A stretch of DNA of 64,000 bases from Powellomyces hirtus (lineage: Eukaryota > Chytridiomycota > Chytridiomycetes > Spizellomycetales > Powellomycetaceae). A program made the position numbers and the translations under genes. This document shows positions 1 through 64,000 of the stretch, in pieces (the first letter of the stretch is position 1; every line of letters starts with the position of its first letter). A model generated the notes under the pieces. It did no database searches and was not told the origin of the DNA. It saw nothing but the letters and a program-made list of their open reading frames with translations. The stretch lies in NCBI GenBank assembly GCA_025526995.1, contig JAHLKG010000002.1, positions 186,001-250,000 on the forward strand, written 5' to 3'.

Positions 1-515
1 CACGTCGTGGTTGACGTGGTTGATGGCGGTCATCTACGGTAGAGATGATGGGATTAGTGAATTCCGCAAGACCAGAGATCACAAAGGCGTTCAGTCATCC
101 AATTGTCGAGACCACCAGTTGATCATCAGTTGATTGCCAGCGGTTGCGGTCCGACAAAGATGACATTGCGAACAGTCCCAGTTGTGCGAATGGGGACGGA
201 AGCCAACGTACCTTTGCTTGGGGATGAGCGATGGATGATCGACAAGTCCAAACTAGGCCGGGTGTACGAGCAGCCAGCCTTTTATACAACCAGCGGCCTC
301 CAATGTGATCCGGCGCAGAAGCCCAGATGAAGTATATGCTATAAGAAGTCTCTCCCATTAATCCAAATATGGCAGCAATGAAACTGCACAGCCAGCCCAT
401 AAATCAAGTGCCTCTTGTTGCCACACCAACCTCCCCGTGAGTGAGTGAACGCTTAATTTGAGACCGTCACTCGACTCCCCCGCATTCCGCCAGAGATCGC
501 TGGTTCTTTGGCACA
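1..515. other. Left-edge region without a confident gene
   Basis: I could not assign a gene here. A plus-strand stretch at 103-330 stays open for about 75 codons, but it has no recognisable motif and no convincing start or splice context. It could be the last exon of a gene that begins left of the window. The right part should hold the promoter of the OXA1 gene that starts at 516. Confidence 0.3.
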
Positions 516-2068
516 ATGCGAACAAGAGTTGCCCAAACGCTGCACTCTTGCGCGGGGCTGTTGCCACGCCCAGCGCTTTTTGGTGCTGCTCAGAGGTATG
601 GAAGTGCGAAAGTCTGCTAGCTATGTACCGCGTGCGGATGTGCTAACGAAATTGGGGCTATAGCTTTGGTAGTCGACCGGTTATTCAATTGCACAAGCGA
701 ACTCTCCTGTCCTGCTCCCGACCGGCTAATGGCTGCACTATGCTCAATATGCACGCATTGCCGATTTCAGCGCTCCAATTGACATCCGCTCGAACATTCT
801 TCTGGTCGTCGAAACCAAAGACCGATGACAGCACCACTCTGGTTCCAGCACAGGATGCAGTTGTCGCCCCTATCCCACCAGTCCCTTCGTCCTCCGCCGC
901 CACTCCCATAACTTCGCCAACTCTCAGTGAAGCTCCCTTCAATGCGGAGCAACTGTCCTCCATCGCCGCTAATCCTTCCACAACCCCCTCATTTATCACC
1001 GACCCGTCCCTCCTTGATGCCGGACTCCAGCCCGCCATTACTTCCATATCAAAAATCGGTGACATGAGCACCCTCGGTCTGGCTCACAACGGCCCGACTG
1101 GCTGGGCTCAGAGTCTTCTGGAAGCAGTCTATGTCTCGACTGGACTGCCGTGGTGGGCCACCATCATGGTCACCACCATCATGATCCGTATTGCCCTCAC
1201 ACCCCTGACCCTAAGAGTGCAACGCACAGCGGCCAAGATGCACAACATCAGTCACGTCACCAAGCCTCTGCAGGACGAGATGCAGAAACACAAGGCTGCT
1301 GGTAACATGGTGCAGGTGCAGGCGACGTGGAACAAGCTCCAAGCAGAACACAAAAAGGCGGACGTCAACCCGTTTGGGGGACTGTGGGCTCTTGTACAAG
1401 CTCCGGTGTTCATGGCCTTCTTCTTTGGTCTGAAGGCAATGGCTGAGCTTCCTGTGCCTGGATTCCAAACCGGAGGACTGGCTTGGTTCACGGATCTGAC
1501 CCTTGCGGATCCTACATATGTCCTGCCAGTCCTTGCCAACCTGGGAATGTTGGCCGTCATGGAGGTAAAGACAAATATCTCGTCGTACCTGTAGAGGAGC
1601 GCTGTCGATGTCCTGACTATTGTCTGTCATCACTTAGTTCGGTGCTGATGTCGCTGGGCAACAGGCCAAAGGCATGAAAATGTTCATGCGTTTTGCTCTG
1701 CTCGTCTCCGTCTTTGTTACTGCTTACTTGCCATCGGTAAGGATCCGTTGGTGTTATGCATCCGAAACATTGCGTCTAACTCCTCATCCCAGGCTATCTT
1801 CATGTATTGGATATCCACCAACTTGTTCTCCCTGCTGCAAGCTCTCGCTCTGAAGCGCCCAGCTATGCGCAGATTGTGCAATATCCCAATGATGAACAGC
1901 AGCATCATCGTCCCTCCCACATCCATCTCGTCGGTCTCCAAGCTGCCTATAGGAGACTCCATGAAGATGGTCAAGCTCGCCGCCGAGCAAAGGCAGAAGC
2001 GCGCCGAGGCTTCTGCTCAGGCTGCTACCAGAATTACTCAGGCCAACAACAATAGACGTGTTAGATAG
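516..2068 (+). CDS. OXA1: Mitochondrial inner-membrane insertase Oxa1 (YidC/Oxa1/Alb3 family)
   Basis: Oxa1 inserts mitochondrially made and some imported proteins into the inner membrane. I read four exons: 516-595, 664-1564, 1638-1736 and 1793-2068. Together they give 451 codons in one frame. The first intron (596-663) has a TGCTAACG branch site at 641-648. Exon 1 supplies a basic, Arg-rich presequence (start MRTRVAQTLHSCAG) typical of matrix targeting. The YidC/Oxa1 core follows: the first core helix near TGLPWWATIMVTTIMIRIA, a basic hairpin, a PVFMAFFFGLKAMAELP helix, then a helix pair ending in AIFMYWISTNLFSLLQ across the last intron. The C-terminus is a basic, Ala/Gln-rich helix, as expected of the Oxa1 ribosome-binding tail. 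The family call is secure and all splice phases agree. Confidence 0.93.
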
Positions 2069-2231
2069 GTGGAAATATGAGTTCCCGCGTTCGCTCAATT
2101 CATCACAAATTTGCACATGAGGACGGCGAATTCGTCTGATATGTGTCTATTATTTAATACATCAATCCACTTGTGTCATATCGACCTTTGACGGTTACTA
2201 ATTCTGTGCTAAAAGCGCTCCGGCAAATCGT

Positions 2232-3560
2232 CTATTTTACATTCCTAATTTGATTCACTTTTTGCACTACTGCGGCGTCTGGCATATGCCCTCGCTCCAC
2301 CATCTCATCATACCACTTGACTGCTCCAATCGGATCCTTGCCACTGACATGAGCCCAAAAAAACTCCTGATAAGTCTGGGTATCAATTGGATAGCTCTTG
2401 CTGCGCGCCTCGAAGAGATCCACTGCTCGTTCCCGCTCGCCATGCCGGGCCAGCAGCGCCAACATGCGTGTATATGTCACACCGAGCGGGACCACAGGCA
2501 CGTCCGCAGTGCTCCGTTCTTCACAGTGCAAGAGCAGTTCTTCCCACAGTTCGCTGGCCATTTCCAGATCTTGTGCCGTTTCACAACCCGAAATCACTGC
2601 GTCGTAAGTCTCCAAGTCTACTGGGGAAGCAGCAATGCCATCCTTGATCTGTCGGAATATCGTTAACGCAGGTCCAATCTGTTTGACCGCTCCGTAGGCT
2701 TTGATCATCGCCTCGTGGACCTTTCGATCCAGACGTCCTGGAACTTCTCTCTGCACCTTCTTGTATAGTTTCACGCCTTCTTCCAGTTCCGAACACCTCC
2801 CACACGCCTCGATCATGATAGCCCACGCGTCCATGTCAGCGCGAGCACCGGGAACTTTAGCCCCCATCCGCTTCCATACCATCTGTGCGCCAGTAAAGTG
2901 CTTTGCTTGGGCATACCCCGCCAATAACAGCGTGTACGCACGAAGGTCCGGCTGGACCCCGTCCTCCAGCATCCGTTGAAACATGAGTGCACATCGTCGC
3001 GCATCGTTGTTCCGCAAATGACACAGCATGACAGCATGATAGTCGCGCAGATCCGGTTGGTGGCCGTACCGTCGCATATTCTCCATGGCCCGAGAGGCAT
3101 GCAGGGCTCCCAGCAGCGGGAGGGTATGGGTGGTGAGGTATCCCAACACCGTCGTATGGTCGTCAGCCTCCATCTGGTGCAGCGTGTCCTTGCGGAACAT
3201 TTCCTTGTAGACCTGCCAGGCGAGTCGAATGTTATGCTGCCGGAATGCATCGTGGAGGGCAAAAATCGAGGAACCGGCGACATCGATCGCTCCCGTTATG
3301 GGTCGTTTTCGCGGCCAAACTGTCCACCGTCCGGTTGTCGGCAAGAGATCTACGTCCCAGAGGGAAGCAAGCATATCGTCGTAAGGTCCTCGAGGAGGAC
3401 TCGCTGGGATTTCTGGATTCGGTGGTTGGGCTTGGGCATGTCGGAGAGGAGGGGTTGCTGTTGCGAACGGTTGTGAGGGCCCGCATCGACAGTAGCCGGT
3501 GCGGGTTTTTGTCAGTAACTTGAGCCGAAGCGACTCGTGAGAAGTCAATCGCCCAAACAT
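2232..3560 (-). CDS. Pentatricopeptide repeat (PPR) protein, probably mitochondrial
   Basis: This is a single-exon gene of 442 codons. I chose the ATG at 3558-3560 because the frame further upstream opens only on a GTG. The N-terminus (MFGRLTSHESLRLKLLTKTR) is basic and hydroxylated like a mitochondrial presequence. From about residue 110 onward there are degenerate 35-residue helix-turn-helix PPR units, for example PDLRDYHAVMLCHLRNNDAR, PDLRAYTLLLAGYAQAKHF and DLETYDAVISGCETAQDLEM. PPR proteins bind organellar RNA in a sequence-specific way and act in processing, stability or translation. The target cannot be read from the sequence. It lies head to head with the Rab-like gene, 312 bases apart. 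Confidence 0.85.
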   Translation of the reverse strand: MFGRLTSHESLRLKLLTKTRTGYCRCGPSQPFATATPPLRHAQAQPPNPEIPASPPRGPYDDMLASLWDVDLLPTTGRWTVWPRKRPITGAIDVAGSSIFALHDAFRQHNIRLAWQVYKEMFRKDTLHQMEADDHTTVLGYLTTHTLPLLGALHASRAMENMRRYGHQPDLRDYHAVMLCHLRNNDARRCALMFQRMLEDGVQPDLRAYTLLLAGYAQAKHFTGAQMVWKRMGAKVPGARADMDAWAIMIEACGRCSELEEGVKLYKKVQREVPGRLDRKVHEAMIKAYGAVKQIGPALTIFRQIKDGIAASPVDLETYDAVISGCETAQDLEMASELWEELLLHCEERSTADVPVVPLGVTYTRMLALLARHGERERAVDLFEARSKSYPIDTQTYQEFFWAHVSGKDPIGAVKWYDEMVERGHMPDAAVVQKVNQIRNVK

Positions 3561-3872
3561 GACATTTATGTGTTGAGGGGTGCTATTTGTGTAGTTCACT
3601 CCTCGACGACGACGGCGACGACGAACCTCCTCGCCAAAATCTAAAATACAGGCAGGCTGAATCTACTTTGGCTGGTTGTGGCGCACGAAAGGCTGAGCAA
3701 CACATTCTCACCTCGTCGCGCAGCTTTCCCGCAGCACCTCCATACTTTTCGCACTGTTGAAATGCGTCTTTTATAGCTGCTACACTGCCCCCCTATACCC
3801 CCGCCCTATTCAGCAATTCCAACAGCGCCAACTCCAATAGCAAGTTCTTAATCGAACACTTCTCTGTCAGCA
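3561..3872. promoter_or_regulatory. Shared promoter interval between PPR and Rab-like genes
   Basis: A 312-base gap separates two divergent start codons. It contains a TTTATAGC stretch near 3770 and a C-rich tract (GCCCCCCTATACCCCCGCCC) near 3786-3808. Regulatory function is inferred from position only. Confidence 0.3.
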
Positions 3873-4993
3873 ATGTGGGCATTCAATCGCAAGGACCCCG
3901 GCCACGACTTCCTAGTAAAACTAATGATACTCGGCGACTCGACGGTAGGAAAATCACAACTCTTCCAACGAATACTACGCAAACCCTTCTCGCACCGCTA
4001 TGCGCCGACCGTGGGAATCGACTTTGGAACGCTAACGCTGAAAATCGCCACTGGACGCATTCTGAAGGCTCAGGTATATGCCGCCAGAAAAGTCACGCTC
4101 ATGGAGGCTCACACTGACGTATTGTTTCGTTTTGATGTCAGATTGTAGATACCTCCGGCCTTGACAGCTACCGCTCGATCACACAACAATATTGGAGTCT
4201 AGCTAGCGGGGCCATAATAGTATATGATATCACGAGCCGCGACTCGTTCAACCGAGTGCGGACATGGGTGCGGGACTTCAAGAGCAAGCACGTCAACAAG
4301 ACCGTAGAGCCCGTCATCATGATTGTCGGGAACAAATCAGATGCCAAAGCGCAGCGAGAAGTTCCGACTCCGGAAGCACAGGCCTATGCGCTGGCGCAAG
4401 GGTTCCTGTTCATGGAGACCTCTGCTGCAGACAACCATAATGTCGAACTGGCCTTTACGGTCCTCCTAACGGACGTGTACTATGCGACTGTGGGATCGAA
4501 AGCCAAGGAGAGGGCCGAAGTCAACGTTACCTCACAATGGAAACCGCAGGCGCGCACCTCGTCACTATTGAACGTCGACAGGCTTATGTCGCCGCTAGCC
4601 AGCCCCACACGACCTGATCTCACTCCGCGACATAAATCGTTCGATGAACGACTGTTTGCGATGTTCAAGTGGATTGGGGGTGACAGTGACAATGACACTC
4701 CAGCCCACGAGTCGATACAGATAGATAACGAAAAACGGGGACAGCAATCTCCACCTGTTCCGGTCGTCAATGGAAGACCAAGTCCGCAGGCAGAATCCCC
4801 CGCCATGGTGCCCGAAGCAGCGGAGGGAAGCGATACATCCCCGTCGTCGCATCGCTCACATGAGCTGAGGACGGAAGCGCGGATGGGACGGCATGGAAGT
4901 AATGGGTATGATCCCGGATCACCCCTTGCAGAGATAAATACCGAAAGCATAGGCCGATTAGGAAGGTCAAAGACGACGGTTCCGCGTCGCTAA
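3873..4993 (+). CDS. Atypical Rab-like small GTPase with Leu in place of catalytic Gln and no prenylation cysteines
   Basis: There are two exons, 3873-4073 and 4142-4993, joined in phase 0 for 350 residues, much longer than a usual Rab of about 210. The nucleotide-binding motifs are clear: P-loop GDSTVGKS, a Rab-type switch I (YAPTVGIDFG), the guanine motif NKSD and an ETSA G5 motif. Switch II reads DTSGLDSYRSIT where Rab2/Rab4-type proteins read DTAGQE(S/R)FRSIT, so the catalytic Gln (Q61 of Ras) is Leu. In known Rabs that change blocks GTP hydrolysis. The last 150 residues are Ser/Pro-rich and disordered, and end in SKTTVPRR with no C-terminal Cys. Geranylgeranylation by the usual route is therefore not expected. 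It may be a constitutively GTP-bound or non-membrane Rab-like protein; partners are unknown. Confidence 0.88.
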
Positions 4994-5269
4994 TCATGTT
5001 ATCACATCTTCCTCGCACTGTTGAGAAAGCACCCCGAGCAATTCACATACATCATAATACACATACCATCCCGCCTTCTTTTTGCGGCCAAAATGGCGGC
5101 AACCCCAAATGGTTAGATTGAGTGTATGATATAAGCACTGCGCCACATGACTCCGACGAATTTGATAATTGTGGGAACTGATGAAAATGTAAGGACAAAA
5201 ACGCTGAAGTGCATAAAGCCTCTTCTCACTTTCTTTATACCATACTCATAAATAAAAGTTTTGCACCCG

Positions 5270-6848
5270 ATGGTGGGACTGACGGGAAAGGTCACAGCCG
5301 AGATTGGGGACATCGTTTGCCGGTACGTTTTTCGTTGATACTTACGAGTTCAGAACATCAGGAAACTAAAAGGTTCTACGAATCCCTCCGGATGCTTTCT
5401 CCCTCGAAGGCTGTGTCAGTATGCGAGCGAAATTAGTACGCCCAGCTCCCTGCAGGCGGCACCAACAGGTTTGGACAAACTCCACCGAAGCGCAACCGAA
5501 GTAAAACCAAACGAAGCCGCACCGACCGCCAGCGGCGCCGCTCTTCGGATGATGCTGCTGACCGACATGGAAAAGCTCACAAACCAAACCCGGAAATGCA
5601 TCTCCCTACAACAACCATCTCCTTCCTCTCCCAGCCCCCACCCCACCACCTCAATCCCACCCATCGAAATCACCACCCTTGTGCATTCTCTGGAAGCCAC
5701 AGCGCTGACAGCAGCCATCTTGCTTCCCCGAACCCGGGAGCGCGTCTTGGTCTCGGTTGCGGAGGTGTTGGCAGTCGTGAGAGCTGTGTTGGAGGGGGCG
5801 GGGGAAACGGTTCTGGTGAGGGGAATGCATGCGTTTCTGGATACGTTGGGTGCGATGGATGAGGTGGGACCGGAGGTCGATGTATGGGGACTTAAACAGG
5901 GAGTCGAGAGAGTTATCAAAAAGGCACCGGTAACGGCTCGAAAAGAGGATTTGGTGAGTTTGAAGAGAATCACATTACAGTGGGGAAGAAAAGAGCGTGA
6001 TTTTGTATAATCAGCACTGTATAAAAGTGTGCTCGCTAACTCATACATTTCTCCAGACCGTTCTCCCGACACCTTACACAACTCTCCTCACGCATCTTCA
6101 CATGCTCGAATCCTCGCAACTCCGTCTTCTCGAGCAACACGCCTCACACCACACACTCCCACTCACGCGGCAACCCACTAACATAATGCACCAACACCAC
6201 CACATGGCGACACCCAAAGTGGCACTTGCGCTCGTGAAGAAGGAATGCGAGCCTGCGCTGGCCGTGCGCCGGAAATTGGTCTTTGGCGTGGGTGGGATTG
6301 GCGGCGCGGCCAGTGGCACGGGAAGCTGGAAGTTGGGCGTGTGCAGGTTGGGAACGGGGATGATTGTGGTCTACCCGCCGCCGCCTGGAATTGGAGTGCA
6401 GGATTTGGGAACGCCCATGCGGGATCCCGAGGTAAAATGTCTGCTTACACACAAACACCACACGAAAAGCATCATTTAATGCTAATCCAATCAATCTTTC
6501 CCATTGCTCACACAATAGCCAACATCAACCCCACTTCACACGCACATTCTCCGCAACGCCAGCATCAACCGCACCTCCCCAACCGCTATCGGCGTGCACC
6601 TCCAAAACGGACTAACCCTCCTCCTCGATTTCGGCGACGCCGTGCGCAGCGCGGATTGGGAGATGGCCCTGAGACCGTACTGCGAAGGCACCGCCTCTCG
6701 GCGAGGAAGTGCGTATTCTAGCCGACCGTCTCTGGCGCGCCGCGCTGTGAGTGGAAGTATGGGCAATGTGGCGGGGACGGGTATGGGTAACGTGGAGCGA
6801 GGAAGCGGGTATTTGTCGTACCCGTCCGCTACTAGTTTTGTTATTTAG
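5270..6848 (+). CDS. Uncharacterised four-exon protein
   Basis: No family was recognised. The best model has exons 5270-5322, about 5437-5953 (acceptor at 5436 or 5445), 6057-6431 and 6519-6848. The last two introns have good donors and a GCTAACT branch site at 6035-6041, and the frames agree across all joins (about 424 residues). The start MVGLTGKVTAEIGDIVCR is the least certain part. The middle is a hydrophobic helical segment rich in Val, Leu and Ala (about 5690-5950). The C-terminal exons carry a VHLQNGLTLLLDFGDAV strand-helix segment and a Gly/Ser tail. There is no signal peptide or clear membrane helix. Confidence 0.6.
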
Positions 6849-7363
6849 ATGGAATTACAGCGTGTTGGGGAGTGGGGAAAGAACTGTCATGTCTTTCACT
6901 TGTGCATCTAATAGATTGGCATGACGCTTGCCCGCTCTCATAGCTGTCCCGTAACTTTGCTATATGTGTGACGGGCATCTTAATCATCAATCATCTTAAC
7001 ACGATTGGTGAGAGTGTCGTCAATTCTATTTGCTGATACCGTGCTACAGCTCAAATTCGAAGCATAGGCTGAACATAAATGGAAGCCTGAGCCAGTGCTG
7101 TGAACTGAATAGAAACGCCACAAACGTGCAAAATGATTCGTTGATAATTGATGAAGAACCACAAAGAAAAGTAAAAGAGTTGAACTTGGCTAAGAACGGT
7201 GAACAATAGTTTCGAGGATAGTTCCACTTAAGACGCTATACTACATGTATCATACAAGCCTGCAATGGGCAATGTACGTAACTGCCTTCCGTGTTCTTGC
7301 CCAAAATTCCAGGATTCCAGCGAGTCTCATTCACAACGAACGCACAACCTCCTGTGAAGCGTC
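6849..7363. other. Intergenic, no gene seen
   Basis: This AT-richer stretch lies between two plus-strand genes. Open frames are short and lack motifs. It presumably holds the 3' end of the preceding transcript and the promoter of the Voa1-like gene. Confidence 0.5.
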
Positions 7364-8580
7364 ATGGCTCGATATCACATTGCTCTCCTATTAGCCGCTC
7401 TCTGCGCGCAAGCCCAAGCTTCCGCTACGCCATTTCTTCTGTGGAGTGGCAAAACGTAGGATGCGGGGACGCCATCACAATCCTGCAGCTCGAGCTGAAT
7501 CCTCTGGAGCTTGGTGTGGCTGATAGTGGTATTCTTTATTTTTATTGCTTCAGATTGGCGATTCCCGATGTGTCGGATGTGATGTCCCGTTCGGAATTGA
7601 GGAATGTCGTCACCGGTGTCGGATGTGCGAAAATAAACGTGGTGTTTGAGCAGACTGATGTGAGTATTGTGTTTTCCGCGCCCACCGCCAGGTTGAGAAT
7701 ATGAATGGAATTGGGTACATCAGAAGTCGGGCAGCAGGGTGTGGGATGGAAAGAAGGATTTCAACCTGGCGAGCGTTGAGGAAAGGCAGTTGCAGAGGAT
7801 GACAACTGACGTCGGACTATTCCTCCTTATGACAACAGCTCCACCCGCTCTCGTTCAAACAAATGCACAAAACCACATCGCACCTCCGTCGGTCATTTGC
7901 CGAATCTCCCAGCAGTGCACAGGTTCTGTTTGTCCCGTCAGCCAGCTCGCTCGACGACGTCGTTTTGGGCATCAAAGACGCGTGCGGAGCCGACGTTACT
8001 GTGACTCGCCTTCAGGATGGTAAAGGATCCTAGGATGCAAGAGATTTCCCGGAAGCTTTTTGAGAAAGTCGTTTCTAATGTCGTTTGGTCATTTTGGTAG
8101 AGACCAGCATCCCAGACCTCATCGCCACGGGAAAACCTCAGATTTTGACCATCCCACTGGCGCCACCAAACACGAAAAAGAACTCGGCGGACACGACGAT
8201 TGCCCGTACGTTGGAAGCTGTCTCTAAAGCAGTCGGTTCAGACTGGATTGCAATGCTGACGGGCGTTGAATCTGAGATGCACATTGTACGTGTGAGAAGC
8301 CACGTATCATGCCCTCGTCGTATCGCATCTAGCTCTAACGATGCCATCCGCAATCTTCATTTTATAATCGCAGCTGCAAAAGCGTGCTACCGCTGCCGCC
8401 GCCTCGGTATTACCTTACAGCAAACGCCCAATCTTTCAGAAATACGTCTTCTTCAGCCCTGGATTGTTCATGTGCATCTTCGCCATGCTGCCTCTTGTCA
8501 TTGTTGCTCTCCTTGGAGTCCGCATCCTGATGACAATCCAGACTCCAACTCGGTTTGAAGTCAAGAGGAAGGAGAAGTGA
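7364..8580 (+). CDS. Voa1/Big1-like V-ATPase assembly factor (Ac45/ATP6AP1 relative)
   Basis: This is a type I membrane protein. Exon 1 (7364-7455) encodes a signal peptide (MARYHIALLLAALCAQAQAS) followed by TPFLLWSGKT, the LWS motif that opens the lumenal domain of Ac45/Big1/Voa1 proteins. Exon 2 is 7554-7659. The next exons (about 7692-8019) are not settled; one clear coding piece ends in SSLDDVVLGIKDACGADV. The last two exons are 8101-8285 and 8374-8580. The C-terminus has one membrane helix (FMCIFAMLPLVIVALLGVRI) and a short cytosolic tail ending KRKEK, a KxKxx ER-retrieval signal like that of yeast Voa1. Family members help assemble the V0 sector in the ER. The family call is firm; the central exon borders are not. 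Confidence 0.8.
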
Positions 8581-8774
8581 AGCATGGCTTGATCTAGGTG
8601 CTCTGGGACCTAATTATTGATCACGGCGCGGTTTATGCCGACGTTTTTGTTGATTCAAACAGAGCAATCTTTGCCTTCGGTGTATTGCATGTTGCTGATA
8701 TAAGTTACCCATTATGTTGCTGATATCTACATGATGCACAAAAATCTACAGACTAGATGTAAAAACGTTCTGGC

Positions 8775-11213
8775 TCACGCATCCGTTGATGCCGCCCCAC
8801 CGGCACCGTCTTCCTCGATCTCCTTTGGCCAATCCAAGTGCACTTCCACCACATCCAGCTCAAGCACCTTGGCCCATTCGACCTCCAACAGGTCCTTCAA
8901 GCACGGCTTTGTGCGCCCATTGTCGCCGTGCATGAACTCTTTAACGTACGTTCCGGCGCTCGTCCGGAGGTCGACGCGGACTTCGTCGGTCAGATCGGAA
9001 GGGTTGGATAATGGAACGGAGGGGTAGACGTGGAGGGTTTCGATCAGTTTATCACGCATGAGGTCTGCTCGTCTGCAACCAACAAGAATATTAAGGAGCC
9101 ACAGTCAGTTATCATTTACAAAAGGGCTTGTGGAAAGAACAGGTGGTTCTGTACCTTGGAACACGCGTTGGGTTCTGCTGCTTGACCTCCAAGTTTGTTA
9201 TTTGTGAGAGTTTTGTCAGTGCTTCCAGCGGTACCGGTGATGCCAATTTGACAAGCGTACTGAAAGGAGAGCTGGACATGAGCATATTGACCCGAGAGTA
9301 GAATGGGGGGAGGGGCATACATGAACTTACGTGTAACTCTTTGATTTAGTGTCGGCCGCATCCTTCAGAACTTTAGTCTCTTCCCTAAATATTGCAAGCA
9401 TCGTAAGTCCCAAATGGAGTTGAGAACCATATAACTCTTAACCCACTTTGAGATGATCTGCATGTTTCGCGCTCCGACTTTCTTGTCTGCTTCCTCATTG
9501 ATCTGGGCTTGCAGAGCAGCCATCTCAGCTGGAGTGGCTTCTACTCGTCGTGGGTTGATCAGTTCGAGATAGTAAGGACGACCGCGACCCAACATGAGCA
9601 CGTCTGCGTCTTCTCGTCCGGAAGAGTAAAACTTGTGCGCTGGGAATTGCGCAACAGCAAGTGAGAAATGGACAGAAACAGAAACCAATGCAATATGTGG
9701 TCAAGACAAAGAAGCCACATACCATCAACTCGGAAGAACTCATCGACTCTGCCAGCTACAAACTCTTCCACAGAGTGTTCTGTCATGCGGTTGCCGCCAA
9801 TGACCCATGGAGAGTTGCTAATGTGTCGTTGCAGCTTCAAATATCGACCTGGGGAGAATCGGGTGAGCACCCCGAACACACTGTTTAAACTAGGTGAGGA
9901 CAGCTACAACCTACCAGCGACATATATGGGGGTGTGAAGCAGCTCGGTTTTGACGAGGACGACGGGATTGGCGACGGGCGGAGGAGGACACATCGATGCT
10001 CTACAAATACCAAATCCATCAGACACCGTCGACTCACTGGGCAAAACGACGGTTTTGGACGTACCCACGGAAATGCTCATATGACAGTTTCTCAGCTGCT
10101 CTCGTGATCTTTTCATAAGAAATACCATTCACGACAATTATCCCCTTGTGGGGAGTGAGGTTCATTCGTCAGGAGAACACACTCGACAGATCAAAAGTCA
10201 CCTTTGACAGTGGCTATGAGGCTCCAATGCTCACCTTTTGTCTTGTTTTCTTCACTTTGAATTCCGCGTCGGGGATCTCGGTGAGGAACTTGTATTCCTC
10301 TTCCGTCTCTTTGTGTTCGAAGTGAACGCTTACAGAGAAGGGGCTCTGATGTACAGGTCGTTAGTGTTCTCGGACAAGTCTTTGGAGAAAACATCTGCTA
10401 CTCTTACATTTGCGTCGAAGGCTAGCCCCGAGACTTCCGCATATGCGTCTGCTAGCAGATACTTGAGAATCTCTTTCACTTCGATGAGCGGCTTAGCCTC
10501 TGCAGCAGTCTCGTCATTTACAACAGGAAGGTATTCCCTAAGAATATGTTACCATCAGCCCCGAGAAGATGGACACTGACGCTAAACAAAATGACCACAA
10601 CTCCAACTCACCCTAACTCGTGTGCCAAAAGAAGTTGGTATGATCTTTGACGGATGGCAAGTTGTGATGGGAGTCGCGTGCTTATGACAAACGTCTGATT
10701 TTGCACTGCCAACTTGTACTTTTGCTGGTGAAACATGTCCAATGCACCCCGACCGATTGCTTTGTGGTCGCAGTGCAAAAGTCCCAAGCAAGCAGCACAC
10801 GTTCGTCCCTTGGACAATGGCACTACGGTGATGCGAAACCTCCAAATCAGCCCTTTGATCGGGAACCCAAATTTCCGACTGCCCGGAATACCTTGCCCAA
10901 TCGTACCGTCTTCTTTCTCAACCTTCAATTTCTTCACCGCTTGCTCTCCAATTGCTTTCGTGTCTTCAACAGACGTTTCTGATTTTATTGCAGCTTTATC
11001 GTCCACTCGATGAGGCGCAGCCCAGTCATTCGTCAGATCCACGAAACTGTTATGTATCGTCCTGTCGCGCACGCCCAGAAACCGCAAGACGCACCGCGGG
11101 CAACAATGTGCCGCGAGCAGAACCGAAGCGACTTTTTCGGCATTAGACGGTATTGTGGCTGTGAATGGAATCCTATCCAGCAAGATACGAGAGGTCAAAG
11201 TCGAGGCCGCCAT
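8775..11213 (-). CDS. PUS10: tRNA pseudouridine synthase Pus10
   Basis: There are ten exons on the minus strand: 11213-10612, 10537-10408, 10345-10235, 10144-10038, 10000-9915, 9848-9723, 9639-9447, 9384-9331, 9259-9155 and 9072-8775. All joins stay in frame (603 residues). The N-terminal domain has the CCPRC zinc-binding motif followed by RFLGVRD. The catalytic domain has TPIYVAGRYLKL, then FYSSGREDADVLMLGRGR, where the Asp in the RED-D motif is the expected catalytic aspartate, then YYLELINPRR. The C-terminus has the conserved SAGTYVKEFMHGDNGRT. In archaea and animals Pus10 makes pseudouridine 54/55 in tRNA. Yeasts lack it, so its presence suits an early-diverging fungus. It is divergently transcribed from the gene at 11596. 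Confidence 0.95.
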
Positions 11214-11595
11214 TCTGAGCGCTGTTCCCAAGGTCATCCCTAGTGTTTGCAAACACCTAGATAATAATAACAATAACGCCGTGCGAAGCGTCAAAAAGAA
11301 GGCGAGGAGAGAGGAACGCAACTTCATTAGCGCCAAACGTAGTGTGATTGGATCCACATGGCGTAATCAAAGAACGGTAAGCTTGCTGACCTAACTCAAA
11401 AAACGCGTCGCTAGTGGACACTTGCAATCCACGCTTCGCAGAGAGCGGGAATCTTTCTTTTTTGCACTAACTTTATTAACCAGGGGGAGCATTGCCCGAC
11501 AACGACTGGAAACAACACAGAAGAAGAGGTTCACACATAAAAAGGACGCACTGGGCTGCTTCCCAGCCGCTGCTTTGGTCCGCCATTCAACAACG

Positions 11596-12801
11596 ATGCA
11601 GTTTCGAACATGGCACCTGCCGTCGGGATTCAAGCCTTCGTCCAGAAAAAACAAGAAAACGCCGTTCCACGGGAGCTCGTACGAGAACATTGATGTGACG
11701 CCCAAAGCTCCCCTCTTAGACCGAACAAGTCCCACTGGATTTGACGATGCTTCCTTCAAGAAGGAGAAGATCTCGAAAACTCTGTCCAGGAGGATGTCAG
11801 CATGGAAATTGACAAACAAGTCGGCGGACGCAGTCGAAAAGTCAAATTCTTCGAACGATCAAAACAGAACGGGACGCAAGAGCAGCGTCCAGCTTACTCT
11901 TATTGACTTCCATGACGCGGCGCCAAAATGTGAAGTTCGTAAATCATTGGATGAGGGTTCACGAGAAAGCGCAGCAAGATGGTACACGGGCAACGAGCCC
12001 CTTCCCCAATCGTCCCCCATGCAGCCCAGCTTTCAATGGGTTCCACTCCACTCAGAGAAGTCGGTCAAGCGTGTCATGCGCCGCGTCAGCACGTGGTTCC
12101 GACCAGATGCGGACGGTCGGAAGCACAAGCAGGACAAACTCCGGGACGACAGAATCCGAACGGAAGCACAGCAAAAGTGCAGGCGAAACCGATCCTTGTC
12201 ATTTCATGACGGTTCACGAGAGAAGATTATTATGAGCATGATGCCACCCGTGCAGGCACGAGGATGCAAGTCCGAGGACGGAGGATCCCGCGCCAATATG
12301 GCCGATTTTCTCATCAATCTTAATTCCACCGACGAGCGAGGCTCGCCAATGCTGGCTTTGAAAACACCCCGCGAAGTACGCAGACAGGAAACTCTCAAAA
12401 ACGCGCGTCTAACCACTTCGACGGCCAACAAGAGAGCATCGCGCATTGAAGCCGCGCGAAGAAGCCGGACATCGACTGACAGTAAGATCGACGCCGGGTT
12501 CATTTCTTTCCTGAACTCTGGTGGGAAACGAGCGCTACCTCCCGTTCCCGTGATTCCCTCAGCATATCATCCTGATGGCTCTGCAGACGTTTCTTGGCCT
12601 GTGAAGCCCTGCTCTCTGCCTCCGTGCCCGTCCGCTGTGCGGATGGCAGCTATCGCGGAGAGGCCCATCCGTCCGCCCCTTTCCAGGAATCACTCACATA
12701 CTTATGCCTGGGACCATACCCGCGACGGCTGGGTTCTGATCACACGAGACAAGGATGGAGACATTGTCTGGGAAGAATTTGTTGGAAAATATGCCATTTG
12801 A
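11596..12801 (+). CDS. Uncharacterised basic, disordered protein
   Basis: A single open frame of 401 codons starts at the first ATG (MQFRTWHLPSGFKPSS). The protein is rich in Ser, Arg and Lys, with few hydrophobic runs, so it is probably largely disordered. Two similar basic segments stand out: TLSRRMSAWKLTNKSAD near residue 60 and RVMRRVSTWFRPDADG near residue 160, suggesting a repeated short module (RR-S-W). The C-terminal 35 residues (SHTYAWDHTRDGWVLITRDKDG) look folded. No family was recognised. The start lies 382 bases from the PUS10 start on the other strand. Confidence 0.6.
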   Translation: MQFRTWHLPSGFKPSSRKNKKTPFHGSSYENIDVTPKAPLLDRTSPTGFDDASFKKEKISKTLSRRMSAWKLTNKSADAVEKSNSSNDQNRTGRKSSVQLTLIDFHDAAPKCEVRKSLDEGSRESAARWYTGNEPLPQSSPMQPSFQWVPLHSEKSVKRVMRRVSTWFRPDADGRKHKQDKLRDDRIRTEAQQKCRRNRSLSFHDGSREKIIMSMMPPVQARGCKSEDGGSRANMADFLINLNSTDERGSPMLALKTPREVRRQETLKNARLTTSTANKRASRIEAARRSRTSTDSKIDAGFISFLNSGGKRALPPVPVIPSAYHPDGSADVSWPVKPCSLPPCPSAVRMAAIAERPIRPPLSRNHSHTYAWDHTRDGWVLITRDKDGDIVWEEFVGKYAI

Positions 12802-13175
12802 AAATGCCTGTTGCATAAGTATCGAGAGTCCTGTATATGGTCGCGATGTAAATGCTAGGATGCTGTAAAATTTTGGATATGTCACATGTACATGAGACGT
12901 CAAAAACTGTGCAATAAAGTGAGCTCTTTGTAATCCCACTGCTCTCCATCAAAACACTCAAACGACAAGAAATTCAATTCGGTGTTGTACGTTGACATGC
13001 CTTGTGGCAAAAATCCCCGAGGCGTTGAACCCAGATTAGAACAATGCTGCTGCTGTAACACAATCAACGCCCACATGTTGTGCTTCCATCAAAGATTGGT
13101 ATCATTTGTTTAAACAATCCGGCCATTGACTGAAGCGCCCAACTCCATCATCAGCTTCCCTGCTGCTTTCCCCAA
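12802..13175. other. Convergent intergenic gap
   Basis: The gap lies between the ends of a plus-strand and a minus-strand gene. An AATAAA signal at about 12913 suits the 3' end of the plus-strand transcript. Nothing else was seen. Confidence 0.45.
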
Positions 13176-14312
13176 TCAAACATTTAGCGCCGGTGCGATG
13201 GATTGCGGTGGCGCGTACACTTCTCCGAATGCCACGAGGATATTGGGATGAGAGAATTTATGAATGTTGGTCTCGAGATGTTTGAGTTGCTGCTCCATGT
13301 TGACTTTCCTGTTTTCGTCCACCCACCCATGCTTTAGTAAACATTACGGGAAATGATTCAATAAGTACGGGACAAACCTGGCAATCTTGGGCACAGTATC
13401 CACTGTCAGACTCAATCTCTGATATTCTCCATTGAGGCGCTTCCATTGGTTCTGAAGTCCATCGAGAATCTTCAGCCGTTCGTCTTCCGGCAATTTGTAC
13501 ATGTCATTGTCCTCCTCCTGTACCCGCAGTTTGATTTGGTGTCGGCGAGGAGTGTTTTTGAGGTGCGACTGTATGTGCATTGCTTGATTGGGTTGCGCAG
13601 CGTGACCGCGTTCCGATTCGGGACAGAGATAGGCTGGGACGAGGCCGTAATCCTTTTTGGTGCGGTACGACGGGGGCGCAGGCTTTGGCTGTTTGGCCAC
13701 TGATGATGAAATAGAGATGTGAGAAGAGCAGAGAGCAGATAAGCGCGCAAAATCTGACATACGTGAGTTGATTTGGTCCAGAGCATTTGTTGTGATAAAG
13801 TCTTTCTTGGTGGGCGAAGGCAGAACGCCGGGTGACGTTGGCAGTGGTGCCTTGAGAATGGTTCGGTCTGGATGATTAGGCTCCACTATAGATATAAAGG
13901 GTAATTTTATTGAGTATCCTGTAAAGATGTCGACTGCGAAATGTAACGCACCATGGACAACATTTCGCCATCCTCGCTCTCGTTCACCCTTTTTCAGCCA
14001 TTGCCCAGGGTCGGGTCTAGGAACAGCAGCAGGCCCCATGCTCGCAGCACTCTTTTTTCCTCCATTTTCTCCCCGCACCATATCAGCATACATGCTTTCA
14101 TATCGAGCCGGCTTCGCTGCCCGTGTAACCTCCGCCTCGATCAACGAATAGACGCTCTCGCGCGGGAGGTTGCGACCCGCGGGTGAGTGAAGTAAAAATG
14201 CCGGACGAGGACCAAGATGAGGCCCTGTCATGGCAGCGCTGGGGTTTGAGACTCCTGCAGTGTGTGATGCCATGTGCTGAGGCGCATTGGGAGAGCTGAT
14301 GCTGACGGACAT
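13176..14312 (-). CDS. Enkurin-domain protein (ENKD1/enkurin-like, ciliary)
   Basis: The gene starts with ATG at 14310-14312 and ends at 13176, with about four exons. The first intron runs from the donor after VVH to the acceptor before VEPNHPDR (about 13888-13952). Signature motifs are KKDFITTNALDQIN, then KKDYGLVPAYL, the KxYGxxPxYL motif of enkurin/ENKD1 proteins. The enkurin domain follows: ILDGLQNQWKRLNGEYQRLS, VDTVPKIA, and after a short last intron VNMEQQLKHLETNIHKFSHP. Enkurin-domain proteins are microtubule inner or ciliary proteins, so this gene suggests motile flagellated zoospores. The donor of the last intron (near 13375) is uncertain because phase favours a weak GTCCCG donor over GTTTGT. 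Confidence 0.82.
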
Positions 14313-15243
14313 GATTGCTACTCAATGTGTGCGAATGAGGATGTCTTCCAGCGGCGGCTGGGGCTTTGCGATTCTATGTTGTGCACCCAACTTGACGCAG
14401 TCACTGAATGTTCCGAACTGTCCCCGTTGTCCCGGACACCGTCTTTGATTATTTGAAAGTACTGGGTCAAACTGCTTGGGGGAGCGGAGATCAAAAGTGT
14501 CCGACTATGTGATTACGCAATGGCTTACGAGAAAACAAGACTATTTCTAGGAGCCATCAGGGAAAGAGACTGGCCAACTTTCGGCCCAGGGAGAAACTCG
14601 AGACTTGCCCTAGAACTTGCCCAACCAATACTGTCAACATTTTCTTGATCGTCCACGTAAACAGCGACGTTGAAGATGATGCCCAGTCCAACAAGATGCA
14701 TGTAGGGACGTGACAATACCCCAGTAATATCGAAATGAACCCTTACCCTGCCAGCTCCTCATTCAACCTCCGATCCTCGTCTCAAAGCCATTTTGCCATT
14801 TGATCCATTTGAGCCATTTGAGCCAAGCTACTAGACGAGCGGTTGGCCAAAGTGGCTTGACACAGCTCTCGTGTAACGAAAGCGTCATCAAGGAGAAGGA
14901 GCAGCAGGGCCTTGGCGTTGGATTTGAATGATTGAATGATTGCACGACAATAGCTACTGCGCCTCAACCTTCTCTTATATCGATATAGTCAGTCACCGTT
15001 GCGTCATAATAGTCATTTTAATAAGTTGGTCGTCACTCCGTCTTCCTTTCTTTATCCCATCCCATTTCTATCACATCCCAACAACGCGACAAAAATCCCT
15101 CAGCGAAAAGGGTCCTTCCATCCCATCCTGCCCTCATTTCGACGGTATTTGTGTTCGACTTCCGGTGTTATCCTTTGCTTGGATTCAACGTATCTGTGAA
15201 AAGGCAGTAAACAAATCATCTCGTACGACCCTCACTCTGTTGC
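14313..15243. other. Intergenic, no confident gene
   Basis: This 930-base gap lies between divergent genes. Short open stretches occur on the minus strand (14525-14716 with a hydrophobic VGLGIIFNVAVYVDD segment, and 14782-14967), but I could not join them into a protein with a proper ATG. A small unrecognised gene remains possible. The CCATTTGAGCCATTTGAGCC direct repeat near 14805-14825 is the only repeat seen. Confidence 0.35.
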
Positions 15244-17288
15244 ATGGCTCCTCTACCCTCAATTGTCTTGCGCCAGGCCACCACGGAATCACATGGCGCT
15301 AACCCTACCCACCAACAACAAGGCTCCCGTCCGCCCCGCTCTGTAATACCTGCACAACGCAGAAACTCAGATACCCATGACAACACTGACTATGAGGACG
15401 ATGAAGACGACGAGTTTTTTGCAATTGGATCGCGTGAAGACCAGCCGCTTCTTTCAACGTCCCGCAAAGATAGTAAACGCCACGACAGTGACGAGGAAGA
15501 TGGGCAGGCCTCGCCCGCGTCCCGTCCTCCCTCATATGCCACCCTAGTGGCGCCCGCGGAACCTGGCAGCGTCTATGACAGTAGCAGTGAATACGGTGAG
15601 GATGGTTCCCCACCGAAACGAACATGGCGAGCCCGCGTCTGGAGGAAAATCAAGAGAACCAGGTTGCCTCCCAGAGACACCATGGTCGTGCTCTTTGCAC
15701 AGTTGGTGACCGAAGCCAGCAGAGGCATCGTGCTTCCAATCATGTAAGTGAAAGGAGCTCTCAAGTCACGGACCATTCACAGAATAACTAACCCTGCACT
15801 TTGGTGTCGTTGTTTAGGTGGCCTTACGTAAAGTTGGCAGGCGGCAACAGTTCGACTTACGGCACAATGATCTCGTTGTTCAGTGTGGGACGCTTGGTTC
15901 TTTCAGTTCCATTCGGCGAATGGGCCGACCGCCGCGGGTCTTCACGCGAAGTCTTGATCGCTGCCGCAATTCTTGGCGCGATCTCAAATATGGTTTACTC
16001 GTTCGCATGGGCGCTTCCGCATCCAATCTGGTGGTTGTATGGTAGTCGCCTGGCGTGTGGGTTTTCAACTGGTACCATTGCCGTCTTCCGTGCCTACCTT
16101 GCCAGCTCAGTTCCACCCAGCGAGCGAACAAAGGCCATTGCATGGAGTGGAATGGTAAATCTCCTCTCCGTCTTTTTACGAGATTTATCGTTCTGTGACT
16201 GACTTTGTTCTTTCTCCATCTTGGCCATCCAGGCTCAGTATGCCGGATTCTCACTCACACCAATCATCTCCACATTGATAATCATGGCCCGCGATGCTCT
16301 CGCATCATCACCCCCTGACAATGGTTCTCCAGCCCCGAACTCTCCGCTTATGATTTTTTCCCGAAGTCCCTCCTCAGAAGATCCACCGGCCAACACCGTC
16401 TCTATCGCAGCCTGCATCCTCCCGACTATCTTCTTGGCTCTAGTTAATCTGATGGTCGTCCCGCTCCTCATGTGGTGCATGCCAAAGAAAGACCCCATTG
16501 CCCACGCGGCACCACCATCACCTCTCCCTCTTCCAGCTGGGGCTCATGGTACCTCATCATCGGAGACCAAACTGATCCGGTTTGGATTCGTTCTGTTCTT
16601 TATCCTCAACCTTGTCCTGCGAGGAGTACTCGGCGTCACTGAAACGATTGCGCCAGAAATGTACGAGCACCACAACCAGGATGACGATTCTGCGCTTGAA
16701 TCTAGCGGCCAGTTCTTCTTCTTCCTCGGCCTCGCCGGTTTGTTCGTCTTCCTGCTCGTCGACCCCATCCAGCGCCGGGTGATGGCAGGTGACAAATTGC
16801 TCATTGTTGGTATCCTGATGGTTGTTGGCGGCACAGTGCTCAACATTGACCCTGAACCGGAACGCACCTTGTGGAACTGGTTCTCGTTTGTCGCCGGCAT
16901 GATCCTTATCTGGTCGATTGGCTCTCCCGTTTGCCAAACCCTGACCGTGTCCATGTTCTCCAAAATGCTGGGCTCGCGCCCGCAAGGGTCCCTCATCGGA
17001 TGGATCACCACCGCCGGCTCCATCGGCCGCATCGTCTTCCCCGCCCTTGTCAGCATCTCCGCGTCCGCGGCCGTCTGGGTCAACTGGATGGATGTAGTCT
17101 TGTGCTTGGGATGTGTCGTTGGCATCATCGTCTTTGAGCGATACGTCCGACTCGTTCGCAAGCGTGAACACATGCTACTCCCGCCGCCCTGTGATCCGAT
17201 GCACCCTCAGCATGAGGTTGAGGACGACAGTATTTTGGATGGAGACACGGATAATGAGGAGGAGGTACTGATCAATCAAGGGAAATAG
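15244..17288 (+). CDS. Major facilitator superfamily carrier, MFSD8/CLN7-like (lysosomal/vacuolar)
   Basis: Three exons (15244-15743, 15818-16154, 16233-17288) give 630 residues with consistent phases. The 150-residue N-terminal tail is acidic and disordered and contains EDQPLL, an acidic dileucine signal of the kind that sends human CLN7 (EQEPLL) to lysosomes. The membrane part begins near LFAQLVTEASRGIVLPIM. It includes the MFS loop signature GEWADRRGSSREVL between helices 2 and 3 and GSRLACGFSTGTIAVFRAYL in helix 4. A long hydrophilic insert with PLLM and SSPPDN segments lies mid-protein, as in MFSD8. Substrate is unknown from sequence; mammalian CLN7 has been linked to chloride or glycerophosphodiester handling. 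I am sure of MFS and fairly sure of MFSD8-like. Confidence 0.82.
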
Positions 17289-17737
17289 TGCATCTTCCGT
17301 GCTCCTCATGTCTCCCACGAGTTAAGCATCATAACTTCCCCGCAAAGGACTCTATGGTCACTTGCTATCTGTAATATATACCATTTTTTTGATTGACCTC
17401 ACTTAATCACACTGCTGAGCATTTGTGAGACATCCGTTCAGTCAGAATGGCACAGAACATTCTGGATCGCGATATATATGTATGTATCTAAAATGGGAAG
17501 CCTCTATCAGGAGAAGAGTGAGTGTCTTGCAAGTTAAGACATGTTCTATACTAATCACTCGGCGTGTCAGTCTACTGAAACATGTTGACAGAATTATATA
17601 TCATGCGACGCGAAAGGACTACACAAAGAGGTTCTGTACACTACGTAGCAGTCCCACATAGGCGTCGATTATTAGAGGACACGATAGAGAAGGATATGAT
17701 GCTGTGAGAGTGTGTGTGGATGTGTGTGTATTTGGCG
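17289..17737. other. Convergent intergenic gap
   Basis: Two transcripts converge here. The gap holds short (TG)n-rich tracts at its right edge (about 17705-17730) and no coding signal. Confidence 0.45.
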
Positions 17738-19263
17738 TTATGCGGGTGGAGAATCCAGCGTGTACCAGGTTCGATGCTGGCGAGGGCCTTTTGGGCCTTT
17801 TTCATGTTTTTTCACAAATTTGTTAAGGATGCCCATATATTGTGCGCCCTATGCGAACGAGAGACGGTAGGAGCAAGTTTAGCATAACACCAGCAGGCTG
17901 CACACACACACGGTCAGAGAGAGAGAAAGAGGAGATATAGTACCGTTGTTGTTGCATGCAACTGTGTTCCGGCGGTGACGCCAATCGGGGGTTGCCGAAT
18001 GGTAGTCTGATCAATCTCATCGCCCCAATACCCCGAGAACCGGGCCCAATCTCTCCAATCGCTCTTATCCGTCCAATCATAAATGCCATCTGCACCCGTA
18101 TCCCACTGCACAAAGCGCTGGAATCTTCGTCCGCGGGGTTCTTCGTACAAGTACAGATCCGTGGTGAGGTCGGCCACGTCGGCGATCTGAATCCAGGATA
18201 CGGCGCCAAGAGTGAGGAGAGGTGAGATGCGAGAGACAAAGCCGAACGTGTCGTCGATGTTTTTGTGGGTGCCTTCGGTGGCGTAGTTGGCGTGGGAGTG
18301 GAGCGCGGCGTAGACGTGTGGGTGGGTGTCCGTGAACTTGATGTCGTGGGCCCAACGCCATTCTGACTTGGCGTGCTGGGAGAACGCAATCTAGTGGCAG
18401 GCGGCGAGAGAGGGATGAGAATCTTGTAGCGAGGGCCGACGCGCGGTCATACCCGCCATTCTCTCCGCAATCTCCTTACCGCTCGAACGGGCGGAGTATC
18501 ATCTATGGAGTTGCCAGACCATGAATCTTCCAGTTGTATGGTGATGTGCTCCCAATCACTGGAAAACGCAACATCCCGATCAGAAGGGTTGACATGAGAG
18601 CAACGGCAGGCCAGAGGGTTGACCGTACCCGTTGTGATATGCCATAGCACACCATTCAAAGTTCTCTGCTCTTTCCTGCACGAACGACTTCAGACCGCTC
18701 CATATGCTGATGCGAAACCCTTGACATCCATTTACCGGGTAAAAGAACCAATACTGCAAATACGTTCTCCCCCCAGGCCCTCGCTGGACCACCTGTCCAA
18801 CCACTTTCGCCGTGACGTTTCCCGTAGGTTCAACTTTGTTCCCATGCCACCATTCCTCGGGCACCACCAACGTCCTATTATCGTCGGCAATCGTCGACAG
18901 CTCATATATCTTTAACGGATCCGCAGGTCGCCACCGGTCGCGCGGGTGCAGGTGGAGCAGCGGCGCGTACTTTTGGAGAATGGCATCCCGAGCGGAGGCG
19001 GAGAGATTGAGGTTGAGAGTATACTCGAGTGTCGCAACCTCGAGGCGGTGCACTTCGGAGTCGGGGAGACGTTCATCTTCGCTTACACCGACTCGCGCAT
19101 TTGCTGGTGTTGGTGTGAGTATGAGGAGATATGTGACGAGGACGAGGAGGAGATATGTGGGGCATGTCCGGTTTCGGCGCCGAGAGCGGAGACTGGGATG
19201 ACGCATGGGGCTTGAGGTGCGAGTGGTGGCGGGAAGCGGGGCTTTATGCCGTCTGAGGGTCAT
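17738..19263 (-). CDS. Vps62-family secretory/vacuolar protein
   Basis: The gene starts at ATG 19261-19263 and, with the last intron spliced, ends at the TAA at 17738-17740. The N-terminus has a hydrophobic signal or anchor (CPTYLLLVLVTYLLILTPTP). Family motifs follow: ILQKYAPLLHLHPRDRWRPADP near the start, YLQYWFFYPVNGCQG, DWEHITIQLED, and AHDIKFTDTHPHVYAALHSHANY. The last intron carries TGCTAAAC as a branch site and joins to GAQYMGILNKFVKKHEKGPK plus GPRQHRTWYTLDSPPA, matching the Gly-Pro-rich family end. Yeast Vps62 was named for cytoplasm-to-vacuole traffic; its biochemical role is not established. The exact borders of the internal introns (18390-18600) were not fixed. Confidence 0.8.
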
Positions 19264-19542
19264 TGCTGTGGTCCGAGCTTATTGGGGTTTTGCTATAGTA
19301 TGAAGTGGACGCTTTCTTGAAATTCTCTACGGTTAGAATGTTTTTGTGGGAGTGTTTGTCATTCCACCTTTTTTTAGATATTCCAAATCCAAGTGATCGG
19401 CCAAACAAAAGACTAAAGAAATGCGCGCGTAAAACTCGATGATTCATCATAGCCACTGTCAAGCCTCACTCGTCCGTCGGCAGTTCAAGAAATGACAGCA
19501 CCCTCATGCTAAGAATTTCAACAGTTGTCTTGCACGCCTGAC

Positions 19543-21043
19543 ATGTCCTCTGGCCAGGTGCGTAAAGGTCCTCTCATCAAGGATTCATTTGATTTGTTTT
19601 CCACGAGATTATTTATATTTGCTGACACTTCTCGTGTCGTGTAATAGCATTACCAAAAGAAAGTCAAAACCTCTGACGAGGAGATCGCCGCGCTGAGACA
19701 AAAGTCGGTCAAGAAATTAGCTGAATACCAGGAACTATGCGCAGCGATATCCAAAAAGGTAATGCAACGCATGAATATACAGATAGGTTTACAACTGTCC
19801 TGTATCTAAAGTTATATCACTTGCTTGTGTTCCTTTTCCGTCCTCCAGCGCAAAGGCAATGAGTATGATGACGAAGCCTTCAAGCTCACCACAAAGCTCC
19901 TTTCGCTCAACCCCGAATTCTACACAATGTGGAACTTCCGCCGTCGAATCATTCTCGAACGGAAAAAGTCCTTGTATGTGACATTTCACACTATTTCCGC
20001 GTCTAGTCGGGTTGCAAACGAGAAAGTAACGACAAAACAATGTTTGGCAGAGACACCGACGGATACCAGGCCCTCTGCCTCTCTGAACTCCAACTCGCCG
20101 ATGCAGCGCTGAAACTGAACCCAAAGTCCTACTGGGTGTGGAACCACCGTCGATGGATTCTTGAACACATGCCCGAAGCAACGTGGAATCGAGAACTGAA
20201 ACTCCTCGGCGTCATGCTGAACATGGATGCGAGAAACTGTACGTAGGCGGGCTGCGCCCTGTTTTCGCCCGCCTCGCCAGTTGATACTCAACCCCCCACT
20301 TTGTTCAATCCAGTTCATGGATGGGACTACCGTCGATACGTGGTCGCAGCATCGGGTAGCCGGACCCCGCGCGAAGAGTTTGATTTCACGACCGAAAAGA
20401 TCACGCAGAACTTTTCAAATTACTCGGCGTGGCATTATCGGAGCAAAGTGATATTGCAGTCATTTACGGATCCGGAAGAAAAAAGCAAGGCCCTTGACCA
20501 TGGTACGTTTACGCTACGGTCATAATGAACAACCCGCGCGATACTCTTGCAAGCTAACGGTCAACGCTCCTACTGTATAGAATTTGAGTTGGTCCGGAAT
20601 GCTGTCTACACCGAACCCGCTGATCAAAGCGCATGGTTATACCAAAGATGGCTGCTGAGGTATTCCTTTGTGACTCGGCCAAAGCCACACTCTCAGGACC
20701 CAACACTGACAGCGTGGTCGTCACAGCTTGATGCCACAGGATCGAGAACGATGGATGAAAGAGCTCGAGTCAATACAAGAGCTGGTCGAGATCGAACCAG
20801 ATAGTAAATGTATGTTCCATACCCCGTGTCTTGTCTTTCATCGAAAATGCACAGTTGCTAAACGCTTCTTGCTTCAACGCTTTCCAAGGGGCTCTATTGA
20901 CGGTAGTTCACATCATGATGCACCTCGGACGAAATGAAGACCACGACGAGGTCATTCAAATTTTGAAGAAGCTGCAGACTCTTGACTCGGATCGTGCAGC
21001 GTACTACAAAGACGTTGCGGCACAGGCTGCTAGCAAACAATAA
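19543..21043 (+). CDS. BET4: Rab geranylgeranyltransferase alpha subunit (Bet4)
   Basis: Eight exons give 314 residues with all phases consistent: 19543-19557, 19648-19758, 19849-19973, 20051-20238, 20314-20502, 20581-20659, 20727-20809 and 20889-21043. The first coding exon is only 15 bases (MSSGQ). Prenyltransferase alpha repeats, each with a W-N-x-R/H-R core, are plain: FYTMWNFRRRII, SYWVWNHRRWILE, FHGWDYRRYVV, NYSAWHYRSKVI and QSAWLYQRWLL. With the beta subunit Bet2 and escort protein, this enzyme adds geranylgeranyl groups to C-terminal Rab cysteines. It has no leucine-rich repeat domain, as in other fungal Bet4 proteins. Some introns overlap alternative open frames, but only this splice chain keeps all repeats. 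Confidence 0.94.
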
Positions 21044-21253
21044 TGGAGCTGCGCGGGCTGCTTCTCAAATTGTATATAGACACGCAAACCGTACTAAAAC
21101 CCTCGTACGCCGGAGATACACAGTCTAACTATATAGCTTGCTGGATACTGAACGGACCGGCTCACGGACAATGTAATAAATTGATGGTGTCAAAGGGCAA
21201 CCTATAAAACCAGCTAGCCTATATTATGTAACGTGTGGAGCTGTTTCTAGGAC

Positions 21254-23824
21254 CTAATACTTCTCCTCAACAAGAACCTCCGTAGGCGCTTCCTTTTCGA
21301 CTGGTTGTTTCTGTTGCACCTCTTCCGTAGGCGCTTCCTTTTCGACTGGTTGTTTCTGTTGCACCTCTTCTTGGACAGGTGGTACTTCAACCACGGTTTC
21401 ACTAGTTTCCGCCTTCTCCGTAGTGCCGGCCAATCTCGCCAGTCGTTCCGCCTTCTTTTGCAGTTTCAAGGCATGCTTGGCCGCCCCCGTGATTTTCCGC
21501 TTGCGTTCAAACTTGAGGTTGGCCAAACCACGGTCGATCAAGTCCTCGCATTTGCGTTTGAGGTAGAGCGCATTGTCGAGATCGGTGAAGGTCTCCGGGA
21601 ACCGTTGACTAGAGACAAATGTATATGTCAGCAACAAGAAGAAGATCGTAATGCCAGGAACGCAATGGATATCCGTACCTCAACCACATGTACAGAATAA
21701 TCAACCGATGCTGAGCTTCCAGATCCTTCAGCTGATCAATCGTTTGTGGGGGATGATCTCCCAACACAACACTATCCTCCATAAGACATTCCAATCCCCC
21801 ACTCTGAGCGGTTGCGAAGCGTCGCATTTGCGCCGCTGATGCAGGATCTTGCAGGTTGAACGGCGCGAGAATAAAAGTGTAGCGGTCGCGGAGGGTCAGC
21901 GGGATGTCTTCAATAAACTCGGCAATGACGCGTTGAGAGTCGAGGTTGCAGAGAAAATAACGGCCGTCCAGGTTGGCGAGATCTTGGAATCGTTCGAGGA
22001 GGGCAGAGAGAGGTTCGCCTGGGAGGTACTGGGAAAAGACTTCAATCTGTTCCAGCGACGGGAAGAGACCAGCAGATAGGATACTGGGCGCTCGAGAGTT
22101 GAGCAATCGTTTCATCGTCCGCATGTCGTAGTCGTCTAGTGTGCAAACAACTCCCGTTTCAAATTCTGTGCCAAACCTTCCCGCACGTCCTGCAATCTGC
22201 TTGACTTGAGAGATGCTCAAAGCTTTGGTTTCCTTCCCGTTCCATTTTTCCACCCGCTCAAAGATCATGCGGCCAATGTTAAGATTAAGGCCCATTCCAA
22301 TGGCATCAGACGCTACCAGGACATCGTACGGTCCATTGGGGTCGTTGAACTGTTTCGCTTGTTCTGTTCGGGTCTCTGGCGGGAGGGATCCGTAAATGAC
22401 CGCAGCTCGCAGACTCGTCTTCTCCTCGATGGCTCGTTTGAGGGCAAAGATGTTTTGCCGCGAAAACGTGGCTATGCAATCGCCTCGTTTCAGTTTCTGC
22501 AGTTGCCCACCAAGTCCCGTCTCCGCCACTTCCAGTTTCGTCAGACGCTCGTACCGTCGAACCTCAATTGTGTCGGCAGTGTCCTTCATCATAGCTCTTA
22601 CCAGAGGAATGATGGTAGGTTCCCCGCACAGATGAATCTCATCCGCTTGTAGTCCCAATAAACCCTGGGTCCACGCCCATCCTCGACCCTCGTCACCAAT
22701 CATCTGAATTTCGTCCAAGACCGCGACCTCAAACCGTTTGTTTAGAGGTGCCATTTCAACGGTTGCAGCGTATTTGTTGACTCCATCACTCTCTCGTCGC
22801 TCTTCACCCGTGAGCAGGTTACATGGCACGCCTTTTGCATTCAGACGTTCGTATACTTCATGGGCAAGCAAGCGGAGTGGTCCGCAATAGATCCCCGCGT
22901 CGCATTCTTCCAGACGTTTCAATGCTGCGTAGGTTTTGCCGGAATTGGTTGGTCCGAGGTGCAGAATGATCTTACTGTGGATGCGCACGCAAATGATTAG
23001 AGTGAGAGGAACCGCTTGAATGACTAGGAACACGCGATATGGCCTACCGTTGCATCCGTCGTGTTTCTTTGTGCCATTCAGCAGGCTCTGTCAGGTCACT
23101 GAACGACATCAAAGACCTCAAAGTTTCCGTCTCCTCCGGGTACTTAGCGGTAACATATTTGTAGTACGAAGGGAGCAAGAATCGGTCCGCTCGGCCTAAT
23201 GATACATCAAGGTCAGCGCCGATCAACGTGTCTGGCGAATCCCAGACCTTTTGTACATACTTTTCGCAATGAGGTGTGCCACAGCATCACCGACGCTCAG
23301 CCCCTCGATTTCGTTATTCATCAACGCCGTTATGAACGCCTTCATTCCCGGCTCGTAGATATCGGCGGTTACACCCATCCCCAGACATTTGGATCTGATG
23401 TATTGACTGTTCGAAAACTGCTGTAGGTAATTCTGGAGCGCTACGGTGAAATAAAACAGATTCAGATATTGCGCTCTTCACTGAACTAAAGCATAAGCAC
23501 CCGTTCTCCAATACCTCTAAGTTGTTTCTCGGTGGGCTTCGTGACAGTATGCCATTCGGTAACCCTTGGTGTATCCTCTCCTCCTCTACGTTTGGACGGA
23601 GGCCTACCACCCTCTGCGCTGCGTTGGGAAGGGGGTGGCGGTCTAAGCTTTCTTGGAGGCTGCTTGCTGAAGTCGCTTGGCTGTAATTTCTTAAACGGCG
23701 GAGACCATAGAAGTGGTATTTGCGTGGTAAATGTTCGGCGGAGGCGTCTGGCAATGGGAGAGGCTGAAAAGATGCATTCTTTGCCCACACGAGGGGCCGT
23801 GAGGACCACGCTTATGGATATCAT
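21254..23824 (-). CDS. SUV3: Mitochondrial ATP-dependent RNA helicase Suv3
   Basis: Suv3 is the helicase of the mitochondrial RNA-degrading complex. Translation starts at ATG 23822-23824 with a basic presequence (MISISVVLTAPRVGKE, then ARRLRRTFTT). Small exons encode LQNYLQQFSNSQYIRSK and LGRADRFLLPSYYKYV. The large exon (about 22980-21670) has Walker A GPTNSGKT, the Suv3-type DEIQMIGD in place of DEAD, the GSLPPETR segment, VASDAIGMGLNLNI and motif VI QIAGRAGRFG. The C-terminal exon carries LYLKRKCEDLIDRGL and a Lys/Glu tail with a perfect 45-base duplication. It lies tail to tail with BET4. Confidence 0.93.
21279..21368. repeat. Perfect 2 x 45-base tandem repeat inside SUV3
   Basis: Two identical adjacent 45-base units (21279-21323 and 21324-21368) encode two copies of a 15-residue EEVQQKQPVEKEAPT module in the Suv3 C-terminal tail. 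The identity at DNA level implies a recent duplication or ongoing length change. Confidence 0.9.
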
Positions 23825-24022
23825 ACCGGCCAGCTGCTGGCAACTTGCAAGGTAGAATGAATGAGTTGAGAAACTTCGGGATTTGAGACTTTTTGTTCTG
23901 ACAGCAGAAATAGGCACGTGACCGATCGGAGCTTTGTAAGCGAAAATGTCATTTGGTCAGCTAACTACAGTAGCTCAAAACCCACAGATTGATAATATGT
24001 GAAATCAATGGTAATAAAATCT

Positions 24023-25501
24023 TTACATGTCAGCGACATAATTCCCAGGGAACTGCCCAGTCCGCGCGCCAATCCGCCCTGTCCACCAATCATTAACATC
24101 GGGCGAGCGCAAAATGACTTGTATCTTGTCGTCCTTCTTGAAGGACAGATCACCGGGTTGCACACTTTCGAAATCGTACAGGGCGAGCACGTACGACACG
24201 GATGATGAGGCGGGAGCAGGAGCTGCTGGGGCGACGGGATGAGGGAATGCTGTGCTTGGACCACCCATGGTTGGAAGTGGGACCGCTGAGCTTGGCAGAT
24301 TAATTGGTGCAGAAGTGGGCTCCATAGGTCTCTTTGCATACTCGTCTGTCACCGGAAAGACAGATCCGTTTGGCGCCTCGTATGCGGGTAGTTGGTCCAC
24401 CGCGTCCGGTCGGCTTGGTGGCGGAGGTGGTATTCCTGATGGACCACCCTGCTTCGCATCCATGGTGGGCCTCAACTTTTCGTCCTCTTCGTACACCTCT
24501 CCCGCAACTTCACCATTGCTCTTCTTGTATGGCCGCTTGACCAGAGTCAACGTGGCGAGGAGCTCCACCATTTCATCGTGCTTGGCCTCGAATCCGTCCT
24601 TTGCCGATACGCTCATATCGAAATGTCTGTTGCCCAGCTCGCTGAACGAACGATGAAGAATTTCGACGACCTTCCGTTCACTTTCATAGAGCGTACGGAA
24701 ACACGGGTCAATAAATGCAACAGCCATGCCAAGGAAAACCGGAATCTGCTGCTTCAGAGTCAGATCCAGATTGGTGAAGTCTCTCGTGGATTCATCTAGG
24801 TGAGACTCCATACTGCCTAGTTTCTTCTCATCCGTGAGGTTGCGATCCTGTTTAGCCTGAAGTTTCTTGACGGATTCGCTGTGGCGGTCGTAGTCTACAA
24901 GTTTGCGTGCCCTTTTTTCCATCAGTCGCCGGACGTTTGCGATCAGCATGAGATATTCCTTCAGAGGGGTAATGATTTGTCGTTCGATGATTTCCAGTTC
25001 AGGATAAAGCTGTTCACGCACTTCCCGCGTGGAGTGGGCAAATGCCTCAACTCGCGTCAGAGCCGCCTGATGATTTTCCTCCTGAAAGCGAGTGAGAATC
25101 CGGAGGAAAGCAACAACTTGATTTGCATGACATATACTTACAGGATATCTGGAGGAAAGAGCGTGAGCAGCCTTTTCGTCATACATAGGACCTGCTTCGG
25201 CCTCCTTCCCGGTAACAGCGGTACCTCCGCTGCTCAACGTTGGCGCAGACAGTGCAGTGATGGGTCTGTACACATCCAAGAGCGTAGCGCCAAACCGTTC
25301 CTGGTGCGCTAGCATCGCAGACAAAGAATCCTTGAACCTGATAGCATCATCGCTCAGTTTATTTGCTAGAGAGTCGGTTCGCTTGAATTTTGCTTCTAGT
25401 TCGTCATAGACAGGGTCGGTGCTTGCGGTAGAATGACCTGTTTTTCGAGCGACCTGAGTCGGAAAGCGTGTGACGGCTTTTGTGAATCCTTTCCAGCTCA
25501 T
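24023..25501 (-). CDS. BAR-SH3 protein (Rvs167/Hob1-like amphiphysin)
   Basis: Two exons read 25501-25142 and 25081-24023 (472 residues). The N-terminal BAR domain starts MSWKGFTKAVTRFPTQVARK and includes the KLVDYDRH tip helix motif and LDLTLKQQIPVFLGMAVAFI. A Pro-rich linker (GIPPPPPSRPD) follows. The C-terminal SH3 domain has ALYDFESVQPGDLSFKKDD, a DWWTGRIG core and GQFPGNYVADM. Such proteins sense and bend membranes and link to actin at endocytic sites. The 60-base segment 25141-25082 has GTAAGT...CTTTCAG ends and interrupts the BAR helix, but it has no stop codon and keeps frame, so a translated retained-intron form (492 residues) is possible. Confidence 0.94.
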   Translation of the reverse strand: MSWKGFTKAVTRFPTQVARKTGHSTASTDPVYDELEAKFKRTDSLANKLSDDAIRFKDSLSAMLAHQERFGATLLDVYRPITALSAPTLSSGGTAVTGKEAEAGPMYDEKAAHALSSRYPVSICHANQVVAFLRILTRFQEENHQAALTRVEAFAHSTREVREQLYPELEIIERQIITPLKEYLMLIANVRRLMEKRARKLVDYDRHSESVKKLQAKQDRNLTDEKKLGSMESHLDESTRDFTNLDLTLKQQIPVFLGMAVAFIDPCFRTLYESERKVVEILHRSFSELGNRHFDMSVSAKDGFEAKHDEMVELLATLTLVKRPYKKSNGEVAGEVYEEDEKLRPTMDAKQGGPSGIPPPPPSRPDAVDQLPAYEAPNGSVFPVTDEYAKRPMEPTSAPINLPSSAVPLPTMGGPSTAFPHPVAPAAPAPASSSVSYVLALYDFESVQPGDLSFKKDDKIQVILRSPDVNDWWTGRIGARTGQFPGNYVADM

Positions 25502-25764
25502 GGGTCTCGTTCCTTATGTGGTTTTCGTGGTATTGTGAATTTGACGTTGGAAGGTAAGAATAAGCTTGGCGTTTTGTTTGCGTTTTTGTTTGGCGAGCAC
25601 ACACGGAGGTTTCGTCATTCTATCAACTTTATCCTTGATATCAACGCGAGGCTTTGCTTGGCCTCCGCTCTAAATCTAGTTAGCACATGTGTTGTCATCT
25701 CGTTGTGGTTTCTCTGAAAGTTTTCTTGAAGATTGAAGTTGCGAGCACCCAAATCTTCCGTGGC

Positions 25765-26930
25765 ATGGATGTCCGAGCCTTTCTTGATGCACTGCCATGG
25801 ATGACCCCACTGCCATCCGTAGAAGCGGACGTCACATCGGCTCACCACTGCACCGTGTTGTTTGAAGGCTTGGCGGGATTCACCCTCCCAGGTATGACCC
25901 CACTACCCGTGCAATAAAAGGATAACCTCAGCGGACAAACAAATGGATCTCCCCGCAGATAACGATGCCTTGATTGATTTCAATAGTGGCTCGCGCGACG
26001 TCGCGACTTCGCATGTGAGTCGCTGAATGGGAGGTTCCAACTCAGCAGGAAATTCATCTTCGCCACGCCAGCCACTTCGGCTGTTCACAGGATATCTCAA
26101 CGGAGTACATACGCTACTAGCGGAGCTACCAAAGGCAAATTTTTTTGCAATCAATCATGAAGCCATCATGAAGCTTGTGCCTCCTATTGCTGGACATGAA
26201 CCTCCGTTCGCGGTGCTCGTCTTCCCTACAACTAAACTACGATTTTGGAATGAGGGAGAATGGGGCGAAGTGTCAATGCGAATCAACAGGTACGTTCGTG
26301 CGAACCATCGCGTGAGAAGGAAAAACGAAAAGCTGTCGCGTTTCGTGGTTGCAACCTCTCTCTCACGAACTTCCAGTGCCATCACACAGATGTTCGCATG
26401 GGTACATAGGAATAGTCACTTGACTGCATCACCTGCGAAGCGGAACGTAGTTGATGATGCAACTTGTATAGCTGGAACAACAGTTGCCCCGATACCCGTC
26501 TCGGCCGTGGAATTTGCTAAACGCACGCACGCCGACTGGATGAGGTTCCTGGATGCTGTCCACGCATCGGATGAAGACCTCAGAGTCTTCCGGCTGGTTT
26601 GTAACGTTTGTGCCTACAAAGAGCGCTCGGTTCGGCTGATGCCACGTATGCATGTAAACAGGCAAAAGCATTTGTGCCGCTCGCACGCTCGCCTCCTATC
26701 TCAGCATCGGCAGATCTAGTCGCCCAGCAGGTCATGGTTCAAGGGCAAATGGCCGCCCTTCTTTCTCCTCCACAAGGGGCTGAACCATATATGGCGCAAG
26801 ACGTGGAGGCCGTCGTCCAGCAGGTGGGCACCCCAAGTCATGCAAGTCCAACCATATACTTATCGTGTTTGTCTCACAGCTTCGCAAGTCGTTCGTAGAC
26901 AATACCCTGCATACAATCCACACCTTATGA
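25765..26930 (+). CDS. Uncharacterised six-exon protein
   Basis: No family was recognised, but the splice chain is coherent: 25765-25891, 25959-26014, 26072-26289, 26377-26596, 26662-26823 and 26880-26930. It gives 277 residues with every phase matching. The product is soluble and mixed alpha/beta. Notable segments are MDVRAFLDALPWMTPLPSV, LFTGYLNGVHTLLAELPKA, FAVLVFPTTKLRFWNEGEW and a helix DWMRFLDAVHASDEDLRVFR. There is no signal peptide or membrane helix. It lies head to head with the BAR-SH3 gene, 263 bases apart. Confidence 0.6.
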
Positions 26931-28282
26931 AGAAGGGCCGTGAGTATCCAGTGAAGTCATCACTTAATACCAGTCAGTTGGATCATCGTAGTGTATTTGT
27001 TCACGACACCCAGGAGGGACAGAGGGACATTGTGCATTCCGCATTGCCGACACTATCGCGGTTGTTGATTTAGAGCCGACTTCGCGATGAAAGCATTTAC
27101 CGGATCAGGTCGGTCGGAATAACTACTTGTTAAGTCTTTTATGCAGACCGCGTCTTCAAATGCTGGTGGACACTGCTGAAGTCTTCCTCTCTCATGCTAC
27201 CAGTTGCGGAATACTCCACGCGTTTCCTGTCTTGAAGGTTCGCAGCACGACCAGCGACCTCAAAGCCGCGGCGGGTCACTCGTCAATGATCTGCCGACCT
27301 GGTCTCGTACTTCCCGAGCTGACCTTTATGTGTGCTTGGCCCGAAGGACTCGGAATGGAAGAGTTGCGTGGTAGCCGGTCGCTTGGGGAACCCCATAAGC
27401 TGTAATCCCAAATGCACATTGTGCCGTCTGCTCTCAGACTGCGGGAAGCTTCAGCATGTAGTCAACCTTAGCTTAGTCAACCAGGAGACATTTAGATTCA
27501 ACGTTTCTTGAGATCTGGGCTTCAGGCCAAGGCGACATCCTACCGCAGTAGTTTTCGATGAATCCATTCCGCAAACGGATTTGATTGATGGCGCAACAGC
27601 CTCACCGATTTGGCATGTTCGCGCCCCCCCCCCCCCCCCCTTGAAGGCCGCAGTCTGTCCGCGAGACTTCGGCCTTCGATTGCAGCAAGTGGTCGGGTCG
27701 GAACTTCAGATAAGCCGCGGGATTAACTGACGCTTTGGAGAAGGTTGTCTTCGTGATTGATTGGGCGGGAAATCGCAACGCCAACGAAATGGGTAAACTG
27801 GGCGCTGATATTCTCCCTCGCGCTTCAAACCTGTTGGCGCGTGCAGACACGAAGAAGATGTGAGTCACCGTTCAGCCGTCCTGCGCAGGCGGATATGGGC
27901 GGATGTGGCTTGCCCAGCTTTGCAGCGCGTCTCCGCATCCGCTTGTACCGACATCCGATGATCTTCTACCCAAGAGACGCCCACGAAACCCGCCTTTTGT
28001 ATAGCCCTGGCACTGGCTGGCAGCACGGGGCCGAGTCGTCAGCAGGTTGTGGGCTCTGTTTGTATGTACCGCTGCCCTGTACTCTTATACGGGGAATATA
28101 AAAATTCTTGATAGCTATCAGCGCTCCGAGACAGTCGTCAGTGCAGAATTTTTTGTATTGTGTATCAGCAGCAATACATAAGACGTAGTCTTTAAAACTA
28201 GTTGATAAACCTTCCAGCCTAACCCTTGGTTTCATTTTCCTCATTCCAACTCAACTCTGACCAGCCACCACAGAGTCCCGGC
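26931..28282. other. Gene-poor stretch with a poly-C tract
   Basis: This 1.35-kb region has only short, motif-free open frames (for example 27127-27405 plus). It contains a run of 17 C at 27624-27640. Decayed coding sequence is possible around 27130-27410, but I could not tie it to a family. The right end includes the promoter of the P450-reductase gene. Confidence 0.4.
27624..27640. repeat. C homopolymer, 17 bases
   Basis: This uninterrupted C run lies in intergenic DNA. Its length is prone to replication or sequencing error. Confidence 0.85.
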
Positions 28283-31200
28283 ATGCTGACCCCCGCGACA
28301 GACTCCGGCGCAACGGGGGTGACGCCCGACCAAACAACCTTCTCGGCAAAGGAGTCCATGCCCATCCCACAACCTCCTGAATCATTCCTGATTGGCAATC
28401 TCTTTGAGATCGATGGCGGATCCCCACTTGCGTCCTTTGAACGCCTCATCAATTCCTATGGCCCAATATTCAGACTCAATCTTGCTGGAACAAGAGTCCT
28501 CGTCATCACTAGCCATGAGCTTGTCACTGAACTTTGTAATGAAAGAATTTTTGAGAAGAAAGTAGGGGTAGCTTTGACCGAACTACGAACTCTGGTCGGG
28601 AATGGCTTGTTCACAGCTGACAACTCCGATGTAAGTCGCGTCAATTGTGCCAGTTGGACTCTGGTGATTTTCTATAATCATTATTAACTTCTTCACCTAC
28701 AAATCAGCCTGAATGGAAACTGGCGCACAGAATTTTGATGCCTGCTTTCGGACCAGCCAAAATTCAGCAAATGTTCCCCGACATGCTGGACATCGCATCA
28801 CAACTTGTCAACAAGTGGGAGCGATTTGGAACCGACTACATCATCGACGTTCCGAATGATTTCACCCGGGTCACCCTAGACACAATTGCGCTGTGCTCGT
28901 TCAGCCACCGATTTAACTCCTTCTACGCTAGAGAGATGAACCCTTTCGTCGACGCCATGGTGGATACCCTGCTGGAAGCTGGTCGCCGTCCTAAGCGTCT
29001 GACGATTCAGCAAACATTCATGTTCGCCGCGAATAAGAAGTACTTTGATGACATCAAATTTATCCATGAGATGTGCGATAAGATCGTGCAGCAGCGGAAA
29101 GAAAATCCTGTAGACCGAGCCGACCTCTTGAATGCTATGCTGATGAAAGACAAGGAGACAGGACGCGGTCTTAGCGATGACAACATCAGAGCCCAGATGG
29201 TGACTTTCCTGATCGCGGGCCACGAAACCACCTCTGGCATGCTCTCTTTCACCTTGTACTACTTGCTGAAAGATCCGACAAAGTTCCAGAAGGCTCAAGA
29301 GGAAGTCGACCGCGTGACTGGCGGCGGGCCGCTCACATTGCAGCATCTCAAACAGTTGCCGTATCTCGATGCCTGTATGAAAGAGTCTCTGCGCCTCAGC
29401 CCAACCGCGCCGGCTTTCCAAGTCGGCACATTGAATGGGCCACATACGTTCAAGACCGGACACACCATCCAGCCCACCGAAAGCGCCTACGTGATCCTCC
29501 CCAAGTTGCACAGAGACCCCAAAGTGTGGGGAGACGATGCCGAGGAGTTTAGACCTGAACGGATGCTTGACGGCGGGTTTGAAAGGCTTCCGCAAAATGC
29601 CTGGAAACCATTCGGAAACGGAATGCGTGGTTGCATTGGACGAGCTTTCGCTTGGCAGGAGAGTTTGCTGGTCTTGGCCTTGATCATACAACGATTCAAT
29701 TTCGAGATGGTCGACCCAGCATACGAGCTTCGCATCAAGCAAACTCTGACCATCAAACCTGCAGACTTCTTTGTCAAGGCCAAACCGAGAAAAGTGAACA
29801 GCTCACCTCTCTCAACCCCTTTTGCGTCCCCAGCGCGTAGCGCGTACCCGTCCCCTTCGCGCGCTGGTCGCTCGACACCGCCGTCGGCTTCTTCTGTGGC
29901 TCCGACCCCGGGGAACTACCCTACTCCGGGAGGCAGGCAGTTGCTGACGCCAAAGAACTCTGATCCCGATAATACGTCCTCGCGTACCAATGTTCCAGAC
30001 TTGGACTTTGCGGCTGAGGAACCAGCGAATCGACCAATTGCAATCTTCTTTGGGACTAATGCTGGTTAGATACATACGCGAGAAGCATAAGGAGTCAACT
30101 CGACTGTGAAGTTTTCCCTAATAACACTGATCAATCGTATAGGATCTTGCGAATCATTTGCTGATCAAATTGCGGCTAACGCATCCATCCGTGGATTCCA
30201 GCCCTCCATCTCTACTCTCGACTCGGCAACTGAGCACATTCCCATTAACTGCCCCGTCATCTTTATCAGTCCTTCCTATGAAGGACAACCGCCCGACAAC
30301 GGCAAACGATTCGTCACCTGGCTTGAATCTCTTTCAGAAGAGTCAGCTCTCAAAGATGTTTCCTACGCTGTTCTCGGCGCCGGACACCGCGACTGGGTCG
30401 AAACGTTCCAGCGCGTTCCAACGCAGATAGACGCCAAGCTGGAAAAATGTGGTGCAAAGAGACTTGTGCCTCGTGGTGCCGTCGATGCCGCAGGCGACTT
30501 TTTCGGCGACTTTGAGACGTGGGAAGACACCCTTTGGCCCGCACTTGGGGACTACTACGGTATGGAACCCGATACCTGGGACGGCGCCTTTGATGAAAGC
30601 CTCGCGTCGCAAAGCCTGCAGATTGAAATCACTACCGAAAAACGAGCCGCTATATCGGGACTCAAGGATTACGGGGCCGGACTCTTGAAAGAAAACCGCC
30701 TGTTGACGCCCGAGAAGCTCAAGAACGGTGGGGCGCAGAGGCGGCATCTCGAAATCGAACTGCCGCAAGGCATGACGTATCGAGCTGGTGACTACCTTGC
30801 CCTCCTCCCCGTCAACCCGGCGGACGTTGTGAAACGTGTCATGCGGCGATTCGAACTCACGGACGACAGCTGTGTGCACATTCGGAGTCTCGCAAAGACG
30901 TTCCTACCAACGGATAGACCTATCCACGCCGCCTCAGTGCTGGCGGGGTATGTGGAACTCTCGGAGCCGACATCTCGCCGAACCATCGAGATTCTACTCC
31001 AAGCAGCGTCACATGCTAGTTCAGCGGATACCCTGACCAAAGACCTGGAGAGATACAACGATCCAGGAGTTTACGAAGCTGAGATTCTCGGCCGCCGCGT
31101 ATCACTTCTCGACCTGCTCGAAAGACATCCTCAACTCCCTCTTCCCTTCAATCAGTTCCTCTCACTTCTCCCGCCCATGCGCATGCGCCAATACTCAATC

Positions 31201-31890
31201 TCCTCCTCACCCCTCTGGAACCCTCACGTCGTCACAATCACTTTCGACGTTTTGAACAAACCCGCTCTCTCGGGCCAGAGCAACAAGATTGGCGTCGCCA
31301 GCAACTACCTCGCCCACCTCACACCTGGAAGCCGAATCGGCTGCGTAGTCAAGCCCTGCTCGGCAAACTTTCACCTCCCCGCTGACCCCAAAACGCCCAT
31401 TGTAATGGTGGCTGCGGGCTCAGGCATCTCCCCCATGAGAGGATTTCTCCAAGAACGCGCACGAATGATGGAGTGCGGCCGCGAAGTCGGCAAAGCCATC
31501 TTCTACTACGGCTGTCGCGACCCTGAAGAGTTCGGCTACAGAGGAGAACTCGAGAAATGGGAGGCACTTGGAGCTGTTTCAGTTCGGCACGTCTACTCTC
31601 GCCACCCCAACAGCACCGCCGACACCACCGCTCCTAACTCGACGCCATTACAACAACAATTTAAATACGTCGACGAACGCATGTGGGAGGACCGAGACGA
31701 AATTGCCCGCTTGTACCTCAAAGAAGACGCCCGCATCTACGTCTGTGGCTCCGCCGACAAACTCGCCAAATCCGCCGCCGACGTGTGTGTGAGGATCTAC
31801 ATGGATACCCAGAACGTGTCTCGCCAAGAAGCCCTCGAATGGTTTGAAAAGCAAAAGGGAGTCCGATATGCTACGGATGTATTTGGATAG
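28283..31890 (+). CDS. Self-sufficient cytochrome P450-reductase fusion (CYP505 / P450-BM3 type)
   Basis: Three exons (28283-28630, 28708-30064, 30143-31890) join in frame for 1150 residues. The P450 half has the I-helix AGHETTSG, ExxR in MKESLRLSP, and the haem loop FGNGMRGCIGRAF with its Cys ligand. A Ser/Pro-rich linker of about 70 residues (SPARSAYPSPSRAG) leads to the reductase half. The flavodoxin FMN loop IAIFFGTNAGSCESFAD is split by the second intron. The FAD part has RQYSISSSP and GVASNYLAHL, and the NADPH part has AAGSGISPMRGF, FYYGCRDP and a terminal ATDVFG. CYP505 enzymes hydroxylate fatty acids near the omega end without a separate reductase. Without splicing at 30065 the frame stops just after the FMN loop begins, so the two halves would look like separate genes. 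Confidence 0.95.
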
Positions 31891-32083
31891 GGCCCGTTTC
31901 AAAGTTCTAGCTATTACTTTGGTTTTAGAAAAGCCCCTGATTCCCTCTCTTCTCTTCTCATCGTAGTGGCATTGCGGTTGGTCGGGTTCCCATTTTCTAT
32001 CATATCCTCTCTTCATTCTGTCGGTTGCATTTTGCATTTTTTCACCAGCATACCCTACCCTGCATCTTTGCGTTTCGCTCAGC

Positions 32084-32300
32084 TATGTTAAACAAACCCA
32101 GCGTCCAAGCGCTGCATGCCTTTCTCGGCGAGCTCGAGCTCCCACCCGCCGAATGGGAAATGCGGTCGGACGAACGTGACGCTGAGCCACCTTGGATGCG
32201 GACCGAAGCGTACCCAGGTCGAAACAAAAAGAGCATTAATTTGACACAACAAGACTACGGCGGATGGATTGTGCTGTTTCTGGTCGGTGCACTACTTTGA
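32084..32300 (+). CDS. Possible small protein
   Basis: An ATG-started frame of 71 codons begins MLNKPSVQALHAFLGELELP and ends with a short hydrophobic stretch (GGWIVLFLVGALL). The hydrophobic end suggests a tail anchor, though 13 residues is short, and a GTCGGTGC just before the stop could be a splice donor to a further exon. No family was recognised. Confidence 0.3.
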
Positions 32301-32962
32301 GGTTGTGGCAGTACGTTTCCTTATATGGCAATTCTGCGTGGAGTTTGTATAAATGCTGCAACTCAGCTATCCGGTCCGAAAAATGAGAAGATCTTTGTTC
32401 TTGGCATTTATTATGATCACATCATTGATGCAGTACTATCTCAGCAAAGTCAGAGATCTATGCACAAAGGCAAAGGCATGCAAAGCCGGTTCGTGCCACA
32501 TTGTTGTAAAGCTGTGAGAGAACATAGTAGCTGTGGGCAAAGGTAAGCAGGTATACAGCATATATGTGCGCAAGACAATAGAATGCAAGCATAGCACCTA
32601 TACTTCATCCAAAAGTTAATCAGATCAAGTTCGCGTCTTTGTAACAGTCAAAACCTTCTTCGAATCTATTCATAGTGTTTAAAAACATGCTGCAGCTTTG
32701 TGAGTGCATATCAGGTGTAGGTATTGTCCACCAACGTATATGCGCTACTAGTAATGAATGTGGAAAGGTAAGTTCCTCTCATCCCGTGATCTCGTAATGA
32801 TGCTGGGTGCGTGCCGTTGAAAAACGGCCGTGTGGTTCGACGGGTTCGTTTCGCCCGATGATTAGCTGATGTGCTTGGTTCTGTTCGCTTGTGATGTGTG
32901 AGGAATTGTGGCTACGGGATATTCCGCCTTCCGGCCGGCGGAAAACAATCAGTAGGAAGAAG
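32301..32962. other. Intergenic, no gene seen
   Basis: This AT-rich gap lies between convergent genes. No open frame or motif was found. Confidence 0.45.
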
Positions 32963-35523
32963 TTATTTTCTCCCCGAGCCGATGGTCGGCACAGCGCGAA
33001 CTCGCGATACTTTGACAACTGCAGGAGTGGCTTCCGCCGGAGTGGGCTCGCCAGCAGCTGGAGGTTCAGGAATTGACGGTGATGCTGCTGATGATGATGA
33101 GGCTGTTGCCTCAGTCGGCAGATCTGATTGCGTTTTGCGTTTTCTCGGTATCGCTTTCGGTCCCATTTTCGGCTTGAAGACGGCGCTACTGCTGCTGGCT
33201 GTAATGGCACGACTGGGCAGCGGCATCGACACTTCGACTGCAGTCGGGGCACCAAGCTCTTCTTCCGGCTCCTGATATGCGAGAAGTGTTCTGGTCTGCT
33301 CTTCTGTCTGCATTAGTTCGTTGCTGTCGTCCTCCTCGTCCTCGTCTTCCTCCTCCGCTGCGTTTTGGGATGCTTTGATGGCAATCAATGAACTCCCTTC
33401 GCCATTCTGCGTTGCAAGCGCTTCGCTCTTGCTTCGTTTGACAGCCAAGAGCTCTTCGTCCTCGTCAGATTCCTGAGCTTTGGCCTTTCGTTTCATAACG
33501 CGTTCCCGGATGCGGTCCTTCATTTCCCCTGCGAGATCGTCGGCTACAAACACCAAAAAAAACCCGTTTGAGTTTTCTCATCCCGTCATCGTCGGCCGCG
33601 TAAATTGCGGTAAACTTACGTGTCTCTTGCTTCCTCAGCAACGCGGCCGTCACTCGTCGACCGTTCATCCGTTCCTCCGTGTTGAACTTTGCCTTGATTT
33701 GTTTGCGATTGAGTTCCGGAAACATCAAGCAGATCATGCTAAAATCTGTTCCAAAGTACGAAAGACCCTGAAAAGCGACAAGTCAGAGATTGAGACGCCA
33801 CATATTGGGCTGCAGACCAAACTTTAATCAACCTGATAGAAGCGATCAGTTTTCTCGTCCGTCCATCGCACTCTGGCCATGCGTTGCTTCGTGGAAAAAG
33901 AGGCGCTAGTGACATGTCGATTTGAAGCTTCATCAATGTGTTCCAGTTCTTCGTCATCTTCGCGCCCGGTTTTGATAACCAAGGACTCTTTGTCTAGTTG
34001 AAGCTTTCCATCGATCATGATCAATCGCGGCCCACTATGACTATTCATTCAATAGATAAAGTCCACGGTTAAGTCACGCACGGGCAACAACAGCTTCTAT
34101 GAGGCTGCACTTCCAGCATACATACTTGGCTGGGGCCGGGCTCGCCTCACGTTCAGGCGCCGGCGACTCCCCTCGCGTCGTGCTCGGTGTACCTTCGCGC
34201 TTGCCCCGTCGTTTTCTGGCTTCTTTCCGTTGTTGCTGACGTAACTCTTCCACCTTGGACAGCTTGCCCGCGGGAAACTTGTGGGTTATCAGATCACCCA
34301 ACGAAGCAAACGCAATTGTGAATTCATTGAGCTCTGATTCCTCCTCTGGATCATCGAATCCAGACTCGGACATGGTGTCGGCGTTCCTTTCCACAGTAGC
34401 CTGGTGCCGTAGACTCGCGCGCCTAGTTGATGTAGCGATGGGGTTTCGACTCGGAAGAGCTATTGAAGTAGCAGTGCTGCTTGAGTGAATCTAAATGCTG
34501 ACAATCAGCGACTGATTTTCAATACGCTAATTGTTTCCATCGTGCATACCTTTGGCGGGGCATTGCTTCTCGGTAAAGGTATTCGCGCAGGTTCTGACAC
34601 CTCGTTCGCATTCTGACCCTGGATTGAGATGGGCTGCCTATTGACGGTGGGTCCTATTGTCGGTATTATTGATCCAATCTGTACCAATCCAACAAGAGTG
34701 AGCTCACTCAGTCCACGGATCAGCAGCATGTCCGCATCACAACGCACCCTTGGTGGACCAACAATCCGTGATGGGGCAGGGATAGGCAAAGGTTCAGGTT
34801 CCTCAAAATCATCGAATGTGTCATTGGACGTGATGACCGCCCCAACCGGTACTGGAAGTGGAACAGGAATCGGTACCGGCGTGGGATTTCGCGAAATGTT
34901 GATGTTCGCGGTAGGAATAGCCGAACTCTGCGTGGAAGGCGGTATGGAAGCCTCTATCGGGGCTGATGTGATGGTAGCCGGAGCAGATTCCACTCCCTAT
35001 ATTTATTGCAAAAACGCCAAACCGTAAGAATTCACAGATATCTAACGGCAGAGCAGTGGCGGAATGTTACCGTCGAGATGAGCTCAGTCAGAGAAGGAGC
35101 AATAACAGCCGTCGGGGACGTGACGGGTGGTGTCGGCAATTCCAACGAGTCAGCAACAACCGGATCTACAACTGGCGCGATGATAGTCTGCTGTATTGCG
35201 GAATCGATAGAAGCGGGGGTAGGAAGAAAGCGAGCATCGTTGGTTTGTTGCGAAGGAGCTTCGGCAGGGAGAGCAGAAGTGTTCTGCGAGGACAAAACTG
35301 AAGTTTGTGTAGTAGGTGCGATACTCGGCGGGGTTGCTGGAGCAGCAGCAGCAGCCGGAGCGCCGGGTCGTCCACGGCCAGGTCGGGGTTTTATCTTTGG
35401 CGCAGGAGCGAACTTTCCCGGTCCTTTACCTGTTCAAAGGGTCAAAGATAAATGCGCCGCCGACAATTCCACACTTGACCGCGAATGCTACTTACTGACG
35501 CCGGAAAGTGTCAGCTCAACCAT
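32963..35523 (-). CDS. BDP1: TFIIIB subunit B'' (Bdp1)
   Basis: The gene starts at ATG 35521-35523; the first coding exon is 28 bases (MVELTLSGV plus one base), spliced to a basic KGPGKFAPAPKIKPRPGRGR segment. Several exons follow, mostly Pro/Ala/Ser-rich and disordered. The diagnostic part is near 34050-33600: PRLIMIDGKLQLDKESLVI, then VRWTDEKTDRFYQ joined over an intron to the rest of the SANT domain (FSMICLMFPELNRKQIKAKF, NTEERMNGRRVTAALL). Bdp1 joins TBP and Brf1 at RNA polymerase III promoters and the SANT domain is its conserved core. The C-terminus is acidic then Ser/Pro-rich. The intron borders between the disordered exons were not all fixed. Confidence 0.88.
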
Positions 35524-35993
35524 ATTTGGTCTAGTGCACTTTGCACAGGGTTTCTACAGACGGTGGATAAAGCTTTTCGAAGCCGGATATCGGTGAAGTT
35601 ACGACACGGGGAAACAAGCTCGCCGAAACGGCGAACAAGGAAATCACAGGTTTACACGGCAACAATGTCGCAGGCAGATAGGCTGTACAAATGTTTCTTG
35701 ATGCAAGGACCCAATCTACACGTTTTGGTTGGTGGTAGCTACGGAGGTGTTACGTTTTTTTGCAGGGTGAGCTTTTGTTTTTTTATTTTTATTTTTGCAG
35801 GGGGGTTCAAAGCTTTTGGAATTCCCTTTGCATATCGTGTTGTGTCAGCTCGTGTGGTGGCTGTCTGTCCGTGATGATGATGAAGAAGCGTGCGATGTGA
35901 GAAACTGTGTCACCAGCATATATTTAGGCGTAAAGTGGCTTGGGCTGAGCTCTTTCGCGTGAGGATTCTCTCGTCTGCCCACGTTCATCAAGG
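35524..35993. other. Gap between BDP1 start and ULA1 end
   Basis: This holds the presumed BDP1 promoter and a T-rich stretch (about 35756-35796). No coding signal was seen. Confidence 0.45.
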
Positions 35994-38322
35994 TCACAGT
36001 TCGTACACAGATGCCGCTGACTTGATTCCATCGAATATGACCGTGTTGTTCAGCGGCACGTATTGATGGGTGAGCAGCTTGATGACTTCCTGCGACACGA
36101 TGCCTCCTAAAATGGCAGCGATAACATGTATCTCTGACCCGGCAGCCCGTACACTTGTGTAGAGGCAACAATTAGATTATGCACAAGATGCGAAGCCAGA
36201 GAGTCGATTGCTCCCTGCGCATTGTTAACCACTTACCATTCTTGGACATAATCATCGGATATGAGCGCAGGGTCCAGGCCGTGTTCTTGCATGAAGGCGT
36301 CTACGCACTTTCGCACCGTTTGCTGATCGCTGACGTAGTGTGACTCACTCTCCCCTTCTCTCTACTGTCAGCATCGCGATTCTGTAGCGAAACGTGATCC
36401 AGTCCTTCGAACATACCTGGATATCGTTGAAATTGGGTTTTGCAAACCTCTACAGCCCGAAGCATGACGTACCAGGCGATGTTATCCTGAGGATCGCCCG
36501 CCAACGAGTTGCCTGTCAAAAACGTCATTTAGATCGACCGCAAAAGAGACGCAGAGTACAGCAAACGCTGTCTCACCAATGGTTTTCGAACGAGCGGTTT
36601 CAGTCGCCTGTTCCTCGGCTAGAGACCGGTAACGTATCACATGCAAGTAGCCCGCGTTCTTGCAGAACATTTCGATCTCTTGGGCAGAGATTCTGCTTGG
36701 GGAACTGCCTATCGAGGCTAATAGGTTGGCGACTCGTTCCGACACCGCTGCCGCGTCTTCTCGAGCTTTCGAGCGGTATCTGATGACTGACTTTTAGTTT
36801 TGGATCCATTCGTGTACCACACTCAATGAGAACGAACATAGTTTGTAATCGTATATAAGACTCGGTATCGGCGTGCATATCTGGGACGGTTCCTGGCAGG
36901 GGAAGAAACCCTTGACCCTCATTCTGCACGAAGTCGCACACAGCTCGAGCAATGATCCAAAAGTCCGGGGTCTGAAGAGATGAGCTTTTGGTCTCACGGA
37001 GAGTCGACAAGACGTAATCAGCGGCTTACCTCTGAAGTAATGTTCTGTGCACATGTATTGTTTAGAATCAAACGAATGGAAGATGGGATCTGGATAACCT
37101 CATTGCGTCAGCCCATGATGATCAAGTGCAGATGGACACGGCGTTGGTGATCGTACAGTAGTTGGAGTCCACGCTCGGTATGCGGATGCCAACGCCTCGT
37201 TGAAGTTCTGGTTCTCAGGCATATCTGACCGTTGCTGATCACGGATGGATTGCTTGAACTGTTCTCTGTCCGCGCTGGAAGAGGGGAGCTTCCCATCATG
37301 CTGCACAAAAGAATCGTTGAGGATGCATCAAATGATGAAGGAGATCGCAACCTGCGTACGTTGCGTTTCCAGCTGTCCACGGCTTTCAGCAGGATGACAA
37401 TATACGGCACATGGCTGTGGGCCATAGAATCCAACTCATCCAGATTAAAAGATTCGGCAAACTCGCGTAGGGCAGCAAATGGACAATCGAAGCGGAGATC
37501 CACAATCTGCTCTGGGTGAGACTCAACCACTACAGCATGGAGCAAACACAATCAGTGTCTGACCGAGAAGAACTCTCAGAAGTCTTCCCCTACCTGTATG
37601 CTCTCGCACAATAATCCTGGAGTACCCCATCAGCCCGTGCGCGCGAACAATGACCAATGGAATGTTTGCTGCCCAGCATATGTCGGCCAACTTGTACAGA
37701 CTGGGCCCGGTGATTTGAGTTGCAATCACGAGTGAGAAGTGCTGGAAGAACTCGGGACTGTTTTCTATTATTTCAGCGGGGTCCTAGAGTTTAGTGTTGA
37801 TCAAAATCTGCCGCGCGTGTCACCAACTCTGAGGTTGAAGAACACGGAACTAACCCGCTGAACATGGCTCCCTTCGACTTCTGCATTCAGCTCCAGTAAC
37901 AGCTCTGAGACGACCTTGGCACGAGACTGACCGACGGAGGCGGGAGTTACAAAGAAATTCTGGCCAAGGTCAGACTCTTCCACTAGACACCCGTCGACCA
38001 CCATGAGAGACCCAATGCCTTCAAGTTCGACGCTGCTTAGTAAAAAACACACTCAGATAGAGAGCCCAAATCACACAAACCAGGAAGGATGAGGTTCTTC
38101 AGGATCTCAGTACCAACACCCGAGCCATTCAGTAGGCAAACTTTTGAGCTTTCCAGAGCAGCTTGGCCATGGGAATGCCATAGCCTAGATCACAATTTCA
38201 TGAGCACTTGCGCGAAGAAGACAACCACAGACTGGCGATATAACATATTCTGCTCCATAATTGATCGGTGGACATCGTTCTTACCGCAATTGTCTGTCGT
38301 ATTTTTGTGTCTTGTCAATCAT
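35994..38322 (-). CDS. ULA1: NEDD8-activating enzyme E1 regulatory subunit (Ula1/NAE1/APP-BP1)
   Basis: The N-terminal exon starts at ATG 38320-38322 and encodes [13 protein letters not shown], the conserved opening of the E1-like fold. Later exons encode [33 protein letters not shown] plus [57 protein letters not shown], and [20 protein letters not shown]. The last exon encodes [20 protein letters not shown] then [19 protein letters not shown], which matches the NAE1 C-terminus closely. With Uba3 it adenylates NEDD8/Rub1; this subunit lacks the catalytic cysteine. About ten exons are needed and not all borders were fixed. Its E2 partner Ubc12 is also in this window at 62270-63129. Confidence 0.92.
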
Positions 38323-38545
38323 CTTCACGATGTATGAGCTGGGAACAGTCGAGGTTAAGCTCAAGTGATCGATGTTACAATCGAGCATGACATAATCGGA
38401 TTTGACTTTGACATTTTCGCGAAACCATTCTTTGAGCCGCATTGGATAATTGACAGCACTCGCCTCATAAAATTTAGAGAGAGAGCATAGTAGCCGCGAC
38501 AATTCCAGAGCAATCAGACCACCTGAGAGATCATTGACTGAGCGA
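38323..38545. promoter_or_regulatory. Bidirectional promoter interval, ULA1 / TPR-MBL
   Basis: A 223-base gap lies between two divergent ATG codons. Regulatory role is inferred from position; no specific element was identified. Confidence 0.3.
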
Positions 38546-40253
38546 ATGAATGCACCCGAACGGCTGTATCCGGCCTACAATGCCGATTCATTGGCCAATA
38601 TCGAGCGGGCAAAGCGGAAGGGCAATGAAGCTCACATGAAGAAGCAATATTCAACTGCGATCACGGAATATACAAAGGGCCTGTCCTACATAACTATGAA
38701 TGGGGCACCCATGGCAGAGCCCGTCTCGGATCCCGGAAAACTGATGGCGCAACTCTACTCCAATCGTTCTGCTTGCTACCTTCTGGATGGGAAGTACGAT
38801 AAAGCGCTCGCAGACGGAAAGGAAGCGGCGAAGCACTTGCGATGGTACAAGGTGGAGCATGACATATACTAGCGGGGTGAAGACCGATTGCTCAACAATG
38901 TTGCGTCTCTCGTTCCCAGCCGTGGTTTCGACAAGGAGAGGCTTGGCTGGCGTTGAACGAGTATGAGAAAGCCATCGAAGCATTTGACGAAGCCATGAAG
39001 CTCGTAAGGCTCCTCGTGTTGAGGGCGTAACTCCCGACACCTGGCTCACGTAGACGATCACTAGGTCGGTCCAGCGGCAGCAAACGAACCCGCGGAAAAT
39101 GTGCGAAGAGGTCGAGTTGCGCAGATTCAAAAGCGGTTAACAAAGGCAAAGATAAAGATGGAGGACAGATCATTGGGTAAGTCCTTGATGGCTTATTCGT
39201 ATGAGGTAGGCATTCTTTCATGGTGTGGTCCTGATCCCACATACAACAGGGCTTTGCTTGCACCAGCTCTCACCTGGCTGTGGGGATATATGCTCGTCAC
39301 ATTCCTTTTCACCAGTTCGGAACCTTGTTTACTCTTATGCACGCAAAATGGGCAACTATATTTATCTCATCGAAAACATTGCAAGCAAAGAGTGCTTGCT
39401 GGTCGATGCGTGTTGGGACATCGATGGTATCCTGGCCTACGCGAAGCATAAGAAGCTGAAGATTGTGGGCGCAGTGGTGACCCACTACCACATCGATCAT
39501 GTTGGGGGCATACCGCCACCGCCATTTGACATTCCCGGTGTTCGTGTAGATGGGTTGGCAAAGCTGCTGAAGAAGCTACCTGATGCATCTGCGTACGTCA
39601 ATCCAGCAGATATTCCAGGGATCGTAAAAGCGAATCCGGAGATATCAGTCGACCGATTCATAAGCACCGAAGATTACGGAACGATGTGCCTGCCCATGTC
39701 GCTTAACGGCGGAACCAAATCAAAACCCACATCCCAACAGTCCGGTGGGCGGACGACTGCATTGCAGTTTATTCATACGCCGGGACACACGCCAGTAAGA
39801 CTTGACATTATCTTCTTCACGGCGGTGGGGTTGTCTCACATCTGCTGTCCTATCCAGGGATCTCAATGCATTCTGGTAAATGGGAACCGGCTGCTATCTG
39901 GGGATACACTCTTCATCAGATCTTGCGGAAGAGTGGACTTCCCAGATTCCGACGTCATGGTATGTACAGAGTGAAGCCATTGCGCGAATTGATGACCTGG
40001 TACTTATCTTTCTGCAGCACATGTATCATTCGCTACAACTCAAACTTGCCACATTACCGGATGATGTAAGTAGACATCTTACTGCTCGAATCCGAGTTTG
40101 GCTGACATTTCAGTACAGGTTTGTATTTTTCCTGGGCATGATTACAATGGAGAGATGGGACTCATTGGGGATGAGAAACGGGAAGGGTTACTGAAGCCTC
40201 TTGATCGGGAGACATTCCGAAAAGCTATGGCCGATACCTCGGCTGATGAGTAG
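38546..40253 (+). CDS. TPR domain fused to a metallo-beta-lactamase (glyoxalase II-like) hydrolase
   Basis: Seven exons give 443 residues, all in phase: 38546-38851, 38920-39003, 39065-39176, 39250-39794, 39858-39959, 40018-40065 and 40119-40253. The first 165 residues are TPR repeats of the three-helix co-chaperone type (AKRKGNEAHMKKQYSTAITE, LYSNRSACYLLDGKYDKALA, WFRQGEAWLALNEYEKAIEA). The rest is a metallo-beta-lactamase fold: YLIENIASKECLLVDACWDI, the metal motif THYHIDHVGG, HTPGHTPGS, LLSGDTLFIRSCGRVDF with its bridging Asp, and IFPGHDYNGE. The metal-ligand set (HxHxDH, H, D, H) is complete, so a thioesterase or persulfide-dioxygenase-like hydrolase is likely. The substrate is unknown. 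Because exon 3 joins exon 4 in frame, I read this as one fused protein. Confidence 0.85.
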
Positions 40254-40431
40254 CATATTTCGTTCTTGATTGATTGGACGTAGATTACATGTAACGTAGA
40301 TACAAATTTCTGCCGACTGCACATGTGTGTACGCATCAACAAAGCCTCCGTGATACGTGACGGTGGAAATAGTACGCCACCGGTTACGCCTCCCACCGCT
40401 GCCTGTGAATTCAAGTGCGGTCTGTGTTTCT

Positions 40432-41418
40432 CTAACGCGGCTGTAAACCCCGCTCGCTGTCGATCTGCCGAGCAATAGCCAGCAGTTTGGCATCTAGCGG
40501 CAGGTCGGCGGCTGTCATTCCAAAAAGGTGCCACATCCCCTGCACATGCAGGCGACCCTGTTCTATTCGCAGCAGTTCTTGATTCTCTGGGCTGGGCAAA
40601 AATCGATTACGGTGGCATTGGACGAATCGGTATGGACCTACAGAATGTTGATGAAGTCAGCGGGATGGCCCACGTCGGCGGCATCAAGAGAAGGGTTGGC
40701 AATAGTGAGATGTGCAATTTCGAGAACACGCATTTTGATGGCTTTTGGAAGAATGCTTCCGGACCTTTGGAGCTCGGCACGCGTTCTACAAGCGCTGACG
40801 CCCTCCGACCCTCCGTCTCCGAGTCTCCGACCGCAGACCGCGACATCAACGGCGACTTCGGAGATGCAGGAGCACATTGATACTTCAGTGCTGCGTTGTC
40901 TTCATCTGTGAACTGGACGGATCTCACCCGGACATACATCAGTGCGCCGCGCGACGGCAAAGTACCTTTATTTAACGCAATCAACAAGGCCTCCCGCTTA
41001 CAGACCTGATGTCACCGAGAATTCGGAGATACATATCCTTGTAGATGGAAACGAACCGCTTTTCACAAAGCCGGTGCGGGCGGCATTGGAACGCATAGTC
41101 CCCATATTCAGCTATCGTGGTTAGAAATCTGTCGCGCGAAAGTGTTCCGTTGAAACGCCAGTCATTGCGAAGCGTTCCGGGACAGAGTGTGGTTTATGCC
41201 GGCGATATTGCAGGACACCTTTGCCAGCAGCCTCCGCCGCCATGCTGCAATTCTTCAAGTCGCATGTGTACGCATCTGGAGCTGTCCCACCCCTCAGATG
41301 CAAATATGCCGGCTTCTGTCTACGACTGCATTGTACGTGAGGTTGTACGCATTCTCAATAAGTTCGCCGACATTCCATCACGGTTCGAGGCCGCCAAGCG
41401 AAGTTTACTACGTTCCAT
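40432..41418 (-). CDS. Uncharacterised minus-strand multi-exon protein
   Basis: The last two exons are convincing: one ends VLEIAHLTIANPSLDAADVG then HPADFINIL, and after a short intron the next reads PENQELLRIEQGRLHVQGMW then HLFGMTAADLPLDAKLLAIA and stops at 40432-40434. Upstream on the same strand are FLTTIAEYGDYAFQCRPHRL plus SIYKDMYLRILGDI (about 41115-41010) and a likely first exon MERSKLRLAASNRDGMSANL from ATG 41416-41418. I could not fix every splice site, and no family was recognised. It is tail to tail with the TPR-MBL gene. Confidence 0.5.
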
Positions 41419-41646
41419 CAAAACAACAGCATCGTCGTCTCCTCATAAGATATGGGCTCCTTCTTGCCGGCGACGTGGGAATAACTTGGGAAATAGTTTT
41501 GGTTTCTGGCGGGAGGATCTTGGAGAAGGTCCTTTTGCTGCTGTTCTATCGTGCGACGGCCAACTCGCATCCAATAAGCCCACCCTGAGGCATAGCTGGA
41601 ATACCTTCTCATTTCTTCAAGCTGCCATTCCAACTGGATGCGCGGA

Positions 41647-43588
41647 TGTTGATGGATCTCCCGCGAGAACTTTTGGACACAAAACCTGCTGCAGTTGCTA
41701 GGAGTGTTCCCGCTCTGAGATTGTTGGAATGGATCAATGACGGATGTCTCGCTAGTGAACATGAGATCTCCGCAGAAGAATGATGAACTTGCTATGTAGC
41801 TCATCCTCAAACTCACTGCAGCCGTTCCATCATTTGCTGGAAGGAAAAGAGCTTGCGCATGTACGACAAATAATCGATGTCTTGGTAACGACACATGCCA
41901 AACGGTTGCCAAAGTTTGATCACCTTGGACCCAACGTTCCAAAGAATATGTCCGCTGATCGGCCGCTCAAGCGAAAATGGGAAGCTGCTGCGGAAGGGAT
42001 CAACACGGGTGCAAAATCTGTTATTCCCACTTCAGATCGACGAGACGGTTGGAGTGCCTGTTTAGAGGTCTGGCAGCAATTCGATCAATCTCCCCAGAAC
42101 GCTGGGGGGCCGCTTTCGGGAACTTATTACATGGATCGCTATCAACATGGAGATCGATTCGACGCCATCGGCATCGTTGCAAAAGATCTTGCGAGCTACA
42201 TCTCAGAAGCGCCGCCGCTGTTTGCATGGGCCAGCATTCCCAAATCCGATCCGCTACTGCAAATGATGTTACTTGCGTTCTTTGCCCCTGACGAACATTT
42301 AGCTCGTCGTATTACTGCGAGAAGTGGAGATCAGGCTATCACAAAGTCTGCATCTTGCCGCCAAGTGATCGGGACGAACACATCTGGCTTAGTGTCTAGA
42401 ACGGCCCGTGACAATGCACTTGCTGAAGCATTCACATAGGTATGCTATGGTCGACTGGAAACCCGCAGATCCAAACACTTACTCTTGCATTGCATAGAAG
42501 CTTGAACACGTTGAAGCTGAGGTTAAAAGGAACTTCATTGAAGAAGCTTCCCCACTCCACACTCCTTGTCCTGGTTCATCGTGCATTTTATTAACCGCTT
42601 TTTCATGCACCTCTAAGATCCCGCCATCATTCTTCTCTTGCCACGTCCGTCAACAGCGTTCTGCTGCGGAACAATCTATGGAAGGGTTCCGGAAGTGGAT
42701 TGATGCGATCACAGCTGCTAAGAAGCACATTCGTGTTGACCACGTCATCGAAACATGGGTCACGGGGGTCACGCTTGAAAGTTGTCGGGAAACCGCAACC
42801 GTGGGTCAGAACCTTTGCCAGATGCAGAGCTAGGCAATATGGCAAGGCAAAGAGTGACAAAATGTGGGAAGCAGTTCGCCAATTCTGGTCAATACTGTGT
42901 TAGGGGTTTCAGCGGCAAAAGCGGGCTCGGCTTTTACTGGACTCATCAAATATCTGCTCAGCCTAGAAGGGAGTGATCTCACGGCGCTTTTCCCCCAATT
43001 CGTGGATGAGACTCTGGCTTTGCAATCGGGTGGCCCTCCGCGAGGCCATCGATCGGAGCTCACAAAGGACAGCGATTCGGTACCCACTCTCATGTGCTGC
43101 TTGACATCAACACCTAGCATTTATCAGCAGCTCTCACAATCATCGATCGCCACCACCATCCTCGTCAGGATGGCATCCGTGCCACGGAATGGTGCACGTA
43201 AGGCCACGATAGTAAATTTGTCGGCACTTCCGCGTCACTATGGGTGATGCCTGTGGATTGTAGACAAATGTTGGCGGCACGTCAATATGTGCTATCTTCG
43301 AGTACATCGTTTCTAGAATCACGTACCTAATTTAACTTCTCGAAAGTCCCATCCTCCCGTCTTGTCACACCGGCTCGTAACATGGTTTCCACCAGCTGTC
43401 GCTTCCTGATCGAACTCCCTTCTCGGCGAGGAACAATAAGACCTCAACATCGTCCTGACCGATCGCATAGATGAACAAGCTATGACACGCCTCGGGGGGC
43501 AAGCCGCATTTGAACACGTCCTTGATGACGGACAGATTCCTTTGCTGATGCGGAACTTCAAAATACCAGCTGTTAAAGAGATCAGGTA
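41647..43588 (+). CDS. Unresolved multi-exon gene (helical protein)
   Basis: Several plus-strand pieces read like real protein: MLMDLPRELLDTKPAAVARS and ALRLLEWINDGCL (41647-41755); EGKELAHVRQIIDVLVTTHA through FDAIGIVAKDLASYISEAPP, FAWASIPKSDPLLQMMLLAF and DQAITKSASCRQVIG (41830-42437); SAFTGLIKYLLSLEGSDLTA (about 42920-43010); and DRIDEQAMTRLGGQAAFEHV (43440-43588). Introns such as 42439 onward (GTATGC...GCATAG) separate them. The pattern suggests a long alpha-helical protein. I thought of the helical N-terminal region of Sen1/senataxin (LLEWI and ITKSAS segments), but the similarity is weak and no helicase domain follows. A decayed gene is also possible. Confidence 0.35.
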
Positions 43589-43597
43589 GACTCGACC

Positions 43598-43948
43598 TTA
43601 TATGCGTACGATATCAGGATTGTCGGTCGAGAGGTCCACTGCAAGGCGTTCGTCAGATATTGTGATCATGGCGGACGGTGACTCAACCAGCAAGAGAAGT
43701 ATGTTCCCTCTGTATATCACGGAAAGAAAACTGTTTCTTGTTCTTGGCGTGGTTTGCCTCGCATCTTGAGCCGGGTTGTGGCGGCGTTCCATTGCTTTTT
43801 TTTCTACCTCTTTCAGAGCTAAATCGGGATCGTTTGGCAAGGATGTATCCATCTCAAATGGTACCTTTTGGGCTTCCATCCATATGGCTCTGAAACGCCG
43901 ATGAAGAGCATGAAGAGCCCTCTCGCGATTTCTTTGGGCGTTAGACAT
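43598..43948 (-). CDS. Possible small minus-strand gene
   Basis: The frame is open for 285 codons (43598-44452), and the part from ATG 43946-43948 reads like a natural charged protein: MSNAQRNRERALHALHRRFR, then FEMDTSLPNDPDLALKEVEK. The opposite strand is poor in coding features here. The family is unknown, and the reading upstream of the ATG looks non-coding. Confidence 0.28.
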   Translation of the reverse strand: MSNAQRNRERALHALHRRFRAIWMEAQKVPFEMDTSLPNDPDLALKEVEKKAMERRHNPAQDARQTTPRTRNSFLSVIYRGNILLLLVESPSAMITISDERLAVDLSTDNPDIVRI

Positions 43949-45942
43949 GTAAGCGGAGTGGTCAAACGCATGTAGAATATTGTAAGCTGCGTAAAGTGTC
44001 CGGAAGACAATGTTACGGTTCAGTAGTATCAAGAATATCATCGTTGCATCGTACCTGTGCTGCAAACCTGACACCTGGATATGATACATCCCATTTGAAC
44101 GATAACTGCCACCCGATACGATCCGCTTGGAGCATAAAGATATGGAACATCTAATTATCTGGCGTGTCACGAATGCACTGCTCGTTTTTAAAAGGACCTC
44201 TTTTCTGTCTACACTGGTTTGATAATGTCGCCCAAAACTTGGGACACCACTGAACGCTGATCCGCTGTAGGAGAAACGGTACAGGGCCAGATTCGCAGTC
44301 TCTACTGCGGTGCCGCTCGGAGACATCCCTAGTGCTGAAGCACCGATAGCCGAATTTGGCGGAAGGTAGACACACAGTGTTGTGGCAACCGCTCCTGATC
44401 CTTTCCGTCGAAATGCTGCTGCCCGCAACCTCCCGATGCCCAACCCCTCCATCCATTCTGAGCCGAATCAGTGACGGTCCTGCCAAAGTGGCTGTCAAGG
44501 TAATGAGATATGCACCACCATGTTTGACAACAGTTCGTCAAAGTCAGACGTGTTTATTACTGTCCTCTCGGTCCATGGATGCAAATGGTTTATCAATATA
44601 CAGCCACGTGTTACTGAAATCTACCAGCGAGAGCGAAGGAAGCATTGGACTTGATCTACAGGATCTCCGTTGCGTTTGCCGAACAGTCCAGTGTTCTCTC
44701 AGTTATGGCAACCGTTATCCCTCTACGGTCTTATCATCTCCATTCCCCCCGCGCGCTACTGGCAAAATTCATTCACACACTCTCTGGGCCACCGCCGTAG
44801 TTTAAAGTCCACCAGGAGGCTTGCACAATCATGACTGCATGCCTGGACGCGCATCCACTTTCCGGAGAATATGTCTTGTTTTAACGAACATTATTAGCGG
44901 GGTAGCAAGCAACGGCTATGACAACAACTATCGCCACCTAAGTGCACCAGGAAATGCATGCTTCAAGCTCCTTATACGTATCCGCACCTTTCTCAGTCAA
45001 ATGGTCACATCCACGCAACTCGATATCCACCTTACGTGGACCACCATCCGCGGAACTCTTCAGGATATTGACCGTTGTATGCAAGTTTCTAGAAGACGTC
45101 GCCTACTACACACGTTCCTTGGGGATTCGCAGCAGGTTGCTGGTGCGGTGCAGCTCTGGCGCAGACGTGCCTCCACCACACAGAAAGCTGTTGCAGTAAC
45201 TGGCGATCTCTCCTCGCGTAAATGAAGGAAACCCGTCGCTCTTAGCAGAGAGTTATCAAAGAAATGATGTTGGAAAACACTTCGTTAGGTATCAGGTCAA
45301 GCTTTTCATCATTCCAGAGCTTGCTTCAACTGCCAACAACATTCTATTCATGTATGTTAACAGTGGACTGGCCGGCGATTCATGAGAGTATAATCTGCGA
45401 TCCTTCCGAGACATTCGCTCCACAAATTCACAAGAAACCGACGACGCAGGGAACCGACAGTGTCCAAACGCACGTATATCCCGTGTTGCTGTCAGCACAG
45501 AAAGTCGCCAGCATTGTGCTCAGAGCATCAGTGGTAGCGGATACATTTGCAGAACCGCATCCGATGGGATAGATGTTTTGCCAAATGTCAAATCGCGCAT
45601 TTGACTTGTTTACGCGATATCTCACAATGTTGGTCACGTGTCACCGCCACGATTGGCCGCGAGGGCTGCGCTCCCCCCTCCTACGGTACCAAGCACGAGC
45701 GCTGCCAATTGTCTGTTGGTTGACCGTCACAAGCACATCTGCGAAAGAACTCCTCTTCGTGGTCGCTAAATTCTTCTATAGGTGCGTTGCGTAAGGAGAC
45801 GAATGTGTTGCTTTTTCAGCGTAGAGGCAGAGTGTGGTTATGCCGGTTTGGCCGCAGAACAACTCTTGCATTGCGGCAGTATTGGACATTGACCGAATTG
45901 GCATGGGGGACTTGTGAATGTCAAAAACTGACCAACTTCGTT
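43949..45942. other. Poorly resolved region with plus-strand coding-like pieces
   Basis: Plus-strand segments LPARAKEALDLIYRISVAFA and EQSSVLSVMATVIPL (about 44620-44730), KVHQEACTIMTACLDAHPLS (44802-44870), FRILTVVCKFLEDVAYYTRS (about 45055-45120) and ELASTANNILFMYVNSGLAG (about 45315-45380) look coding but are separated by stops and changes of frame. They could be further exons of the gene starting near 41647 or remains of a decayed gene. Confidence 0.35.
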
Positions 45943-46040
45943 CATCCATCCATCCATCCATCCCTCTTCGCTGCCCGATTTTTCCTTCGAATTTCACCAA
46001 CTACTCGATCTATTCATCGCTCTATCTATCCATCCATCCG
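45943..46040. repeat. CATC/CTAT tetranucleotide tracts upstream of RPL17
   Basis: A (CATC)5 run at 45943-45962 and a second CTAT/CATC run around 46018-46038 flank pyrimidine-rich DNA just upstream of the ribosomal protein gene. They may lie in its promoter or 5' leader. Confidence 0.7.
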
Positions 46041-46110
46041 TCATTGCGAATCTACAATAATCCTTTCACCAAATTCAACGAATTTCGTCGATAGTCATAT
46101 AGTAGACATC

Positions 46111-47230
46111 ATGGGCCGGTACGTACCCACACCGGGCGCCCACCGTGGAGCAAAGCATTGTTACTGGAGAAGAAGATGGAGTCTAACGACGTTCTCCTTA
46201 CTTCTAGATACGCTGCCGAACCCGAGAACCCCGCCAAGTGTGAGTTTTGTATCAAGACTGTTGGTCACTTACTGGTGGGAGGGCGGCATTGAAATGGAGA
46301 GGCTAGTCAGTGGATGCGGAAACAGCACAGGGCGAAAGGTCGGACGAATAAATGGAGATGGGAATGCGCGGAACATTGGAGAATGAGGGCTGCTTGATCT
46401 TTCGCTGGGGGATTGCGATCTCCTGCGTTGGATATTTTGGTTTGATGACGTTTCGCACGCCCAAGGAGGCCGATGGAAACGGGGCAACGAATGACATAGA
46501 GGGCGAAAGAGCTTTGGAGCCACGACTTGGACGACGTATCTGACCTCTGCGTCTATTTTCTTTCTCTTAGCCGCCAAGGCGCAAGGCTCATACCTCCGCA
46601 CTCACTTCAAGAACACCCGTGAAGTCGCCAAGACCATCTCGGGCATGAAGCTGCGAAAGGCTGTTGCCTTCCTTGACGATGTTAAGGAGCACAAGCAGGC
46701 TGTTCCTTTCCGTCGTTTCTCCGGAGGTGTCGGCCGCACTGCGCAGGCCAAGGTCTGGGGTGTCACTCAAGCCAGGTGGCCCGCCAAGTCTTGCGAGTTC
46801 ATGTTGGGTCTGCTCAAGAACGCCGAGAGCAACGCTGAGGTATTACGCCCTATGGATGCAGAGATGCTGTTGTTGAACAGTTTGCTAATGTTCTTTATCA
46901 TAGGTTAAGGGTCTCAACCTTGACTCCCTCGTTGTCCGTCACATCCAGGTCAACCAGGCCCCCAAGCAGCGCCGCAGGACTTACCGTGCACACGGTCGTA
47001 TCAACCGTAAGTACATGTTTTGAGCGCCGATCTCTGCTCTTTTCAATTATCTGATCCGTTCGTTTCCAGCCTACATGAGCCACCCCTGCCACATCGAGCT
47101 GACCCTCGTTGAGGAGGAGAAGCAGGTTGCCAAGCAGGAGACTGGTGTCCAGAAGCTCTCCAAGAAGAGGCAGGTTCGCGCCAGGACCATTGCCTCGCGC
47201 AAGGCCCCCGCCGCGACCACCACCGCTTAA
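46111..47230 (+). CDS. RPL17: Ribosomal protein L17 (uL22), large subunit
   Basis: Five exons (46111-46118, 46208-46239, 46571-46839, 46904-47006, 47070-47230) give 190 residues. The first coding exon is just eight bases (Met-Gly and part of Arg), a layout common in ribosomal protein genes. The sequence [77 protein letters not shown] and [20 protein letters not shown] matches uL22 throughout. uL22 lines the nascent-chain exit tunnel. The 330-base second intron is long for this region. The tail is basic and Ala-rich. The upstream leader is pyrimidine-rich. Confidence 0.97.
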
Positions 47231-47545
47231 ATTTCGCTTGGTCGGATTGTAATATAATGTCAAACCTGCTCATTGATGCTTGACATAATTTCTCTCGTGC
47301 TTTGTATGTTGAAGTGGTGTACGGCAAAGTCAGATACCTATCGTAAACAACGGGCTGAGGGAATGGGAGAGGGGAAGCGGGACTTCGCGTTGTCAGTTGA
47401 ACTGATTCGATATGCTCCACAATAAGTTTTTGTCGTCGGCCTGGCACTGTGGCAATTGTGGCGCAGGTTCCGCTCGCATGCTCAAGCCACATTCGCCCGA
47501 TTGTTCCTTCTGTCAAAACCTCCGATGCTATCGGGGCTCTCTTGA
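47231..47545. other. Short gap between RPL17 and HTS1
   Basis: This holds the RPL17 3' end and the HTS1 promoter. No gene was seen. Confidence 0.45.
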
Positions 47546-49454
47546 ATGTTCTCAATACGACAGGCAATAGCAAGGGCACCTTTTTGGACATCCGTAGTAC
47601 CTCGGGAATTACCGCTTTTGCGCTGCAACTTGTTTCCGTCGAAAATCTCTACGATTCGCCGCGACAAATTATACTCCAGCATTTCGATAATGACAGCCGA
47701 CAACTCAGCAGCGCTTGCTGAGCTCGAAGAGCTTATAGCTGCTTGCCGACTTCAAAATAAGGAGCACAAGAAAAATGGCAACAAGGAGGCTCTAGCGCTT
47801 GGTCTGGAACAGTTGAAGGAGCTCTCGAAAAAGAAGACGGAATTGCTCCCGCCGAAAATCAAGGGCGAGGCAGGTGCGAAAGGCGATCAAGGGAAGATGA
47901 AGAAAACAGAAGCTGAGAAAGTCGAGGATGAGGCCAAAGCGTTTACCTTGAAGACACCAAAGGTAACAAAGCTGATTTTTACCTGGCCGGTCAAGGTCTC
48001 TGTTTGACGGTTTCGATTTTGCGATGAAACGTAGGGAACGAAAGATTACGATGAGAAGGACATGGCCGTCCGTGAGCAGATATTCTCCAAAATCACCAGC
48101 ATCTTCAAACGTCACGGAGCGATCACGATCGATACACCCGTCTTTGAACTGAAGGAAATTCTTGCCGGAAAGTACGGCGAAGACAGCAAACTCATCTACG
48201 ATCTGGAGGATCAGGGTGGCGAGAAGTGTTCACTGCGGTACGATCTTACTGTTCCTTTTGCTCGATACTTGGCGGAGAACGGTGTCTCCAACATGAAAAG
48301 ATACCACATCGCCAAAGTTTACCGAAGAGATCAACCTGCCATGAACCGGGGCCGCATGCGAGAGTTCTACCAATGTGATTTTGACATTGCTGGCACCTAT
48401 GACCAGATGGTTCCCGACGCGGAAGCCGTGCGCGTCATGTCAGAAATCTTGACTTCCCTGGACATCGGTTCCTTCACAATCAAAATCAACCACCGCAGGA
48501 TTCTCGATGGAATGTTTGAGGTCTGCGGAGTGCCAGCAGACAAGATTCGAACCATATCATCAGCAGTCGACAAACTTGACAAAATGACCTGGGCGGACGT
48601 CAAGAAAGAGATGGTCGAAGAAAAGGGTCTCAGTCCAGAGGTTGCTGACAGAATTGGCGAGTATGTGAAGCTGAAGGGATCTAGGGAGCTTTGCGACAAG
48701 CTGGATGCCGACGCCACACTCTCGGGCAACGCGAACGCCAAAGCCGGTATCGACGACATGCGTGTATTGCTGCGATACCTGGAGATTTTCAATGTCCTCC
48801 CTCGAGTATCCTTCGATCTGAGTCTGGCACGTGGATTGGACTACTACACTGGTGTCATCTACGAAGCAGTTGTCAACAGCTCTCCAGCAGTCCTGAGTAA
48901 GTAGCGACGGGAATGACGTTTGGATCAACTCTCGCGCAATACTTATCTGTGTCTTTTCTCGACTAGACGGCGAGCCTGTTGGCGTTGGTTCGGTTGCTGC
49001 TGGAGGAAGATACGACGACCTGGTCGGCATGTTCTCTGGCAATAAGAAGATTCCATGTGTAGGTATCAGTATCGGTGTGGAGCGAGTGTTTGCCATCATC
49101 TCCGGTCAACGCGATCGAAGCACCATCAAATCCAACGCAACCGAGGTGTATGTGATCGGCCTGGGTGAAGGATTCTTGGAAGAACGTATGCAGATCTGCG
49201 CTCAACTCTGGGACGCTGGCGTAAAAGCAGAGTACATGTTCAAAAAGAAGCCCCGAAACTTGCAAGTGCAGTTCGAAGTCTGCGACAAGGAACAAATTCC
49301 ACTCGCTATTATTGTCGGAAAGCAAGAGGTCGACAACGGAGTGGTGAAAATTAGGAAGATGGTGAAAGACAACGTCGACAGCGTCGACAAGGAAGTAACT
49401 GTAGAGCGGTCTAGTCTTGTAGAATCAGTGCAGAAATTGTTGAAAGCTATCTAA
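47546..49454 (+). CDS. HTS1: Histidyl-tRNA synthetase, probably both mitochondrial and cytosolic
   Basis: Three exons (47546-47962, 48035-48896, 48967-49454) give 588 residues. The first ATG adds a 48-residue basic, acid-poor leader ([20 protein letters not shown]) like a mitochondrial presequence. A second in-frame ATG at 47690 ([20 protein letters not shown]) begins the WHEP-like helical domain, the usual cytosolic start. Class II motifs are clear: motif 1 region [10 protein letters not shown], motif 2 [20 protein letters not shown] then [11 protein letters not shown], the HisRS signature [10 protein letters not shown], and motif 3 [15 protein letters not shown] with [10 protein letters not shown]. 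The C-terminal anticodon-binding domain is complete. One gene for both compartments is known in yeast HTS1 and uses two starts. Confidence 0.95.
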
Positions 49455-49815
49455 GAATAATAAAAACCAGGACGAGCAGTATGTGGTCTATCTGGTCCAA
49501 AGGACCTTCCAACTCTCCTCTCAATTTCAACCGTGCACATAGCACAGAATTCCCCCCAAGACCCAACGCCCGGTACTTGTCCGCACGGCTGAAAACGATC
49601 AGTGTGCTGTCACGCGTACGTAACGAGGTTCCTGTTGCGTGGCATGGATTGGCTGGATGCAGATGAGAAGTAGTGCCTGGTCCAGCCAAGCCTACCACCG
49701 CGGAGAACGTCGCGATCAGTGAAGGGTTCAGCAGATGGTCGATGTATCTTTGCAACTCTGCCTCTCCCACACTGGACGCTGAAGACGTCTGGAAAAATTG
49801 CACAGACCACGCGCG
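49455..49815. other. Convergent gap, HTS1 / GT17
   Basis: This gap lies between the 3' ends of two convergent genes. An AATAAA-like signal occurs just past the HTS1 stop (49457-49463). Nothing else was seen. Confidence 0.45.
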
Positions 49816-50972
49816 CTATGTGTGCTGTCTGACACATCCTCCTGGAAGGAGAAACGCGAATCGGTCCTTGTTTTCGATCAGGTGTTTGGGAAGGTTCACT
49901 GCTGAGGCTGATTTGTCCAATTTGCCCCATTTTGTCCACAGCTCTCGGTACGAATACGCCTCAGGCAGCATGCCGTAAATGTCCGATCCCTCACAGATCA
50001 CTTTCTGTATCCGGGCCTCATCCAACTGACTTGCGCTGCGAACACGGTCCGCATGCGAGTAGGCCGTCATTTTAAAGGTGAAGTCGCTCAAGGATCGAAA
50101 ACAGAATGAGCAATGCCATCCAGAATCAACAAGTAGATCATCACTTGCTCTGGAATGCCGATAATACGTGGTACCACCAGGGACATATCGATGCACCTGC
50201 GCTCTCCAGCTATCCATCCCGTTACCATACGGGAATTCGAAGGAATACAAGTAAGATGCGAGCTGTAAATGCAGCGGGGACGGAATTGAAGTGCATTGCT
50301 TCAGCAGTGCGATAGTGTGCTGTGATGGTATCTCATCCACATCCGACATGAGAATCCAATCTGTGGTTTGAATACCCTCGGATGTAAAAATGCTGTTCAT
50401 TTGCATTCGCATTCGGTTTTCGAGTTTGAAGGGATCTTCTCCTTTGGGCAGAGGTGGGAGAGATACGGTCGTGTGCAGAATCTTGTCCGCTGCAAACGCA
50501 AATCGCTCCTTGTTCTCTTCAAATACGAAGGCCTTTGGGATCCCGGTAAAGGTACGGTCTGGTAGTTCCCGTGTATGAGAAATGTGAGATGCCGAGCAAG
50601 TGATACTTCGGTTGCAAAGGATTGATACTCACCGGCCTCCAATATAAGGAAACGATCGACAATATGTAACAGTTCCTTCAGTCGAATCTCGAGCAAATCC
50701 AGCTCGACACTGAAAATGATGGCATCAAAAACTCTGGGCGCGGCGCCCGCCGTGTCAGATCTCGCCTTCCACCCATTGGCAGAGCATAAGACAGCAGTAT
50801 TATTTTCCAGTCCTTCGGCGTAGTAGTGTGGAAGAATATTCCACGGCTTTCCTGGAGAATCCCATATCGGCCGAAAGAAGTACGCCCCAGTTTCCAGTGT
50901 CGAGCGACCATACAGAAACGCAAACGTGCCGGTGAACAGGAGCGCAAACACCCATAGATACCGGCGGCGCAT
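49816..50972 (-). CDS. Glycosyltransferase family 17 (MGAT3-like N-acetylglucosaminyltransferase)
   Basis: The gene starts at ATG 50970-50972 and has one intron (about 50631-50550) after the segment RFLILEAG. The N-terminus is a type II signal anchor (YLWVFALLFTGTFAFLYGRS), so the enzyme should sit in the Golgi with a lumenal catalytic domain. GT17 motifs are in order: FDAIIFSVELDLLEIRLKEL, TFTGIPKAFVFEENKERF, the DxD-type WILMSDVDEIPSQHT, YLYSFEFPYG, DSGWHCSFCFRSLSDFTFKM and AYSHADRV, and the terminal PKHLIENKDRFAFLLPGGCV. Mammalian MGAT3 adds the bisecting GlcNAc to N-glycans; fungal relatives are not well studied, so the acceptor is open. It is divergent from the MFSD1-like gene, 194 bases apart. 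Confidence 0.92.
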
Positions 50973-51166
50973 AGTATTCAGAAGAAGGTCCTGTGAATGA
51001 GGCGGGCTGTCCAACAGCGTCCGCTTGGCATGAGTTTGTTTTTGTTTGTGTGGGTCACGACTTGACAGTGCCCCGAGTAACGCGTCAGGTTCGCGAAGGC
51101 CTCAAGTTGTTTCCAACTTTCGGGCTCTCAAGTCCTCTTCATCTTACACGTATCTGAAGGTGGATC
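50973..51166. promoter_or_regulatory. Bidirectional promoter interval, GT17 / MFSD1-like
   Basis: A 194-base gap lies between divergent start codons. Function is inferred from position only. Confidence 0.3.
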
Positions 51167-53020
51167 ATGAGCAGCCCGGCATATAACACACAGCCTTATC
51201 GGCCTGCTGCGGCGTCGCGCTGGATCGTTCTTGCGCTCGGTTGCATGTTGCTGTTTGGTGTAAGTCTGCCATGTGGCCTTGTTTATCTTATACAGGAGTC
51301 TCACCCTCTACCATCCCGTTGTGCTCGGGTTTTCCGACGACGTAGACAAACTATGCGTACGATACTCCTGCCACGCTCTCTACACCACTGTCAACCTATC
51401 TATCGCAGACACAAGCAGAGCATCAACACATGCTTTCCACCTTGTACGCGCTCTATTCGCTGCCAAACACAGTTCTTCCATTCGTTGGCGGATACCTGGG
51501 GGATGTCGTGGGCGCCCGTACTATGGTTGTCGCCTTGGCTACTGTCGCGCTGGCTGGTCAGATACTCTTTTCCGTTGGAGTGCAAGCTAAGACCACTCTG
51601 CTCATGAACGTTGGACGGGTGCTATTTGGCGTCGGCGCAGAATGCCTCGGCGTTGTGGTATGTGCCTTGGGCCCAAAAAGGCGGGGGCCGCTCATTGTTT
51701 GCGTTTCCTGGAGGAAAACGGCTACTAAGAGCAGCTACTCGTCAGCAAACGCAAATAACGAGCGCACACTTCCGCACTGCGGAGCTTGCCCTCGCCTTGG
51801 GTCTCAACCTCAGCGTCGCCCGCTTGGGGTCTGTGCTGAATGACCTAGTTACGCCCGTTGTGGGACACAGGTACTCTGCGCCAGCGGCCGTGTGGCTCGC
51901 TTCATGCACCTGCGGGGCATCCTTGCTGTGCGCGCTGGCCCTCGCTGCGATACACCGCGATGATAGACACAGTAGTAGATCTCAGACCCAACAGCTTGCT
52001 AGGCATGACCGAGCTGCTAGAGCTTCGTGGAAATCTTGCGCTTGCACGGATGCAATAAGCGCGATCCGAGCCTATCCTTCCGCTTTCTGGCTTCTCGGTG
52101 CCATCCTATGTGCATTGTATGCGACCGTCATTCCCTTCAACACTATTCACGCTGGGTTTCTCAAATCCAAATTCTATCCCACGCGCCCCGAGATAGGTCC
52201 GTTCTCTCTAAGTTTTTCATCAAGCTCTTCTTCTCATCTTACGTGTTTTCCGCTTGTAGCGGCACAGCTAACATCGATACCAGACACGCTTTCTGCTCTC
52301 CTTGTTCCGCTTGCGGGCCATTTAACGGATCGTTACGGTCGACGCGTTCAGGCAATCGCACTGTGTGCCGCGTTGATCGCAGCATCCCACATCTTCCTGG
52401 CTCTGACGCCCTCTGCTGCTTCACCGATACCAGCCCTTGTTATTCTCGGCATTGCGTATTGTTTGCTGCTGACCTTCTGGCCATGCGTTGCCATTGTAGT
52501 GGGAGATGATGCGCACTCCGGTCTTGCCTTGTGAGTATTTCAAGGGGAACGAGCGATATCACGCAAGCTCACACCTGCCAATATCGGGCTCCCCTAACCA
52601 ACTCTTCTCGTTCTCTCGTTCTCTCGTTCTCGCGTTCTCAGTGGCATTACCACCTCCCTCATGAACATTTCTCTCACACTCTTCCCGCCGATTGTAGCGC
52701 AACTAGTCATCGGCGATGACACGTACACATCCGCCGAACTCTTTTTTGCGAGCTGCGCGGTCGTTGCATTCCTCATTGCGATTGGCCCGCTGACTCGGTC
52801 TCACCATGGCCGTCTGTTGAATGTTCCACCTCCGCCACAACCGTCGTCATCTTCCATACCACTGCGGCCAACTGCGCGAACAGGAATATTCGCAGATGAC
52901 CAGATCCGCACTTACGAATTACTTGAGGGAGACGATCAGGACGATGATGACGGTGGAGGTGACGAAGAGGAGGAGGATGGCAAAGCCAACGGCAGTACAC
53001 ACAAGATACAGCTACAGTAA
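51167..53020 (+). CDS. Major facilitator superfamily carrier, MFSD1-like
   Basis: Five exons (51167-51259, 51346-51657, 51746-52196, 52260-52530, 52642-53020) give 501 residues with matching phases. Diagnostic segments are WIVLALGCMLLFG joined to TNYAYDTPATL, MLSTLYALYSLPNTVLPFVG, GGYLGDVVGARTMVVALATV, GRVLFGVGAECLGVV and ELALALGLNLSVARLGSVLN, all positioned as in MFSD1. The second half has SIPDTLSALLVPLAGHLTDR and FWPCVAIVVGDDAHSGLAFG. The C-terminal tail is strongly acidic. Mammalian MFSD1 is a lysosomal dipeptide carrier; the substrate here is unproven. Intron 4 ends in a (CTCGTTCT)-type tandem pyrimidine tract. Confidence 0.88.
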
Positions 53021-53432
53021 GGCGCTAAACGTCCTTCTTTTGCTTTCTCGGATGTTGCAACCTGTACGTCGACCATGGCTTCACACCGGGACGTGCAGAG
53101 GGTGTCATGATGCAGCGGCCGGAATAGGAAATTCTCGAGTCGATTTGCGCCTAAACGGTTCACACTATTCATGTCATCGATAGTGCACACCTTTGAGTCT
53201 TTCATGTAGAACCATTAATTATCAACTATTTTATATCCGCTTTCTGATCAGGATACATGAAGATGTTTGTAGTTCGTTTCTCCAACGTAGAGTTGCCCAA
53301 ATGAACGGGCTTCCGATGTATAGGTGCTTCGATGATGTGATTTGCATGACCGCAAATTATTTTGCGCGGCAGTGATGATTAATAACCTATGTGCTATGGT
53401 TATGACTTGTGACGGGCATAGACTCGCATGTC
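53021..53432. other. Convergent gap
   Basis: This AT-rich gap lies between the MFSD1-like and USP genes. No gene was seen. Confidence 0.45.
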
Positions 53433-56386
53433 TCAGGCGGTGACACGGTCATAAAACAGCATGTATGCATGATCTCCGCCGTGCCCCAGTACATCGCCTT
53501 CGAAATCTCTGACCAATTCCACGCTGGCGTCTGACAACCGGTACCATCTGCTTCCATCCAGATTCGATATACCGCTGAAGGAAGATGATGCTGATTCCGA
53601 AAATGACGCTAGTGAGGGAGGTGCAAACGGCGAGTTTCCGCCAGTCTTTTGCTCTTCCAGTTGCCGCTCTTTTGTAGGATGCATGCGGCGATATGTTACA
53701 AAGTGGCCTGATTCGTGACTACCGTAATGAATGACTACTGCCGCCAGACGGTAAAGGTAGGGGTATGGAATAGGGGTCATCGAGTTTGAAAATGACGGTG
53801 ACGACTGAGTGCTCATGGTTTTCCCGTTCACTGTTGATGCCGCCGGATCGCACTGGATTGCGTTAGCGAGGTCCGGCAGTTGGTCGTCTCCAGCATTGAT
53901 TGTCAAGCCTTTGTTGTGGGTATCACTTGTGTGTTCCGCGTGTTCTCCATCTTCGGCCTCCAATCCCTTCTCAGAGTTTCTTTCCGTTACTGTTGATGCA
54001 TTCAGTTCCACGCCGTTCTTGCTTGGTGACGCTGCAGATGGATCAGTGGCGACCCCGTTAATTGTTGTAAGACTGCCGTAGTGGGATGTGGAGCCACGCG
54101 ACTTCTTCCCCTTTTTCGCCGGTCGTGGTTTCTTTGAAATAGCAAACTGTTCGTTTGGAGTGACCGACTTCCTTGACTGTGACGATGGCTCCGTAGTCGC
54201 AGTCGCACCCAGTTCCTCCAAGCGCTGTGTGGTCTCAGTAGAAGGTGCTTTGCCGGTACTTGTCTCGTCTTTGTTACGAACGCTCATAGGTACCTCTTCA
54301 GAAGAGTTTCCTTTCTTCGAGATCTGAGTAGCGATAGTACTCGTTGCCGCCATAAATATTGGGAAGGGTCCCATACTAGCCGACGAGCATTGTCTGCCCT
54401 TCCAAATGTTATTAGAATTGCCATGTGGAGCAAAGGATCTCCCTTGCCCTTTCTGAACGCCGATCCCGAGGTACGTTCCATTGTCATCGACGGTGCAGTA
54501 AGGTCCAAGATCAAGAAATTCTTTGATGACGACTCGAGCATTGTTCTTCAACAATGCTCCAGAGGGGTGGTATACGGACCGTTGCAGGTGGAGGCACAGG
54601 CTTGGTGGTGCATTTGCTATCATGACTCGCCTCTGCGAAATAGGCGAAGCAATCTTGACACGTTTGAGAGACTCAGGCTACGAAAAACAAGTCAGGAACA
54701 ACTCGGGGAGACCCTCAAGTATAACAACCCGTAGAAGACCCTTACAAATTCCGCGTGGACATCGACAGCAATCGCACGCTTGAGAAATTCACGGTTTTCT
54801 TCCAATTGATCAAGCTTTTGTCTCTCCCGCTCAAGATCTCGCTCGAGAGACGAAGCCTTGCGTTGCGCCGCCAAGAGATCTGTTTCTAGGGGACTATTGA
54901 CCTCCTCCAAATGTTTTTGCCTTCGTGCCATTTTCCGCCGGCGGACGGAGACCCCATTGATAATCTCTATTTGAAAACCAATATCGCTCTCCAATTTCTT
55001 GAGCGTGGCATTAAGAGAGCATTTGTCGCATATGTAGTCGTGGATGTTCTCAGGGGCCACGTATGCATTCAAAAGCTGCTCCAGGGCCCATTGTCTTCGC
55101 TATTTCAATGTGCAGAATGCTATCATTAAAAGGATTGGTGCTTGCAGCTGATCATAATGGTTCCTTACCCCAGTAGGCACAGCCAAAGATAGTATGTCAA
55201 ACGTTTCATGTCGCATTCCGGACTGGTTAGAACTTCGTCAGCTTACATCTTCTAAGGGCGTCACGGAGCAGCATTTTACTCACTGAATACCGGCAGGTTT
55301 TGCACGTAATTGCACTAGCTGACAGTCCGGTCAAGGGATTTCTGATCCACGCAGGCGGGGCTCTCTCGAGCCTTTTCCCATTGTATATGATGCCTTTCAC
55401 TGCGTTTCTGTCACAGCTTGAATTCCTAGCGTCTAGTAATGACAACGGGCGGACCGTTTTCGCTTCTTCTGCTGAGATGGTACTGGACACCAGTAAAAGG
55501 AGTTCATGCGCATCCTGGAATTTTGAAAGTCAGCACTTGTCTCTCCCCAAAAGCATATTCCGGGATAGACAATACAGTAGTGGATAAACACGCACCTGCT
55601 GATCATAGCAAAGCAACCGTCTATTCGAAGGATTCGTCGCGCTTAATGCCGCCATCAAATCGGTTGGCCGCAAAGACACGTGAGACGTGGAGAGTTCATT
55701 CAAAGCTGCTCGATTCCAATGCACAAAATGGAAAGCTTAGCACATGGTTTTCACCAGTAATGAAAACTGTCACCAAGCAGTACCGGATGTGAGTCGGCAC
55801 ATCGCCAGAGTCACATGAAGATCGTCTGGCCTCCGCTGCCGTGATGCTCTCAGACAGCGTTCTACAAGATAAGCACACAACGCCGGTAGTGATGACAGCG
55901 CCTAAGGTAGGGAGTTTAGTCTGCAGGCCGCTTCTGCTTCTCGTTTCGTTAGCCAATACCTGGATTACGGAATTCATAAAGCAGGTGTTGCCTAAGTTTA
56001 GCAAGCCAGGTGGATACATGATGGAATCTGGTTGAGAATAAGTATGGGTGAGAATGCGGTTGTGATCCTCAGGCGTGCGATCCAAAAAACATACCATCTT
56101 CGGCTCTCCACCACTTCCCACCCTTCTTTTCCCACCCAGAGTCATCATCGGTTGAGGAATCAGCGCGACCGCTGCCTTTTCTGCGCTTTTTCTTCAGGGC
56201 CTCAACCAGGGACGCATCAGAACTACCGCGCGAAAGTTTCCATGCCCCAAAGGCAGCAGCGGCGACGACGACGGCTGCTCCGACGTTCAACAAGACCACC
56301 GAGTAAAGGCTGCCCAACGGATTATTTGGACCAAGTAGGTCGAGTTGGTAGTTGGGTAATGAAGGAAAGTATGAAGAGCGTTTCAT
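53433..56386 (-). CDS. Membrane-anchored ubiquitin-specific protease (USP30/Ubp1-like)
   Basis: Translation starts at ATG 56384-56386 (MKRSSYFPSLPNYQLDLLGP). Residues of about 20-45 form a membrane anchor (SVVLLNVGAAVVVAAAAFGA), followed by a basic, charged stretch. The Cys box GLLNLGNTCFMNSVIQVLA carries the catalytic Cys (about 56010). Middle exons hold TCKTCRYS and CDKC pairs, possibly the USP zinc ribbon, and a long coiled-coil (KMARRQKHLEEVNSPLETDL onward). The last exon has the His box HYGSHESGHFVTYRR, then YRLSDASVELV and a terminal HAYMLFYDRV. A Ser/Thr-rich disordered insert of about 200 residues (54350-53780) interrupts the catalytic domain. The anchor-then-Cys-box order resembles outer-membrane USP30 and ER Ubp1; which membrane it uses is open. 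Intron borders in the middle are approximate. Confidence 0.87.
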
Positions 56387-57036
56387 TTTGAGGAGTGATA
56401 AGGAGATGTTGCCGATGTGATTCACAGGACGTTGTTGAGTCGCAATTGAGTGTCAGATAAATAGTGATGTATGTATGAAGGGAGAGCGGGATTTGGAAAC
56501 AGAGAAAAAGAGAAGTTCAAGATGAACTAAATGCGGCAGAGTCAGAAAATCAAGCCAACTGTGGTCCACCATATTCCGTGCACGACCAAAACGCCATTTT
56601 CCCTCAATGCTGTGAAGCGGAAACAACCGCCCACACAGAAGGCAGCACCCGGAAAGATCTTTTTTGCATTCTCCCTTCCCTCCCAATGCAAAAACATACC
56701 GCGGAGAGCGTGTGATAATTTTGGTCGCAATGGGCATTGTGCGAGCCTTCACACACGCCAAAGGACCGAACCACCAACAGCGCCGCTGAACCAGACAGTG
56801 CCGACGGCTTCTAGTTTTGCTTTCGTGACTGGTATGAAACAATAGACATACAGCCCGAAGCCAATGAGTGATCAACACGAAGCTAAAGATTGAGTTGCTC
56901 GATTGACGAGTGAGACATTTCTTTGAACATCACGTCAACGAATGACAAGCCACGCGCGCGCCACAAATGGTCCCCAAGACAGCCGACACCGTCAGGCTCT
57001 GACGTGTATATTGACTCCACAGCAGCCACAAGAAAG
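56387..57036. other. Divergent promoter region, USP / HtrA
   Basis: This 650-base gap lies between head-to-head genes. Open frames on both strands lack motifs and ATG starts in context. Confidence 0.4.
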
Positions 57037-58586
57037 ATGTTGAGAGGACTTTGCGCTAGACAGCGGTTATTGGGTCTTCTGAACCGAGGTGGCGAGCGCT
57101 GTCAAGCAGGTTATTCGCAGTGTCGTCCGCCACGATGGGCTCCAACCGTGACATTGCGAACACGCACACAACCGAGGCGCCCTGTAAAAGACAACAGGGC
57201 AAACCTCAACTGGCAAGTTTTGGGATTGGTCTCTTTAGTATCACTTCTTGTGAGCTTCAGAGTCGGACAAGTTTCTGCTTGGGGTAACTGGGGTGACGAT
57301 GCACCTAAAGTTGTCATCCGGGCAAGCGCAACACGCGACGAGGACGACCACGAAGAGGGCACAGTGAAGCAGCGTATAAGAGCACTCGCTAAGAAAACTC
57401 ATATCGGCTGCAATCACTCGTTTATTGCGGATGCTGTGGAGAAGGCCATGGGAGCGGTGGTAAACATTTCCGTTGAGACTGGTAGGTGCTGGGAACTACA
57501 TCGAGCCTCTGAAGAGTTACGACCGTGACAGCTGGGCGCTTTTAGAAACTTCCACCTTGCTAAAGAAAAAGAGTCTTGTTTCTTCTGGCTCCGGATTCTT
57601 TATCGACGAGAATGGCTCCATTCTGACAAACGCTGTTAGTATGAAAGGGCTTTGACGTACAATTGAACCGATGTATTGAAATTCTCCATGTCCTGTAGCA
57701 TGTGGTGACAGACATGGCACCTGGTAGTATCTTGACGGTAACAACTACGGATGGGGCACATCACGAAGGATTCATACACAGTTTGGACACGCTCAGCGAC
57801 CTTGCGGTCGTTAGGATTAAGCCACGGTCGAAGGGCGAAGGCGGATGGCCTGTGTTGAAAATGAGCACGAACATCAACTTACGCAGCGGAGACTGGGTTG
57901 TTGCCATCGGCTCGCCGTTCGGACTACACAACACTGTTACAGCCGGCGTTGTATCCTCCGGTCGGCGGAGAAACGAGGAGCTTGGGACCGGAAGCAGCAC
58001 CGCTGATGTACGTGTCGAATACATTCAGACCGATTGCGTGGTTCACGAAGGGAGCTCCGGGGGTCCTCTCCTCAACCTGGACGGTGAGGTGGTGGGAATC
58101 AATACCACACGCGCCGATAGCGAAGGCATCAGTTTCGCGATTCGTGCCGACAACGCCATGGACCTCGTTCATCAGCTACATACCCAAGGGCGCGTGGTGC
58201 GTCCATGGCTTGGGTGTCGCATGGTCTCCCTCACATCGCAGGTTCGCCAGCAAATCCACGAACAAGGCCCATTGACTATGTTCATTCCGCCTACTAATAC
58301 AACGGGAGGTGTCATTGTCACATCGGTCTTCCCCGGATCTCCTTGCGACAAAGCCGGCATAATCCCTGGGGATGTCATCGTCGCGGTCAACGGTAGTTCG
58401 GTGCGTAGTACTCGCGAAGTTTTCACACGAATGGGCTTGAAGATCCATGAGCCAGTCACATTCACTGTCAAACGAGGTATTGCTCTTGACATGGACTATG
58501 ACGGCCGCTCTCACAGATGGGAAACTCAGGAGTTAGACATTCGCGTCACTCCAGATGAGTTTGATGTACAAATACATAAGGATTAA
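57037..58586 (+). CDS. HtrA-family serine protease, mitochondrial (HtrA2/Omi-like)
   Basis: I start at ATG 57037 (MLRGLCARQRLLGLLNRGGE), a basic presequence, followed by a membrane helix (VLGLVSLVSLLVSFRVGQVS). This is the layout of HtrA2/Omi, which faces the intermembrane space. Three exons are joined by introns near 57483-57531 and 57634-57700. The trypsin-like domain has the triad: His in TNAHVVTD (across the second intron), Asp in LDTLSDLAVVRI, and Ser in HEGSSGGPLLNLDGEVVG. The family norm before the Ser is NPGNSGGP; here it is HEGSSGGP, a conservative change next to the nucleophile. One C-terminal PDZ domain is present (GGVIVTSVFPGSPCDKAGI, GDVIVAVNGSSVRS). A role in mitochondrial protein quality control is inferred from family. 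Confidence 0.92.
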
Positions 58587-58626
58587 CAGCAATGCATTTT
58601 TGTCGTGGTTGGCCAATACGAATGTA

Positions 58627-60025
58627 TCAAACAATTTCCAATGGATCTTTGTCAACGGTGCTGCAAACAACCGTTGCATCTTTATCACTTTCGCGTAGCA
58701 ATGACTGCAATCGTGGCTGCAAAACAGCAGCAAGAAACCCTCGTTCTGTGAGGTTGCAACAACCAGATCATCTAGGTTAGCGCCCGCAGCCGATGGGAGA
58801 GCGCAACGTCTGTGTATGGTTGTACCTGTGTTTGTATGCTCGCATAGCACGACACTACAAAATTTGGAAGCGTCAAACATGAGCTATTCTGACTTTTGAG
58901 ACCGCTCCATGTCAACTTACCTGGTTTTGTTAGCAATAGAGGCCAGAACCTCGTGATGCGACATTTCCCCTAAGGTACAGATTGCATGCGTCAGTCTAGA
59001 TACCAAAGAATAATCCTTGATGGGTACTACATACCGGTGAAATACACGTCAGCTTTGGTATCGGAAAGTACAGAAGATCCAGAGCCAGGGCACATAGCAA
59101 TCGTGCTAATCGTAGCGTCAAGACCATGTTCAGGTGCCCTTGCTAGGCGTACTGCGATGAACAGACAAAACCGAGAACCGTCAACTGCCTGCACATGTCA
59201 ATGATAATGAGCAGGTGCATCATACCGTGTTTGAGCCCAAGGTGCTTCTTGATACGCTCGACAAGCTCCGTCAACGAGATTGGCTGCGACAAGGTGTGGA
59301 TCCGACCGGAGCCGCTTCCTTCATGTCCTTGAGAGGCAGCAGCGATAAGAAGAACGACAATGGTTCGCGGAGAAGTTTGTGGTACCTTCCGGAGGGTTGT
59401 CGATCTTGTTGATGACTGAAGTTACGCCTTCACCAAGACCGCTAGCGAGCCAGTCCGTGATGCCCGACGTGCAGTTGTCAAGGGAGGTGTGCGGCGAGAA
59501 GACTGACACGCCCGACGCCGCGCATCGTAGCGCTATGGCTTGCTTATCATCGCTTAGTGTGAGTCGCTTGATGGATCGGAATAACGGTGGGTGGTAACTG
59601 GAGTGATAAGGGTCAGCCGACCACCAGCAAAGCATAGAGCTGAGCGAGCACAAAGCTCGATGCCTCCGCTCTACTCACGAGACGATGACTCCGATCTTTG
59701 GGTCCCTCAAAGCTTCCTCCAAAACAGGCTTTTGCGCATATTTTAGTCTTGCATTTCCAAGAGAAATTCTCTGGCAGGTCCTTTCCAACTCACCTGCGTC
59801 AGATCAATGGTCAAGAACACCGAGTTTCCCTGCCTTGGAAATGGAGCCTCCACCAGAAGACCGACCTTCACGGTGCGCAGGGAAAAGAATGAGTGGGTTC
59901 TAGTGCGAAAGAATACACGTGCGTTTGAAGTCGGCTCATGGCTTTACATTGTCCCAGGCTGCTTCCGCCAACTTTAGCGGGGCAATCTTTTCCATGCATT
60001 TTGTAACGTTTCGCAGCAGAGCCAT
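58627..60025 (-). CDS. NIF3-like protein (GTP cyclohydrolase I type 2 / Ngg1-interacting factor 3 family)
   Basis: The gene starts at ATG 60023-60025 (MALLRNVTKCMEKIAPLKLA, then AEAAWDNV joined to GLLVEAPFPRQGNSVFLTID). Later exons encode LEEALRDPKIGVIVS, YHPPLFRSIKRLTLSDDKQA with the metal-binding His, VFSPHTSLDNCTSGITDWLA, and the C-terminal YFTGEMSHHEVLASIANKTS with LCEHTNTERGFLAAVLQ. It ends at 58627. These are the conserved dinuclear-metal motifs of NIF3/DUF34 proteins. The molecular role of eukaryotic NIF3 is still unclear (metal binding, proposed metallochaperone or hydrolase). About six exons; borders are approximate in the middle. Confidence 0.88.
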
Positions 60026-60524
60026 CTTGTTTAACGTACGGAGGCGTATGACGGTCGGCGTGTCCGGGGTAGATGCAAATGGGAAGACAGACCAGACAAG
60101 TGTGGCTTGCACCCTTGGACTGGTTACACATACAACAAGCACTTTTGGTCCGAAAAGACAATGACTTTGCGTGCGCGAGCTTGTCTGCGGCCAAAGTCAG
60201 GGAATCTACTCAAGAAACTGCTCGCGCAATTGATGTCAACCTACAGTACGTTGCACTCTGAGCGGACTGAGGGATGTTGGCTAATGTGGTCTCCACCATA
60301 TCAGAGAGGCCTGTAACACACTGAGCTTTCCGCCTGCTCTATCTATATTAGGACTTCAGGATGTCCCGCACGTACTGGGCATGTGGGTATACTTGTGATT
60401 TTCCAGTATGCATCAAACGATGAAAGTCAAAAAGACTGCCAAATGCCATTCTGGTCACTTTCAACTACTCCGTCAATTCCAATGTGTGCGGATTTTTTTC
60501 TAAGCTCCGAACACAGGCAGCACA
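60026..60524. other. Divergent promoter region, NIF3-like / kinase
   Basis: This 499-base gap lies between head-to-head genes. No gene was seen; the plus-strand open stretch at 60383-60694 overlaps the kinase in another frame. Confidence 0.4.
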
Positions 60525-61688
60525 ATGACGCGCTCAATTCTCAATTCTCAACCTCTCTTGGAGAATTCAGCAATGTCGACTGCAACGCCCGCGACAAGGC
60601 AGCAAAAAGTTTTACAGTTCCTTCCGCCTCGTACCAAGATCCGCTCGATTCAGGAATGTGCAAGTCTGTGGGCTGGCTATGGTTCCATCTCTAGAGTCTA
60701 CATTATCCCTGCTTCGCCCACACAGCCGTCCAGCTACATCTTGAAGGAAATATCAGTGAACCAGGAGCGTGGCGACAGGGATGTAGGGCATACCCGGAAA
60801 CTTCTATCTTACCAGGTCGAAAGCACCTTTTACAAGGACCAACGATTCGCGCAAAGCCTCCTGCGTGATGCGCCGGGGGTTAGCATACCTTGTCCGTTGG
60901 GCGTCGTTGTAGAAAATTCCGAAGCAAGCAGTATATTTTCTCTGACGATCGCAATGTCGGATCTGACACATGAATTCCCATTGAGCCGTAGCGATCTTGA
61001 CTTTCTGCATGCGACAGCTGCCCTCCGTTGGCTAGCAGGATTTCATGCGCATTTTTGGGGCTCGGAAGAGACTCAGGGCGACGAAACCGATGGACAACCA
61101 ATTTCTGGTTCGGGTCTCTGGAAAGAAGGAAACTATTGGCACCTCTCTACTCGCACGGAAGAGTTTGAGAGCATTGGGAACAGTCGCAAGTGGGCCAGTG
61201 TCAAAAGTGTCGCACCCGCGATTGCCGACTGGTTAAGAGCGAAGTCAAATATCCCGGGGGTCAACACTGGGTCACGACGCTTTCGAACTGTACTGCATGG
61301 TGATCCAAAGGCCGAAAACATTCTCTTCCGGCGGGCCTCTGCAGACCCGAGCCAACCGCCCCCATGCGCATTCTATGACTTTCAGTACGTTGGTTATGGC
61401 TATGGTGCAGTAGATGTGGCATATTTGATGGCAACCAGCGTCAACGCTGGCGTGATTGCAAAGCAGGAAGACGATTTGATTAAAGTATATCATGATGAGC
61501 TCATCATGCGATTATCGAAAAGAAGCGTCGCTACGGACGCGCAAGAGTACACTTTGGATATTCTAAAGATTCATCTTGGCTTGGCTCTGGTCGATTGGGT
61601 TCGTTTCATGGCTGGCTGGGGCATGTGGGGCAACGTAAGATGGGTCGAGGAGAAGGCGAAGGAAACTTTATCCTTGTTGAAATTGTGA
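60525..61688 (+). CDS. EcKL/CHK-like small-molecule kinase (aminoglycoside phosphotransferase fold)
   Basis: A single open frame has 387 codons. The catalytic loop VLHGDPKAENILF (Brenner motif HGDxxxxN) and the metal motif CAFYDFQYVGYGYGAVDVAY (Asp of the DFQ triplet) are typical of ecdysteroid-kinase-like/CHK proteins. The N-lobe has YILKEISVNQERGD with the likely ATP-binding Lys, and ESTFYKDQRFAQSLL. The segment GLWKEGNYWHLSTRTEEFES is the usual linker before the catalytic loop. Relatives phosphorylate small alcohols or steroids; the substrate is not readable. The first ATG (60525) and a second (60573, MSTATPATRQ) are both possible starts. Confidence 0.88.
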   Translation: MTRSILNSQPLLENSAMSTATPATRQQKVLQFLPPRTKIRSIQECASLWAGYGSISRVYIIPASPTQPSSYILKEISVNQERGDRDVGHTRKLLSYQVESTFYKDQRFAQSLLRDAPGVSIPCPLGVVVENSEASSIFSLTIAMSDLTHEFPLSRSDLDFLHATAALRWLAGFHAHFWGSEETQGDETDGQPISGSGLWKEGNYWHLSTRTEEFESIGNSRKWASVKSVAPAIADWLRAKSNIPGVNTGSRRFRTVLHGDPKAENILFRRASADPSQPPPCAFYDFQYVGYGYGAVDVAYLMATSVNAGVIAKQEDDLIKVYHDELIMRLSKRSVATDAQEYTLDILKIHLGLALVDWVRFMAGWGMWGNVRWVEEKAKETLSLLKL

Positions 61689-62269
61689 TGTCTACAGTAC
61701 TTTGTATATTCCAATCATTTTCTTGAACGATGAGACGATTGCGGCAACTTGAACGTCCCTCTCCCCCCCCCCCCCCCCCCCCCTCAGCTCAGCATAATAT
61801 GCTTCAGACTTGCCTATGCCTTATGCCTGCCTTCTAATGAATGAGAGTCATTTCAATGCAAATAAAAATGATAGTAGTCTCAATCGGATGGTGAAGTAAT
61901 ACAGTATCTATACTAAGGGTTGATAAGCGAGATCAGCATCAAAAGGTCAAGTTGATAAAATTTGGGTAGTCCACTACCCTGTGTGAATCATTGAATGGAA
62001 AAGATCAGTGGATAATGTTTCTAGTCCGTTATCACGTGAGTGTACAGTAGTTTTGTCCCTGAACCACAAGTAGAGCGCGGTGGCAAAAAGACCGATATGA
62101 GTCATCGCACAGCAGCTCACTATCCAACGAAACCAAACCCGAAAATCTATAAACCCTGATCCGTCAAACAACCCAAACGCACAGAGGCGCCAAAACGAGC
62201 GGGCACTTTCTATCTGTACATTTTCTGCAACTTCTACAATCGTCACAACGCGTAAAAAAATTGCTCAAG
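61689..62269. other. Gap with poly-C tract and UBC12 promoter
   Basis: This contains the 21-base C run at 61763-61783 and a minus-strand open frame at 61974-62246 that lacks an upstream ATG in context. No gene is called. Confidence 0.45.
61763..61783. repeat. C homopolymer, 21 bases
   Basis: An unin­terrupted C run lies shortly after the kinase gene. It is the second long poly-C tract in the window. Confidence 0.85.
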
Positions 62270-63129
62270 ATGTTGAACATTATGTCTCTGAAGAAAAAGA
62301 AGGTCGAAGGGGAAGGCAATGGGCCGAAGCGACCGAAAACAACGGCCGCACAGATCAGGCTTCAGAAAGGTGGGTTAAAGCTAGGCGCTTTGCGGGAAAT
62401 TGGAAGTTTGTATACTGATACTTCTGAAATGGATCTCAAGATCTGGGTGACATGGACAAGCTGCCCGGAACTATGCACCTAAGCTTCCCTGACGCCAATG
62501 ACGTTTTCAACTTTGAGCTGACGATCCGCCCAGATGAAGGTAATTTGCGACACCGTTTTCGATGCGGGGAATATATCGAAATGTTGCCCTGTGGGCTACG
62601 AGTCTGATCAATGTTCTCTTGTTGCAGGATTTTACTTTGGTGGCACCTTCCGATTCACTTTCAGAGTAAACAGCAACTACCCGCATGAGCCACCAAAGGT
62701 TCTGTGCACACAGAAGGTGCGATATATACTGCTTTCGATACTATTTTGTCGCTGCCTCATGAAGCTTTACTGACAGAAATCTTACCTTCTCTTCTTTCAG
62801 ATCTACCACCCAAACATCGATCTCGATGGAAACGTGTGTCTGAACATCCTCCGTGAGGACTGGAAACCGGTACTGAACATTAACTCGATCTTGGTTGGTT
62901 TGCAATACCTGTTCTTGGAGCCGAATGCGGACGATCCGCTCAACAAAGGTATGGAAGATGACAGGGAACACACCTCACCTAGATTGGCTTGCTCACGGAT
63001 CTCTCTACCATACCTGCAGATGCCGCAGAGGTACTTCGATCCAATCGGAGACTATTCGAACAAAACGTGACCAGATCTATGCGGGGTGGGAGCGTAGACG
63101 GCGTGACATTTGCTGATGTCATGCGGTAA
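62270..63129 (+). CDS. UBC12: NEDD8-conjugating enzyme E2 (Ubc12/UBE2M)
   Basis: Five exons start at ATG 62270 ([20 protein letters not shown]) and end at TAA 63127-63129. The N-terminal tail is basic, as needed to dock on the E1 subunit Uba3. After the first intron the sequence reads [41 protein letters not shown] and [13 protein letters not shown]. The active-site exon has [20 protein letters not shown] with the catalytic Cys, then [20 protein letters not shown]. The last exon ends [20 protein letters not shown]. Every segment matches UBE2M. It acts with Ula1-Uba3 to place NEDD8/Rub1 on cullins. Ula1 is at 35994-38322 here. Confidence 0.96.
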
Positions 63130-63236
63130 TATTATTATCTCTGTTCCTTTCCTGTGACTACTGATAAGGGGACATCCTTGCTATTTGTACAAATTGAATT
63201 TATAATTACAAAGATAGTGCTTACAGAAACGGCCCA

Positions 63237-64000
63237 TCAGTTGTTGTTACTGGAGGGTGCGGCGCATATCATCTGCATCATTCCCCATAGTTTCCGAGAG
63301 ATCCACGAACCGCCCTCCCTTCCTGCCTCATTGCGATCGCCCCAGTAATGTGGTCTTTCATGAGATGGCGAATGAACATCGATGTCCGATTCTTGCATCA
63401 CGACAATGTCGTGGTCATCATGTTCGTCGTCAAAGGAGAGTTGCTTGTAGACCACAGGTCCCGCTTGTGGTATATAGGACGCTGAGCGACTCGGCCGAGG
63501 AGATCCAGGATTTGATGATGTCTTGGATGGTTGGTGCTCAGCCGCCGGGGCTACTGTAGAAGAACTGCCTATTCCATCTTCGCCACTGTGTCGGCCTTCG
63601 TCCGTACTGCTCTTATGCCGTTCCACCACTGCCGGAGGAACCGCCTCGTCTGTACTCCGTTTGTTCAGGTTATCCCCTGATTTCCCACTAAAATATCCTA
63701 CCCCCTTCATTTGCAAACTCTCCCCTTCCCAAGGTTCATCATAGTTTGGAATGTTCTCCTCTCCAACGTCCCCCGCCCCTGATGAAAAGTCGGCCGTCAC
63801 TCCAAGGTCATCCGGGTTGAGGAGCTTCGTTGCCGAGAGACCACGGAGCTCCATTGGCTGCCGAGGCCTCGTTGGTTGTGCTTCCATGCCGCGAGAGCTT
63901 TGCTTGTGCTTAGGTACGTGTTTGTCGATGGGCAGATAGCTTGGTCCAACTATTCTTTCTGATATTGAGGTAACAACAATAAGTGGTTGGCCAAGGCGGG
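63237..64000 (-). CDS. Partial uncharacterised protein, truncated by the window edge
   Basis: The minus-strand frame is open from the right edge of the window to a stop at 63237. There is an internal ATG at 63885-63887, but the frame continues upstream with natural-looking sequence (RLGQPLIVVTSISERIVGPS, YLPIDKHVPKHKQSSRG), so the true start probably lies beyond 64000. The visible 250 residues are acidic, Ser/Pro-rich and probably disordered, ending RKLWGMMQMICAAPSSNNN. No family was recognised. Confidence 0.55.
   Translation of the reverse strand, partial: RLGQPLIVVTSISERIVGPSYLPIDKHVPKHKQSSRGMEAQPTRPRQPMELRGLSATKLLNPDDLGVTADFSSGAGDVGEENIPNYDEPWEGESLQMKGVGYFSGKSGDNLNKRSTDEAVPPAVVERHKSSTDEGRHSGEDGIGSSSTVAPAAEHQPSKTSSNPGSPRPSRSASYIPQAGPVVYKQLSFDDEHDDHDIVVMQESDIDVHSPSHERPHYWGDRNEAGREGGSWISRKLWGMMQMICAAPSSNNN

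Follow-up and report, generated by a model that had tools for sequence, protein, structure and literature searches.

Rab25 (Rab11C) is, to our knowledge, restricted to vertebrates, and its C-terminus bears cysteine. It belongs to the Rab11 group and has a natural Leu at the switch II Gln position (DTAGL in the PDB entries 2oil and 3tso, whose chains end before the C-terminus), like the chytrid clade described here; unlike that clade, it retains the switch Trp, the YYRGA motif and the Ala of DTAG. A missing C-terminal prenylation site, as in the chytrid clade, is known from RABL2, RABL3, IFT27, IFT22 and RabTitan (PMC7818423, PMC3425129; available sections). RabL4/IFT27, RabL2 and RabTitan lie outside the classic Rabs in the available text of PMC3425129, whereas the chytrid clade is best placed within the Rab11 group. 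RabTitan is defined there by the absence of a C-terminal Cys, which the chytrid proteins share, and by a very distant relationship to Rabs, which they do not; we set RabTitan apart by this description. Lineages of Rheb, a Ras-family GTPase, have lost the prenyl motif and show another attachment, or none evident in Tremellomycetes, and the accessible portion of PMC5869587 mentions no switch II Leu. Rnd, RhoH, RhoBTB and RGK proteins belong to the Rho and Ras families, while the chytrid clade is a Rab. RGK proteins are unprenylated and have tails that bind 14-3-3. Inactivation by GAPs does not reach Rnd1-3 and RhoH, which act as if constitutively active (PMC13236570, available text). Big Ras GTPases (BRG) are three to four times as large as classical small GTPases and have a poorly conserved G4 motif and nuclear signals (PMC8146680, available text), unlike the protein presented here, which has 350 residues and an intact NKSD. 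Each half of the present case has precedent in the literature available to us: a natural Leu in Rab25, a lost prenylation site in the Rab-like proteins and a swapped anchor in Rheb. No earlier description of the chytrid family was found among the matches listed for literature on DTSGL, atypical or unprenylated Rabs, chytrid or Spizellomyces Rabs and RabTitan; nor did the accessible parts of these sources show Leu combined with a missing anchor in a Rab11-group protein that several chytrid orders retain along with a conserved tail.

The window analyzed is a stretch of 64,000 nt of the Powellomyces hirtus genome (contig JAHLKG010000002.1, positions 186,001 to 250,000), to which the coordinates of the locus refer. 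The GTPase gene is located at 3873-4993 (+) and encodes, in two exons, a 350 aa protein with no Cys. Exon 1 (3873..4073, +) encodes residues 1-67, in which the GTPase domain has its P-loop and its switch I, the intron (4074..4141, +) is 68 nt long with GT...AG borders, and exon 2 (4142..4993, +) carries residues 68-350 and the stop, from switch II to the tail, in a single open frame with a Pfam Ras match (2.3e-29). A public-protein search returned a P. hirtus gene model (P0001) with 100% identity across 350/350 residues and the identical splice, so the exon join has support beyond the sequence-only reading, in which it was first drawn; P0001 also matches TIGR00231 (small_GTP). The domain features of the Rab family (P-loop, switch I Thr, DxxG, NKxD and SA) are all present. 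AlphaFold, run with a 16-sequence family alignment, predicts a confident G domain (10-residue blocks with pLDDT 85-98 across residues 11-190), and 131 of the 350 residues, nearly all within the tail, fall below pLDDT 50. Upstream and divergently oriented lies a gene for a pentatricopeptide-repeat protein (2232-3662, -; Pfam PPR_2, 1.3e-23), and downstream at 5342-6476 (+) there are two open frames without a Pfam match, possibly exons of one gene. An antisense ORF at 4480-4989 (-) has no Pfam match and was taken as chance.

A Leu-bearing, anchorless GTPase is conserved across chytrids and is no quirk of a single genome. With a cut-off of E <= 1e-3 the first protein search gave 51 proteins; the best 16, query included, score at least 177 bits, and the next one 116. 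A profile search, with at least 11 of the 16 members among the matches listed, added the partial relative P0052 of Rhizophlyctis rosea. The family comprises the P. hirtus protein, fifteen near-full-length relatives and this partial one, from one metagenome (P0015) and 15 chytrid genera: Powellomyces, Geranomyces, Fimicolochytrium, Spizellomyces, Thoreauomyces, Gaertneriomyces, Borealophlyctis, Rhizophlyctis, Irineochytrium, Chytridium, Lobulomyces, Quaeritorhiza, Cladochytrium, Nowakowskiella and Polyrhizophydium. Taxonomy was checked for seven of the 15 genera, all of them Chytridiomycota, and they fall into Spizellomycetales, Rhizophydiales, Cladochytriales, Chytridiales (two), Lobulomycetales and one unplaced family. 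The carriers of Leu span Spizellomycetales, Chytridiales, Lobulomycetales, Cladochytriales and the unplaced Quaeritorhizaceae. The searches cover proteins of limited length sharing exact words, and absence from them means little; a search with the divergent P0016 returned P0016, P0007 and P0006 among the 7996 candidates that were scored and is uninformative on Batrachochytrium and other Rhizophydiales. Two environmental fragments (P0019, P0051) match the tail.

The motifs of the P. hirtus GTPase are intact except for switch II, which reads QIVDTSGLDSYRSIT. The P-loop GDSTVGKS (3933..3956, +; residues 21-28), TVGIDF and the guanine-specificity motif NKSD (4331..4342, +; residues 131-134) are all present, as the sequence-only reading had stated. 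GK[ST] occurs in 16/17 members, the exception being P0014, whose model is without the P-loop stretch, and no variation occurs across the 16 aligned members at Thr46 of switch I (4008..4010, +), at Asp70 and Gly73 or in the SA motif. The NKSD position varies among relatives (TKxD, NHSD, NKAE, NMLD), and its degradation in four of them, P0004, P0009, P0010 and P0016 (NHSD, NKAE twice, NMLD), would fit a weakened guanine specificity. Switch II carries DTSGL (4148..4162, +; residues 70-74) instead of the DTAGQ of canonical Rabs, with Leu74 encoded by CTT at 4160-4162; the proposed Gln-to-Leu change is thereby confirmed, the public model being in agreement. Alignment of orthologues, the check suggested along with that proposal, gave Leu at this position in 16/17 members (SGL), His in one (SGH) and Gln in none, the His member being P0016 of Polyrhizophydium, the sole Rhizophydiales member found. 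The neighboring Ala is Ser in all 17. By comparison, D[TS]AGQ is present in 106 of the 111 other search matches; the exceptions are P0019, P0051, P0020, P0122 and P0126, the first two of which are no true controls, since they are tail fragments of the same chytrid family. The majority share is 0.93 for the Leu column against a mean of 0.72 over the family G domain, in which 49/168 columns equal or surpass that of Leu in conservation. This conservation argues that Leu is held rather than drifting, and the uniformity seems to exceed what drift after loss of function would be expected to leave.

Concerning the lipid anchor, the last eight residues are without Cys in 16/16 members having a C-terminus, while Cys occurs within the last six residues in 98/111 of the other search matches. 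None of the 16 members has a prenylatable C-terminal Cys, a defining feature of the Rab family, and the claim of a Cys-less C-terminus holds for the P. hirtus protein and its relatives alike. Of the 452 residues of P0010, 441 and 444 are Cys, but the C-terminus of this model is doubtful and its 3' end may be wrong; the source of P0009 marks that entry as partial. In the P. hirtus protein, moreover, residue 2 is not Gly, and no segment reaches the hydrophobicity of a membrane span. A hidden Cys-ending exon was rejected, as GT/AG scans of the P. hirtus locus gave 0 models; the one-intron scan gave candidates for seven of eight other P. hirtus Rabs, Rab18 being the exception, and these control candidates may partly be chance joins. 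Sister genera share the very end of the protein (RSKTTVxR in two Geranomyces, RSKTTFVRR in Fimicolochytrium), which together with the empty scans makes a missed CC or CXC exon unlikely. A C-terminal Cys is reported for 131 of 147 fungal Rabs (PMC8146680, available text), so there are exceptions.

The C-terminal tail (4499..4990, +; residues 187-350) has no Cys and is mostly predicted to be disordered; the tail of about 150 disordered residues described at the outset is, with some 160 residues disordered in the AlphaFold model, a sound observation. Amid fast-changing sequence it keeps three islands, RxSSL, RHKSFDERLF..FxW and a terminal RSKT, which are mostly R-x-x-S/T sites. Island 1 (RTSSL; 4553..4567, +) is of a type, SSL, found in 14/18 tails (shuffles: mean 2.6, max 9). 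Island 2 (RHKSFDERLFAMFKWIGG; 4628..4681, +) contains an R-x-x-S site and may form a short helix, modeled by AF2 with low confidence at 237-242, and SFDER-like islands occur in 15/18 tails (shuffles: mean 1.4, max 6). Island 3 (RSKT; 4964..4975, +) lies near the C-terminus, with RSKT-like sequences within the last 45 residues of 13/18 tails (shuffles: mean 0.12, max 2). In total, R-x-x-S/T sites number 120 in the 18 tails against 63 +/- 7 in shuffles, 0/1000 of which were as high; the sequences compared are related and not independent, so these statistics speak for conservation and not for independent gain. By eye, island 2 coincides at least in part with the most amphipathic stretch of the tail, or is aligned to it, in 16/18 cases. 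A strongly amphipathic membrane helix was considered and found weakly supported, the best window exceeding the 95th percentile of shuffles in 8/18 tails, and in P0010, which is among these eight, lying elsewhere than the island. Direct membrane binding by a tail helix is unproven, since in the other 10/18 tails that window does not pass the 95th percentile. Another long-tailed Rab of P. hirtus is Rab7-like (L010, G000:C10:662400-665300); its reading frame stays open for 300 residues or more past the modeled G domain, and a Cys-ending exon (SSCAC) may lie far downstream.

RabF motifs, among them KLQIW and YYRGA, are characteristic of Rabs, and the switch Trp and YYRGA positions are part of the Rab effector surface. 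In the chytrid family the Trp before DTAG is replaced by Val, Ile or Phe in 17/17 members, and YYRGA is found in 0/15 by pattern and 0/16 in the alignment, the site being mostly YWxLA (YLHLG in P0008). Loose patterns for RabF1 to F5 matched 4, 0, 6, 0 and 11 of 15 members, a poor showing for the RabF signature; in eight canonical P. hirtus Rabs the same patterns, which miss some true motifs, matched 8, 5, 6, 5 and 5. With its effector surface rebuilt in this way, the clade would probably have partners other than those of Rab11. Of the suggestion that the protein serves as a permanent effector platform, the Leu and the missing anchor are confirmed and conserved, but the loss of Trp and YYRGA makes such a platform doubtful in the usual Rab form.

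The sequence-only reading had compared the protein to Rab2/Rab4-type Rabs, whereas by sequence it is better described as Rab11-type. Trees were built with 15/17 members, P0003 being omitted for its closeness to P0002, and P0014 for its lack of a P-loop. In the first (46 rows, none of them Rab2, Rab4 or Rab14) the family is supported at 100/100 and stands with Rab11 at 97/91. For the second, nine rows were taken out (Spg1, IFT27, RJL, Rheb, Rho, Rac, RABL2, Ran and one environmental), four human Rabs were added and the two changed switch II positions were masked; the family is again one clade (100/100), and the Rab11/Rab25 grouping, which was named only after the result of the first tree, receives 96/92. 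Canonical Rab11/Ypt31, represented in P. hirtus by L008, is the nearest group. L008 has WDTAGQ, YYRGA and candidate Cys-ending exons, shares 44% G-domain identity with the DTSGL protein and is the best BLAST match for 15/15 members among 18 P. hirtus GTPases. In masked BLAST against all panel members the top match for each of the 15 is Rab25, Pelomyxa62 or a Rab11, with Rab2A second for P0001. PDB matches likewise place Rab11A chains on top, with Rab25 among them, although two displayed Rab11A chains carry Leu at the Gln site, which may inflate their scores. Placement with Rab11 is the best one by these comparisons, and Rab2/Rab4 identity was rejected as the best reading, though the data do not reject a tree that is constrained to Rab2/4/14 (p-AU 0.173). 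Rab25 stands apart from the chytrid clade in the best tree, and a constrained sister relationship between them is likewise not rejected (p-AU 0.106).

A search of the whole P. hirtus genome with human Rab2A, blind to introns, gave no clear Rab2 gene. Its matches coincide with other GTPases, the DTSGL gene being second best. One and the same set of Ras-family gene pieces, with equal scores, occurs on a large contig (G000:C9:380808-381351) and on C49 (C49:21286-21829), and C49 may be a duplicated or haplotype contig. A further odd small GTPase (L021, G000:C15:449700-452300) has DVGGH for DTAGQ inside an open frame of 850 residues.

Regarding the nucleotide state, the statement that Gln-to-Leu locks known Rabs with GTP proved too strong. 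TBC GAPs bring their own Arg and Gln, GAP inactivation of the yeast Rab1 Gln-to-Leu mutant persists, and Gln mutation barely changes the basal hydrolysis of Rab1 and Rab35, while it lowers that of Rab5 more than fivefold, the Rab5 mutant retaining GAP-driven hydrolysis (2014; PMC3919270, PMC3919269; available sections). Exchange on Rab35 by DENND1 needs the switch II Gln, so that Gln mutants are poorly loaded (PMC3919270, PMC3919269, same sections), and Rab35 Q67A is inactive, not dominant active; for TRAPP on Rab1 this Gln is unnecessary (PMC3919270, same sections). Rab25, with the same Leu as the chytrid proteins, is called GTPase-deficient in the available text of a 2023 paper (PMC10515638). 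The step from Leu to a GTP-locked protein is therefore plausible but not safe: in Rabs, GAP-driven hydrolysis can often do without the switch II Gln, and published Gln-mutant Rabs may still be inactivated by GAPs or may never be switched on.

In the scheme that we favor, a Rab11 copy would have been duplicated and rebuilt early in Chytridiomycota. Guanine nucleotide binding would be retained, judging by the conserved motifs, while the hydrolysis site would have been altered in switch II, with Ser replacing Ala and Leu replacing Gln, and maintained in that form, all recognizable lipid-anchor sites lost and a long tail gained. The product may be a slow-hydrolysing, mostly GTP-bound GTPase outside the membrane cycle of REP, GDI and prenylation, in which hydrolysis and membrane extraction would no longer set place and partners; these may be set by the tail instead, via its SFDER..FxW element and R-x-x-S/T phosphorylation, possibly of the 14-3-3 type. 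In view of the Gln-mutant reports and the Rab25 precedent, we give such a mostly GTP-bound protein, with phosphorylation and localization run through its tail, about half of our confidence and leave the rest to its rivals. The fuller version, a true Rab outside the Rab cycle that is GTP-bound, free of anchor, REP and GDI, rebuilt at its effector face and governed by tail phosphorylation, is more tentative and seems to us rather less than evenly poised.

The protein may instead still cycle, a TBC GAP giving both catalytic fingers and Leu mainly changing the choice of GEF and GAP. The GAP-responsive Gln mutants of Rab5 and yeast Rab1, and the Arg and Gln that TBC GAPs supply (PMC3919270, PMC3919269, available sections), fit this well, but the adjacent Ala-to-Ser change in 17/17 members does not, the loss of the prenyl motif would speak against an ordinary membrane and GDI cycle, and Rab25 is described as GTPase-deficient (PMC10515638, available text); we regard continued cycling as unlikely, if a serious contender. 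A switched-off decoy, refractory to its GEF and mainly GDP-bound or slowly exchanging, would resemble the Rab35 Gln mutants, whose dependence of DENND1 exchange on Gln and whose inactive Q67A form (PMC3919270, available text) are its best arguments. Rab11 is, in the literature available to us, activated by TRAPPII and SH3BP5, and since TRAPP needs no Gln on Rab1 and retention of Leu alone gives this decoy no preference, we consider it improbable. Slightly harder to maintain is a pseudo-GTPase scaffold that uses the domain as a mere fold without nucleotide switching: the degraded NKxD of P0004, P0009, P0010 and P0016 and the loss of the RabF2 and RabF4 patterns in 15/15 members point that way, yet GK[ST] is retained in 16/17, and none of 16 members departs from the switch I Thr, DxxG or SA. 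Finally, a missed exon or splice restoring Gln or a Cys tail is hardly credible, for although the gene model is known from sequence and annotation, Leu is an in-exon codon common to relatives of many genera, the scan that yielded Cys-ending candidates for 7/8 other P. hirtus Rabs yielded 0 here, and the stop-adjacent residues are conserved.

Rabs with Gln-to-Leu in switch II are laboratory tools of disputed meaning, and chytrids have made the same change and kept it in several orders, along with the loss of the membrane anchor. With its paralogue beside a normal Rab11, the family would offer a natural experiment on Rab function without hydrolysis or prenylation. One member, P0005, is from Spizellomyces, which is tractable and should suit tests of the family.
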